From Spirochaetaceae bacterium (GTDB taxonomy: Bacteria > Spirochaetota > Spirochaetia > DSM-27196 > Alkalispirochaetaceae), in contig REEH01000129.1 of assembly GCA_007695175.1 (NCBI GenBank), forward strand, positions 1 through 49,341: a DNA stretch of 49,341 nt, in the 5' to 3' direction. This document shows, piece after piece, positions 1-49,341 of this stretch. Both the position numbers and the translations under genes were made by a program. The notes under the pieces are model-generated. The model made no database searches. It worked only from the letters and a program-made list of their open reading frames with translations, and had not been told where the DNA came from. Every line of letters starts with the position of its first letter. The stretch's first letter is position 1.

Positions 1-95
1 GACCCGCTGCCGAATAAATCACAGGATACAACCAACATGAATGCCAGGATAGCTATAGTCGCCAGTCCCGCTATTCGAGACATGCCCTTCATCAT
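1..95 (-). CDS. Lipoprotein, N-terminal fragment (truncated by window edge)
   Basis: Reading leftward from an ATG at 95, the frame stays open to the window edge and encodes 31 residues. It begins M-M-K-G-M-S-R, has a hydrophobic stretch (AGLATIAILAFMLV) and then a lipobox VVSC at about residues 21-24, followed by D-L-F-G-S-G. A good ribosome site (AGGAGG) lies about 5 bases upstream. This is a classical lipoprotein signal peptide processed by signal peptidase II. The mature part lies outside the window, so function cannot be assigned. The frame is too short for most ORF cut-offs but signal, lipobox and ribosome site agree. Confidence 0.8.
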   Translation of the reverse strand, partial: MMKGMSRIAGLATIAILAFMLVVSCDLFGSG

Positions 96-173
96 ACTCC
101 TCCTGAGTAGAAAATCTCGATTTCTGCGGCTAACGATGGATCTGGGCGTCGTTCCCGTCAAGCCCTGTTTGAT

Positions 174-198
174 CGGGAGAACCCGGGATTTTCTCCCG
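174..198. other. 8-bp inverted repeat in the gap 96-290
   Basis: CGGGAGAA (174-181) and TTCTCCCG (191-198) form a perfect stem around a 9-base loop containing CCCGGG. It lies between the acyltransferase stop (291) and the lipoprotein start (95), both read leftward. There is no clear T-run on either side, so it is only a possible terminator or processing hairpin. The rest of the gap shows nothing recognisable. Confidence 0.35.
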
Positions 199-290
199 AC
201 TTCTCCCGGGTGTACTCCGGGGATATTACGCGCCGGGCGTTGCAACACCTGTAACGCACAGGCGCTACAGCAGCACCAGCCACTGCACTT

Positions 291-1199
291 TCACGACCGG
301 TCCCCCGAGGATTCCTGATCCCGCCCCCGCTCGGCCGGCGGCGTATAGACGATTGTCCGGGCTACCTTATGTACCACGTCGATCCGGCGCAACGTTGCCT
401 CAGGCAGCTGGGGCATCGATCGGTGAGCGGAGGAAACTGCTTCATAGAGGGCCGATGCCAGTGATCGTCGATCTTCCGCCAGGATCGGCGCTTTGCCGTA
501 GTGAATCCGGCAGGTGATGCGGGGCGCATGAAAGGCGCGGTAGATATGGGTGAGGAGTGGCGGCCACTCCTCCCAGCCGATCACGACACTGGCGGGAGGC
601 CAGGAAGCGGGGGTCTCGTAACGGACCGTCGCCCAGTAGACGGGGCGGCGCAGGTCCACCGCCACCTGGAGAAGCGCCGACTTGAATGGGCGCACTCCGG
701 CCCCCCGACTGGTGCGCCCCTCGGGGAACACCATGAGGGACTCGCCACTCTCGAGAATGGTACGCATCGCGGTCTGGGCATGCCCGATCGCCCGGACGCT
801 CATGCGGTTTACAAACTTCACTCCCACCGAGCGGAGCACGACTCCGAAACCAACAATCTGACCGTACAGGTGATTTACCATGAAACGACACCCGAGCTCG
901 CTCAGAAAGGTGAAGGAATCGGCCCAGCTCACATGGTTGGCGACGACCAGCGCTCCCGGGGGCGGAGGGGTACCCTCATTTCTGATCCGAATGTTGGAGG
1001 CACACACCAGGATACGGCCCAGCCTGCGCACGATTTCCGGCCGGAGACGACGATACGTGGAGATAGGCAGCACCGTGCGAATAAACAGCGCCGCCAGGGC
1101 CCCCCAGAAAAAGACCGAGGCAAAGTAGAACAGTCGCACCAGTCCCCGCAGGGCTCCGATTACGGTATAACGCGGGTTGCGTGAGAGGAAGTACGACAT
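291..1199 (-). CDS. Lysophospholipid acyltransferase family protein (PlsC-like)
   Basis: A 302-residue membrane acyltransferase of the PlsC/LPLAT family, which transfers acyl groups to lysophosphatidic acid or similar lipids at the inner membrane. The catalytic HX4D motif is NHVSWAD (H89, D94), and the glycerophosphate-binding motif FPEGRTS is at about 158-164. A hydrophobic segment at about 20-45 anchors the N-terminus. The 302-residue length is somewhat long for PlsC; the C-terminal ~60 residues have no recognised domain. The ATG at 1199 has no clear ribosome site. TACAAT (complement of 1206-1211) lies only 5 bases ahead, so the mRNA may be leaderless. Divergent from the transporter at 1331. 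The exact substrate is unknown; a second family member is at 9395-10171. Confidence 0.85.
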   Translation of the reverse strand: MSYFLSRNPRYTVIGALRGLVRLFYFASVFFWGALAALFIRTVLPISTYRRLRPEIVRRLGRILVCASNIRIRNEGTPPPPGALVVANHVSWADSFTFLSELGCRFMVNHLYGQIVGFGVVLRSVGVKFVNRMSVRAIGHAQTAMRTILESGESLMVFPEGRTSRGAGVRPFKSALLQVAVDLRRPVYWATVRYETPASWPPASVVIGWEEWPPLLTHIYRAFHAPRITCRIHYGKAPILAEDRRSLASALYEAVSSAHRSMPQLPEATLRRIDVVHKVARTIVYTPPAERGRDQESSGDRS

Positions 1200-1330
1200 A
1201 ACCCGATTGTAGCAGAAATCAGGGGTTTTGTGGTCAGGTTTTTAACGCAAAGGGTGAGCAAACGGTCCGTATCCTCGTGCATCCCCGGCGCCGGTCTTGC
1301 CTCGCATCCCCGGACAGTGTAGGCTGCCGC

Positions 1331-2263
1331 ATGCTCAAAATGGCACGGCTTCTCCAGGAGCGCTTCGTTGCGGTGCTGCTGCTGTTTGTCCTTCTCGGCT
1401 TCCTGGTACCCGGCCTGGAGCGTGTCCCCTCATCCGTTCTGATCCTCTCTCTCGCCTTGCTTATCTTCATATCATCCTTCGGGATATCACTCGAAGAGGT
1501 TCGACGGATCGCGCCGCTGCAGACGGGGCTCTTTTATGTCCTGCGCTTTCCCGTTCTGGGAATTCTGCTGTGGGTCCTTGCCAACGCACTGTACCCCGGT
1601 ATTGCAACGGCGGTCTTGCTTCTGAGTCTGGCTCCGGCGGGTGTCGCCTCGCCGGGCGTATCCAGTATCTACCGGGGCAATATTTCGCTTTCCATCCTGA
1701 TTGTCGTGGTCAGCGCTTTTCTGGCACCCTTCCTGATTCCCCTGGTCCTGCAGCTGTTTGTCGCGCGGCAGATCAATCTGGAGGTGTGGCCCATTTTCCG
1801 CACCCTCCTGATAAGTGTCTTCCTTCCCCTGGTGGCGCATCTTCCCTTTCGCCGAACGCCCGCCGCCCGGTGGCTGCGTACGCACGACGCTCTGATCGTG
1901 GTCCCCACGATCGGCATCCTGGTGATGCTCGTTATCAGCCGGCAGAAGGCTTTTATCCTCGCTCACATTCTGGAAGCAGCGATCTTCGTCGCCATCACGA
2001 TCGTCCTGTACGTTCTGTACTACGCCTTTGGCTGGTTTCTCTTCCCCCGGGCGCCCAGGCGAAACCGCATAAGCTTCACGCTGGGCTCCGGTGTAAACAA
2101 TACGGCGATAGTGATCGTCCTGGCTTCCCTCTACTTCGCTCCGGAGGTGAGCACCTTTCTCGTATCCGCCGAGCTGGCCTGGGTAGCCGGCATGGTGCTC
2201 TTCAAGCGGTTTATCGAGAGTCACAGCTCCTTCGCGTCCGACGGCGCAGCACAAGCGCCCTGA
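1331..2263 (+). CDS. Bile acid:sodium symporter (BASS) family transporter
   Basis: About 310 residues and almost entirely hydrophobic, with roughly nine to ten membrane helices. The pattern fits the BASS/SBF fold: an internal LAPAGVASPG stretch followed by YRGNISLS in the first half, and LGSGVNNTAIVIVLA late in the protein, which resembles the conserved Gly/Asn/Gln crossover region of these sodium-coupled carriers. Substrates in the family range from bile acids to pyruvate, pantothenate and other organic anions, so none is assigned. The start is uncertain: ATG at 1331 gives a normal N-terminus, 1277 would add 18 residues rich in Arg, and neither has a convincing ribosome site. It stands alone and converges on the CBS gene. 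Confidence 0.7.
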   Translation: MLKMARLLQERFVAVLLLFVLLGFLVPGLERVPSSVLILSLALLIFISSFGISLEEVRRIAPLQTGLFYVLRFPVLGILLWVLANALYPGIATAVLLLSLAPAGVASPGVSSIYRGNISLSILIVVVSAFLAPFLIPLVLQLFVARQINLEVWPIFRTLLISVFLPLVAHLPFRRTPAARWLRTHDALIVVPTIGILVMLVISRQKAFILAHILEAAIFVAITIVLYVLYYAFGWFLFPRAPRRNRISFTLGSGVNNTAIVIVLASLYFAPEVSTFLVSAELAWVAGMVLFKRFIESHSSFASDGAAQAP

Positions 2264-2312
2264 GCGCCCTGCGCACCACGTTGCGCCGGCGAGATTGGAG
2301 CGACCGGTTGGA

Positions 2313-2777
2313 TCAGGACAGGGCCCCGGAAATGTAACCTTCCAGTCGGTTTATCAGGTCCTCTTTCTCCGCCAGGAGCGCCTCCTTCTCCGCCATGGCC
2401 GCCTTTACCAGGTCTCCGATTGAGACGAGGCCCGCCAGTTTTCCATCATCCACCACCGGAAGATGCCGTATACGCAGCCGCGTCACGAACTCCATGCACT
2501 CCTGGACGGTATTATCCGAACGGACGGTCACAAGCTCCCTGGTCATCAGCTCCCGCACCGGCTGATCCTTTGACAGATTCGGTTGTTCCACGCTCCCCCG
2601 GGCATAGTCACGCTCGGAGAAGACCCCCGCGAGCGATCCCCCCTCGCCCAGCACCAGGACAGCGCCGATTTTGTGCTCTGCCATTGCCCTCAAAGCCTCG
2701 CTCAGGGTGGCTTCCGGTGATACGGAATAAACCCTGCGGCCGTTCATTCGGAGCAGCTCCCCGATTGTAGTTTCCAT
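2313..2777 (-). CDS. Tandem CBS-domain protein
   Basis: A 154-residue soluble protein made of two CBS motifs. The first starts around V17-Y18-S19 and runs through AMAEHKIGAVLVLGEGG; the second contains LRIRHLPVVDDGKLAGLVSIGDLV. Such CBS pairs bind adenosyl ligands (AMP, ATP, SAM) and act as energy sensors. The C-terminus is a short charged helix. The ATG at 2777 is chosen because a G-rich ribosome site (GAGGGGGGAAAGG) lies just ahead; longer reading would run into the divergent gene. A strong promoter matches: TTGCAA (2840-2845), 17-base spacer, TATAAT (complement of 2817-2822). Partner and ligand are unknown. Confidence 0.85.
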   Translation of the reverse strand: METTIGELLRMNGRRVYSVSPEATLSEALRAMAEHKIGAVLVLGEGGSLAGVFSERDYARGSVEQPNLSKDQPVRELMTRELVTVRSDNTVQECMEFVTRLRIRHLPVVDDGKLAGLVSIGDLVKAAMAEKEALLAEKEDLINRLEGYISGALS

Positions 2778-2816
2778 TGCCTTTCCCCCCTCAAACAAAT
2801 CTGGAGTTAAAAGGTC

Positions 2817-2845
2817 ATTATACGCCCCCGGGAACCTCGTTGCAA
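2817..2845 (-). promoter_or_regulatory. Sigma70-type promoter of the CBS gene
   Basis: TTGCAA (2840-2845), a 17-base spacer, then TATAAT (complement of 2817-2822), about 40 bases upstream of the ATG at 2777. Confidence 0.65.
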
Positions 2846-2858
2846 ACGACTCTAAGAC

Positions 2859-2887
2859 TTGAGCACGCGCACCACCTCGATTAGAAT
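2859..2887 (+). promoter_or_regulatory. Sigma70-type promoter of the cyclic-nucleotide-binding gene
   Basis: TTGAGC (2859-2864), a 17-base spacer, TAGAAT (2882-2887), with the ATG at 2911. It sits back to back with the promoter of the CBS gene; the two -35 boxes are 13 bases apart, so a single bound protein could affect both. Confidence 0.55.
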
Positions 2888-2910
2888 GTGAAAGGGGGAT
2901 CGTAGCGGAA

Positions 2911-3420
2911 ATGTCGGAAACCCTTGAAAAAATTCTCTTTCTGCAGGGCGTTGAGATTTTTGGCAATCTCACAATCCAGGAACTTCAGGAAATCGCCCTG
3001 ATCTCTGAAAACGAGCAGTACAACGATAACGAGTATCTCTTTCGCCAGGGAGACCCGGGTAACTACGCCTATATCATTGTTTCCGGCCAGGTGGAGCTCT
3101 TCTTTGAGACCGAACGCAAAGTTCGACAGCCCCTGGTAACGCTCAGCGAGGGCGCGTGCTTTGGAGAAATGGCGCTGCTTGACGGTGAGCCCCGGTCCGC
3201 TGGAGCGCGCACCGTGACGGAGTGCGTAATCTCCCGCATCTCCCGGGCGGACTTCATCCAGACGATAAGCCGACACCCCGCAATGGCGCTGGGTATCATC
3301 GCGCAGCTCACCAGCCGGATCAGGACCACAAACAGCAGGGCCAACCGTCTTACCAAAGTGGTGGAATCCTTTCGCGATCTATTTGAGGAGAGCCGGAAAA
3401 TACTCGGGGAATCCTCGTGA
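2911..3420 (+). CDS. Cyclic nucleotide-binding domain protein (no DNA-binding domain)
   Basis: A 169-residue cytoplasmic protein. Residues about 15-130 form a cNMP-binding beta-roll with a recognisable phosphate-binding cassette FGEMALLDGEPRSAGAR (E86, R95). The C-terminal 40 residues are helical and charged and contain no helix-turn-helix, so it is not a CRP-type repressor/activator. Its stop codon overlaps the start of the next gene (GTGA, 3417-3420), so both are probably translated together. The likely role is a ligand-sensing subunit for the transporter encoded next. A promoter lies at 2859-2887. Whether cAMP, cGMP or another ligand binds is not visible. Confidence 0.85.
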   Translation: MSETLEKILFLQGVEIFGNLTIQELQEIALISENEQYNDNEYLFRQGDPGNYAYIIVSGQVELFFETERKVRQPLVTLSEGACFGEMALLDGEPRSAGARTVTECVISRISRADFIQTISRHPAMALGIIAQLTSRIRTTNSRANRLTKVVESFRDLFEESRKILGESS

Positions 3421-6086
3421 CCCGTGCCGGGTTGAGGTTGTCCGTTTCGCGAGCCCTGAAGATTCACCGGGGCGAAGAAAGCCGGATACTCGCCTTCTTC
3501 GTTCTTCACGTCCTGCTCTCTCTGGTGATCGGAATGATCAGTTCCGTAGTGGATGCACTGGTAATCACCCGGCAACAGACGGGCTCCTCGGCGATGCTGT
3601 ACAGCGTTTCCGCCACCGCCCTCGGAGCTATCGGACTCTTCTATGCCGGGATTACGGACCGCATCGACAAACGGCGACTCTTTTTCTTTTCCCTGGTGGT
3701 TTCCCTTGCCATATGCCTGCTGGCGGGGTTTCTCCTCTTTCTTCATGACTTTATCGGGGGAATCCCCCTGCTCGTATCGGGCCTGTTCGTGTGGCGCTTC
3801 ATCGTGGGAATTCTGCTGCTGCTCATTTTCTGGGATCTGGCCCCCTTTTTCTTTGACGCCCGGCAGGGCAAACGGCTCTTCCCGCTCCTGGCGATCGGCG
3901 GTGCGATGGGCTACTCCGGAGGTTCTCTCCTGGTGGTGGCGCTGGTCCGGTTCGTCCCTCTGAGCACGCAACTCTTCGCGATTGCTCTGGTGACGCTCCT
4001 GTGCGTCGTTACCTTTCAGCACGTGAGGACGCGCTTCACGATACTCGATTCGCCCCGTTACCGGGACAGGACAATCCGGGAGGAGCTCCGGGAAGGATTT
4101 GAGACCTTCCGGAGCAATCCTTTTCTGCGCGCCGTCGGGGGGAATACGGTCCTTTTCGGCATCCTGAGCGGGTTGATCATACTCACGTACAACGCCGTCA
4201 TAGATGCGCGCACGACCACCGGCAGCGAGGCGGCCAGCCTCATGGGAATCCAGCGCGCCGGTGCGACGGTACTCCAGGCGGTGATCCTGACCAAGGTGAT
4301 GAGCCAGTCCGCCCTGGGAGGAAAGCACAAGAACGCTGTTATCATGCAGCTGGGATTCTTCACGCTGGGAATCGTGGCGTTTGCGATCAGCATGGTGGGA
4401 GTTGCGGATTTCACGCGGCAGATCGAGGTCGCACTCATGTCCCCGGCGGCGATGGCGGCCTTTGCCTTTCTGCCGTCCCGCTACCGGGGGCGTGTCATGG
4501 TGCTCAATAACATTGTGGCCGCCTCTCTGGGAATTCTGGCAGCCACAATCGTGGTGCAGATCGCTGCACCCTACGTGGACCCGCTCTGGTTCATCTACCC
4601 GATCGGCGCACTCATGGTGATCCGTCTGGCCTTCAACTTCGTGCTGGACCGGCGGTACGTGGCTCTCCTCTCGGAGAGTCTCCTCTCCGACAACAAGCTC
4701 AACCTCGCCCGGATAGAGGAAAACACCGGAAGCATACTCCAGGATCAAAAGCTGCTGGATCGGCTCTATCGGCAGACGCGGGAGCAAAGCCCCTCAATCC
4801 GCATGTTCATGGCGGGCCGTCTCGCCCGGAGTGCCCGGACCGCGGAAGATATCGAGCGGGTACAACCGTTTCTCGAAATGGACGGCCAGGCAAACGAGGC
4901 GCTGCAGGCCTTGCGGATCCAGACGCTCGCCCGGGTTGATTTTGAGCAGTTCGAACCGGAGATCACCAGGGCGGTTCAATCCTCTCACGGCAGCGTACGG
5001 ATCGCATCCCGCCTGGCGATCCTCACAAGGCGTGTCGGAGAGGATCCGGAGAGGGAATCGGACCGTCTGCTCGAGGAGTTCCGCCGTCTTTCCGGGGAAA
5101 GCGATACCGGACCATTCGCCGAGGTCTGCGAGCTCATTCTCCGCCTGGAAGCAAAAACAAACCTCACGATCATCGGGGAAAACTGGCATGAGTTGCGGGA
5201 TTCGCAGCGAGAGATCTTTCTCCGGATTCTCGCGGACAACCCGACCACGTACTACTTCTCCACGCTCGTGGAACAGCTCTCCCACGAGACACTCCGTGAC
5301 ACCGCTCTCAAGGGACTCAAGAAGCTGCCGGAGGAGCTGCTCCTCGAAAAGCGGGAGCAGACGGCACACCTGGAAATACCGCTGCGATTGCTGCTCCTGC
5401 GGGAGATGCACCACACCCACCCCCTTTTCGCCCGGTCGGAGAGCGAGGAGATACTGGGACAGCTCCTGAAGGATCTCCCCATGTCCAATGAGATTGAACT
5501 CTTCGCGGCCCTGCACGATAAAGGGGAACAGATCACGGACGCGGCGCTCCTGGTCCTATCCGATCCGAAGCCTCCCGCAGCGCCTCTCGCACGGATGGCG
5601 GAGGAGAGAGCTGCTGCTCTGGGTGGCCTCTTTCCCATGCTTTTCCTTCTGCGCTTTGATACACCCGGGCTGGAGCAACAGCGCTATCTGCCGCTGTTCC
5701 GGGCACTGCTGGAGGAGAGGCTCCACGAGCTTTCCCTCCTGGTTCTGACCCTCAGTGCAGTTGCCCTGGCCAAGGAAAACGATCGCGTCCTGGCGTGGTC
5801 GGTGTGCCGGGAACTGCGGGATCGAACATCTCCGGTTCAGCAGAACGCCCTGGAGTTCGTGGAAACCAGGACGGAGGAGGAGATCAAGAAGTACCTGCTG
5901 CTCTTCTTTGAATCCCTAACGGACCTGGAGAAGCAGGCACGACTGCGGCCGCTGGTGCGAAACTACACGTTCGATACCGACAGGAAGCTGAGCGACCTTC
6001 ACTCCTTTTACCTCTCCCGGGACGCGCACGTTCCGGCGGAGATCATCGGGAGCCTCCGCTTCCCCCGGCCGGACCCTTTCCGGTAG
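3417..6086 (+). CDS. NTT/MFS-like transporter with large C-terminal helical-repeat domain
   Basis: An 889-residue protein. Residues 1 to about 415 contain about 11-12 membrane helices with the layout of ATP/ADP (NTT) or MFS carriers, including the loop DRIDKRR after helix 3. Residues about 420-889 are soluble, alpha-helical and leucine-rich, resembling degenerate HEAT-like repeats. NTT-like carriers with HEAT and cyclic-nucleotide-binding modules occur in several bacterial phyla; here the nucleotide-binding module is a separate upstream gene overlapping by 4 bases (GTGA). The GTG start follows GGGGA at about 8 bases. Substrate and direction of transport are unknown. The domain split is clear, while the NTT assignment is by general resemblance only. 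Confidence 0.6.
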   Translation: MTRAGLRLSVSRALKIHRGEESRILAFFVLHVLLSLVIGMISSVVDALVITRQQTGSSAMLYSVSATALGAIGLFYAGITDRIDKRRLFFFSLVVSLAICLLAGFLLFLHDFIGGIPLLVSGLFVWRFIVGILLLLIFWDLAPFFFDARQGKRLFPLLAIGGAMGYSGGSLLVVALVRFVPLSTQLFAIALVTLLCVVTFQHVRTRFTILDSPRYRDRTIREELREGFETFRSNPFLRAVGGNTVLFGILSGLIILTYNAVIDARTTTGSEAASLMGIQRAGATVLQAVILTKVMSQSALGGKHKNAVIMQLGFFTLGIVAFAISMVGVADFTRQIEVALMSPAAMAAFAFLPSRYRGRVMVLNNIVAASLGILAATIVVQIAAPYVDPLWFIYPIGALMVIRLAFNFVLDRRYVALLSESLLSDNKLNLARIEENTGSILQDQKLLDRLYRQTREQSPSIRMFMAGRLARSARTAEDIERVQPFLEMDGQANEALQALRIQTLARVDFEQFEPEITRAVQSSHGSVRIASRLAILTRRVGEDPERESDRLLEEFRRLSGESDTGPFAEVCELILRLEAKTNLTIIGENWHELRDSQREIFLRILADNPTTYYFSTLVEQLSHETLRDTALKGLKKLPEELLLEKREQTAHLEIPLRLLLLREMHHTHPLFARSESEEILGQLLKDLPMSNEIELFAALHDKGEQITDAALLVLSDPKPPAAPLARMAEERAAALGGLFPMLFLLRFDTPGLEQQRYLPLFRALLEERLHELSLLVLTLSAVALAKENDRVLAWSVCRELRDRTSPVQQNALEFVETRTEEEIKKYLLLFFESLTDLEKQARLRPLVRNYTFDTDRKLSDLHSFYLSRDAHVPAEIIGSLRFPRPDPFR

Positions 6087-6099
6087 GATACGGCCCATC

Positions 6100-7452
6100 A
6101 TGAGTGAAAAGAACACGGAACTGCCCAAAGGTTTCTACCGGATCACGATTCTGATCGGTCTCGGGTTTTTTACGATGGGACTGATGGATCCGCTCTACGA
6201 TACGTACGTACCGATCTTTCTCGCGGACTTCCTTACCTCCCGCTTCCTGATCGGCGCGATCATGACGCTGGACAACCTGCTTGCCCTGTTCCTCATTCCA
6301 ATCGTATCCAACCTCTCGGACAACACTCATACTCCGATCGGACGGCGCATGCCCTGGATTCTGGTGACTGTTCCCCTGTCAGGCATCTTTTTTGCCCTGC
6401 TGCCCTACGGGGCCCTCCCCTCAGGATCCCTGGTAGCGCTGATCCTTGTCATCTTTGTACTCAACCTGGCCAAACAGGCCGCGCGTGGTCCCGTCGTTGC
6501 CCTCATGCCCGATACGATTCCGGGAGAATACCGCAGCGAGGCCAACGGCGTGATCAATACGATGGGAGCGATCGCGGCGATCGTGGGTACGATCGTGCTG
6601 GCTCCGCTCATGGACCTGGACCTGGTGATGCCCCTGATCGGCTCGGTACGGCGGCGCCTTCCCTTCCTTATCTCCGGGGTGCTGGTGATCATCGCCACGA
6701 TACTGCTCTTTGCCTTCGTCCGGGAGAGTGCGAAAGCTCGGGAAAAACGCGAACGCACCGCCCTGCGTACGTCCCTTCGCCTTGTTTTCGGCGGGGAGGA
6801 CCGCAGTGCGATGCTGATTCTCCTCTCCCTCTTCTTCTGGTTTCTCGGTTACCAGGGTGTCCTGCCTTTCATGGGGATCTACAGCCGGCAGGTCCTGGGG
6901 GTTAGTGAGGGATTGGCCGGTCTCTCCCCCGGCGCCGTTGCGATCGGCTACATGCTTCTGGCAATTCCCTCCGGAATCATCGCCCATCGCTTTGGCCGGC
7001 GCCGTATAATCCGGTTCTGCCTGGTGGGGATCGTGATTGCCCTTCTCCTCATGTTTGTCCACGAGCCGGTGACCCGCGCCCTCGGCCTTTCCCCCTTTGT
7101 ATCCTGGGTCATCTTCCTGGGCATTCTCTTTTTCTTTGGAATGTTCTGGGGATCAGTGATCACCAACTCCTTTCCCATGCTCTGGCAGATGGCCCACTTC
7201 GGCAATATGGGGATCTATACCGGACTCTACTACTTCTTCAGCCAGGGAGCCGCTATTACCTCACCCCCGATCAGCGGGGCCGTTATCGATCTCTTCACCT
7301 TTGGTTTTGGCGATACGGCGGGGCTGCGCATGATCTTTCTCTACTCCTCAATCATGATGAGCGTCGCATTCTTTATAATGGGGCGTGTTCACGGGGGCGA
7401 GCCGGGGGAACCCGCCCGGAACGCCGGGGCCGGTGAGGGCGTGACCGGTTGA
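6100..7452 (+). CDS. MFS transporter, GPH/SLC45-like
   Basis: A 450-residue, 12-helix transporter. The loop after helix 2 reads LSDNTHTPIGRRMPW (about 72-86), the signature of the glycoside-pentoside-hexuronide and sucrose-carrier branch of the major facilitator superfamily. A large inner loop after helix 6 is rich in Arg/Lys (REKRERTALRTSLR). These carriers move sugars or glycosides with protons or sodium. The start ATG at 6100 lies 13 bases after the previous stop, and the last codon overlaps the next start (TGATG), so it belongs to a run continuing into the phosphodiesterase gene. That context would also allow a lipid-derived substrate such as glycerophosphodiesters. The substrate is not assigned. 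Confidence 0.75.
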   Translation: MSEKNTELPKGFYRITILIGLGFFTMGLMDPLYDTYVPIFLADFLTSRFLIGAIMTLDNLLALFLIPIVSNLSDNTHTPIGRRMPWILVTVPLSGIFFALLPYGALPSGSLVALILVIFVLNLAKQAARGPVVALMPDTIPGEYRSEANGVINTMGAIAAIVGTIVLAPLMDLDLVMPLIGSVRRRLPFLISGVLVIIATILLFAFVRESAKAREKRERTALRTSLRLVFGGEDRSAMLILLSLFFWFLGYQGVLPFMGIYSRQVLGVSEGLAGLSPGAVAIGYMLLAIPSGIIAHRFGRRRIIRFCLVGIVIALLLMFVHEPVTRALGLSPFVSWVIFLGILFFFGMFWGSVITNSFPMLWQMAHFGNMGIYTGLYYFFSQGAAITSPPISGAVIDLFTFGFGDTAGLRMIFLYSSIMMSVAFFIMGRVHGGEPGEPARNAGAGEGVTG

Positions 7453-8321
7453 TGATCCCGCTGCCCACCGCTCTTCTGATCGCCGCGTCCCTCGGCCTCG
7501 CGGCGATGCTCCTTTATCTCTATCTGCTCGCGCCCGGGCGCGTGCGGGATGGGGGAGAAGCTATTCAGAGGCAGGGAATCGAGGAGCTCACGCGGTGGCA
7601 CTACGCGCACCGGGGGCTCCACAGCGTGGATCGGTCCGTTCCGGAAAACTCGCTGGCCGCCTTTGTCGCCGCCCGGGACGGGGGGTACGGCATGGAGCTG
7701 GACCTCAATCTGACGCGGGACGGCCAGGTGGTGGTGTTTCACGACGACACGCTGGAGCGGGTCTGCGGCGTCTCAGGCAGGGTGGTGGACCAAACTCTGG
7801 CGGAGCTTCGGGAGTTGCGCCTCCATGGTACGGGGGAGCGCATCCCCACCCTGAGGGAGGTTCTGGAGGAGATCTCCGGATCGGTACCCCTGATCGTGGA
7901 GCTCAAGGACACGCCGCGTCACCGGGAATTGTGCCGCGCCGCGGCGACGATCCTGGACGGATACAGCGGTCCATACTGTATCGAGTCCTTTCACCCGGCG
8001 ATTGTCCGCTGGTTCAGGAAGCACAGACCCGCGGTGATTCGCGGCCAGCTCTCGGCGGGACACCGGGAGTTTCCCGACCAGAGTCCGCCGGTGCGGTTCC
8101 TTCTTTCCTCACTCCTCACCAACGGTGCCACACGGCCCCACTTCGTGGCGTACCGGCACCAGGACGCGCGGCGCGCCGGCGGTTCGGTCCCGCGCCTGCG
8201 GCTCCGCCTCTTCCGGGCGCTCGGGGGCTTCCTGGTGACGTGGACGGTCACGGCGGAGGATGACAGGAAGTGGTGCCTGGAGCACTTTGATACGATCATT
8301 TTTGAATACTTTCTCCCCTGA
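7452..8321 (+). CDS. Glycerophosphodiester phosphodiesterase family protein
   Basis: About 289 residues. An N-terminal membrane helix (residues 7-27) is followed by a GDPD TIM barrel that hydrolyses glycerophosphodiesters to glycerol 3-phosphate and an alcohol. Catalytic and metal residues are visible: H53-R54 (YAHRG), E65-N66, E82 and D84 (MELDLN), and H97 with D98 (VFHDD). The ATG at 7452 shares one base with the previous stop codon; a TTG three bases earlier is possible. The helix probably tethers the enzyme to the outer face of the inner membrane. Co-transcription with the transporter and the lipid kinase/acyltransferase genes suggests phospholipid turnover or salvage. Confidence 0.88.
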   Translation: MIPLPTALLIAASLGLAAMLLYLYLLAPGRVRDGGEAIQRQGIEELTRWHYAHRGLHSVDRSVPENSLAAFVAARDGGYGMELDLNLTRDGQVVVFHDDTLERVCGVSGRVVDQTLAELRELRLHGTGERIPTLREVLEEISGSVPLIVELKDTPRHRELCRAAATILDGYSGPYCIESFHPAIVRWFRKHRPAVIRGQLSAGHREFPDQSPPVRFLLSSLLTNGATRPHFVAYRHQDARRAGGSVPRLRLRLFRALGGFLVTWTVTAEDDRKWCLEHFDTIIFEYFLP

Positions 8322-8423
8322 GAGGGGCACGACCAGGACGACAAAGTGCACGAACCGCGGCGGCGCGCGGTTCCACGGTCCGCGACCGACAGTTGACGGA
8401 GGGCACCCCTTTACTGTCTACTT

Positions 8424-9398
8424 TTGCCGGTGATTATACATCTTATCGTCAATCCCAACGCGGGGCGACGGAAGGGCCTGACCGTGGCGGATCGGGCGCG
8501 GACTCTTCTTGAGCCGGCCGGTTTTACCGTTACAACCCATGTCTCCACGTACCCCGGTCACGCAATCGAGCTGGCGGCGGGGATAGGGGCGGAGCTGGCG
8601 GCGAGGCCGGCAACGGGGCCGGCAGCACAGCCCTCCGTCGGGGCCTATCCCGCGGAGAGGGCGGGAGTGATCGCCCTGGGCGGCGACGGCACCCTCTTTG
8701 AGGTGATCAACGGGCTGATGCGGGGCGCCACCGGCACCGCTTATCCGGGCGCCCCCCTCCCCTGCCCGGTGGGACAGATCCCGTTGGGCACGGGTAACTC
8801 CTTTATCCAGGATCTGGGTCTTTCCACCGCCGAGGAAGCGATCCAGGCGATTCTCACCGGCCGCACACGCCCGGTGGACCTGGGCACCCTCACCTGCGCC
8901 GCCGGCACCTACTCCTTCATCAATTGCCTGGGCGCCGGATTCGTCTCGAGCGTGGCCCACCGGGCAGAGCGGTACAAGCGTTTTGGCGCGCTCAGTTACG
9001 TGATCGGTGTCCTGCAGGAGACGATCGCTCTGGCGCCGGGAGAACTCACGCTCACGGTCGACGGTTCCCGGATGGAGCGGGAGGCACTCTTCGTGGAGAT
9101 CTGCAATTCCCGCTACACCGGGGGCAACATGATGATGGCGCCGGGAGCCCGGATTGACGATGGACTCCTGGATGTAGTCCTCATGTCCCGCACAACGCGA
9201 CGCAAGCTGCTTACGCTCTTCCCGAGCATTTTCTCGGGGAAACACGTGGAGGATCCGGTGATCGAGGTGTTCCGCGGCCGGTCCATCTCCCTGCGGACGG
9301 CGACGCCCTGGCGTCTGACACCGGACGGCGAAACCTTCGGATCCACCCCGATTACAGTCGGGATTCTACCGGCGCATCTGGAGATGTTCTGCCGGTGA
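8424..9398 (+). CDS. Diacylglycerol kinase-family lipid kinase (YegS/DgkB-like)
   Basis: A 324-residue member of the DAGK/sphingosine kinase fold. The N-terminal IVNPNAGRRKG motif and the ATP-binding GGDGT (86-90) followed by FEVINGL are typical, as is PLGTGNSF for the substrate side. Residues 55-80 form an Ala/Pro-rich insert (ARPATGPAAQPS) absent from most relatives. The enzyme would phosphorylate diacylglycerol or another lipid alcohol at the membrane. The start is unclear: TTG at 8424 or GTG at 8430, with a GGAGG some 20 bases upstream. The end overlaps the next gene (GTGA, 9395-9398). The 102-base gap before it shows no obvious promoter. Confidence 0.87.
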   Translation: MPVIIHLIVNPNAGRRKGLTVADRARTLLEPAGFTVTTHVSTYPGHAIELAAGIGAELAARPATGPAAQPSVGAYPAERAGVIALGGDGTLFEVINGLMRGATGTAYPGAPLPCPVGQIPLGTGNSFIQDLGLSTAEEAIQAILTGRTRPVDLGTLTCAAGTYSFINCLGAGFVSSVAHRAERYKRFGALSYVIGVLQETIALAPGELTLTVDGSRMEREALFVEICNSRYTGGNMMMAPGARIDDGLLDVVLMSRTTRRKLLTLFPSIFSGKHVEDPVIEVFRGRSISLRTATPWRLTPDGETFGSTPITVGILPAHLEMFCR

Positions 9399-10171
9399 GA
9401 CGGGCAATCGCTCCCCTGCCGACCACCCTTTCCAGCACGCTCAGTTCCGCTCTGGGATACACGGCGGTCCTCTTTTTCCTGCCTCCGGTATTGGGTGTCA
9501 TCGCGCTGCGACGCGTCACCAACTACTCCCGACGCCTCGATCCGCTGATACGCTTCGGGGCGGCCTTTCTGCCTGCCCTCTTTGGCGTCCTGGCTCGAAC
9601 GCGGCGCGCCCCGGGAGCCCGCGCCGCTCTGGAAGGTGGTCTCACCGTGCCGGCGGGCCCCTTCCTCATAATGGCGAACCACGTCAACATCCTGGACGGA
9701 TTCCTCCTGCGGGGATCTCTCCCGGCGTGCATCCCGATCCGTGCACTGGAACTGGCGTCGCACTTCTCCTGGCCCCTCTACGGCAGGGCGATGAGGCTCT
9801 ACGGCAACATCCCCATCCCGCACAACGCACCCCGGGCGGCGCTGGGCAGTCTCTCCCGGGCGCGCCGCCTCCTCGCGGGAGGCACGTCGCTGCTGGTACT
9901 CCCTGAAGGGCACCGCACCAGAACCGGGGAACTGCAGCGCTTCATGAGCGGCCCCTTCCGGCTCGCCCGGGAGGCGGGGGTGCCGATTCTGCCGGTGGTG
10001 CTGGCGGGAGCGTTCGACCGACAGCGGGTGGGTTACCCTCGGATCGCGCCGGGCACGGTGGAAGTGCGCATCGGCACCCCCCTGAGGGAGGAGCAAATCC
10101 GCACCCTCACCGTCCCGGCACTGAAGGAACTGGTCCACGCCCGTATGGAATCGCTGCTGAAGGGGCGATAA
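9395..10171 (+). CDS. Lysophospholipid acyltransferase family protein
   Basis: A 258-residue PlsC-type acyltransferase with HX4D as NHVNILD (H96, D101) and the second motif as LPEGHRTRTG (about 169-178), where His replaces the usual Thr of EGTRS. Two hydrophobic segments precede the catalytic domain. The GTG start overlaps the lipid-kinase stop by four bases, so kinase and acyltransferase are likely made together: one supplies phosphatidate-type lipids and the other acylates lysophospholipids. Divergent in sequence from the acyltransferase at 291-1199. The exact acceptor is unknown. Confidence 0.85.
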   Translation: MRRAIAPLPTTLSSTLSSALGYTAVLFFLPPVLGVIALRRVTNYSRRLDPLIRFGAAFLPALFGVLARTRRAPGARAALEGGLTVPAGPFLIMANHVNILDGFLLRGSLPACIPIRALELASHFSWPLYGRAMRLYGNIPIPHNAPRAALGSLSRARRLLAGGTSLLVLPEGHRTRTGELQRFMSGPFRLAREAGVPILPVVLAGAFDRQRVGYPRIAPGTVEVRIGTPLREEQIRTLTVPALKELVHARMESLLKGR

Positions 10172-10222
10172 CGCCCGGCAAATGCCTGATCATCCCTGCG
10201 CGGCCCCGCCCCTCCCCGCCCT

Positions 10223-10248
10223 CGCCTGCACGTTCAGCCGTGCAGGCG
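10223..10248. terminator. 10-bp hairpin between convergent genes
   Basis: CGCCTGCACG and CGTGCAGGCG form a perfect stem with loop TTCAGC between the acyltransferase stop (10171) and the fucI stop (10259). It could act in both directions. There is no T-run, so intrinsic termination is uncertain. Confidence 0.5.
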
Positions 10249-10258
10249 GTGCGCGTCC

Positions 10259-12067
10259 TCAGCGGTAAAGGGGGCCGTAATTATCGCACGCCCGGTAGTC
10301 CGCTCCCTCCTGGTCCATACCAAAGAGCTTCCATGCGGCGGGCCGGAAGATCTGATCCTCCGGTACGTTGTGCATGTTCACCGGGATTCGCAGCATCGAG
10401 GCCAGGGTGATCAGATCCGCCCCGATGTGGCCGTAGCTGATCGCCCCATGGTTGGCTCCCCAGGCAGCCATGACGGAGTAGACGTCGGTGAAGTAACCGC
10501 CTCCGGTGGTACGCGGTACAAACCACGTGGTGGGCCAGGTGGGGCTGGTGCGCAGATCCAGTGCGTCGTGCACCTTCTCCGGAAGGTCCACCGTCCAGCC
10601 CTCCGCGATCTGCAGTACCGGCCCCTGTCCCTTCACCAGGTTTACCCGGCACATGGTGACGGGCATCTCACCGCGGGTGAGGAAATCCGTGGAGAAACCT
10701 CCGCCCCGAAAGTATCCCAGGTCCGCCGCGCAGAAGCGGGTATGCTCCAGGCACGCCGCCGCTTCTTCCCCGGTGATCTCCCAGAAGGGCTTGATGGCGG
10801 GCTTACCCTCAATCTCCTGCCTCCCCGTTCCGTCCAGGCAGGTGGATCCACTGTTGATGAGGTGGATGATGCCGTCGGCGGCTTTACCGCTCAGGGTGTG
10901 GCCGGTGACACGCTTCACCGCGTCAGGGCTCCAGTAGGTGCGCACGTCGCTGAAGATCTGGGCCGTACCGGTCATGAGGTTGCCGAAGAGCATCACCACG
11001 CCGTTGAGACTGTCGTTCTCCGTGGCAAAGATGTAGGGGGCCCGGATGCCGTCCCAGTCAAAGCTGGAATTGAGCATCGTCTCCATGAAATCCCCGTTGG
11101 GCAGATAGTCCGTCCACTGCCGCTGCCCCTGAAATCCGCCGGCGATCGCGTTGAAGCCGAGCGCTTCCTCGCCAAAGCCGCGTTCCGCCAGTTCGGGATT
11201 GCCCTGCATCAGGTCCTTGCCGATCAGGGTCATCTTTACGCACGTTTCCCACTCCCGGTCCTTCTCCTCCCGGCTGTGCTGCACCGAGGGGTCATTGAAG
11301 TCCTTGCCTTCCTGCACGTTTGCCTTCACCCAGGCGAGAGCGCGTTTGTACTCATCCCTGTCGTAGATCTCCCCCTCGATGCGACGGGTGATCTCGCTCA
11401 TGTCGACGTACTCGTTGCGCATCCCCAGGTACTCCTGGAAAAAGTCCGCGTCCACGATTGATCCGCCGATTCCCATGGAGACCGACCCGATCGAGAGATA
11501 GGACTTGCCCCGGAGCATGATGACCGCCAGGGCCGCCCGGGCAAAGCGCAGAATCTTCTCCTCCACGTCGGAGGGGATGGAGTTGTCCTCCAGGTCCTGT
11601 ACCTCATGCCCGTAGATACCAAAGGCGGGCAGGCCCTTCTGGGCGTGCGCGGCCAGTACCGCCGCCAGGTACACCGCCCCGGGCCGCTCCGTTCCATTGA
11701 AACCCCACACGGCCTTGACCGTGAGGGGATCCATGTCCATCGTCTCGGAGCCGTAACACCAGCAGGGCGTGACGGTGAGTGTCGCCCCCACGCCTTCCCG
11801 CTGGAACTTGTCCTGTGCCGCGGCGGACTCCGCCACACGACCGATCGTGGAGTCCGCGATCACGCATTCCACCGGTGTCCCGTCGGGGTAGCGCAGGGTA
11901 TCGGATATCAGTTTTGCCGCGGCTCGCGCCATGGCCATCGTTTTCTCTTCCAGGGATTCCCTCACACCGCCAAGACGTCCATCAATGGTGGGGCGGATCC
12001 CGATTCTCGGCTTCTCTCCGCGAAAACGCCAGGCATCGGTCTTTCTTGGTTCCGGCTTCCAGTTCAT
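10259..12067 (-). CDS. fucI: L-fucose isomerase
   Basis: A 602-residue enzyme converting L-fucose to L-fuculose (also D-arabinose to D-ribulose) with Mn2+ in the cytoplasm. The assignment rests on characteristic stretches, including [12 protein letters not shown] near the N-terminus, [26 protein letters not shown], and the active-site region [20 protein letters not shown] followed by [10 protein letters not shown]. Length matches the family (about 590). The ATG at 12067 is chosen because AGGAGGAG lies just upstream; an upstream Met at 12106 is not supported. It follows fucU by 87 bases in the same direction, so they form one unit from the promoter at 12623-12650. Confidence 0.95.
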
Positions 12068-12154
12068 GTTCGACTCCTCCTGTCCAGTTTTTGTTGTTTC
12101 AGGCACCGCCCGCGCGACGTTGCGCCCGGGGCTCCAATTGGCGCCGCATCTCGG

Positions 12155-12589
12155 CTATTCCTCAACCACCACACCCTTCTTGAGGATAATGTTGGCATAC
12201 AGTGCTTTCTCACCGGTCGTGACGGTGGTATGGGCCCTCCTGGCTCGCTCGTAGAAGGCAAAGCGCTCCACGTTTTCGATGCCCCCGTGTCGCGGTTCAT
12301 GCTTTTCCACTATCCTGCGGTATTCATCCCAGATGGGCGTCTCCACCGGATCTCCCGGGGTTACCTGCATGAGAATGACCGGGTTCTCCACGTACGGATC
12401 CAGGGGAAAAAACTGCAGTATGGCATCCAGCAGAGGGGGGATTCCGAGACCGTCCGCCCGGACCACCCGTTCCGCGTGGCCCCCCACGAAAAAATTGCCG
12501 TCCGCCAGAACCAGCTCGTCGCCGTGCCCCATCTCCATCAGCGTTTTCAGCAAATCCGGTGACAATATGGAGGGAATCTTCTTCAGCAT
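12155..12589 (-). CDS. fucU: L-fucose mutarotase (RbsD/FucU family)
   Basis: A 144-residue member of the RbsD/FucU family, which interconverts anomers of L-fucose and supplies the form used by the isomerase. The N-terminal catalytic region reads MGHGDELVLADGNF with H22 and D30, and the C-terminus LYANIILKKGVV resembles the conserved ending of the family. The length is that of FucU. AGGAAG precedes the ATG. First gene of the fucU-fucI pair, expressed from TTGCGG-16-TATAAT. Pairing with an isomerase downstream and a sugar-sensing system divergently upstream supports the fucose assignment over ribose. Confidence 0.92.
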   Translation of the reverse strand: MLKKIPSILSPDLLKTLMEMGHGDELVLADGNFFVGGHAERVVRADGLGIPPLLDAILQFFPLDPYVENPVILMQVTPGDPVETPIWDEYRRIVEKHEPRHGGIENVERFAFYERARRAHTTVTTGEKALYANIILKKGVVVEE

Positions 12590-12622
12590 GGGCGCTTCCT
12601 TTCTCGACTCGGCTACCCGGCC

Positions 12623-12650
12623 ATTATAATTGGTTTGCGATGAACCGCAA
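12623..12650 (-). promoter_or_regulatory. Promoter of fucU-fucI with inverted repeat
   Basis: TTGCGG (complement of 12645-12650), a 16-base spacer, then TATAAT (complement of 12623-12628). A TTGCG-N6-CGCAA inverted repeat (12635-12650) overlaps the -35 box and spacer and is a candidate operator. Confidence 0.65.
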
Positions 12651-12670
12651 GGGATTATGGTGTACTACAG

Positions 12671-12716
12671 GTGTTCTCAAAGTGAAGGGGACTTGTCCCC
12701 TTCACTTTGAGAACAC
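12671..12716. repeat. Perfect 22-bp palindrome (REP-like)
   Basis: The arm at 12671-12692 begins GTGTTCTCAAAGTG and ends AAGGGGAC; its exact reverse complement is at 12695-12716, with only TT between. A perfect 22-bp stem with a two-base centre is far beyond chance. The GGGGAC...GTCCCC core resembles cores of REP/RAYT-type palindromes. The gene-poor position between two promoters fits such elements. No T-run follows, so it is not a typical terminator. Confidence 0.75.
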
Positions 12717-12761
12717 GCCATATCGAGGAGCAAAACCATGCATACCACGGAAGATTGGGGT

Positions 12762-12808
12762 GCAATTCTAAATGCGGAAGTCGTTCCGACTTTCACATTT
12801 AGAATTGC
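12762..12808. repeat. Second, near-perfect palindrome
   Basis: Outer arms CAATTCTAAATG (12762-12773) and CATTTAGAATTG (12797-12808) match perfectly. Inside them GGAAGTCG and CGACTTTC pair with one G-U, around the loop TTC, leaving one C/A mismatch. The whole is a stem of about 21 pairs. Its sequence is unrelated to the first palindrome, so these are two different elements side by side. Confidence 0.7.
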
Positions 12809-12820
12809 TGGGTGTACTAT
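12792..12820 (+). promoter_or_regulatory. Candidate promoter of the response-regulator operon
   Basis: TTCACA (12792-12797), a 17-base spacer, TACTAT (12815-12820). The -35 box lies inside the right arm of the second palindrome and the -10 overlaps the right copy of the 9-bp direct repeat. The ATG at 12830 is only 9 bases from the -10 box, implying a very short or absent leader. Confidence 0.5.
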
Positions 12821-12829
12821 GGTAGGGGT

Positions 12830-14479
12830 ATGTATCGGTTTCTCATCATCGACGACGAGCCCCTCGTTCGGGAGGGTATCTCCACCACGATCGACTGGAA
12901 CGCCCACGGCTTTGAGCTTGTAGGTGCGTGTCGGGACGGCCGGGAGGGGTTGCAGGCACTGGAGGAACTGCGCCCGGACGTGGTCCTCACGGACATCTGC
13001 ATGCCTTTCGTGGACGGCCTGGAGCTGGCGGCGTCCATCTCCGAACAGTACCCAGGCACCCGGACGATCCTGCTCACGGGATACGACGAGTTTGAATACG
13101 CTCAGGAAGCGGTCCGGCTCAACGTGCACGATTTCATCCTCAAGCCGGTGACGGCCGCGGAGCTCCGGGAGGTTCTGGACTCGCTTCGCCGTGAACTGGA
13201 CGAGGAGAAACACCGGAAACAGGATTTTGAGCGCCTCCAGGAACAGTTGCGGGAGAGTATTCCCGTATTCCGGGAACGCTTTCTCAACAGTCTGGTGAAG
13301 AACGCGATCCCCCTTCCCGAGGCTGCCCGCAAGGCACGGTTGCTCGATCTCGACGTGGGCGGCCCCGTCTATATCGTCCTCGTCTGCGACCGGGACCGCG
13401 TTGATCCTGATAATGGTCTCGATGCTATTTCCGTGCAGAACGAGATAGTGCCCCTGGCGGGATCAAGGCCCGGAACGGTCTCGTTCTCCACGCCCGACGA
13501 GGAAACGCTGCTCATCATATCGCTCCCGGAACGATCCGGGGCCGTCACGGGGGCGCTCGAACGGGCCGAAGCGATATCGGATCACGTGCAGCGTGTTCTC
13601 GGCCGCACGATCTCGATCGGTATCGGTGACGCGGTGGAATCCCTGAGCGATCTGCCCCATTCGTACCGCACCGCCCGGATCGCCCTGGAACAGCGCTTTG
13701 TCCTGGGACCAAACCAGGTAATCACCATGCAGCAGGTCCGGGGGAGCGCAACCGGCACTTCCGCAGCGAATGCGTCCGGCCGGCCCGAGGGGACCGGAGG
13801 CGATTCCTCGAGCCTAACCGATGCGGAGACGCGGCAACGCCTTACCCACGCCCTCAAAACGGGAGCTTCCGGAGAGGCCGTTGTGGCGTTCCGGGATATC
13901 CTCCAGTACTTCCGCCGTGCCGATAAGGTGGAGCACTGCCACGTGGCAACACACCGCGTCCTGGCGGACGCAATGAACGCGCTCGATTCGATCGAGATAG
14001 ACTACCGGGAAATACCCGGTGTGGATCATAACCCCTTTGGTCAACTGGGACGCATGAAGACGATCGACGAGATGGAGCAATGGTTCCTCCACTTCATCAG
14101 GGGAGCACGGGATCTTCTGGACAGGAGGAGACAGCAGCTCTCGCAGAGAAAGGCGGTGGCCGCTGAGAGCTTTATTCGGGAAAACTACCACCGGCCGGAC
14201 CTCTCGCTGCAGATGGTTTGTTCCGCTCTGGCGGTGAGCAAGAGCTACCTCAGTCCCATTTTCAAGAGTCACACCGGTATGACCTTCGTGGAGTACCTCA
14301 CGGCCGTCCGCATCCGGGAAGCGGAAGCGCTTCTGGGCCGGACCGATCTCAAGGTGTACGAGATCGCCGAGAAAGTAGGCTACCGGGACGCTCACTACTT
14401 CAGCCTCACCTTCCGCAAGCAAGCGGGAGTGAGTCCCTCGGAATACCGGGAACAGAGCTGGGAGAGAGTCGGTACATGA
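12830..14479 (+). CDS. AraC-type response regulator (YesN-like)
   Basis: A 549-residue regulator. The receiver domain (1-120) has acidic D8/D9, phospho-acceptor D55 (LTDICMP), T83 and K105. The middle 300 residues are the linker typical of YesN proteins. The C-terminal 100 residues hold two AraC helix-turn-helix units (LSLQMVCSALAVSKSYLSPIFK and KVYEIAEKVGYRDAHYFSLTFRK). The ATG at 12830 starts exactly at the receiver (MYRFLIIDDEP), though its ribosome site (TAGGGG) is very close. The stop overlaps the kinase start (ATGA). It probably activates the downstream ABC importer and may act on fucUI. Confidence 0.92.
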   Translation: MYRFLIIDDEPLVREGISTTIDWNAHGFELVGACRDGREGLQALEELRPDVVLTDICMPFVDGLELAASISEQYPGTRTILLTGYDEFEYAQEAVRLNVHDFILKPVTAAELREVLDSLRRELDEEKHRKQDFERLQEQLRESIPVFRERFLNSLVKNAIPLPEAARKARLLDLDVGGPVYIVLVCDRDRVDPDNGLDAISVQNEIVPLAGSRPGTVSFSTPDEETLLIISLPERSGAVTGALERAEAISDHVQRVLGRTISIGIGDAVESLSDLPHSYRTARIALEQRFVLGPNQVITMQQVRGSATGTSAANASGRPEGTGGDSSSLTDAETRQRLTHALKTGASGEAVVAFRDILQYFRRADKVEHCHVATHRVLADAMNALDSIEIDYREIPGVDHNPFGQLGRMKTIDEMEQWFLHFIRGARDLLDRRRQQLSQRKAVAAESFIRENYHRPDLSLQMVCSALAVSKSYLSPIFKSHTGMTFVEYLTAVRIREAEALLGRTDLKVYEIAEKVGYRDAHYFSLTFRKQAGVSPSEYREQSWERVGT

Positions 14480-16302
14480 GTCGCCGCTCACGCCGCATCC
14501 AGAATACAATCACCGCCGCCCTGGCGATTCTCGTATTTGCCACGGCGGTGATCATGGCGATGATATCCTACAGTTTCACCCGGGAAGCGGTGCGCCGCAC
14601 CGCCATGGAGTACACGGCGGAACTGATCGCACAGGTACAGACCAACATCGACTCCTACATCATGCACCTGGAGAATATCGCGGAGGTGGTGCAGCTCAAC
14701 GAGCTGGTGCAGGAATACTTCTCCCTGGAAGCAGGGACGGGCGGTCCCTCCGGGGAGGATGCTTTCTCCTATCAGGGCAGAATCACCTCCTTCCTCAACT
14801 CGATATCCCGCACGCGGGATGATATTTCCCTGATACTGATCGTGGGTGACAATGGAACGGTCCTTACCCACGATCCGGCCATCGTGCTGAACAGCGTGGT
14901 AGTCCTGGAGGAGCAGTCCTGGTATCGCAACGCCCGGGCGTCGGAGGGCCGCGCGGCGGTCTCGCCCTCCCACGTACAGAACGTGGTGGACGGTGTATAC
15001 CGGTGGGTGATCACCTTGAGCCGTGCCTTTGACCATGGGGTAATGCTGGTGGATATGAACTTCTCCGTCATCAACGAGCTCCTCAGCGGGATAAGCTTCG
15101 GAAGGAAGGGATACATCTTCATCGTGGATCGGGAGGGACGGATCGTGTATCACCCGCGACAGGAGCTGATCTACAGCAACCTGGAACAGGAAAATATCGA
15201 TCTGGTCCTGCAGCATCGCAGCGGTGCTTTCTCCGTTGATGAGGGGACGGGCGAGCGGATCTACACCGTCTCCACCTCCGACCGTACGGGCTGGCGGATC
15301 GTGGGGGTGAACTACGAATCCGAGATGGTACAGAACCGTGCCATGATCCAGCAGTACTATTTCTACTGGACGATCCTCTGCATCGTCCTGGCCATCATCG
15401 TTTCCGTGCTTATCTCGCGCCACCTCTCCCGGCCGATACTCAAACTCCGTTCCTCCATGCGCGCCGTGGAGCGGGGGGACTTTGACATTGCCGCCGACGT
15501 GACCAGCAACAACGAAATTGGTGACCTGGCAAGGGACTTCAACATCATGCTCGCCCGGATCAAGGAGCTGGTCCAGCGCAACGCCGAGGAGCAGGAGGAA
15601 AAACGCCGGAGCGAGCTTCTGGCGCTGCAGAACCAGATCACCCCCCACTTTCTGTACAACACGCTGGACTCGATAATCTGGATGGCCGAGGGCAAGCAGC
15701 ACGAGGAAGTAGTGAAAATGGTCTCCGCCCTGGCGCGGCTCCTGCGCCTCTCCATAAGCCGGGGCGACGAACTGGTAAGCATCCGTGACGAGATGGAGCA
15801 TATCCACAACTACCTGACGATCCAGAAGCTCCGGTACCGGGACAAGCTTGATTTTCGTATCCAGGTGGATCCGGAAATCATGCACCTGCAGGTACCCAAG
15901 GTCATCCTCCAGCCGCTTGTGGAAAACGCGATCTACCACGGGATAAAAAACAGGGACGAGGGGGGATGCGTCACGGTGACGGGAATGGTCCGGGACAGGG
16001 AGGTACGGCTTACGGTTGCGGACGATGGAGTGGGCATGGAGGAGGACCAGAGAATCGCCGTGCTCGCGGGGGGCCGGTCCATGACGGCGGGCGAGACCAC
16101 GGCAGGGCCCGCAAACTCGTCGAGGCACACTACGCTGCTCAGCCGTCGCCCCCGGGTAGGCGTGAACAACGTGAACGAGCGGATCAAGCTCTACTTCGGA
16201 CCCGCCTACGGACTCTCTTTCCGCGGAAACAACGGGAGAGGGACCATAGTGGAAATACACCTGCCGATAGTACCGCCCCCGGGAAACGGCGGAGGGGGAT
16301 AA
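14476..16302 (+). CDS. Sensor histidine kinase (YesM/LytS type)
   Basis: A 608-residue inner-membrane kinase. Helices at about 12-33 and 302-325 flank an extracytoplasmic dCache/PDC-like sensor containing FGRKGYIFIVDREGRIVYHP. A HAMP region follows (about 325-375), then a short coiled coil and the His_kinase domain with PHFLYNTLDSI (H391). The ATP-binding part has VENAIYHGIKN (N box) and VADDGVGM (G1). The ATGA overlap with the regulator and a 3-base gap to the anchored sugar-binding protein make these three a unit. The signal is probably relayed from that binding protein. Confidence 0.93.
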   Translation: MSRRSRRIQNTITAALAILVFATAVIMAMISYSFTREAVRRTAMEYTAELIAQVQTNIDSYIMHLENIAEVVQLNELVQEYFSLEAGTGGPSGEDAFSYQGRITSFLNSISRTRDDISLILIVGDNGTVLTHDPAIVLNSVVVLEEQSWYRNARASEGRAAVSPSHVQNVVDGVYRWVITLSRAFDHGVMLVDMNFSVINELLSGISFGRKGYIFIVDREGRIVYHPRQELIYSNLEQENIDLVLQHRSGAFSVDEGTGERIYTVSTSDRTGWRIVGVNYESEMVQNRAMIQQYYFYWTILCIVLAIIVSVLISRHLSRPILKLRSSMRAVERGDFDIAADVTSNNEIGDLARDFNIMLARIKELVQRNAEEQEEKRRSELLALQNQITPHFLYNTLDSIIWMAEGKQHEEVVKMVSALARLLRLSISRGDELVSIRDEMEHIHNYLTIQKLRYRDKLDFRIQVDPEIMHLQVPKVILQPLVENAIYHGIKNRDEGGCVTVTGMVRDREVRLTVADDGVGMEEDQRIAVLAGGRSMTAGETTAGPANSSRHTTLLSRRPRVGVNNVNERIKLYFGPAYGLSFRGNNGRGTIVEIHLPIVPPPGNGGGG

Positions 16303-16305
16303 GGG

Positions 16306-17298
16306 ATGAACCGCAGCAAACCGGCAATACTGGCCTTCACGATTCTCTGCCTCGTCCTCGTCGTCATGCTGGCCTGGCCCACGGTACGGGACATTTTCGA
16401 TCCCCCGGGCAACGAGAAGATCGTGGTGGTGATGAAAACGATCGGTCCCGACATGGAGTTCTGGCAGGTTGTCCGGGCGGGGATCCAGGCTGCCGCGGCG
16501 GAAGTGGGCGTGGAACCGGTAATCGTCGGCCCCCGGTGGGAACGGGATATCGAGCGACAGATGGAGATTCTCGCCAACGTGATCGAGCAGGAACCGGACG
16601 CGATTCTTCTGGCCGCCTCCGACTTCAATCGCCTCGCTCCCCTGGCGGAACGGGCGGCGGAGCGGGGTATCACCATCGTGACGATGGACTCGGCCCTGAA
16701 CAGCACCGTGCCGGTCAGCTTTGTAGCCACGGACAACGTGGCGGCGGGACTCACGGCGGGTCGTGAGATCAACAGGCTCGTGCCGCCGGACCGGTCGGTG
16801 GCGATAGTATCCCATATTCAGGGCGTGGCCACCGCGATCGACCGCGAAGAGGGAGTTCTGCAGGCTCTCTCCGCGCGGGATCCCGCAACGATAATCGGCA
16901 TCTTCTACGCCGAGAACGAGCTGGATCGGGCCTACGAGATCGTGGAAAACCTCATCCTCAGCCGCCCGGATCTGGGCGGCATTGTGGCGTTGAATGAGAA
17001 CTCCACCGTCGGTGCGGGCCGGGCGATCCGGGACCTGGGCGCAGCCGACCACATCCACCTGGTGGGATTTGACAACTCCCGGGAGGAGATCGAGTTTCTT
17101 GAGAAGGGGATCGTGGACGCCCTGGTGGTGCAGAAGCCCTTCAACATGGGGTATCTGGGAATAAAAACGGTGATTGACGCGGTCCGGGGCAGACCGGTGG
17201 AACCGATCATCCACACCGACTCCGTCCTTGTACGACAGCATGAGATTTTCACCGAGGAGAACCAGAAACTGCTCTTTCCCCTGGTACAGCCGCGATAA
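16306..17298 (+). CDS. Membrane-anchored sugar-binding protein, probable co-sensor
   Basis: A 330-residue protein with one N-terminal membrane helix (residues 7-26, LAFTILCLVLVVMLAW) and no lipobox or clear cleavage site. A type I periplasmic-binding domain (Peripla_BP_4-like) follows: VVVMKTIGPDMEFWQVVRAG, DAILLAASDF, GIVALNENSTVGAGRAI, HLVGFDNS. It starts 3 bases after the kinase stop with GGAGGGGG upstream. A second, secreted binding protein (20285) serves the importer, so this one probably presents sugar to the kinase. The XylFII-LytS-YesN system of clostridia is a described precedent for this arrangement. Confidence 0.85.
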   Translation: MNRSKPAILAFTILCLVLVVMLAWPTVRDIFDPPGNEKIVVVMKTIGPDMEFWQVVRAGIQAAAAEVGVEPVIVGPRWERDIERQMEILANVIEQEPDAILLAASDFNRLAPLAERAAERGITIVTMDSALNSTVPVSFVATDNVAAGLTAGREINRLVPPDRSVAIVSHIQGVATAIDREEGVLQALSARDPATIIGIFYAENELDRAYEIVENLILSRPDLGGIVALNENSTVGAGRAIRDLGAADHIHLVGFDNSREEIEFLEKGIVDALVVQKPFNMGYLGIKTVIDAVRGRPVEPIIHTDSVLVRQHEIFTEENQKLLFPLVQPR

Positions 17299-17305
17299 GG
17301 CGGGC

Positions 17306-17331
17306 CCGTCCCGGCGTAAACGGATTTTTTT
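17306..17331 (+). terminator. Weak hairpin and T-run between sensor and importer genes
   Basis: CCGT (17306-17309) and ACGG (17320-17323) can pair around a 10-base loop, followed by seven T (17325-17331). The stem is very short, so at most it is a weak attenuator separating sensory genes from the importer. The remaining gap to 17407 may hold a second promoter, but I see no clear boxes. Confidence 0.25.
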
Positions 17332-17406
17332 CACCTTTCTCTGGACAATATTAGATGTACGGCACACCAAAGTCGTGGGACGATGAGATGCGTACAAGGA
17401 GGACTC

Positions 17407-18939
17407 ATGTCGGCAGAGCCCGTCATTACGATGCGGCAGATAGACAAGCGCTTTCCCGGTGTCCATGCTCTCAACAATATTGACTTTGAACTCCTGCCGG
17501 GGGAGATACATGCCCTGGTAGGTGAAAACGGCGCGGGCAAGTCCACGCTCATGAAGATCCTCACCGGCATCTATCCGAAGGACAGCGGCGAGATCCAGTA
17601 CCAGGGCAAACTCTTCAACCCCCGGGATCCCCGGCACGCCATGGAAGCGGGTATAGGCATCATCCATCAGGAACTCAACATGATGGATCACCTCACGGTG
17701 GCGGAGAATATCTTCATCGGGCGCGAATCGATGCAGAAGAACCGCCTCTTCCTGGACTCGCGCGGCCAGAACCGCCGCACCGCCGAACTCCTGCGAAAAC
17801 TCAATATGGCGATCGAACCGAGGGAAACACTGGGACGGCTCACGGTGGGTAAACAGCAGATGGTGGAGATCGCCAAGGCTGTTTCCCACGATCTGCGCGT
17901 CCTTATCCTGGACGAACCGACCGCGGCCCTGACCGACACGGAGATAGAGGAACTCTTCTCGATCATGCGGGATCTCAAGAGCCGGGGCGTCGCGATGATA
18001 CACATTTCCCATCGCCTGGACGAGATCCACCGCATAACGGACCGGATCAGCGTGATGCGGGACGGAGCGATGGTGGGGACGCGCAACACCGCCGAAATAA
18101 CCCGGCAGGAAATCATAAACATGATGGTGGGCCGGGTTATCTTCGAGGAGCCCAAGAGCGAGAGCAGGGTGAAACCGGACGCCCCGGTGGTCCTCAAGGT
18201 GGAGAACCTCAAGGCGGGACGCATGGTGAACGACGTGAGTTTTGAACTGCGTCGCGGCGAGATCCTGGGATTCGCCGGCCTGATCGGGGCGGGCCGGACG
18301 GAGACGGCTCGGGCGATCTTTGGCGCCGATGAGGTGCAGAGCGGCACGATAACGATCAACGGGCGCCTTTCCTACGTGCGGTCACCGCAGGACGCGGTTG
18401 CCCACGGTCTCGGATACCTCTCGGAAGACCGCAAGCGCTACGGCCTGGCGGTCAATCTCTCGGTTAAGGACAACGCGGTCCTGGCCACGTATGACGAGTT
18501 CGCTCCCGGTATCTTTGTGGACCAGCCCAAAGTCAACCGGGAAACGGGCAGGTACGTGGACCGGCTCAACATAAAAACCCCCTCCATCAACCAGCTGATC
18601 CGCAACCTTTCCGGAGGCAATCAGCAGAAGGTGGTCCTCGCCAAGTGGCTGATCCGGGACAGCAACATCCTGATATTTGACGAACCCACCCGGGGTATCG
18701 ACGTGGGTGCCAAAAGCGAAATCTACACACTCATCAACGAGCTGGCGGAGCAGGGAAAGTCCATCATCATGATATCCTCGGAACTCCCGGAGATCCTCCG
18801 CATGAGTGACCGGATCATCGTCATGTGTGAGGGGCGCGTAACGGGAGAAATACCGATCAGTGAAGCCAGCCAGGAAAAGATCATGGAGTACGCCACCATG
18901 CGGACCCAGGAAACACTCGTAACGGAGATAAATGCATAA
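17407..18939 (+). CDS. Sugar ABC importer ATP-binding protein (MglA/RbsA type)
   Basis: A 510-residue protein with two fused ABC domains. The first has Walker A GENGAGKST (about 39-47), signature LTVGKQQMVEIAKA and Walker B VLILDEPTAAL. The second has a degenerate Walker A (GLIGAGRTE), signature NLSGGNQQKVVLAKW and ILIFDEPTRGID, as expected for the carbohydrate-uptake CUT2 group. The start ATG at 17407 has AAGGAGGA upstream. The stop overlaps the permease start by one base (TAATG). It energises import of a monosaccharide, plausibly fucose, ribose or a similar sugar. Confidence 0.95.
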   Translation: MSAEPVITMRQIDKRFPGVHALNNIDFELLPGEIHALVGENGAGKSTLMKILTGIYPKDSGEIQYQGKLFNPRDPRHAMEAGIGIIHQELNMMDHLTVAENIFIGRESMQKNRLFLDSRGQNRRTAELLRKLNMAIEPRETLGRLTVGKQQMVEIAKAVSHDLRVLILDEPTAALTDTEIEELFSIMRDLKSRGVAMIHISHRLDEIHRITDRISVMRDGAMVGTRNTAEITRQEIINMMVGRVIFEEPKSESRVKPDAPVVLKVENLKAGRMVNDVSFELRRGEILGFAGLIGAGRTETARAIFGADEVQSGTITINGRLSYVRSPQDAVAHGLGYLSEDRKRYGLAVNLSVKDNAVLATYDEFAPGIFVDQPKVNRETGRYVDRLNIKTPSINQLIRNLSGGNQQKVVLAKWLIRDSNILIFDEPTRGIDVGAKSEIYTLINELAEQGKSIIMISSELPEILRMSDRIIVMCEGRVTGEIPISEASQEKIMEYATMRTQETLVTEINA

Positions 18940-20204
18940 TGTCCTCAATATCAGAACAGACCCGATGGGAAGAATTCAAGGAAACGGGCCTTAAGTTTCT
19001 GCTCGCCCCGGCGGCGCTGGTTATTCTGTACATCTTCTTCGGTCTCTTTGGCCGCAACTTTTTCTCCTATGCCGCCCTCGTCAATATCATAGACGCGGCG
19101 TACTACATCGGCTTCATATCGGTGGGTGTGACCTTTGTGATCATCACCGGCGGTATTGACCTCTCCGTGGGCACCGTAATGATGGCGGCCGCGATAATCG
19201 GGGGCACCGCCTACCGGAGCTGGGGGTGGTCGCTGGCTCCGGCTCTTCTCTTCATTATCGCGGTGGGAATAGCCTTTGGCGCCTTCAACGGCATAATGAT
19301 TTCCCGTCTCGGGATGCCCCCCTTTATCGTTACCCTCGGAACGATGATGATCTCCATGGGCGTCGGTTCAATGGTATCCAACGTTCAGAGCGCCACCTTC
19401 CCCACCCGGGCGGCGGCGGACGGATGGTACAAGAGCATCTTCAAGTATATCCGGGAGGACGGACTGACAATCCCCACCGGGGCGCTCCTGCTCATCGGTG
19501 TGGTGATCATATCCCATATCATTCTCAGGAAGACGAAGATGGGGCGCTACATCTATGCGATCGGCAGCAACAAGGAAGCGGCCCGTCTCTCCGGTGTGGA
19601 TGTGCGCTGGTGGGAGATGATGGCCTACGTGGTGGCCGGGGCGTGCGCCGGTATCGGTGGAATCGCCTACGCCGCCGTCTATACGACCGTACTTCCCTCG
19701 GCGGGACAGGGTTTTGAGCTCTACGCCATAGCGGGAGCGGTCATCGGGGGGACATCCCTCGCCGGTGGCGTGGGGACCGTCTTCGGGACGCTGATCGGGG
19801 TCTTCATCATGTCCACCCTCGCCGTGGGCCTTCCCGCCATGGACCTGCAGGCGCACTACCAGACCTTCTTCACCGGTATCGTGGTGATCGGTGCGGTGCT
19901 TCTCGACATGTATCGCAACAGGAAAGCCGCGGAGGTGAAAATCCTCACTCCGGCGGACCAGTATCGCCAGGACCGTCTGGCGGAGATCCGCGAGCTGCGT
20001 CAGCTGCTGAGGGAGGCGAAAGCCGCCGGCCGGAGTGACGAGGTGCGGCGGACCACCGATGAGATCTCCCGCAAACAGCAGGAGATGAAGAAGACCTTCG
20101 CATCCATGAAGGCGAAGGAGAAGGCGGAGCGCGCCCGCATCCTGGCGGAGGAGAAAGCCTCGGAGCGGGCCTTTCAGGAGCGGAAGAAGAGCGAGCGGGC
20201 GTGA
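18939..20204 (+). CDS. Sugar ABC importer permease with charged C-terminal coiled coil
   Basis: A 421-residue CUT2 permease. Residues about 20-325 hold 8-10 helices with the family motif (GGIDLSVGTVMMAAA, RRSGVDV-like loop ARLSGVDVRWWEMMAY, AVIGGTSLAGGVGTVFGTLIG). Residues about 330-421 form an extra cytoplasmic tail that is very rich in Lys, Glu, Arg and Ala and predicted to be coiled coil. Usual family length is 320-340, so about 90 residues are additional. The tail stays in frame without a frameshift and codon use looks alike. Its role is unknown; it could contact the ATPase or the kinase. Confidence 0.92.
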   Translation: MSSISEQTRWEEFKETGLKFLLAPAALVILYIFFGLFGRNFFSYAALVNIIDAAYYIGFISVGVTFVIITGGIDLSVGTVMMAAAIIGGTAYRSWGWSLAPALLFIIAVGIAFGAFNGIMISRLGMPPFIVTLGTMMISMGVGSMVSNVQSATFPTRAAADGWYKSIFKYIREDGLTIPTGALLLIGVVIISHIILRKTKMGRYIYAIGSNKEAARLSGVDVRWWEMMAYVVAGACAGIGGIAYAAVYTTVLPSAGQGFELYAIAGAVIGGTSLAGGVGTVFGTLIGVFIMSTLAVGLPAMDLQAHYQTFFTGIVVIGAVLLDMYRNRKAAEVKILTPADQYRQDRLAEIRELRQLLREAKAAGRSDEVRRTTDEISRKQQEMKKTFASMKAKEKAERARILAEEKASERAFQERKKSERA

Positions 20205-20232
20205 AGTCAAGGCCCACCAGGAATGGCAACAA

Positions 20233-20251
20233 CCGGAAACATGGTTTCCGG
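20233..20251 (+). other. Intercistronic mRNA hairpin before the binding-protein gene
   Basis: CCGGAAAC and GTTTCCGG pair perfectly around ATG, followed by AAATAAAAAA rather than T. Not a terminator for this strand. Its place between permease and binding protein suggests mRNA processing or stabilisation that raises binding-protein output, as is known for other importer operons. A strong AAGGAGGAGGA ribosome site follows. Confidence 0.5.
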
Positions 20252-20284
20252 AAATAAAAAATACTCCACAAGGAGGAGGAACGT

Positions 20285-21391
20285 ATGACAGGTACAAGAC
20301 GAACGATCATCGTTGTCGCGCTTATCGTCACGATGATGGTAGCGGCACTGCCGCTGTTTGCACGGGGCCAGGCGGAGCCGGGGGCGATGTACATCCCCGT
20401 AATCTCCAAGGGTCTTCAGCACCAGTTCTGGCAGACCGTAAAGGCCGGGGCCGATGACGCCGCGGCGGAGTTCGGCGTGGAAATCACCTTTGAGGGCCCC
20501 CCCTCGGAAGCGGACATCCAGGAGCAGGTGATCATGTTCCAGAACGCCATGGCCAAGGCCCCCTCGGCCGTCGCTCTGGCCGCCCTGGACACAAACTCCG
20601 TCATGGATCAGCTCCAGGAGGCGGTCCGCCGCAATATCCCGATTATCGGGTTTGACTCGGGTGTACCCGATGCACCGGCGGGATCGATCTACGCCAATGC
20701 GTCCACCAACAACTACGCCGCCGCCGGTCTCGGTGCGGAGAAGATGTTCGAGGCGCTGGCCGGCCGGATGGGCACGCCCACCCCGGCAAACCCCGTGACG
20801 ATCGTGGTTCTCAGCCAGGACGCCACCAGTGAATCCGTCACCCGCCGCGGGTTTGGATTCCGGGATCGCATGATCGAGCTGCTCGTCTCCGAAGCGGGAA
20901 TCCCGCGCACGGCTATCCGCGTTCAGGGCAACCCTGCCTACGTCGCCGCGGACAGCCCCCGGAGCAACAATCCGGCGGTGATCATCGACATGGTCGTCCC
21001 CGCTTCACCCCGCACGACGGACGTGACCTCCTCGGCCAACGCGATATTCAGTCGCGCCCGGGAGCAGAACATCCGTGGTATCTTCTGCTCCAACGAGGGC
21101 GCCGTAGTGGGTGTTCTCGCGGCAACGAACGATGGAGCGCAGCTTGCCTCCACGTACCGGGATATCCTGGTAGTCGGTTTCGACGCGGGAGAGGCCCAGA
21201 AGGACGCCGTGCGCCGGGGATACTTCCTCGGGTCGATCACGCAGGATCCCTACCAGATCGGCTACAAGGCTGTTGAGCTGGCCTTCCGCGCCGCCAACGG
21301 CGAGTCCGTTGCCGATGTTGATACCGGTGCCAAGTTCTACGACCGGACCAACATGGATCAGCCCGACATCGCCCAGCTCCTCTACGATTGA
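20285..21391 (+). CDS. Secreted sugar-binding protein of the ABC importer
   Basis: A 368-residue periplasmic protein. The signal peptide (TRRTIIVVALIVTMMVAALPLFARG) ends around residue 27-29. The mature N-terminus QAEPGAMYIPVISKGLQHQF has the FARGQAEPG-like processing region often seen in spirochaete binding proteins. There is no lipobox cysteine. The fold is Peripla_BP_4 (AVALAALDTNSV, IPIIGFDSG, DILVVGFDAG). A strong ribosome site and upstream hairpin suggest high expression. A terminator follows at 21415-21449, closing the operon. Sugar specificity is not visible; context suggests L-fucose or a related sugar. Confidence 0.93.
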   Translation: MTGTRRTIIVVALIVTMMVAALPLFARGQAEPGAMYIPVISKGLQHQFWQTVKAGADDAAAEFGVEITFEGPPSEADIQEQVIMFQNAMAKAPSAVALAALDTNSVMDQLQEAVRRNIPIIGFDSGVPDAPAGSIYANASTNNYAAAGLGAEKMFEALAGRMGTPTPANPVTIVVLSQDATSESVTRRGFGFRDRMIELLVSEAGIPRTAIRVQGNPAYVAADSPRSNNPAVIIDMVVPASPRTTDVTSSANAIFSRAREQNIRGIFCSNEGAVVGVLAATNDGAQLASTYRDILVVGFDAGEAQKDAVRRGYFLGSITQDPYQIGYKAVELAFRAANGESVADVDTGAKFYDRTNMDQPDIAQLLYD

Positions 21392-21414
21392 GCTGATCGT
21401 TTCTTTTCGAATCC

Positions 21415-21449
21415 GGGGGTCCGCGCTGTTGCGTGCGGGCCCCCTTTTT
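21415..21449 (+). terminator. Rho-independent terminator of the sensor/importer operon
   Basis: GGGGGTCCGC and GCGGGCCCCC form the stem (one G-U) with GCTGTTGCGT as the loop region, followed by TTTTT. It lies 24 bases after the binding-protein stop and is the clearest intrinsic terminator in the window. Confidence 0.85.
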
Positions 21450-21478
21450 ACGGAAGTCCGTGAGGCGAGAAAAAACCA

Positions 21479-22423
21479 ATGACCGAGATAATAATCCGCG
21501 TTGTACCCATACTGCTGCTGCTCCTCCTGGGTAATATCATCCGTGTACGGGGGATCCTGAGCCCGGGAACGGTGGAGGAACTGAAGGGCCTGGTGGTCAA
21601 CATAGCGCTGCCGGCGGTGCTCTTCCTGGCTTTTCTCGAGATGCGGATGGAACGAGCCTTCCTCGGTCTTTTTCTGCTGATCCTCCTCATCTGTCTGGTG
21701 ATGTTTCTTTACGGTTTCATCCTGCGCCGCGCCCTGGCGGTCCCGTTCGCGTACTACCCCTTTCTGATGACGGGCTTCGAGTTCGGTATGGTGGGCATCT
21801 CCCTTTTCGGCAGCGCCTACGGCCTTGCCAATGTGGGGTATATCGCCATCGTCGATCTCAGCCACGAGCTCTTCATCTGGTTTGTCTTCGTCACGATTCT
21901 GACGGCCCGGCGGGATGGAGTCAGCAACGTGAAAGGCACCCTGAAAGGGTTTGCCCGCTCGCCCCTTATTCTGGCCATCGTAACGGCAGTTGTGCTCAAT
22001 GTAGCGGGTCTGGGCGAATCCTTCCGGATCTGGCCCGTCACCGCCGCCGTGGCGGAGACCTTCGGTCTCCTGGGCAACGTGCTCATCCCGGTTATTCTAA
22101 TAATCATCGGCTTCGGCATGGGCCTGTCCCTGCAGGGCATCCGGAGCGCCGCCACCGTCGTGGTAACGCGCCTGGTCGTTCTTCTTCCCCTGGCATTCCT
22201 TGTCTCCCGGGTCGTGGTGCGGGACATGCTTGCCCTGGAACCGGCCTTTGAGGCGGCGGTATTCACCTTTCTCATTCTTCCCCCGCCCTACATCATCCCT
22301 CTCTTCATGAAACGGGACGATGTGGAGGAACGGACCTACGCAAATAACGTCCTGTCGGTGTATACTCTCGTTTCACTGGCGATTTTCATCGTGTACTTTG
22401 TGTTTAACCCGGCACTAGGGTGA
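21479..22423 (+). CDS. AEC-family (auxin efflux carrier-like) transporter
   Basis: A 314-residue inner-membrane protein with about 10 helices. The pattern fits the AEC family: an N-terminal VVPILLLLLLGNIIR, then LKGLVVNIALPAVLFLAFLEM (the conserved N-x-x-L-P helix) and near the end AAVFTFLILPPPYIIPLFM. AEC proteins in bacteria carry malate, lactate or other organic acids; none is specifically indicated. It lies between the operon terminator and an FGGY kinase with a 15-base gap, so it probably belongs with the metabolic genes. Efflux of a fermentation product such as lactate is plausible but speculative. The ATG has GAGGCGAG upstream. Confidence 0.8.
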   Translation: MTEIIIRVVPILLLLLLGNIIRVRGILSPGTVEELKGLVVNIALPAVLFLAFLEMRMERAFLGLFLLILLICLVMFLYGFILRRALAVPFAYYPFLMTGFEFGMVGISLFGSAYGLANVGYIAIVDLSHELFIWFVFVTILTARRDGVSNVKGTLKGFARSPLILAIVTAVVLNVAGLGESFRIWPVTAAVAETFGLLGNVLIPVILIIIGFGMGLSLQGIRSAATVVVTRLVVLLPLAFLVSRVVVRDMLALEPAFEAAVFTFLILPPPYIIPLFMKRDDVEERTYANNVLSVYTLVSLAIFIVYFVFNPALG

Positions 22424-22438
22424 AGGAGAAGGGCAACC

Positions 22439-24034
22439 ATGACAAACAGAGAGCTGATCCAGGCAGGGAAAGGGATAGTCGGTTTTGAACTGGGATCGAC
22501 CCGCATCAAGGCGACGCTGATCGACCCGGCGGGAGCGCCTCTCGCCTCGGGAGCGTACGGGTGGGAAAACAAACTTGTGGAGGGGATCTGGTCCTACGAT
22601 CTGGAGGAGGTCTGGAGCGGCTCCGCCGCGTGCTTCGCCGATCTGGCGGCCAACGTGGAAAAGGAATACGCCATTCCCCTGGAACGAGTCGCCGCTCTGG
22701 GAGTCAGCGGGATGATGCACGGGTATCTTCCTCTGGATGAATCGGGGAATCTCCTGGTGCCCTTCCGGACATGGAGGAACAATATCACCGGTGACGCGTC
22801 GAGAGAGCTCTCGGAGCTGTTCGACTTCCCCATCCCGCAGCGCTGGAGCATCGCACACCTCTATCAGGCGCTCCTGAAGGGGGAAGAGCATCTTCCTCGC
22901 GTATCCTCGATCATGACGCTGGCCGGATACGTTCACTGGAAACTCACGGGCGAGCGCGTGACCGGTATCGACGAGGCCTCGGGAATGTTTCCGGTCGATC
23001 CCGCCACCGGCAATTACTACGAGAGCATGCTGGACGCTTTTGACAGGGAAGCGGGAAAGCGAAACGTCTCCTGGTCCATACGGGATCTGCTACCGCGAAT
23101 CGTGGCAGCCGGGGAAATCGCGGGAACACTCACGGAAGAGGGAGCACGCCTCCTTGATCCCGCGGGGCACCTCCAGGCGGGAATCCCGCTCTGCCCACCG
23201 GAGGGCGATGCGGGAACGGGTATGATCGCCACAAACAGCATACGACCCCGGACCGGCAATGTTTCCGCCGGAACGTCCGTCTTCGCCATGATCGTCCTGG
23301 AAAAGGCACTCGCCCACAATCACCCGGAGATAGACATCGTGGTCACTCCCGGTGGCAAGGCGGTGGCCATGGTTCATTCCAACAACTGCACCTCCGACAG
23401 CGACGCCTGGCTTGGTCTGCTGGGCGAGGCCGCGAAGGCGCTCGGATCCGCCGTGTCCGTCGATACGCTCTACGGCACGCTGCTGCCCCTGGCGCTGAAA
23501 GGCGATCCCGACGCAGGCGGACTCCTGGCCTACGGGTACATCTCGGGCGAACACATCACGGGATTCAGCGAGGGGCGCCCTCTCTTTGTCCGCTCTCCGG
23601 AAAGCAACTTCAACCTGGCCAACTTCGTCCGGGCACACCTTTTCTCCTCCCTCTGCGCGCTCCGGGCAGGGTTGAACATCCTCTTCGAGAAGGAGGGAGT
23701 GAAAGTAGACGAGATCCGCGGCCACGGCGGCTTCTTCAAGACGCCCGGCGTGGGCCAGCGGATCATGGCCGCCGCGACCAATGCACCGGTGAGTGTTCTC
23801 AAGACCGCCGGAGAGGGCGGTCCCTGGGGGATGGCTCTCCTTGCGGCGTATATGGTGCGGGCGGATCGCGCGCTCGACCTGCCCGATTTCCTGGACCGGA
23901 TCTTCGGCTCCGATACGGGAGAAGCGGTCACTCCGGACGAGGCCGATGCAGCGGGATTCGACGCGTACTTCCGGCGGCATACCGCGGCACTTCCGGTGGA
24001 GCGCGCCGCGGTGGAGTCGATCCCGGTTAAATGA
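22439..24034 (+). CDS. FGGY-family carbohydrate kinase
   Basis: A 531-residue sugar kinase of the FGGY group. The N-terminal phosphate-binding stretch is [15 protein letters not shown] (about 14-28), followed by [13 protein letters not shown]. The second domain has [13 protein letters not shown] and a C-terminal [20 protein letters not shown] segment. Canonical fuculokinase and xylulokinase differ at these places, so the substrate cannot be read from sequence. With fucI and fucU nearby, L-fuculose is a reasonable guess. GAAGGAGAAGG gives a strong ribosome site. It starts 15 bases after the AEC gene. Confidence 0.85.
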
Positions 24035-24089
24035 GGGAATGAAGACCCGGGAATAGCCGTCCGGACTCGTTTCTTCGTACATTGCGGAG

Positions 24090-25103
24090 ATGAGAAAACT
24101 GTATAGACTGGGCTCATCGGATCTGGAAGTCACCCCGGTGGGGCTCGGGTGCTGGCAATTCTCCCGTGCCACCGGCCTCGCGGGAAAGTACTGGCCTTCC
24201 GTCCCGCAGGAGAGAGTGCGGGAAATCGTCCGTGTGACCCTGGAAGGCGGAATCAACTGGTTTGATACAGCCGAGGTGTACGGAAAGGGAGCCTCCGAGG
24301 ACTCGCTGGCGGAGGCGCTTCATTTTCTGGGGATTCCCCGCGGTCAATACAGAATCGCCGACAAGTGGTTTCCCGCCTTCCGCTTCGCCGGATCAATCCG
24401 GCGCACCTTTCCCGCCCGGGAGAAAGCGATGCGCGGCATTTCCATCGATCTGCACCAGATCCACCAGCCCTTCAGCTTCTCCGGCGTGGAAGAGCAGGCC
24501 CGGGAAATGGGGCTTCTCGTGAAGGGGGGACGGATCGGTGCCGCCGGTGTGAGCAACTTCAACGAGAAACGCATGCGCAAGGCCCACCGGGCGCTCGCGG
24601 CGGAGGGAGTTCCTCTGGCCACAAACCAGATGCGCTACAGCCTTCTGGACCGGGAGATCGAGCGCGACGGGGTGCTGGAAACGGCAAAGGAACTGGGGGT
24701 AACGATCATCGCCTATTCACCCCTCTCCCAGGGTCTCCTGACGGGACGGTATCACGAGCCCGGGGAAACGCGCCGTCCGGGAAGTCCGCGAAAATGGATG
24801 AAACGCTTCCGGCCGGCGGGCCTGGAGGCGACGCGACCCCTCATCGAGGAGCTGCGGCACGTCGCTGAAGCGCACGCACCCTCGGCAAGCGAGCCGCCTA
24901 CGCCCGCCCAGGTGGCGCTGGCCTGGGTAGTGCAGCACCATGGTGAGAGCGTGGTTGCGATCCCGGGAGCGACCTCGGTCGCGCAGGCCCGGTCCAATGC
25001 GGCCGCCATGGATATAACCCTTACCCGGGAGGATCTGGACAGGCTCGATCACGCGGGGCGGGAAGCGGAACGGCGGCTCAAACGCCTCGAAAGCCACGGC
25101 TGA
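24090..25103 (+). CDS. Aldo/keto reductase
   Basis: A 337-residue NADPH-dependent oxidoreductase of the aldo/keto reductase superfamily. The catalytic tetrad is visible: D59 and Y64 (FDTAEVYG), K92 (ADKWFP) and H125 (HQIHQP). The conserved GVSNFN and IIAYSPLSQGLLTG stretches are present, as is IPGATSVAQARSNA for cofactor binding. Residues 140-180 and the end are ordinary for the family. Placed after the FGGY kinase, it might reduce an aldehyde released from the sugar, such as L-lactaldehyde, replacing FucO. The stop codon falls inside an 8-bp tandem repeat. Confidence 0.9.
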   Translation: MRKLYRLGSSDLEVTPVGLGCWQFSRATGLAGKYWPSVPQERVREIVRVTLEGGINWFDTAEVYGKGASEDSLAEALHFLGIPRGQYRIADKWFPAFRFAGSIRRTFPAREKAMRGISIDLHQIHQPFSFSGVEEQAREMGLLVKGGRIGAAGVSNFNEKRMRKAHRALAAEGVPLATNQMRYSLLDREIERDGVLETAKELGVTIIAYSPLSQGLLTGRYHEPGETRRPGSPRKWMKRFRPAGLEATRPLIEELRHVAEAHAPSASEPPTPAQVALAWVVQHHGESVVAIPGATSVAQARSNAAAMDITLTREDLDRLDHAGREAERRLKRLESHG

Positions 25104-25135
25104 GCGGCTGAGCGGCGGAGCGGCTGAGCGGCGGG
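25097..25135. repeat. 8-bp tandem repeat at the 3' end of the reductase gene
   Basis: CGGCTGAG is repeated about 4.6 times (25097, 25105, 25113 with one change, 25121, then a partial copy). The gene's own stop TGA lies in the first unit, so copy-number change would not alter the protein. Confidence 0.8.
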
Positions 25136-25189
25136 GGCACCCGGGAGGACTTGCCGTTACGCGCCCGCTGCCGGTACCATCACCATTCT

Positions 25190-26233
25190 ATGACACCTCT
25201 GCAGAATGAACGGGAAAGGGTGGTACAAACGCTCTTTCCCCGGGGAATCCCCCGCCTCTGGTGCCCCCTGCTCACGCATTATCGCGAAGATCGCTCCATG
25301 GACAGCGAGAGAATCGCTGCCCACATCCGCCACATGCGGCGGTGGGTTTCCGCGTTTCTCGCTCCCGGGTCCACCGGCGACGGGTGGGAGCTGAGTCCAC
25401 CCGAGGCGGAGAGGTTGCTCTCCTTTCTCCTCCAGGAGGCGGAGCGGCAGGACTTCATGGTCATGGCGGGTATTCTGCGCACGGAAGCGGGGACCGTTGT
25501 ACCGGCGATCAGGGATTTTCTGGAGCGTTTTTCCGACGGTGACGGGAACGCCGCCGCCCTGGCGCGGCGGCGCATCTGCGGATTCACCGTGACCCCTCCC
25601 AAAGGTGCCACCCTGGACCAGGCGGTCATTCTCGCGGAACTGGAAGCGATCGCCGCCACGGGAGTACCCCTCTCCATCTACCAGCTGCCGCAGATCACGG
25701 AGAACGAGATGAGTCCGGAAACAGTGGCCCGGCTGACGGACCGTTTCCCCAACATCTATCTTCTGAAGGATACGAGCGGCCGCGATGCAGTGGTCCGTTC
25801 GGATGTGGACCTGGGTAATCTCTTCCTCGTCCGGGGCGCGGAAGGGGAGTACGCCGGATGGAGCAGGGCCGCGGGCGGTCCCTACGATGGATTCCTGCTG
25901 AGCACCGCCAACAGTTTCGCCGCGGAACTGGGCCTGATGCTTCAGTATCTTGAAGAGGGGGAAAGGGAAGCGGCGGAAGAGCTCTCCCGACGCGTCACCA
26001 CGGCAGTGGAGGAAATCTTTACCGCGGCGGCGGACCTGCCCTTCGGCAACCCCTTTGCCAACGCCAACAAGGCCTTTGATCACCACTTTGCCTGGGGCGA
26101 CGATGCACCACGGATTGAACCGCCCATGACTCACAGCGGAAACCGCCTCCCTCGAGAGCTCATCCTTGCCGCGGGAGAAGCCCTTTCACGGCAGGGGCTG
26201 GAGAGTGGACCGGGGTACATGCGAAAGGCCTGA
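25190..26233 (+). CDS. DapA-family (DHDPS/NAL-like) aldolase or lyase
   Basis: A 347-residue TIM-barrel protein of the dihydrodipicolinate synthase/N-acetylneuraminate lyase superfamily. Schiff-base lysine K193 (LLKDTSG) and the paired tyrosine Y164 (YQLP) are present. The substrate-binding loop reads GSTGDGWELS where DapA has GTTGE, so it is not DapA itself. It is longer than usual (about 290-300), with extra residues at both ends. Members act on 2-keto-3-deoxy sugar acids and similar compounds. At the end of a sugar gene run it may cleave a keto sugar acid. The ATG at 25190 lacks a clear ribosome site. Confidence 0.82.
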   Translation: MTPLQNERERVVQTLFPRGIPRLWCPLLTHYREDRSMDSERIAAHIRHMRRWVSAFLAPGSTGDGWELSPPEAERLLSFLLQEAERQDFMVMAGILRTEAGTVVPAIRDFLERFSDGDGNAAALARRRICGFTVTPPKGATLDQAVILAELEAIAATGVPLSIYQLPQITENEMSPETVARLTDRFPNIYLLKDTSGRDAVVRSDVDLGNLFLVRGAEGEYAGWSRAAGGPYDGFLLSTANSFAAELGLMLQYLEEGEREAAEELSRRVTTAVEEIFTAAADLPFGNPFANANKAFDHHFAWGDDAPRIEPPMTHSGNRLPRELILAAGEALSRQGLESGPGYMRKA

Positions 26234-26253
26234 GGGAGGGCCCCCGATCCCGG

Positions 26254-26343
26254 GCCGCCGGGAAAATCCAGGCTGCCGAGAAGTTCCAGGCCGCCGGGAA
26301 ACCCCAGGCCGCCGGGAAACTCTAGGCCACCGAGAAGACCCGG
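26254..26343. repeat. 18-bp minisatellite, five units
   Basis: Five consecutive 18-base units begin at 26254, 26272, 26290, 26308 and 26326. The most regular is GCCGCCGGGAAACCCCAG; others differ at 2-6 positions. The array starts 20 bases after the aldolase stop and runs into the 3' end of the small leftward gene at 26322. Because 18 is divisible by three, long frames stay open through it on both strands, giving false collagen-like or Pro/Gly-rich ORFs. Confidence 0.9.
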
Positions 26344-26570
26344 GCGGCGCCGGCGTGCTCCGGCACGGCCTGTGGTTCCGGACTTTCCGTGAGGTAGCCC
26401 GTATGCAGGCACATCTCGAAGAGGTGCGCCTCAAGAAAACTCTCCGTAACGGACTCGTAGCCCTCGTAGCACCGCACGATGCGCACCTGGTAACCTGCCT
26501 CGCTCTTCCGCAGAACCTGGAGATACTCCTCCCGTTCAGGACTCGATTTGATCCGGTAGCGTTGCATCAT
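26322..26570 (-). CDS. Small hypothetical protein
   Basis: An 82-residue frame starting M-M-Q-R-Y-R-I-K with GAGAGG upstream. The protein is charged and mixed alpha/beta in look (EEYLQVLRKSEAGYQVRIVRCYEGYESVTESFLEAHLFEMCLHTGYL), with a sensible composition, no signal peptide and no membrane helix. I do not recognise the family. The last eight residues (ARVFSVA plus stop) are encoded by the final unit of the 18-bp minisatellite, so repeat changes could alter the C-terminus. ATATAC-C-GTATAT (26581-26593) lies just upstream and may be its -10 region or an operator. The 60 N-terminal residues look like a real protein. Confidence 0.6.
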   Translation of the reverse strand: MMQRYRIKSSPEREEYLQVLRKSEAGYQVRIVRCYEGYESVTESFLEAHLFEMCLHTGYLTESPEPQAVPEHAGAARVFSVA

Positions 26571-26700
26571 TGGACCTCTCATATACCGTATATCGGCGAA
26601 GAGGAGAGGGTCGTTAACGGAAGGACGGACTTTTCCCCGCCCTCTACCGCTGCCGCCTCCCTCCGGGAAAAGGCGGAAAAAAACTATTGAGAAAAGAGGC

Positions 26701-26727
26701 GATTCCCGTCACCATAACGGGGGAATC
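26701..26727 (+). promoter_or_regulatory. Hairpin abutting the start codon of the monooxygenase
   Basis: GATTCCCGT (26701-26709) pairs with ACGGG-GG-AATC (26717-26727) apart from two bulged G, around CACCATA. The ATG at 26728 follows directly. The hairpin includes the only nearby G-run that could act as ribosome site; the alternative AAGAGG (26694-26699) is upstream and would come close to the ATG only if the stem forms. Confidence 0.5.
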
Positions 26728-27948
26728 ATGGACAGTATCTCAGAGACCATAATCATAGGCGCAGGACCAACGGGGCTTCTCCTGGCTAACCTCCTGGGTT
26801 CACGGGGTATCGTCACGACAGTCCTGGAAAAGGAGCTTCCGCCCGGGGACAGGGATATCGAGGGAGGTCACTCCCGGGCTATCGGCGTGACACCACCTTC
26901 GCTGGAAATCCTGGACAAGGTCGGCCTGGCGGATCATCTGGTACGGAGGGGACTTCCCATCTCCGGCGCGGTGGTTCACAGCCGTCCCCTCGACAGGGAG
27001 CGATCTCCCCTGGGAGAACTCGATTTTCAGGACGTGCACGAGCGCTTTCCCTTCATACTCTCCGTTCCGCAGCACGTGACACGGGACGTGCTGGAGAACG
27101 GGGCGGCCCGTTTCCCCTCCCTCACGATCCACTACGGCCGGGAGGTGGTGGCCTGTCATGAAGACCCGCAAAACGGGGACGGTCCGGTCACCGTGCACTG
27201 TGCCGACGGCAGCGCCTGGCGCGCCCGCTTCTGCGTCGCCGCCGACGGAGCGCACGGCAGGACCGGCGATACGGCGGGAATCCGCAAACGCGGCGCCTTC
27301 TATCGGCCCCGGTTCCATATGGGCGACTACCGGGACGGGAGCGGCCTGGGCGATACGGCACATCTCTGGTTCACCCGGGAGGGTGCGGTTGAATCCTTCC
27401 CCCTTCCCGGGACGCAACGACGCTGGATCGTGCAACTCCGTGACCGGGAGGACGCGGCCGACCTTGAACGGATCCTGCGGCGACGGGCGGGATTCTGCCC
27501 CGACCGGGAAGACAAGCTCCGGGAGAGCGCATTTCAGCCCTCCCGGAGCGAGGCGGAAACGTTTCACCGAGGAAAGCTTTTCCTCCTGGGCGATGCCGCC
27601 CATACCATGAGTCCCATCGGCGGACAGGGTATGAACACCGGCTTCGGCGATGCCGATCTGCTTGCGGATACGCTCCACGGTCTGCTGCGGCCGGAAGAGC
27701 CGGGTGATCCCGATCGGAGGGGGCCTGATCCAGGGGACTACGTTCGCCTTCGGCGACGAGCATCCCGGAAAGCCACCCGGCGCGCCGCCGCGGGGATGTG
27801 GGTGGGGACAAGGCAGGGTGTAATTCTTTCAGCAGTCCGGGACGCGCTTGTCCGGATCCTGATGCGGTCCCCCTTGCGGCGGACCCTGGCGCGCCATTTC
27901 GCCATGATCGCGACCGCGAAAACTACCAGCGGCGCTCCGCCACGATAG
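26728..27948 (+). CDS. FAD-dependent monooxygenase (PHBH/UbiH-like)
   Basis: A 406-residue flavoprotein of the aromatic-hydroxylase fold. The FAD-binding GAGPTGLLLANLLG is at about residues 12-25, the DG motif is VAADGAHGRTGD (about 173), and the GD motif is LLGDAAHTMSPIGGQGMNTGFGDA (about 288-311). Family members hydroxylate phenolic or other ring substrates using NAD(P)H and O2, so it implies at least occasional oxygen exposure, or a reductase-like role. The substrate is unknown. Its 3' end overlaps the convergent ParA-like gene by 26 bases. Translation may be influenced by the hairpin at the start codon. Confidence 0.88.
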   Translation: MDSISETIIIGAGPTGLLLANLLGSRGIVTTVLEKELPPGDRDIEGGHSRAIGVTPPSLEILDKVGLADHLVRRGLPISGAVVHSRPLDRERSPLGELDFQDVHERFPFILSVPQHVTRDVLENGAARFPSLTIHYGREVVACHEDPQNGDGPVTVHCADGSAWRARFCVAADGAHGRTGDTAGIRKRGAFYRPRFHMGDYRDGSGLGDTAHLWFTREGAVESFPLPGTQRRWIVQLRDREDAADLERILRRRAGFCPDREDKLRESAFQPSRSEAETFHRGKLFLLGDAAHTMSPIGGQGMNTGFGDADLLADTLHGLLRPEEPGDPDRRGPDPGDYVRLRRRASRKATRRAAAGMWVGTRQGVILSAVRDALVRILMRSPLRRTLARHFAMIATAKTTSGAPPR

Positions 27949-29608
27949 AGTCCACGCCCTTGCGGATCGCCTGGCTGGCGGCGTTATAGGTGGCGCTTAT
28001 GGAGACACCCAGCCCGGCGTTGACCACGTCGTGCAGGAGGTGTGTGCTCAGTTTTACGTAGGCCGGTGCGTTTATCGCCCCCTTGCCGTCCCGAAGCAGG
28101 AGCGGACCCAGTCCGAACTCCTGGTTGAGCGACGAGATCCGCCGCGTGATGCCGGGGAAAATAGTGCGTACCACCTGGTAGAAGAGGGTATGGTACTCCT
28201 CGTCCCGATTCAGCAATCGCAGGATCTGGGTATACCGGTCCCGTTGCGCAGCCCCGCGGCGGTGGCGCTTCTCCGGTACCAGTCGGCGCAACAGTTCCCG
28301 CACCTCCCCGTCCTCGAATTCCTTGTCCGCGGCGATCAGGAACAGGGCTATCGCTCCCGCATTGCGTGCGAAAGGAGGCAGACCCTCGCAGGATTGCGCC
28401 AGCAGGCGCAGAAGTCGGGGGACGGCGCTGCGTACCACCCGGCTGTGATCAAAGGACTGCTGCTGCAGAAACCCCCGGGATCTCTCCACGATCGCTTCCA
28501 CCGCCTCGTCCAGGATCCGCAGCACCCGGACGAGTTCCCGATGCAGCTCCTGATCCTTCAGCTCCGTTACCAGGTTCAGCACCGCTTCCGCCTGCGCCGG
28601 GGAAAGCACGTGCGTCTCCGGAACCTTTCCACCGGCGGTGTCTCCGGAAAGGTTTTCCAGGGTGCGCATCATGGTGCGGAGCTTCTGCCTGTTGCCTGTT
28701 TCCAGAACACCCATGAGGAACCGATCCATGGCCAGCACGTACTCACGGGGATCCTCGATACGGGGGTTGTGCGTCACGAAGTAGGCGATGAGATCGCGGC
28801 TGCGCCGCCCGGCGGGCACGGAGGCCACGTGGCCGCGCACGATCTGGTCAAGGACCAGGGAAAACGCTTCCACAAGCTTGCTGAGAATGGTCACGGCCGG
28901 GTCAAGATGCGTCTGCAGCAGGTTGAGCGCCGGGTCCGGCGGCACAAAGGCGACGTCCCGGAAGCGGGCCGCCTCCTCCGCGGTGATGCGCAGATCAGCG
29001 TCCACGTAGCGGTTGTAATTCGCCACCACGGAGCGCGGATCAAATCCGCTCTCCCCGGCCGGCTGGTACCGGTTATGCCAGACAAGAACGGGCACGTCCG
29101 GCGTGATGTCCAGGACGCTGCGGAGGTACCCTCCCGCGGAGACGTGGGCCGTCGGTTCCGCGTTCGTCACCAGGACCAGGCTGCCCACGGCGGGAAGAAA
29201 GTTGAGATTCTCCTCCGCGTTGATGCCGGCAGGCATATCGTATATGAGAACGTCGTACCGCTCGGCGAGCTGTCGCGCAAAGCGGGTGAAAAGGAGCGTT
29301 TTGGCAGCCACCCCTGCCCCGGAATGGGGGAATACGATATCGAGTCCCTCCGTGTAGGGCAGCACGAATTCTCCAAGATTCCCCGGGGCCTGCGGATCGG
29401 ACGAGACGGCCTGTACCTGCTCCTCGGGAATGTCCAGAATCACCGTCATATTCGAGAGCGGGTCGAGGTCGAGAAGGCCCGTGCGCAGTTTTCGCCGTGC
29501 CAGCAGGAGGGCAATATTGAGTGCGGTCGTGGATTTTCCCACACCACCTTTACCGGATCCGATAGCGATGCTGCGCCGGCGCAGTTCCGCGAGGACTTCT
29601 CTATCCAT
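27923..29608 (-). CDS. ParA/MinD-like ATPase with long helical C-terminal region
   Basis: A 561-residue protein. Residues 13-250 form a MinD/ParA/FlhG-type ATPase with deviant Walker A KGGVGKST (20-27), DLDPLSN and a switch region YDMPAGI. Residues about 280-561 are helical, Arg/Leu-rich and of unknown function, far beyond the usual 260-300 residue length. The protein may bind membrane or organise a cell-pole, flagellar or partition structure. The ATG at 29608 is chosen because the ATPase starts right there; the ribosome site is weak. It faces the divergent HD gene with an 88-base gap between starts and converges on the monooxygenase. Confidence 0.82.
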   Translation of the reverse strand: MDREVLAELRRRSIAIGSGKGGVGKSTTALNIALLLARRKLRTGLLDLDPLSNMTVILDIPEEQVQAVSSDPQAPGNLGEFVLPYTEGLDIVFPHSGAGVAAKTLLFTRFARQLAERYDVLIYDMPAGINAEENLNFLPAVGSLVLVTNAEPTAHVSAGGYLRSVLDITPDVPVLVWHNRYQPAGESGFDPRSVVANYNRYVDADLRITAEEAARFRDVAFVPPDPALNLLQTHLDPAVTILSKLVEAFSLVLDQIVRGHVASVPAGRRSRDLIAYFVTHNPRIEDPREYVLAMDRFLMGVLETGNRQKLRTMMRTLENLSGDTAGGKVPETHVLSPAQAEAVLNLVTELKDQELHRELVRVLRILDEAVEAIVERSRGFLQQQSFDHSRVVRSAVPRLLRLLAQSCEGLPPFARNAGAIALFLIAADKEFEDGEVRELLRRLVPEKRHRRGAAQRDRYTQILRLLNRDEEYHTLFYQVVRTIFPGITRRISSLNQEFGLGPLLLRDGKGAINAPAYVKLSTHLLHDVVNAGLGVSISATYNAASQAIRKGVDSIVAERRW

Positions 29609-29647
29609 AGTTTGTGTATCGGAGTTCCTTCGGTGCTTCCCAAGCGA

Positions 29648-29677
29648 TTGCACCGAGCAAGCGCGTTTTTGTATAGT
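29648..29677 (+). promoter_or_regulatory. Sigma70-type promoter of the HD-domain gene
   Basis: TTGCAC (29648-29653), 18-base spacer, TATAGT (29672-29677), 19 bases ahead of the ATG at 29697. Confidence 0.55.
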
Positions 29678-29696
29678 CAGGGCAAGGATGGGCCAT

Positions 29697-30506
29697 ATGA
29701 GCAACGCCAAGTCACCAAAAGAAGCCGCTCTGGATCGGCGTATCCTCGAGCTGGTTCCACCGGCTCTCAGGGAAGTCACCCGGGCGATGCTGGAAGACGG
29801 GGAGATCAAGGCGCTTCAGGACTACGCCAACGTGGTGAGCATCCGACGTCTGGGATTCAACGATCACGGCCCCGTTCACATGCGTAAAGTGGTCAAGAAC
29901 GCCCTCAAGTTCGCCAACCTGCTGCACGCAGCCGCTATTCCCATGAGCCTGGAATCGGAGGAGATCGGTACCTTTGAGGACAGCGTCTTTGCCCTGGTCG
30001 CGGCGGGCCTCCTTCATGATATCGGGATGTGCGTTACGCGGCAGGACCACGAACGCTACGGAGCGGAGCTGGCACGCCCCATCGTGGACCGGTACCTGGA
30101 GCAGTACGTGCCGGCCGATATCCACCGGCAGGTGATCCTGCGGTCCCTGGTCATGGAGTGCATCCTGGGGCACATGGCGATGATCCGCATCCACTCCCTT
30201 GAGGCGGGACTGATCCTTATCGCCGACGGGTGCGACATGGAGAAGGGACGCGCCCGGATCCCCATGCTTCTCAACACGGAAGCGCGGGTCGGAGACATCC
30301 ATAAGTACAGCTCCTCCGCGGTGGAGAGAATCACGATCGGCCCCGGTTCGGTAAAGCCGATCAGTATCGAGATCGAAATGTCGCAGTCGGTAGGCTTCTT
30401 CCAGGTGGAGGAGGTGCTCTTCCCCAAGCTCAGCGTCAGCCCGGCCCGATCCTATATCGAACTGAGCGCGGGCGTGATCGGAGAGGAGCCGCGCCGGTAC
30501 CTGTGA
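29697..30506 (+). CDS. HD-domain metal-dependent phosphohydrolase
   Basis: A 269-residue cytoplasmic protein. HD-superfamily metal ligands are visible: H57 and H61 (NDHGPVHMRKV) and H107-D108 (GLLHDIG), with a further D in IADGCDMEKGRAR. This pattern is typical of a conserved family of uncharacterised HD phosphohydrolases. The C-terminal 80 residues (RITIGPGSVKPISIEIEMS) form a beta-rich part. The ATG at 29697 has AAGGATGG upstream, favoured over an in-frame ATG at 29688. Divergent from the ParA-like ATPase and convergent with trxB. Substrate is unknown; a nucleotide or cyclic nucleotide is possible. Confidence 0.8.
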   Translation: MSNAKSPKEAALDRRILELVPPALREVTRAMLEDGEIKALQDYANVVSIRRLGFNDHGPVHMRKVVKNALKFANLLHAAAIPMSLESEEIGTFEDSVFALVAAGLLHDIGMCVTRQDHERYGAELARPIVDRYLEQYVPADIHRQVILRSLVMECILGHMAMIRIHSLEAGLILIADGCDMEKGRARIPMLLNTEARVGDIHKYSSSAVERITIGPGSVKPISIEIEMSQSVGFFQVEEVLFPKLSVSPARSYIELSAGVIGEEPRRYL

Positions 30507-30553
30507 CGCCGGCCTGGGCGTCGGCGCCGGCCTGGGCGCCCGTGACGCCGGCC
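30507..30553. repeat. GC-rich imperfect direct repeats after the HD gene
   Basis: GCCGGCCTGGGCG occurs twice (from about 30508 and 30524), then GACGCCGGCC again. The repeats lie wholly between the HD stop and the terminator-like hairpin. Confidence 0.6.
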
Positions 30554-30577
30554 GGGAGGCCGGCGGTTCGGCCTCCC
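30554..30577. terminator. 9-bp hairpin between convergent genes
   Basis: GGGAGGCCG and CGGCCTCCC pair perfectly around GCGGTT, directly before the trxB stop (TAA on the complement of 30578-30580). It may stop transcription from both sides; no T-run is present. Confidence 0.55.
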
Positions 30578-31537
30578 TTACTCCCGGTCCGCCAGGAAAC
30601 GCTCCGCTTCCAGCGCCGCCATGCACCCCGTACCCGCCGCGGTTATAGCCTGCCGGTACACTTTGTCCTGCACGTCTCCGCAGGCAAAAACACCCGGTAC
30701 CGTTGTGGCGGTGGTCTTACCCTCCGTGATCACGTATCCCGCCTCGTCGGTAGCCAGCTGGCCCTCCAGAAAAGCCGTGTTCGGTTCATGACCGATCGCG
30801 TAGAAGAGTCCCCCCGCGTCGAGCACCTGCTCCTCTCCGGTCTTGTTGTTTTTTACCCGGACCTGGTTGAGCAGTTTCCCGTCACCCAGCACCTCCAGGG
30901 CATTGGTATTCCACATGACCTCGATCTTCGGGTTGTCAAAGACGCGCTTCTGCATCGCCTTGGACGCTCTCAGGACGTCCCTGCGCACGAGAAGCGTTAC
31001 CGTACTGCCAAACTTGGCCAGATAGGACGCTTCTTCACACGCTGAGTCTCCCCCGCCGATCACGACCAGCGGCTTGTTCCGGAAGATGGGCAGGGCGCCA
31101 TCACAAACGGCGCAGGCGGACATTCCCCTCTGCCAGTACTTGTCCTCTCCCGCCAGACCCAGGCGTCTGGCCGTGGCACCGGTGGCGACGATGAGTGTCT
31201 CCGCCGTGTAGGTGCTGGACCCGACGGTAACGGTGAAGGGGCGCTTCGAGAGGTCCACGGAGTCCGCCGTCTCGGTTTTGATCCGCGTTCCGAAGCGGAC
31301 GCTCTGCTCGCGCATCTGGTCCATCAGCTCGGGACCACTGATACCGGCGGGAAAACCGGGATAGTTTTCCACCTCCGTGGTCGTCGTAAGCTGGCCGCCC
31401 GCCGCGACGCCACCGGCCATGAACCCCTCAAACATGAGCGGTGACAAGTCCGCCCTGGCGGCGTACACCGCCGCAGCGTGCCCCGCCGGACCGGATCCGA
31501 TGATGATTACCTTCTCGATATCGTTCTGCTCTGCCAT
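30578..31537 (-). CDS. trxB: Thioredoxin reductase
   Basis: A 319-residue FAD/NADPH disulphide reductase that regenerates thioredoxin in the cytoplasm. FAD binding is [19 protein letters not shown], the redox-active pair is C142/C145 in [14 protein letters not shown] binding is [19 protein letters not shown], and the C-terminal FAD loop is [26 protein letters not shown]. Length and motif order are those of bacterial TrxB. AGGAGA precedes the ATG. It faces the DHODH-like gene across a 119-base AT-rich gap with two palindromes. Confidence 0.96.
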
Positions 31538-31561
31538 GGTGGTTCTCCTGTGATTTGCAAT

Positions 31562-31594
31562 TACTATATAGTATAATCACAATTTTACATTGTG
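31562..31594. promoter_or_regulatory. Two palindromes in the trxB / DHODH-like divergent gap
   Basis: TACTATATAGTA (31562-31573) is self-complementary. CACAAT-N5-ATTGTG follows at 31578-31594. The gap is much more AT-rich than its surroundings. Together they look like operator sites for a dimeric regulator of one or both genes; no regulator gene is adjacent and -10/-35 boxes are not clear. Confidence 0.4.
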
Positions 31595-31656
31595 GCTACC
31601 GGGGAGTTGGAGCGCGTTGACAGCGTCACCGGTCCGATACTACCATTCCCCCAATC

Positions 31657-32631
31657 ATGGCAGACTTAAGCGTAAAATATTTGGGCCTCTCCCTGAGCAA
31701 TCCCATCGTCGCGGCAAGCTGCGGTCTAACCCGACAGGCAGACCAGGCCAAACAGTGCGAGGACGCCGGTGCGGGTGCGGTGGTTCTGAAATCACTATTT
31801 GAGGAAGAGATTCAGGCGTACATAGACAGTGAGTCCGTCGGTGTGGAACACACGGAAGCGGTGGACTACATACGGGAACTGGAAACGGAAGCGGGCGTTC
31901 ATGCCTACGCCGACAACCTCCGGAAGGCGAAGGAGGCGCTCCAGATCCCCGTGATAGCCAGTATCAACGCCGTGAGTCGCGATTGGTGGGTTCATCATGT
32001 TCCCACTATCGTCGATGCCGGAGCGGACGCGCTGGAGCTGAACATCTCGCTCCTGCCCCACGACCACCGCCTCAAGGAAGAAAAGGTCCTCGACTTTTAT
32101 CTTGATACGGTGGGGCTGGTGAAAAAAAATACGAAGATCCCGATAGCCGTGAAGATCTGGCACCATTTTACCTCGATACCCGCCCTGGTGGACCAGTTGC
32201 ATTGGGCGGGAGCCGACGGCGTCGTACTTTTCAATCGCTTTTACCAGCTTGACATCGATGTGGAAACGTTCCGGCTCAAGGGCGGCTCGCCGTTCAGCAA
32301 TCCCTCCGATCTTTCCTGCTCGCTGCGGTGGATTTCCATCATATACGGCCAGACCGAGATCGATCTCGCCGCCAGTGGCGGTGTCCACGCCGGAGAGGAC
32401 GTGGTCAAGACTCTCCTGGCCGGTGCCCAGGTGGCCCAGGTCTGTTCCGCTCTTTATCGGAACGGAGTGGAACACCTGCAGACGATGAGGCGCGACCTTG
32501 AAACATGGATGGAGCGGCACAGCTTCTCCAGGGTTGACCAGTTCCGGGGCAAACTCAGCCGTAAGCGGAGCGACCTGCCCGAGTCCTTTGAACGACTGCA
32601 GTACATCAAGACCCTGGTCGGTCAGGAATGA
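31657..32631 (+). CDS. Dihydroorotate dehydrogenase-like FMN protein
   Basis: A 324-residue TIM-barrel protein of the class-1 DHODH superfamily (MADLSVKYLGLSLSNPIVAAS..., with K45 in VVLKSL). The usual catalytic segment NxSCPN is replaced by NISLLP (129-134), so the base cysteine position holds leucine (L132). It is therefore unlikely to oxidise dihydroorotate in the standard way. Similar 'DHODH-like' proteins are widespread in anaerobes, with unknown function. FMN-binding GG motifs (AASGGVHAGED) are present. It overlaps the phosphatase gene by four bases (ATGA). The start ATG at 31657 has no clear ribosome site. Confidence 0.85.
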   Translation: MADLSVKYLGLSLSNPIVAASCGLTRQADQAKQCEDAGAGAVVLKSLFEEEIQAYIDSESVGVEHTEAVDYIRELETEAGVHAYADNLRKAKEALQIPVIASINAVSRDWWVHHVPTIVDAGADALELNISLLPHDHRLKEEKVLDFYLDTVGLVKKNTKIPIAVKIWHHFTSIPALVDQLHWAGADGVVLFNRFYQLDIDVETFRLKGGSPFSNPSDLSCSLRWISIIYGQTEIDLAASGGVHAGEDVVKTLLAGAQVAQVCSALYRNGVEHLQTMRRDLETWMERHSFSRVDQFRGKLSRKRSDLPESFERLQYIKTLVGQE

Positions 32632-33437
32632 GCAGCGACCAGCTACTCGCCGACGCCGTCGCGGCCGCTCGGATCGGGGCCGATGTGGCGCAACGCTACT
32701 TCGGCACGGCCCTGGAGAGCCACACGGAGAACAAGGGTTCCCGGAAGCAGTGGGATCCCGTCACCGCGGCGGACAAGGAGGCGGAGCAGGCGATCCGGGA
32801 CCATCTCATGCGGGCGTATCCGGATCACCACTTTCTGGGAGAGGAAAGCTCCCGCGCCGATAGCGCGGAAAGGGCCGGTTCCCCGGCGGACCACCTCTGG
32901 ATCATCGATCCGATCGACGGCACGGCCAATTTCGTTCACGGCATTCCCCACTACGGTGTTTCCGTGGCCTACGCGGAAGCGGGAAGAGTCATGGCGGCGG
33001 CCTGTCTCGATGTGGAACGGAACGAACTGTTCACGGCGATCCGGGGACAGGGAACCCGGCTCCAGGGAGAGCCGATCCACGTGTCCTCGGCGACGACGCT
33101 CTCGGACGCGATGGTATGCACCGGCTTCTACTACGACCGGGGCGCTATCATGGAGAAGACCCTGGAGGCCATCCGCTCTCTCTTCGGCCGGGGAATCCAT
33201 GGAATCCGTCGGAGCGGGAGCGCCGTCATCGACATTTGCTGGCTCGCGGCGGGGCGTTTCGATGCGTTCTTTGAGTTTGAACTGAGTCCCTGGGATTTCG
33301 CCGCGGCGGCGCTGATCGCGGAGGAAGCGGGAGCCCTCCTTGCGCGGGCCGACGGTTCGCCTCTCACCCTCACCACCGGGAGTTTCGCCTGCGCCCCGCC
33401 GCGCCTTCTGAAGGAGCTGCTTTCCGTAATAGGTTGA
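32628..33437 (+). CDS. Inositol monophosphatase family protein
   Basis: A 269-residue Mg2+-dependent phosphatase. The metal-binding motifs are GEES (E72, E73), DPIDGT (D94-T99) and the C-terminal PWDFAAAALIAEEAG. The enzyme family acts on inositol 1-phosphate, fructose 1,6-bisphosphate, histidinol phosphate or 3'-phosphoadenosine 5'-phosphate, which sequence alone cannot separate. It is translationally coupled to the DHODH-like gene (ATGA) and converges on rnfA with a 5-base gap. Length is typical. Confidence 0.9.
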   Translation: MSSDQLLADAVAAARIGADVAQRYFGTALESHTENKGSRKQWDPVTAADKEAEQAIRDHLMRAYPDHHFLGEESSRADSAERAGSPADHLWIIDPIDGTANFVHGIPHYGVSVAYAEAGRVMAAACLDVERNELFTAIRGQGTRLQGEPIHVSSATTLSDAMVCTGFYYDRGAIMEKTLEAIRSLFGRGIHGIRRSGSAVIDICWLAAGRFDAFFEFELSPWDFAAAALIAEEAGALLARADGSPLTLTTGSFACAPPRLLKELLSVIG

Positions 33438-33442
33438 AAGCT

Positions 33443-34015
33443 TTAGACCAGCCCGGCGAATCCGCTGAAAGCAAGCGCCAGCAGCCCCGCCGTCACCAGT
33501 GCGATAGGGGCTCCCCGCATCGCCCGTGGTATGTCGAGCAGGTCCATCTTCTCCCGCAGGCCCGCGAAGACGTACAGTGCCAGGACAAACCCGAGCGAAC
33601 TGCCGATCGCGTACACCGTTGCCTGGGCGAGGTTGAAGTCGCGCTGCACCGCCAGGATCGCCACGCCCAGAATGGCACAGTTGGTGGTGATCAGGGGCAG
33701 AAAGACGCCCAGCGCCTGATAGAGGGCGGGACTCACCTTTTTGAGCACGATTTCCACCAGCTGCACGAGGCCGGCTATCACCAGGATAAACGCCACGGTG
33801 CGCAGAAAGACCAGGCCCAGCGGAACCAGGATGAGGTACTGGATCAGGTAGGTGACGATCGTGGCCATGGTCATCACGAAGATGACCGCGGCACCCATCC
33901 CCACGGCGGTGGATACGCGGGAACTGACTCCGAGGAAGGGACAGATACCGAGAAACTGGGAAAGCACGATGTTGTTGACCAGTACCGCTCCGATTACGAT
34001 AACCACGTACTCCAC
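33443..34015 (-). CDS. rnfA: Rnf complex subunit A
   Basis: A 190-residue integral membrane protein with six helices, matching RnfA/NqrE (VNNIVLSQFLGICPFLGVSS, LPLITTNCAILGVAIL). RnfA and RnfE carry the Cys residues (C25 and C108-type) that hold a 2Fe-2S cluster within the membrane. The start is GTG at 34015 with AAGGAG upstream, three bases after rnfE. It is the last gene of the leftward rseC-rnfBCDGEA run. The complex couples ferredoxin:NAD electron transfer to Na+ or H+ transport. Confidence 0.95.
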   Translation of the reverse strand: MEYVVIVIGAVLVNNIVLSQFLGICPFLGVSSRVSTAVGMGAAVIFVMTMATIVTYLIQYLILVPLGLVFLRTVAFILVIAGLVQLVEIVLKKVSPALYQALGVFLPLITTNCAILGVAILAVQRDFNLAQATVYAIGSSLGFVLALYVFAGLREKMDLLDIPRAMRGAPIALVTAGLLALAFSGFAGLV

Positions 34016-34017
34016 GG

Positions 34018-34701
34018 TCAGCTCCTTTCACCGGTCCGGCCGGCGACGAGGGCGGTAGCCGCGACCTCCCGGACGCGTCGCGCACGCCGCCGTACCGCGG
34101 CGTCCCATTTCTCGCGGGACTGGTTCACCGCGGCGGTAAGGAAACCCAGGGCCAGAAAGGCGCCCGGAGGCATCACAAAGAGAAGGATCGGGTTCTCCGC
34201 GAGGAAAGGCAACGGGAAGCCGAAGAACGCGCCGGAGCCGAGTATCTCCCGCACCGCTCCCAGCAGGGTGAGAGCAAAGGTGAATCCCACTCCCATACCG
34301 GCCCCGTCCACGATGGAGGAGAGGAGCGTATTTTTGCTGGCGAACGCTTCAGCGCGTCCGAGGATCACGCAGTTCACGACTATCAGGGGAATGAAGAGCC
34401 CCAGCTGCTCGTGCAGGGGCGGCAGAAAAGCGGCCATGGAAAGATCCGTTATGGTGACGAAACTGGCGATGATCACGATAAAGGCGGGTATCCGCACCTT
34501 GTCGGGTATCACGTTCTTGGCCAGGGAGACGACAATATTGCTGCCGAGAAGAACAGCCATGGTGGCCAGCCCCATACCAAGGCCGTTGACCGCGCTGGTG
34601 GTTACGCCCAGGGTGGGACACATCCCCAGGAGCAGAACAAAGACGGGGTTTTCCTTGAGTATTCCCTTGAGGAACTCCCTCCTCATCGTGGTGACGCTCA
34701 C
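34018..34701 (-). CDS. rnfE: Rnf complex subunit E
   Basis: A 227-residue, six-helix membrane subunit homologous to RnfA (KENPVFVLLLGMCPTLGVTTSAVNGLGMG, VVNCVILGRAEAFASKN). Cysteines in GMCP and VNCV pair with those of RnfA around the iron-sulphur centre. The C-terminal 30 residues are Arg-rich and cytoplasmic. The GTG start at 34701 overlaps the rnfG stop by four bases and has GGAGG upstream. Confidence 0.94.
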   Translation of the reverse strand: MSVTTMRREFLKGILKENPVFVLLLGMCPTLGVTTSAVNGLGMGLATMAVLLGSNIVVSLAKNVIPDKVRIPAFIVIIASFVTITDLSMAAFLPPLHEQLGLFIPLIVVNCVILGRAEAFASKNTLLSSIVDGAGMGVGFTFALTLLGAVREILGSGAFFGFPLPFLAENPILLFVMPPGAFLALGFLTAAVNQSREKWDAAVRRRARRVREVAATALVAGRTGERS

Positions 34702-35276
34702 TGTGCACCTCCATCCAGCGCTTCTTCCAGGGCATTCCAGCCGCGCTGCACCGCATCGGCCACGGCGCGGCTGCTTATCGTTGCGGCGGTGATCGAATCG
34801 ACGGTACCGCCGTCCTGCACCACCGCTACCGTCTCCTCCGCCGGGCGGAGACCTTCAAAGGTCCGGCGGAAGGCGCTATCCGTGATCTTTGCGCCAAGCC
34901 CCGGTGTCTCCTGGTGACTCAGGATCGAGAGACCGCTTACCGCACCGTCCGCGTCAAAGCCCACCATCACCTCCAGGGTTCCACCGTATGCCGCGTCGGT
35001 CCGGACGCGCACCGCGTATCCCACGGATTGTTCTCCGCGCCGTGCCGGAAAGATCTCCGTGCCGGGGTCACTCTCGGGAGAGAAGGACTCCTCCGTGGGA
35101 GCGTTGTCAAACTCCGGCACTACCTCCGCCACCGCCCGGATGCGCCGCTGCCGCGCCTGCTCCTCCAGGATTGGAGCCGTCCGGGCGTAGGTGAGCGCCA
35201 GGAGGGATCCCGAGAGCAGGGCGATCACCGTCAGCACGATGAACATGTTGGGAAGCGTTGATTCGAGCTTTTTCAT
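34698..35276 (-). CDS. rnfG: Rnf complex subunit G, covalent flavoprotein
   Basis: A 192-residue protein with one N-terminal membrane helix (about 10-30) and an extracytoplasmic FMN-binding domain. The flavinylation motif is DSITAAT (160-166), where ApbE would attach FMN to T166. Most relatives have G where this has A164 (usual S/T-G-A-T). LSHQETPGLGAKI (about 119-131) is the conserved family stretch. ATG at 35276 has GGGAGGC upstream and overlaps the rnfD stop (ATGA). No apbE gene is in the window. Confidence 0.93.
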   Translation of the reverse strand: MKKLESTLPNMFIVLTVIALLSGSLLALTYARTAPILEEQARQRRIRAVAEVVPEFDNAPTEESFSPESDPGTEIFPARRGEQSVGYAVRVRTDAAYGGTLEVMVGFDADGAVSGLSILSHQETPGLGAKITDSAFRRTFEGLRPAEETVAVVQDGGTVDSITAATISSRAVADAVQRGWNALEEALDGGAQ

Positions 35277-36373
35277 CGGGCGCCTCCCGCGGATGCGGCT
35301 GCCCCCGCTTGCTTCCCGTAGCCGAACTTGCGGGGTTTCATGTGCCGGTCGATTACGGGAACAAGGGCGTTCATGATCAGGATCGAGTAGCTGACTCCCT
35401 CGGGAAAGCCCCCAAAGAGGCGGATCAGTGCCGTAATCACGCCGGCCGAGGCGGCAAAGACGACCCGACCCTTGAGCGACATGGGCGTGGTAGTCATATC
35501 GGTAACCATGAACCACGCACCGAGCATGGCACCTCCCGCGAGGATGTGGTAGAGCGGGTCGATATAGACGCCCGGATCCACCACCCAGGCGATACCCGTC
35601 ACCAGGGCGATCGATCCGAGAAAGGCCAGGGGAACCGGCAGGGGGACATACCCGCGCCAGACCAGGAAGAGTCCACCCAGAATAACCGCCAGAGCGCTCG
35701 CCTCGCCCACGCACCCCCCGATCCGGCCGAGAAACAGGTCCAGGTAGGAGGGCAGATCCAGGGCGGACAGCCCCACGGAACCGACATCCTTCACGATGCC
35801 CAGCGGGGTCGCTCCCGTGACGGCGGAAAGGTCCAGGCTCATCCGCGCCGCCCCGGGTACGGGCCAGGTGGTCATATCCGCGGGGAAGCTTATCAGCATG
35901 AAAGCGCGGCCCACCAGGGCCGGGTTGAAGGGGTTGTTTCCGATGCCGCCAAAGGCCATCTTGCCCACGCCGATCGCCACGAGCGCCCCCAGGATGATCT
36001 GCCAGAGGGGAAGACTCGCCGGGACGTTGAAGGCCAGAAGCATACCCGTAACCACCGCTGATCCATCGGTCACGGTGCTCGTTTCCCGTTTCAGCATGTA
36101 CCGCACGATGAAGTGTTCCGCCGCAACCGCCGCGGCAACGGCCACAAGCGTCACCAGAGCGGCCCGGATGCCGTAGAAGTACAACCCCGCCAGGGTCGTG
36201 GGGATCAGGGCCAGTACGACGGCCCACATGATGCGTGCCACCGACTCGTCGGCCCGCTCGTGGGGGGGCAACGCGACCAGCAGCCCGGGCCGGGCGGCGC
36301 CGGGTCCTGTGGTGTCGGGCCGGGCACCGCCCGGCCCCTGCGCACTGTTCTGGTGATCAGCTCTCGTGCTCAC
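35273..36373 (-). CDS. rnfD: Rnf complex subunit D, covalent flavoprotein
   Basis: A 366-residue polytopic membrane subunit. The covalent FMN site is SAVTGATP (T179), and the conserved GGIGNNPFNPALVGRAFML and HILAGGAMLGAWFMVTDMTTTP stretches are present. The first 35 residues are Gly/Pro/Ala-rich and look disordered, a small departure from other RnfD proteins. GTG start with GAGAGG upstream; overlaps both neighbours by four bases. Works with RnfG in electron transfer across the membrane. Confidence 0.95.
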   Translation of the reverse strand: MSTRADHQNSAQGPGGARPDTTGPGAARPGLLVALPPHERADESVARIMWAVVLALIPTTLAGLYFYGIRAALVTLVAVAAAVAAEHFIVRYMLKRETSTVTDGSAVVTGMLLAFNVPASLPLWQIILGALVAIGVGKMAFGGIGNNPFNPALVGRAFMLISFPADMTTWPVPGAARMSLDLSAVTGATPLGIVKDVGSVGLSALDLPSYLDLFLGRIGGCVGEASALAVILGGLFLVWRGYVPLPVPLAFLGSIALVTGIAWVVDPGVYIDPLYHILAGGAMLGAWFMVTDMTTTPMSLKGRVVFAASAGVITALIRLFGGFPEGVSYSILIMNALVPVIDRHMKPRKFGYGKQAGAAASAGGAR

Positions 36374-37749
36374 TGGTTACCTCTCATTCGCGATCGCCGC
36401 AGTTCGACCACTTTCCCCTTGCCCAGGCGAATCCAGTCCAGGAGGGGCCGGTTGGAGGGACAGGCGTAGTTGCAGCTTCCGCATTCTATACAGTCCAGGA
36501 TACCCTCCTTCTCCGCATCCTCGTAGCGCTCGTGCTGTACCAGCTTCTCCAGCAGGTACGGTTCCAGACCCATGGGGCACACCCCCACGCAACGCGCGCA
36601 GCGGATGCAGTTCTTCACCGCCAGACGACTCGCTTCGGAGGCGTCCATCAGGATGAGACCTCCCGATCCCTTGGTGATCGGCACATCGAGACTCGGGATG
36701 GCGCGGCCCGTCATGGGGCCTCCCATGATGATCTTGGCCGTATCCTCCGGCAGTCCGCCGGCGGCGTCAACCAGAGCGCTCACGGGGGTGCCGATGCGTA
36801 CCCTGAAGTTGCCTCCCCCGCCGGCGGCGACAAGCTTGTGGCCCGTCACGGTGACGACGCGATCGATAAAGGGCCGATTCTTCTGTACCGCCTGGTACAC
36901 CGCCACCGCGGTTGATACGTTGCTCACCACGCAGTTGATATCCAGGGGAAGCCTGCCGCTGGGCACCTCCCGACCGAGGGCAGCTTCAATCAGCTGCTTT
37001 TCACCACCCTGGGGGTACCGCTCCTTCAGGGCGAGGACCGTGATGAAACCCTCCGGGATCTTACCCTCCCGCGCCTTGATTCGGATGCGCTCCTGCAGGA
37101 GTTCGATCGCGTCGGCCTTGTTGCTTTCGATCCCGATGATGGCGCGGGCGGTGCCCGCTTCATGCATGAGGATACGCGTTCCCACGATCAGCTCGTCCGC
37201 CTGCTCGAGCATCACCCGGTGGTCCGCCGTCAGGTAGGGTTCACACTCCACCCCGTTGATGATGAGCGTATCCACGCTGCGTCCCTCGGGAATCGAGAAC
37301 TTCACAGCCGTGGGGAATGCCGCTCCGCCGGCACCTACAATTCCGGAATCGGCGATTCTGGAGGCAATCATCCGCCGATCAAGAGGGATCTCCTCCAGAA
37401 GGTCCGGTGAGGTATCGATCGACTCCTCCCATTCGTCGCCGTCCACGGTGATGACCACGGCCTCCCGGCGATGGCCCTGGGCGTCCACCACGGAGTCGAT
37501 CTTCTTCACCTTTCCGGAAACGCTGGAATGCACGGGAGCGGAGATAAAGCCGCTGGCCCTGGCCAGGAGCGTACCGACACGCACCTCGGAGCCCCGTTCC
37601 ACCACCAGTTCCGCCGGTTTGCCGATGTGCTGGCTCAGGGGAATCGCTATCGTTCCCCGGGGTTCCAGATCCCGGATCGGAAGGTGACCGGTGAGCTTGT
37701 TTGCCGGCGGATGCACACCGCCCAGGGTAAAGGTCTTGTACTTCGACAT
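36370..37749 (-). CDS. rnfC: Rnf complex subunit C
   Basis: A 459-residue cytoplasmic subunit that binds NADH and FMN and carries two 4Fe-4S clusters. The NADH/FMN part contains GIVGAGGAAFPTAVK, INGVECEPYLTAD, and the C-terminal CIRCARCVGVCP (about 384-395) and CIECGSCNYACP (about 423-434) bind iron-sulphur clusters. AGGAG precedes ATG at 37749. Overlaps rnfD by four bases and follows rnfB after 24 bases. Confidence 0.96.
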   Translation of the reverse strand: MSKYKTFTLGGVHPPANKLTGHLPIRDLEPRGTIAIPLSQHIGKPAELVVERGSEVRVGTLLARASGFISAPVHSSVSGKVKKIDSVVDAQGHRREAVVITVDGDEWEESIDTSPDLLEEIPLDRRMIASRIADSGIVGAGGAAFPTAVKFSIPEGRSVDTLIINGVECEPYLTADHRVMLEQADELIVGTRILMHEAGTARAIIGIESNKADAIELLQERIRIKAREGKIPEGFITVLALKERYPQGGEKQLIEAALGREVPSGRLPLDINCVVSNVSTAVAVYQAVQKNRPFIDRVVTVTGHKLVAAGGGGNFRVRIGTPVSALVDAAGGLPEDTAKIIMGGPMTGRAIPSLDVPITKGSGGLILMDASEASRLAVKNCIRCARCVGVCPMGLEPYLLEKLVQHERYEDAEKEGILDCIECGSCNYACPSNRPLLDWIRLGKGKVVELRRSRMRGNQ

Positions 37750-37773
37750 TACGGCTCCTCCCGGCCCGTCCGC

Positions 37774-38652
37774 TCACGCGTCGGCGGACTCGGCCTCGGT
37801 CTTCTTTGGTTTTGGCTGGGGCGGCTCAAACGTGGCGGCTATTGCCTTTGTGGGACAGACCGGCACGCACTTGCCGCAGGCGATGCACTTGTCGGAATCG
37901 ATGAACGCCAGGTTGTTCTCGATAGTGATGGCCTGCACGATTCCGTCGCACACCGTCTTGCACTTTCCGCAGGCAATACACGCGACGGCGCAGTTTTTCC
38001 GTGCTGCCACGGCGGACTCGGTGTTGCGGCAGTTTATCCAGACGCGGCGGCTGCGCCGCCCCACGGGACGGATCTCAAAGAGTTTGCGTGGACACGCCCG
38101 GACGCACGCTCCGCAGCTGGTACACAGTTCCTGATCCACCACGGGAAGGCCCGTCACGGGGTCCATGGAGATCGCATCAAAGGGACACGCCACCTCGCAA
38201 TCGCCATACTGGAGGCACCCGAAAGGACAACCGTTCTCACCGGCAAATGTGCTGTGGGCGATAACGCAGCTGGCGGGACCATCGTAGGAGTTCTTCGCCG
38301 GAGCATGCTCACAGCTGCCGCCGCAGCGCAGAACCGCCACCGTCTCCTTGGCCGATCCCGTTTCCAGACCAAAGTATGCGCCGATACGGGTCATCGTATC
38401 CGCTCCGCCGGGAGGGCAGTTCAGGTGGGATATATCTCCATCGTCAGCGCCCTTGACGAGAGCCTCGCCCAACCCGGCGCACCCGGGGAAGCCGCAGGCT
38501 CCGCAATTGATCCCCGGGAGCATCTCCACGACCTCCGTGAGCCGCGGGTCCTCCTCCACGGCAAAGAGCCGGGAGACCACGTAGAGAATGGTGGAGAAGA
38601 GCGCCGCCACGACGCCGAGGGTCAGCACCGAGTAGAGTACAATTTCACTCAA
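37774..38652 (-). CDS. rnfB: Rnf complex subunit B (multi-cluster ferredoxin-like)
   Basis: A 292-residue iron-sulphur subunit. After one N-terminal helix (about 5-25), the first cluster motif is CGACGFPGC with a following C in LNCPPGG. Further motifs follow: CPFGCLQYGDCEVACP, CTSCGACVRACP, CAVACIACGKCKTVC and CIACGKCVPVCP, making at least five clusters as in anaerobe-type RnfB rather than the short enteric form. The Pro/Lys-rich C-terminal tail lacks motifs. The start is TTG at 38652, supported by GGAAGGAAGG upstream and a 4-base overlap with rseC. Confidence 0.94.
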   Translation of the reverse strand: MSEIVLYSVLTLGVVAALFSTILYVVSRLFAVEEDPRLTEVVEMLPGINCGACGFPGCAGLGEALVKGADDGDISHLNCPPGGADTMTRIGAYFGLETGSAKETVAVLRCGGSCEHAPAKNSYDGPASCVIAHSTFAGENGCPFGCLQYGDCEVACPFDAISMDPVTGLPVVDQELCTSCGACVRACPRKLFEIRPVGRRSRRVWINCRNTESAVAARKNCAVACIACGKCKTVCDGIVQAITIENNLAFIDSDKCIACGKCVPVCPTKAIAATFEPPQPKPKKTEAESADA

Positions 38653-39140
38653 AACGTACCTTCCTTCCGTACGATGTGGAATCGGCGCTCCGTCCCGTCC
38701 GGGCGGTCTGACCCGTCCGGGCGCACCCGAAAGCGGACGATCCCCTCAAAGAAGCGCCGAAACAGGTGAAGACCGCCGTAGTAGGGCACCAGCGTCCCGA
38801 GCGCGATCACGCCGGCGATCTCCTCCCGGGCAACGATGGAGCGCACCGCGAAGAGAACCGTCACCACCAGAACCAGAGGAAGCACGAATCCCGCCAGCAC
38901 GCTCAGCCAGCCGATCCTCTCGTCCATGGAGAGGACAACGGGCATGCCCGGAACAAGCTCGCCCTGGTTGGGAGCCTGTACTATCCTGGAGGCGCTGTCC
39001 CCCGGGACGCACAAGGCCCTGATGCGGCAGGATGAGCATGCGCTTCTCTGGATTATCTCGATATCAGCCACCGCGCCGTGCACAGCAGCAACAACGCCGT
39101 GTCGCTCGATTACCCGACACCGTTCGTTATGATTGTTCAT
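38649..39140 (-). CDS. rseC: RseC/MucC-family protein at the head of the rnf operon
   Basis: A 163-residue protein with an N-terminal RseC domain (VIERHGVVAAVHGAVADIEI, then CSSCRIRALC, a four-cysteine cluster) and two membrane helices at about 75-120. In enterics RseC helps SoxR reduction together with the Rsx (Rnf) complex, so its place as the first gene of this operon is informative. The ATG at 39140 is preferred because the domain starts right after it; a GTG at 39191 would add 17 residues. The ribosome site is weak in both cases. Confidence 0.85.
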   Translation of the reverse strand: MNNHNERCRVIERHGVVAAVHGAVADIEIIQRSACSSCRIRALCVPGDSASRIVQAPNQGELVPGMPVVLSMDERIGWLSVLAGFVLPLVLVVTVLFAVRSIVAREEIAGVIALGTLVPYYGGLHLFRRFFEGIVRFRVRPDGSDRPDGTERRFHIVRKEGTF

Positions 39141-39295
39141 GCTTACGGCGGCAGTATAAAATGGAAGACCTGTTTTTGCAACGACCTTCACGATAATTGA
39201 CAGTTATTGTAGCGATAAAACGTGAGTTAATACATTATTGTTTTTCTCATCTTTATAAGAGGGGTGGCGGTGGTGGCCGCGAGCTGTCATGGCCG

Positions 39296-39345
39296 CCCCG
39301 CCCTCACGGGGGCCCCGCCCTCACGGGGGCCCCGCCCTCCCGGGA
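39296..39345. repeat. 17-bp GC-rich tandem repeat after the pilus operon
   Basis: CCCTCACGGGGGCCCCG occurs at 39301-39317 and 39318-39334, followed by a partial copy. Each unit can fold GGCCCC/GGGGCC hairpins and could stop transcription from the tip-protein gene (stop at 39350). The rest of the gap 39141-39295 is AT-rich and probably holds the rnf promoter, but I could not settle on boxes. Confidence 0.75.
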
Positions 39346-39349
39346 CCGA

Positions 39350-40321
39350 TCAGAAGTTGGAAATCGTGAAGGTGATCACGTCCTGGAAAAGGCCCGGCAG
39401 AACATCCTCAAAGGAGCCGATCGTAACACTCATGGGCAGTGATTCGAATTCGATCGTCGTCCCGAAGAGCAGATCCAGTCCCACCAGAGCGGAATCGGAA
39501 AGATCTACCGTGTTGCCCCCCACCGCAAGCTGGTAGGGGATGGGTGCGCTCCCGGAGTGCGTCTGGTTGACCAGGACGCCGCCGTTTTCGCTCTCCGCGT
39601 CGATGCGGAACCCCGTATTGGTCCGGTACTGAAGAGGAGCCGAGCGCGTGGCACCCGGCACGAGGTTGCCGAAGTCCATGGTGTAACTGCTCTGCCCGGA
39701 GATGGCGATCTGCGCGATCGTGGGCGTGGTGGAGCTGATCGTCACCGTGGCGCGGTCGATCAGTACGAGAGTGTCCGGATCAACCTGCCGTCCCTGGTAC
39801 AGGGAGACCTCAACCTGGTCCTGGTACGTCCCGCGCCGCACAAACTGCTCCTCCGGTATGCGGACGGTAAAGGACCGGCTTTCCGTATTGAAGGCGCTGC
39901 CGGAATTGCCGAAGCTGCCGCGAATCACCTGGTTGTTGGTGAGAGGGACGGTCAGGTCCCGGGCAATCTCGTCGGCGGGGGTGAAGATGTTGTATTCCAG
40001 CCGGGGCAGGAGAACGCCGAAAAAACCCTGGCGTACCATCGTCCGCGGATCAAAGGTGGGGCTGCTGCCCCGCGATACGGTGACCACGTAACCACCGGGC
40101 CCACCCGTATGGCCCACGGTGACGCCGATGGATCCCGAGGCGGGAGAGAAGATCTGGTTGTCCACCACGACGGTGGAGGAAACGGAGACCAGGGAGAACT
40201 GCGGCGGAGAGGGGCCCGCTCCCGGGGGAGGCCCGCCCTGGGCCGTCACCGGTGCGATGACACCGAAGATCCCGGCAGCCGCGAGAACGAGGGTCAGGAT
40301 CACAGTGATGGAACGCGTCAT
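39350..40321 (-). CDS. Two-domain spore-coat-U-like pilus tip protein
   Basis: A 323-residue secreted protein. The signal peptide (about 1-28, ending APVTAQG) is followed by a Pro/Gly-rich linker and two beta-sandwich domains. The halves end in similar strands, GTYQDQVEVSLYQG (about 175) and PGLFQDVITFTISNF (C-terminus), matching the C-terminal strand of spore coat protein U domains. It resembles CsuE-type tip adhesins, whose two domains cap the pilus. No cysteine is present. ATG at 40321 overlaps the usher stop (ATGA), with GGGGAGAG upstream. Confidence 0.75.
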   Translation of the reverse strand: MTRSITVILTLVLAAAGIFGVIAPVTAQGGPPPGAGPSPPQFSLVSVSSTVVVDNQIFSPASGSIGVTVGHTGGPGGYVVTVSRGSSPTFDPRTMVRQGFFGVLLPRLEYNIFTPADEIARDLTVPLTNNQVIRGSFGNSGSAFNTESRSFTVRIPEEQFVRRGTYQDQVEVSLYQGRQVDPDTLVLIDRATVTISSTTPTIAQIAISGQSSYTMDFGNLVPGATRSAPLQYRTNTGFRIDAESENGGVLVNQTHSGSAPIPYQLAVGGNTVDLSDSALVGLDLLFGTTIEFESLPMSVTIGSFEDVLPGLFQDVITFTISNF

Positions 40322-42831
40322 GGACTCTCCCCGGTTAAGAATATCACGTCGTCCAGAATATACTCACCCCGCTCCCCCGCGGGAATGACAAACTCCGCTT
40401 CCACATCCGGGTGGGAGAAGAGCGTCAGGCGATACTGGCCCGGCCTCAAGTCCGGTATTTCAAAAAAGCCCTCCCGGTTGGTGAAAAAGAGATCCTCCGG
40501 ATCCTCCTCGTCCAGACGGAAGACCTCGCCCGCCTCCAGGCCGAGAGGCCGGCCCTCCCCGTCAACGAGGCGCCCCGTGGCGTAGACCGTCGCGGCGCTC
40601 CCCACCACGACGATATACCCGCTGCGGTACCCGGGAAAGAAGGAAACGTCCCGTTCGCCCACGGAGAGACCGTCCGGAAGGCGTGAACCATCGACGCGCA
40701 CCGTCGAATATGTCCAGGAGGCCAGGTCGGGAACGACTGCGGCACGGCCGCTCAGTTCCGCCGTGACGGCGCCCGCGGCGGGGCGGAGCGGAACTGTCTC
40801 ACCCTCCAGGGAGGGTAAGGGTACGAAGATGGCGAAACTGTCCCGCACCGGGCGCGTTACGGCTACGGTTTGTCCCGCCCAGGCAAGCGCCGTCGCGTAC
40901 TGGGCCGACAGGCGCGCCTCGTTCTCCGATTCCCCCTTCAGAAGAAACTCGGGCTGGAGCTGCGCACTGCCGCGGTACATGTCGTACTGCACCGTCCCGC
41001 CCACCTGGTGGGTGTCCTCCGCGACACCGGCACTCCGCTCGTATCGGGCCGACCAGTTGAAAGCTCCAAAGGCACGGGTCGGTACGTTGGAAACCTCCAG
41101 GGAGGATGTCTCGTTCACCAGGTCGTAGTTGACCACCGTATTCAGACGCCGGTCGGGGGAACCGAAACGGATGAACACCCCCCCGGCCCACTCCACCTCG
41201 CCCCCGGCAAAGGTTGGAGAAACCTGCATGTTGATCGCATATCCCCGGGGTGACTGGTGGGAGAGAGAGACGCGCAGGGACGTCTCCGGGTCCGTATCCC
41301 CCGTCAGGGGACGGCTGTGGATGACACCCAGGGTGGCGCTCACCGCTCCGGGGAGACGCTGGTTCAGGGACAGTCCCCCGCGGAGACGGCCCCCCTCCCG
41401 GGGCGGCGCGTGCACACGCTGGTAATCAGGACTCTCCACCAGCCCTGTCACCTCCACCACCGGCCAGCGCCGGGTATGAAGGAGCGAGATCATGTGGGAT
41501 ACCTCCGCCGCGACACCGGCGGAGCCTCCCTGATCGAGGGAAAGGGCGCTCTCGGCGCGCGTGATTCCATACCCCGTGGCGACAAGAGAATGGAGACCCA
41601 GGGCGTACTGCTCCAGGCTTGCCTGCGAGTCCGCGCCGACAGTCCACCGGGGGAGGAGACCGAACCGGTAGAGGCCGCTGAAAAAGAGCGCATCCGCCGA
41701 ATACTCGTTCCTGAGCATTCCCAGGCCGCCGGAATAGAGGTGACGACCCGGTCGCAGCAGCTGCGGGGAGAAGGTGAACTGTTCCTCCAAGAGAACGACC
41801 TGCGACGCCTCACCCTCTCCATCCTCATCGTCTTCGGCATCCTGTACTACCCGCACGCGGCTGATCCCGCGTCCGAGCGGAATGTCGGGCAGCACGTAGG
41901 GTCCCTCGTTCAGATTATCCCGGCGGTACCGGCGCTCGTTCAGGTAGATCTCGACCGGTGCGTAGCGCGGTACGACAAACCGGATGTCCTCGCTTCTGAA
42001 AAGGGGGGTATCCGGATCGATCTCGTCCAGGCGCGTCGCCGAGAAACCGAGAATTTCCGGCCCGTTGAAGAGCGCCCCCCGCTGATACCGGACGAGCCCC
42101 GCTTCTCCGCGAATCTGCTGTTCCGGGAAATCCCGCACGAGCCGGGCGTATCGCAGGGAGAAGGGATCGTCATCGAGCGTTTCCTGCGTGAGCGGGGCGG
42201 TGGAAAAGCCCATGGAAGCCTCGGCGACCCAACCGCGGTAGTTCAACACCGGTTCAAAACCGAAAAAGAAGGTATCTCCCTCGTCGAGGCTTGAAACGAC
42301 GCCCCGGGCCAGGAGGTTGGTATAGCCCGAGAAGTCCACGGGCTGCTGCAGGTTGGGCGGGGGAGCGCGCCGTTCCGCACCGATCTCGCGCTCCCGCAGG
42401 CGGTCCGGAGCGATGGATAGTCGCAGCTCCACCTCTTCCGGGCCGTAGACGAGGGTCAGGCCCGCCGCTTCAAAGGCCTCGATCCCGATCAGCGCCTCGT
42501 CGCCGATTAGCTCATCCAGAGCCGCCAGAGCCGCCGCGTTGAGAAAGGGCTCCACCACGAGCTCAAAGGCCGCTCCACCGATGCGCACCTCCTGGCCGTT
42601 TCCGGAGAGCAGCGTCTGCACCTCCCCGAGAAACTCCCCGTTTCGGTACACCGGCACCACCAGATCCTGGTCACCGTTGGCCCCGAAGATCTCCGCAAAG
42701 AGTTCCGCCTCGTCGAAGTCATCATTTTCCTGCGTGGCAAGCTCCACCGGAGCGGTTACGATGAGGAACAGGGAAGCGAGAATCGCGAAAGCGAAAGGAA
42801 GACTGGTGCGGCCCGTCCGGTGCCGGTTCAT
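40318..42831 (-). CDS. Outer-membrane fimbrial usher
   Basis: An 837-residue usher protein that threads pilin subunits through the outer membrane. After a signal peptide (about 1-32) there is an N-terminal chaperone-binding region, the 24-strand barrel with the conserved stretch PEILGFSATRLDEIDPDT...YAPVEIYLNERRYRRDNLNEGPYVLPDIPLGRGISRVRVV (plug vicinity), and C-terminal domains including a carboxypeptidase-like GRLVDGEGRPLGLEAGEV. It contains no cysteine, so the C-terminal disulphide of FimD-type ushers is absent. Closest in layout to the sigma/archaic (Csu-like) branch. Sits two bases after the chaperone. Confidence 0.88.
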   Translation of the reverse strand: MNRHRTGRTSLPFAFAILASLFLIVTAPVELATQENDDFDEAELFAEIFGANGDQDLVVPVYRNGEFLGEVQTLLSGNGQEVRIGGAAFELVVEPFLNAAALAALDELIGDEALIGIEAFEAAGLTLVYGPEEVELRLSIAPDRLREREIGAERRAPPPNLQQPVDFSGYTNLLARGVVSSLDEGDTFFFGFEPVLNYRGWVAEASMGFSTAPLTQETLDDDPFSLRYARLVRDFPEQQIRGEAGLVRYQRGALFNGPEILGFSATRLDEIDPDTPLFRSEDIRFVVPRYAPVEIYLNERRYRRDNLNEGPYVLPDIPLGRGISRVRVVQDAEDDEDGEGEASQVVLLEEQFTFSPQLLRPGRHLYSGGLGMLRNEYSADALFFSGLYRFGLLPRWTVGADSQASLEQYALGLHSLVATGYGITRAESALSLDQGGSAGVAAEVSHMISLLHTRRWPVVEVTGLVESPDYQRVHAPPREGGRLRGGLSLNQRLPGAVSATLGVIHSRPLTGDTDPETSLRVSLSHQSPRGYAINMQVSPTFAGGEVEWAGGVFIRFGSPDRRLNTVVNYDLVNETSSLEVSNVPTRAFGAFNWSARYERSAGVAEDTHQVGGTVQYDMYRGSAQLQPEFLLKGESENEARLSAQYATALAWAGQTVAVTRPVRDSFAIFVPLPSLEGETVPLRPAAGAVTAELSGRAAVVPDLASWTYSTVRVDGSRLPDGLSVGERDVSFFPGYRSGYIVVVGSAATVYATGRLVDGEGRPLGLEAGEVFRLDEEDPEDLFFTNREGFFEIPDLRPGQYRLTLFSHPDVEAEFVIPAGERGEYILDDVIFLTGESP

Positions 42832-42833
42832 GC

Positions 42834-43553
42834 TCAGTTGAAGCGAAACCTCATCGAGGCAGGTTCAAAGGGCAGCTGGTCCCGGGGCACCCGGACTCGC
42901 CGATCCTCCCCGGGAAGCACGTTGACACCCAGGAACGCGTCAATCGTTTCAAAGTCGATTTCCTGAACCGCCCCATCCCCGTCTTCCAGGATCACCGCTC
43001 CCTGAAAGAAGAGCTGGTGCCGCGTCCCGTTGTTGCGCAGATTCACCGTCACACGTTCCGGATCGTCCACGTCGATACTGAGCACCTCCAGGTCCGGGGC
43101 GGTGCCCGGAGGGCGTACGTAGAGTGTCGCCCGGTAGCGCAACATGAACTGCAGACCTGACGCCTCCGTCTGGCCCCGGTTGAGGTTTATGGGCAGCTGC
43201 TCCGCCGTAACGCGAAAGGGAAGCTCCCGCTCCGGCGTACTCTGTCCGATCCAGCGGGCGCGCACGGTCTGACTCGCCCCGCGGCGCAGGACGAGCTGGG
43301 AGGGAAAGAGCTGGATCTGGTCGGAGGCGTCCTCGTTCAGCTCCGTCCCGTCCGGATCGATCCGTCGAGTGGCCACGCGCAGCTCGATCGCTACCGGTGA
43401 GTTGCCCGGGTTGGTAACCTCAAAGGTGGTTGTGGGCGACGATCCGGAGAGGTCGATCACGGCGGACATGGGTGTAAGCTGAAAGGACCATACTGCCGCC
43501 GGCCAGGCGATGAGCAGGACGGGAATCAGCAGGGAACGAAGTGAGTTTTTCAT
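42834..43553 (-). CDS. Periplasmic fimbrial chaperone (PapD/CsuC-like)
   Basis: A 239-residue secreted chaperone with signal peptide (about 1-23, AVWSF) and two immunoglobulin-like domains. FQLTPMSAVIDLSG starts the first domain; the F1-G1 region reads PSQLVLRRGASQTVRARWIG, the strand that donates to pilin subunits. The second domain is shorter than PapD. There is no cysteine, so the disulphide of FGL chaperones is missing. It follows the pilin gene after a terminator-like hairpin, giving lower expression than pilin. Weak ribosome site before ATG. Confidence 0.85.
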   Translation of the reverse strand: MKNSLRSLLIPVLLIAWPAAVWSFQLTPMSAVIDLSGSSPTTTFEVTNPGNSPVAIELRVATRRIDPDGTELNEDASDQIQLFPSQLVLRRGASQTVRARWIGQSTPERELPFRVTAEQLPINLNRGQTEASGLQFMLRYRATLYVRPPGTAPDLEVLSIDVDDPERVTVNLRNNGTRHQLFFQGAVILEDGDGAVQEIDFETIDAFLGVNVLPGEDRRVRVPRDQLPFEPASMRFRFN

Positions 43554-43636
43554 ATCTCTACCAATATATCAGAGCGGAACCGGAAATTCTCGGGGCGGAA
43601 ATACCCGCGCAAGCCGCCGGGCGCGCACGAAAAGAA

Positions 43637-43662
43637 AGGCCCGACGGTTGATCGCCGGGCCT
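43637..43662 (-). terminator. Intrinsic terminator between pilin and chaperone genes
   Basis: On the minus strand AGGCCCG-GCGATCAACCGT-CGGGCCT forms a stem and is followed by TTCTTTT. It lies 26 bases after the pilin stop. Partial readthrough would allow much pilin and little chaperone/usher. Confidence 0.8.
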
Positions 43663-43688
43663 CGTTTTCTGTATGCAGGTGGGGTGTG

Positions 43689-44144
43689 TTACTGTTGTTC
43701 AATCGTAAACGTCACCTCGTCCGTGTAGGTGCCGGAAGGTATCCCCAACGCGGCCGCGTAGGTAACGCGTATCTCCCGGTTCTGACCCACCGTCGCACTC
43801 TGGCTGGCACCGAAAATGTCCGCACCCTGAGAAACGGCCTGACCCGCGTAGAACAGTTCGTAAGGATGTGACTCGGGACCATTCGTAAACTCAAAACCGT
43901 TCACCGACGAAGCCGAAACGTTGTAGGGTACGTTACTCACCTCGACAGCTGTACCAACCAGAAGGTTCGTCTGAGCCACGTTGAGATTGAGGTTACCCGC
44001 CGCCGGTGCCGGCGTAATGGTGATATTGACGTAGGGACCGATGACGCCACTCAGAACGAGCTGCGCCGTATCAGAAACCTGCGCAAAAACTGCGCCGCTA
44101 CCCAGCACAAACAGAACCACCAGTACAACAAATACTTTCTTCAT
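43689..44144 (-). CDS. Major pilin, spore-coat-U-like
   Basis: A 151-residue secreted subunit. The signal peptide is 1-23 (KKVFVVLVVLFVLGSGAVFAQ). The mature protein begins QVSDTAQLVLSG, is beta-rich and low in charge, and ends GTYTDEVTFTIEQQ, the terminal strand of SCPU/Csu pilins. The N-terminal strand with alternating hydrophobic residues fits donor-strand exchange. No cysteine is present, unlike CsuA/B-type pilins. ATG at 44144 with GAGG upstream; strong promoter TTGTCG-17-TATACT at 44202-44230, terminator at 43637-43662. Confidence 0.78.
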   Translation of the reverse strand: MKKVFVVLVVLFVLGSGAVFAQVSDTAQLVLSGVIGPYVNITITPAPAAGNLNLNVAQTNLLVGTAVEVSNVPYNVSASSVNGFEFTNGPESHPYELFYAGQAVSQGADIFGASQSATVGQNREIRVTYAAALGIPSGTYTDEVTFTIEQQ

Positions 44145-44193
44145 ATTGGACCTCACTTTTTGATCGTAACTATGCCCCGACGGGGCCTTTTCA

Positions 44194-44230
44194 ATACTTG
44201 AAGTATAGCACTCGCAAAGGGGAACGACAA
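44194..44230 (-). promoter_or_regulatory. Pilin promoter with overlapping palindrome
   Basis: TTGTCG (complement of 44225-44230), 17-base spacer, TATACT (complement of 44202-44207). The palindrome ATACTT-G-AAGTAT (44194-44206) covers the -10 box and the start site, where a bound repressor would block transcription. A GCCCCG-A-CGGGGC mini-hairpin lies in the leader (44174-44186). Confidence 0.65.
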
Positions 44231-44254
44231 GTTTTCCACAGAAAAAGCGCCGAT

Positions 44255-45067
44255 TCAGGGCAAATTTTCAATTATTTTTGTCATAAATGCCCGGATCCGG
44301 CGCACGACCTCCTCGGGAATCGCATGGTCTCCCTCAAAGGGGTACCACTGCAGGGGAAAACCCACCGCCTCAAGCGTCTCACGCAGGGCCTCTCCCTCCC
44401 GGAAGGGCAGGATCCGGTCCTGCGTGCCATGAGCCTGAAGTACCGGTGGAAGTGCGCCGCACCCGCCTCCGCTTTCGCGCCCGCTTCCGCTTTCGCTCCC
44501 GTCCCCCGCGGACAGGTTCCCCTCGCTCCACCGTTCCGCCGCCACCAGCGCACCCGAAAGAAGCACCGCCGCCGCGGGAAAGGGGCGGTCCCTCCCGGCG
44601 AGACCCTGCCGGAGCATTTCCGCCGCCACCATGGCACCCTGGCTGAACCCGATCACAACCACCCGGGACGGATCGAGACCGCGCTCGGTGATGAAGGATC
44701 GCACCGCCCAGGCTGCTTCGGTAAGGCCCGGCGGATCCATGCCCGGCAGGTCGAGGAAATACTCGCCGTACAGCGCTCTGCGAAGCTCCCGTTCCTCCCG
44801 GGGAAACCAGGCCCGACCAAAGAGCGTACCCTCCACCATGATCGGAACAGGCGCCTGCGGTGCGTACCACCGGTGCGCCACGCCGATGAGCGGCGCCAGG
44901 GGCAGAAGATCCCCCGGGCCGGCACCAAAGCCGTGGAGCAGGACCGCCGTCAGGGAGCGGCCGCCCTCCGGCGCCCCTCGGGGCGCTCCATCCGGCGCGT
45001 CCCCCGGCGCGTCCCGGAGGTCCACCTTCATTTCCAGGAATTCCAGGGGCGCTGCCGGATCATTCAC
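44255..45067 (-). CDS. Alpha/beta-hydrolase, phospholipase/carboxylesterase type
   Basis: A 270-residue esterase-like protein. The nucleophile elbow is GFSQGA (S142), the acid is D217 in HGTQDRILPF and the base H248 in FEGDHAIP; LLHGFGAGPGDLL (about 43-55) forms the oxyanion region. The fold matches the small YpfH/acyl-protein-thioesterase group. A low-complexity insert GSESGSGRESGGG (about 190-202) is encoded by two 18-bp repeats, and the N-terminus has an APxGAP repeat. The GTG start at 45067 overlaps the previous gene's stop region by 8 bases, so they are probably cotranscribed. The natural substrate is unknown. Confidence 0.85.
   Translation of the reverse strand: MNDPAAPLEFLEMKVDLRDAPGDAPDGAPRGAPEGGRSLTAVLLHGFGAGPGDLLPLAPLIGVAHRWYAPQAPVPIMVEGTLFGRAWFPREERELRRALYGEYFLDLPGMDPPGLTEAAWAVRSFITERGLDPSRVVVIGFSQGAMVAAEMLRQGLAGRDRPFPAAAVLLSGALVAAERWSEGNLSAGDGSESGSGRESGGGCGALPPVLQAHGTQDRILPFREGEALRETLEAVGFPLQWYPFEGDHAIPEEVVRRIRAFMTKIIENLP
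44465..44500. repeat. Two 18-bp in-frame repeats within the esterase gene
   Basis: GCCTCCGCTTTCGCGCCC (44465-44482) and GCTTCCGCTTTCGCTCCC (44483-44500) differ at three positions. They encode the Ser/Gly/Glu linker between strands of the esterase, so copy-number change would lengthen or shorten a loop without a frameshift. Confidence 0.75.
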
Positions 45068-45803
45068 CCTTCAGCTCTCCCCCGACGCGCACAAGCCAGC
45101 CCTGCCGCCGCGCGTGGTCCGCGATAGCCCGCGCCTCCGCGAGCACGATCTCCCGGGAGGTGCCGCGCACGGTCACGCGGGAGCGATAGTCGTAATCGCC
45201 CACCACGGGGTAGCTGCCGATCGCCGCCCCGGAAAGGGCGTGCTGCCGCTCCGTGAGCCAGTCCGCGAAGATGCTCTCGTCCGCGGCCAGGTACACCTCC
45301 GCGCTCCAGACCCGCTCCCGGGGAGGAAGCAGCTCCAGGATGCGGCTCATCTTGTCCTCCAGAGCGCGGGGCAACCCGGGCAGGATGAAGACGTTGTTCC
45401 ACCGGATCACCGGCCAGCAGCCCTCATCGCAGCCCAGAACCTCCGTTCCCCGGGGCAGATTTGCCATCCTGGCCACCATGGGCGTCAGGGGATCGCCGTA
45501 GCGCTTCCGGAGAAAGGCCGTCATTTGCGGGTGACGCTCCGGGGACTCACCAAAGGCAAGTGCCGCCGCCTCCAGGGTGCGGTCATCATGGGTGGGACCG
45601 ATGCCGCCGGCAGTGATCAGGTACTCGGAACGGTCCAGAAGCTCCCGCATGGCCGCGGCGATTTCCTCCACCACGTCCCGCACGATGCGCACTTCCCGCA
45701 CCTCGTATCCGATGCCGGTAAAACCGGCAAGCATCCGGTGCAGGTTCCCCTCCCGCACGGAGGCGGAGAGTATTTCATCCCCGATGAGAAGAATTGATAT
45801 CAT
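45060..45803 (-). CDS. Molybdopterin-binding (MoCF/CinA-N) domain protein
   Basis: A 247-residue cytoplasmic protein. The MoCF domain (residues 1 to about 165) has IGDEIL and TAGGIGPTHDD (64-74), the hallmark of MogA/MoeA/CinA proteins. The CinA C-terminal amidohydrolase domain is absent. The C-terminal 80 residues have no clear domain; homologues with this architecture are usually annotated 'competence/damage-inducible CinA-like'. It may hydrolyse ADP-ribose-type or pterin nucleotides, unproven. Promoter TTGTCC-18-TATACT ends 8 bases before ATG (45803), so a leaderless mRNA is likely; the ribosome site is weak. Confidence 0.85.
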   Translation of the reverse strand: MISILLIGDEILSASVREGNLHRMLAGFTGIGYEVREVRIVRDVVEEIAAAMRELLDRSEYLITAGGIGPTHDDRTLEAAALAFGESPERHPQMTAFLRKRYGDPLTPMVARMANLPRGTEVLGCDEGCWPVIRWNNVFILPGLPRALEDKMSRILELLPPRERVWSAEVYLAADESIFADWLTERQHALSGAAIGSYPVVGDYDYRSRVTVRGTSREIVLAEARAIADHARRQGWLVRVGGELKGE

Positions 45804-45811
45804 CTTGTTCC

Positions 45812-45841
45812 AGTATACGCCCCGGCCGGGGATCCGGACAA
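45812..45841 (-). promoter_or_regulatory. Promoter of the MoCF/esterase pair
   Basis: TTGTCC (complement of 45836-45841), 18-base spacer, TATACT (complement of 45812-45817). Only 8 bases separate the -10 box from the ATG at 45803. Confidence 0.6.
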
Positions 45842-45904
45842 TCCGGGGCGCGGACGAGGGGCGGACGGGGAACGGCGATACTGGCATATCCACCGCCGGG
45901 AATG

Positions 45905-45933
45905 TTGACTGCAGGATTGTTCCTTCGTACCTT
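45905..45933 (+). promoter_or_regulatory. Promoter of the TPR gene
   Basis: TTGACT (45905-45910), 17-base spacer, TACCTT (45928-45933). The ATG at 45940 lies 6 bases later and no ribosome site is present, suggesting a leaderless transcript. Confidence 0.5.
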
Positions 45934-45939
45934 GACCCC

Positions 45940-46515
45940 ATGGAGTTTCAGCAGGTAATCCGGGATTCGGAAACACTGATACGCACCGGCGAATACGACG
46001 AGGCGATCCGCTCTCTCACGGAGATACTCGCGGAAGAGCCGGAGAACCTTCCGGCGCTTCTGACAGTCGGCATCGCCTACACTGAGAGCGGCAGGAACGA
46101 GGAAGCCCTGCGTGCCCTGCGCTACTACCTGGAACGGGAAAAGGAGAACGATCTGGCCTGGGAGGCGATCGGTTGCACCTATCTGCGCATGGACCGCCGG
46201 GCCGAGGCGGAGGTGGCCCTTGAAACGGCGCGGGAACTCAATCCGGCAAATGCAGCGGTTCTGCGAAATCTGAGTATTCTCATGGGTCGCCTCGGTCGTC
46301 ATGGGAAAGCGTACAACCTGCTCAGGGAATCCTACGAGCTGGACAGCCAGGACCGCCTCACCATGTACGCCATGGCATGCGCCTATCGCCAGTCGGGCAA
46401 ACCGGAGAAGGCGGCGCCCCTTTTCGAGTCACTGCGGAAAAACGAGCACCTTCCGGATGATCTGCGCCGGGACGCGGCGATGCAGAGTATTGAACTCACG
46501 CTGGGCTGGTTCTGA
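45940..46515 (+). CDS. TPR-repeat protein
   Basis: A 191-residue soluble protein made of about five tetratricopeptide repeats (for example GEYDEAIRSLTEILAEEPENLPALLTVGIAYTESGRNEEALRAL at about 18-62, and a later RLGRHGKAYNLLRESYELD). TPR units are scaffolds for protein-protein contacts. There is no signal peptide, so it is cytoplasmic. The ATG at 45940 is chosen because the repeats begin immediately and a promoter fits; longer reading would overlap the divergent MoCF gene. Partner unknown. Confidence 0.8.
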   Translation: MEFQQVIRDSETLIRTGEYDEAIRSLTEILAEEPENLPALLTVGIAYTESGRNEEALRALRYYLEREKENDLAWEAIGCTYLRMDRRAEAEVALETARELNPANAAVLRNLSILMGRLGRHGKAYNLLRESYELDSQDRLTMYAMACAYRQSGKPEKAAPLFESLRKNEHLPDDLRRDAAMQSIELTLGWF

Positions 46516-46524
46516 AACGAAACA

Positions 46525-46569
46525 TTGAAAAGTGCCGTCCACTCAAGTAGAGTGGTAACAAGAGGACGG
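46525..46569 (+). promoter_or_regulatory. Promoter and ribosome-site hairpin of the MBL/cNMP gene
   Basis: TTGAAA (46525-46530), 17-base spacer, TAGAGT (46548-46553). CCACTC-N5-GAGTGG (46539-46555) overlaps the -10 box and may be an operator. CCGTCC (46535-46540) complements GGACGG (46564-46569), which overlaps the AGAGGA ribosome site, but it lies upstream of the expected transcription start, so any pairing needs an earlier start. Confidence 0.4.
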
Positions 46570-46573
46570 TACG

Positions 46574-48763
46574 TTGAAAAAAGTCATGATCTCCAACGGG
46601 GTCTATTGGGTGGAGGTGCCGGAGAGGGACCTCCGCATTCTCTGCGGATGCCCCGCCGACACGACCAAGCACCTCATGCGGTGCGGGTTTATTAACGTTA
46701 TTGAACGCGGTGGCATCACGTACGAGTCAGGTCCAAACGCGATCCTGCTCTCCGACGTGAGCATCCAGAACGGCGACTTTGCCAACCTCGCGGAGTTTCC
46801 CGTTCTGCAGATGCTCTACCGGCAGGGCATGATCATTCCCAACCATCCCAATAATACGGGAGCCAGGCCGATCATTCTCGGAACACCGGAACAGGTGCAG
46901 GCGCAGCGGGATTATATCTACCGCGGGAACTATGGTCTTGTCTCGGAGGAGGAGATGATTGCCACGGGCCTGGACAAGGCGACGGCGGCGGAATACATGC
47001 GGATCAAGAAGGTATTCGCCTTCGGATCGATCCGCAGCCCGGAGGAACTCATATGTTTCCACGGTATACGGAACGAGCCGGAAGAGATCGTTCCCGGTGT
47101 GAGCATAGAACGGGTGGCGGACAACACGTACCGCATCGCCGCGGACGGGGACTACGTGGAAGTATGTCTCAATCTGGATCGAACGGAGCAGTACAAGCCC
47201 TCCTACATCCTGAGCCAGCACAAGATCAAGCAGGAATACTTCTCGATCGTCCACACCGGTGAGGGCGACGGTTGGGATCAGCAACGCCCCTGCATGGCCA
47301 GTATCATTACCTTCCAGGAGCGGCTATACCTGATCGACGCCGGTCCCAGCGTGATGCACACCCTCACGGCGCTGGGCATCAGCGCAAACCAGATCGACGG
47401 GATCTTCCACACCCACGCTCACGACGATCACTTCGCGGGGCTTACCTCGATGGTGCGGACCGACCATCGGCTGCGATACTACGCCACGCCCCTTGTCCGC
47501 GCCTCGGTGGCGAAGAAACTCTCCGCCCTCATGTCCTTCCCGGAGGAGAACTTTGCCGACTACTTTGACCCCCGGGATCTCGTAGAAGGCGAGTGGAACA
47601 ACGTGGAGGGGCTGGAGGTAAAACCCTTCTTCTCGCCCCACCCCGTGGAAACGACGGCGATGTTCTTCCGGGCTCTCTGGGAGGATGGGTACAAGACATA
47701 CGCCCACCTGGCGGATATCTGCACGATGAAGCAGCTCACGGCGATCATGAAGGACGGCTCCGCCCCGGCCAGGGCGCTGGAAGCACAGATCCTCAAAAAC
47801 TACTTCTGCCCCGTGGATATCAAGAAGATCGATGCCGGCGGCGGGATGATTCACGGCGATGCGGAGGACTTCCGCCACGACCAGTCCGGGAGGATCGTGG
47901 TGAGCCACCGGTCCAAACCGCTCACACCCCGGGAGAAGGAAATCGGTGCGGACACGGCCTTCGGGATGCAGGACATCCTGATCAAGGCATCCAACTCGGC
48001 GAGAAAACCCATGATCAAGGCGCACCTGCGCCACAACTTCCCCGATGTCCCGGAGTACGATATCGAGATGTTTGCCAATTGCCCTACCCGGAGCTTCAGC
48101 ATCGGCTCGATCCTGTCTCGCAAGGGTACGCAGCCGGAACGGGTATACCTCCTCCTTCACGGATTGATCGAGATCGTAAACGCCGAGGAGGGCGTGGCGA
48201 ATCTGCTCACTCCCGGATCGATGGTGGGAGAAATCGACTCTCTCATGGACACCCCGGCGGAGCATACCTATCGGGCGGCCAGCTTTATCGAGGTCCTTGA
48301 GGTGGCCCCCTCCATGTACCGCAATTTTATCGAGAGGCAGGACCGGGACGATACGATGCGGGAACACCTGCAGCGAAAGCAGTTTCTGATGGGCACCTTT
48401 CTTCTGGGTGATCGCATCGACGGAGCGACGTTGAACACGATTGCCCGCGACCTGGAGGATGTGCACATCCGCAAGGGTGAGACCGCGCTCGTACAGAAAC
48501 GGGTACTCCTGATTGTGGAGGGAAAGCTGGCCATCCGGTGCAAGGACAAGCAGATCACGGAAATCCGCGCCGGTGGTGCGGTCGGTGCGTCCCATCACAT
48601 GTCCGGTCCCGGGATCGATGCGATGGAATACGTTGCCCTGGAGGATACGCGGGTTTTCCGCCTCCCCGGCGCTATCCTGGATGATATTCCGATCGTGCGC
48701 TGGAAACTGCTGGAGCAGTTTCACCGGGTGCGCCGCGTCTGTGCGGCGCTGTTCCAGGGCTAA
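46574..48763 (+). CDS. Metallo-beta-lactamase fold / cyclic nucleotide-binding fusion protein
   Basis: A 729-residue cytoplasmic protein. Residues about 1-175 form an N-terminal region unlike known domains to me. A metallo-beta-lactamase domain follows (about 225-470) with LYLIDAGPSVMH and the metal site HAHDDH (281-286), and later H residues (HPVET, THLADI-like region). The C-terminal ~210 residues contain a cNMP-binding roll (VYLLLHGLIEIVNAEEGVANLLTPGSMVGEIDSLMDTPAEHTYRA). Fusion of these modules suggests ligand-controlled hydrolase activity, perhaps on a cyclic nucleotide or redox substrate. The start is TTG at 46574 with AGAGGA upstream, ATG at 46586 being an alternative. A gamma-carbonic-anhydrase gene follows in 12 bases. 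Confidence 0.75.
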   Translation: MKKVMISNGVYWVEVPERDLRILCGCPADTTKHLMRCGFINVIERGGITYESGPNAILLSDVSIQNGDFANLAEFPVLQMLYRQGMIIPNHPNNTGARPIILGTPEQVQAQRDYIYRGNYGLVSEEEMIATGLDKATAAEYMRIKKVFAFGSIRSPEELICFHGIRNEPEEIVPGVSIERVADNTYRIAADGDYVEVCLNLDRTEQYKPSYILSQHKIKQEYFSIVHTGEGDGWDQQRPCMASIITFQERLYLIDAGPSVMHTLTALGISANQIDGIFHTHAHDDHFAGLTSMVRTDHRLRYYATPLVRASVAKKLSALMSFPEENFADYFDPRDLVEGEWNNVEGLEVKPFFSPHPVETTAMFFRALWEDGYKTYAHLADICTMKQLTAIMKDGSAPARALEAQILKNYFCPVDIKKIDAGGGMIHGDAEDFRHDQSGRIVVSHRSKPLTPREKEIGADTAFGMQDILIKASNSARKPMIKAHLRHNFPDVPEYDIEMFANCPTRSFSIGSILSRKGTQPERVYLLLHGLIEIVNAEEGVANLLTPGSMVGEIDSLMDTPAEHTYRAASFIEVLEVAPSMYRNFIERQDRDDTMREHLQRKQFLMGTFLLGDRIDGATLNTIARDLEDVHIRKGETALVQKRVLLIVEGKLAIRCKDKQITEIRAGGAVGASHHMSGPGIDAMEYVALEDTRVFRLPGAILDDIPIVRWKLLEQFHRVRRVCAALFQG

Positions 48764-48775
48764 GGAGAAAAGATT

Positions 48776-49327
48776 GTGCACGGACAGATAGCGCGGGAAG
48801 GCGCGACGATACGGCCCTACCGGGAGCTGAAACCGACGATAGATCCCACGGCGATTATTTTGGAGGGCGTCCGTATCATCGGGGACGTCACGATCGGGTC
48901 CGGATCCTCCATCTGGTACAATACGGTGATCCGGGGCGACGTCCACTGGGTCAGGATTGGCTGCGACACCAACGTCCAGGACGGATGCGTGCTGCACGTA
49001 ACCAACAACCGGTTTTCCCTCTCCCTGGGGGACCGCGTAACGGTGGGGCACGCGGCGTGCCTCCACGGATGCGTGATCCAGGATGAATGCCTTATCGGGA
49101 TCGGCTCGACCGTCCTCGACGGAGCGGTGGTGGAGACGCACGCCATGGTCGCCGCGGGGGCGCTCGTACCACCCGGGATGGTGGTAAAGAGCGGAACCCT
49201 GGTGGGAGGAGTCCCCGCCCGGGAGCTCAGAAAACTGCGGCCGGAGGAAATCGCGGACCTGCCCGGCAGCGCCGCCCGCTACTGTCGGTACGCGGCGGAC
49301 CTGAAGTATGCACATCCCTGTGTATAA
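48776..49327 (+). CDS. Gamma-carbonic anhydrase family protein
   Basis: A 183-residue left-handed beta-helix protein with hexapeptide repeats (IILEGVRIIGDVTIGSGSSIWYNTVIRGDVHWVRIG). Metal-binding histidines are in VLHVTN and VGHAACLHG, as in YrdA/CaiE/PaaY proteins, which form trimers. Many members lack carbonic anhydrase activity in vitro, so the function is open. GTG start at 48776 with AAGGAG upstream; probably transcribed with the MBL/cNMP gene 12 bases ahead. The gene is complete; only 14 bases remain after it. Confidence 0.9.
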   Translation: MHGQIAREGATIRPYRELKPTIDPTAIILEGVRIIGDVTIGSGSSIWYNTVIRGDVHWVRIGCDTNVQDGCVLHVTNNRFSLSLGDRVTVGHAACLHGCVIQDECLIGIGSTVLDGAVVETHAMVAAGALVPPGMVVKSGTLVGGVPARELRKLRPEEIADLPGSAARYCRYAADLKYAHPCV

Positions 49328-49341
49328 ACCTCCCTTCCGGG

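Follow-up and report, generated by a model that had tools for sequence, protein, structure and literature searches.

A cysteine-free archaic-like chaperone-usher pilus in a spirochaete whose exported proteins avoid cysteine

The window analysed here is a contig of 49,341 nucleotides (REEH01000129.1) from a spirochaete whose genus is Alkalispirochaeta-like (Spirochaetia). Four closely packed genes lie on its minus strand at positions 39350-44144, in the order pilin, chaperone, usher and tip subunit. The major pilin (43689..44156, 155 aa from a GTG) consists of a signal peptide and one Ig-like pilin domain; an alternative ATG start is at 44144, the end given in an earlier, sequence-only reading of this DNA. 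The pilin is followed by a PapD_N periplasmic pilus chaperone (42834..43553, 239 aa), whose nearest solved relative is CsuC, an outer-membrane usher (40318..42831, 837 aa) and an SCPU-like, two-domain tip subunit that is a putative adhesin (39350..40321, 323 aa). The chaperone and usher genes are separated by 2 nt, and there is a 4-nt overlap between the usher stop and the tip start. As the sequence-only reading had stated, there is no cysteine in any of the four translated ORFs (0 of 1,554 residues).

The gap between the pilin and chaperone genes contains a terminator-like hairpin on the minus strand (43636..43663), with an 11-bp stem followed by TCTTTT. Support for the hairpin is weak, as the fold z-score of the whole region is only -1.27 and terminator matches are no more frequent than in shuffled sequences. 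Possibly it acts as a partial terminator that leaves the pilin in excess over the assembly proteins.

The operon encodes an archaic (Csu-like) chaperone-usher pilus, with pilin, chaperone, usher and two-domain tip. Searches of the PDB with single window proteins were weak, and it was profiles built from relatives that gave the matches. The chaperone matches Pfam PF00345 above the cut-off (8.5e-10), and the profile of its relatives finds CsuC (1.2e-9) and EcpB (6.5e-4), with no classical chaperone among the matches listed. When searched alone, the usher matches PF00577 at 7.6e-5, under the curated cut-off; a profile of 23 relatives finds FimD (7e-15) and PapC (8e-12). The C-terminal region of the usher weakly resembles carboxypeptidase-regulatory domains. 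For the tip, the Pfam SCPU match (0.0033) is under the cut-off, the profile matches are CupE (4e-4), CsuA/B (6e-4) and CsuE (2.4e-3), and the structural model is poor (pLDDT 52). The pilin has no match in Pfam. Its AF2 model (pLDDT 80) is an Ig-like pilin, and the closest solved folds are the chaperone-usher pilins FimA, CsuA/B and CupE1 (Z 7-9.5).

In combination, the PapD-like chaperone, outer-membrane usher and Ig-like pilin with its presumed N-terminal donor strand place the operon among chaperone-usher systems, and the CsuC-type chaperone and SCPU-type subunits are those of the archaic subgroup. The one archaic feature that we found missing is the disulphide of the pilin domain (Cys16-Cys62 in CsuA/B). 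In a quick usher tree, the archaic references are two Csu-type ushers only, both on long branches. Spirochaete ushers are already on record in transporter classification (PMC4827864).

Csu of Acinetobacter baumannii and CupE of Pseudomonas aeruginosa have the same gene order (pilin-chaperone-usher-two-domain tip) and Ig-like pilin fold as the window operon, which also resembles them in its CsuC-like chaperone and its CsuA/B- and CsuE-like subunits. Unlike their counterparts, the window pilin and tip do not have the conserved subunit disulphide, and the sequences are too distant for the Pfam SCPU and Usher cut-offs. The cysteines of the CsuA/B Cys16-Cys62 disulphide are marked invariant (PMC4654587), and the C41-C85 disulphide of CupE1 is highly conserved (PMC10104325). 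Type 1 pili (Fim) of E. coli share the pathway and the pilin fold, and FimC likewise has no mature cysteine. However, FimA, FimF, FimG and FimH have cysteine pairs and FimD has four mature cysteines.

Exported and cytosolic proteins were compared in a 508-kb sample of the source genome. The exported set (n = 38) was defined by strict signal peptides, with the pilus operons left out, and the cytosolic set comprised 208 proteins. Cysteine is absent from 31 of the 38 exported proteins versus 22 of the 208 cytosolic ones (Fisher p 1.3e-18), and its rate is 0.115% versus 1.08%; these figures are approximate because the signal-peptide calls rely on a home-made heuristic rule, and cytosolic proteins miscalled as exported would raise the exported cysteine count, not lower it. 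Several of the seven cysteine-bearing exceptions resemble false signal calls, and one is the TlpA-like thioredoxin described below. Finding no cysteine in the ~1,450 mature residues of the pilus proteins has p ~1.5e-7 at the cytosolic rate of 1.08% and p ~0.18 at the 0.115-0.12% of the other exported proteins. The absence is non-random, yet normal for exported proteins of this genome. As the genome keeps cysteine out of exported proteins generally, a cysteine-free exported operon is to be expected. The genome has another complete pilin-chaperone-usher-tip operon (G000:C87, L040:8107-12888), ~24-35% identical to that of the window, and its four proteins are likewise cysteine-free. Counting cysteine in other secreted proteins, a check proposed in the sequence-only reading, thus revealed no disulphide-rich secretome.

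In the source genome (G000, a 97%-complete draft) we found no match to DsbA, DsbB or VKOR with searches whose controls were positive (E. coli for DsbA and DsbB, others for VKOR). The sequence-only reading had suggested looking for dsbA and dsbB, and the outcome is in its favor. Among 100 relatives searched, DsbB was found in none and VKOR in one distant relative. G000 does encode a CcdA-like membrane protein adjoining an exported, TlpA-like WCPPC thioredoxin (L155:14252-15193 and 15183-15959, both minus strand). The source genome is thus predicted to have a thiol-reducing branch without a detectable oxidizing branch.

Several DsbA-like matches in relatives were set aside on reading their sequences. 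The one in G003 is DsbC-like, sits where a contig begins and may be contamination. The matches in G083 and G063 look like cytosolic FrnE-type proteins, the one in G378 is FrnE-like, and G008 and G068 each have a thioredoxin-fold protein anchored in the membrane. None of them changes the result for G000.

Outside spirochaetes, the nearest operons are plasmid-borne and come from Alpha- and Gammaproteobacteria and from one cyanobacterium. This small comparator set includes Indioceanicola, Niveispirillum, Qipengyuania, Novosphingobium, Sphingobium, Vibrio and Photobacterium, as well as the cyanobacterium Leptolyngbya. We take the proteobacterial genera to be aerobic or facultative, with Dsb systems. 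Their CsuC-like operons have the same gene order where complete, and their chaperones (10/10) and nearly all of their ushers (7/8) have no mature cysteine. Because these homologues are also cysteine-free, the chaperone and usher of the window are uninformative on redox conditions. The pilins and tips differ: all six proteobacterial pilins and all seven tips keep a cysteine pair, whereas 33 of 35 spirochaete pilins have no mature cysteine, nor do 24 of 29 spirochaete tips, in which the cysteine columns align less surely than in the pilins. The loss extends across the spirochaete clade, and the refuting observation named in the sequence-only reading, conserved cysteines in close homologues from anaerobes, was not made. 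The earlier claim that the usual disulphides of such systems are missing therefore applies to the pilin and tip, but not to the chaperone and usher.

In spirochaete pilins the column of the first cysteine is occupied by V, L or I, and that of the second is mostly Ser (25/35). The window pilin has V43 and S74 at these two sites. Via structural alignment, model residues 41-42 fall on residues 14-15 of CsuA/B, which puts V43 at the Cys16 site.

Spirochaete tips with cysteine pairs occur in G151, G121 and G378, where we found no convincing DsbA. In one operon of G378 (L167, G378:C153), several genes are pilin-like and two are tip-like; one of its tips has its cysteine pair at 52/72. On the Leptolyngbya plasmid (L084:803-1942), one pilin is cysteine-free and a second has a close pair (126/132) that is off the archaic site. 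The phylum of Leptolyngbya has a VKOR-based system (PMC12453122).

Of 198 relatives, 43 have a homologous usher, and all of these belong to the class; when the chaperone profile was run across the phylum, no match fell outside the class. The named usher relatives are Alkalispirochaeta alkalica DSM 8900 and an uncultured Spirochaeta (profile from a six-row alignment). In family f16 (L164-L170), where the genomes are small (1.5-2.9 Mb), the ushers far exceed the usual length, at 1,040-1,250 aa. Spirochaete ushers form one clade in the quick tree (SH-aLRT 99). The subunit disulphide was probably lost in one deep event at the base of this clade. As the clade makes a single loss likely, its link with the missing Dsb enzymes amounts to a single contrast.

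Several genomes of the genus have rnf genes beside the pilus operon, whereas spirochaetes of other families carry the operon without this neighbour. The adjacency is synteny at the level of the genus, and Rnf, a complex of the inner membrane, gives no information on the periplasm, so the support for a reducing periplasm that the sequence-only reading drew from it falls away. At an rnf-adjacent pilus operon of the same genus (L044:5312-10211, G004:C363), the usher frame is broken by a TGA, possibly reflecting a pseudogene or an assembly error.

Lysine is nearly absent as well, with 2, 1, 1 and 0 residues in the four proteins, most of them in signal peptides. The lysine rate in the source genome is 0.75% for exported versus 3.06% for cytosolic proteins, and the pilus is below the exported rate (a single lysine among 1,252 scored residues, p 9e-4). 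Among spirochaete ushers, K/(K+R) drops strongly with GC (Spearman -0.83, computed on pseudo-replicated rows). The GC content of 62% and the strong Lys-to-Arg skew indicate composition pressure on these proteins, in line with low cysteine being a by-product of base composition or chance. We regard that explanation as highly improbable and in effect refuted, because cytosolic proteins of the same genome contain 1.08% cysteine and spirochaete homologues from genomes of 40-45% GC are almost equally cysteine-poor.

Alternatively, the absence could be an inherited family trait, if this chaperone-usher subgroup never had or early lost its cysteines for structural reasons, regardless of periplasmic redox conditions. 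This would fit the cysteine-free chaperones and ushers of Alpha- and Gammaproteobacteria, the Leptolyngbya pilin without cysteine and the single clade of spirochaete ushers. It is nevertheless rather unlikely, as the pair is kept in every pilin and tip of this subgroup from Proteobacteria, and unrelated exported proteins of the source genome, which a pilus-specific reason would not reach, are cysteine-free too. That breadth (31 of 38 exported proteins) also counts against the view of the sequence-only reading, a pilus-specific adaptation to a reducing, anaerobic habitat with Rnf as corroboration. The presence of an exported thiol-reducing pair and absence of an oxidizing pair agree with it, but two of the four proteins are uninformative and the Rnf adjacency is only synteny within the genus; we consider it improbable. 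A reducing periplasm as such accords with the absence of DsbA, DsbB and VKOR, the avoidance of cysteine in exported proteins, the cysteine-free relatives and the CcdA/WCPPC pair. Anaerobic life as the cause is unproven, given that there was probably one deep loss and that the pair is missing, too, from a pilin of the same subgroup in a cyanobacterium.

We think it likely that the pilus is cysteine-free through the lineage's missing detectable disulphide pathway and a general purge of cysteine, with the pilin and tip having lost the archaic disulphide. Lacking detectable disulphide formation in the envelope, the spirochaete lineage would have purged cysteine from its exported proteins ("cysteine exclusion"). 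The chaperone and usher would have been inherited from a subgroup that makes little use of cysteine in all hosts examined. The archaic subunit disulphide would have been dropped from the pilin and tip, with V, L or I replacing the first pilin cysteine and mostly Ser the second. Subunits would then have to fold and bind the chaperone without being oxidized first and, by homology, would be assembled by donor-strand exchange. The cysteine-free pilus presumably assembles normally. Missing oxidation may thus have caused the cysteine loss; the cysteine-free Leptolyngbya pilin counts against this causal reading, as it places a loss outside anaerobes as well. So do the cysteine pairs in the tips of G151, G121 and G378, the dependence of the contrast on essentially one deep event, and the draft state of the genome.

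Exported proteins of obligate anaerobes tend to exclude cysteine, and such exclusion without an oxidative folding pathway is a known phenomenon (PMC12453122). Here, likewise, the exported proteome is nearly cysteine-free and DsbA, DsbB and VKOR were not detected. In this case, though, the exclusion is traced to particular residues in pilus proteins, and related pili have kept the bond. What remains of interest is the disulphide-free archaic-like pilus itself, a modest new variant. We lean towards the view that archaic-like pili throughout spirochaetes load their subunits onto the chaperone, exchange donor strands and attain fibre strength without a subunit disulphide, and that a hydrophobic residue and Ser took the place of the otherwise invariant cysteine pair early on. 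Chaperone-usher subunits are usually described as disulphide-bonded, and a natural family without the bond would offer a comparison for its role. The loss of a folding pathway may thus be readable at individual positions of the proteins that it once served.
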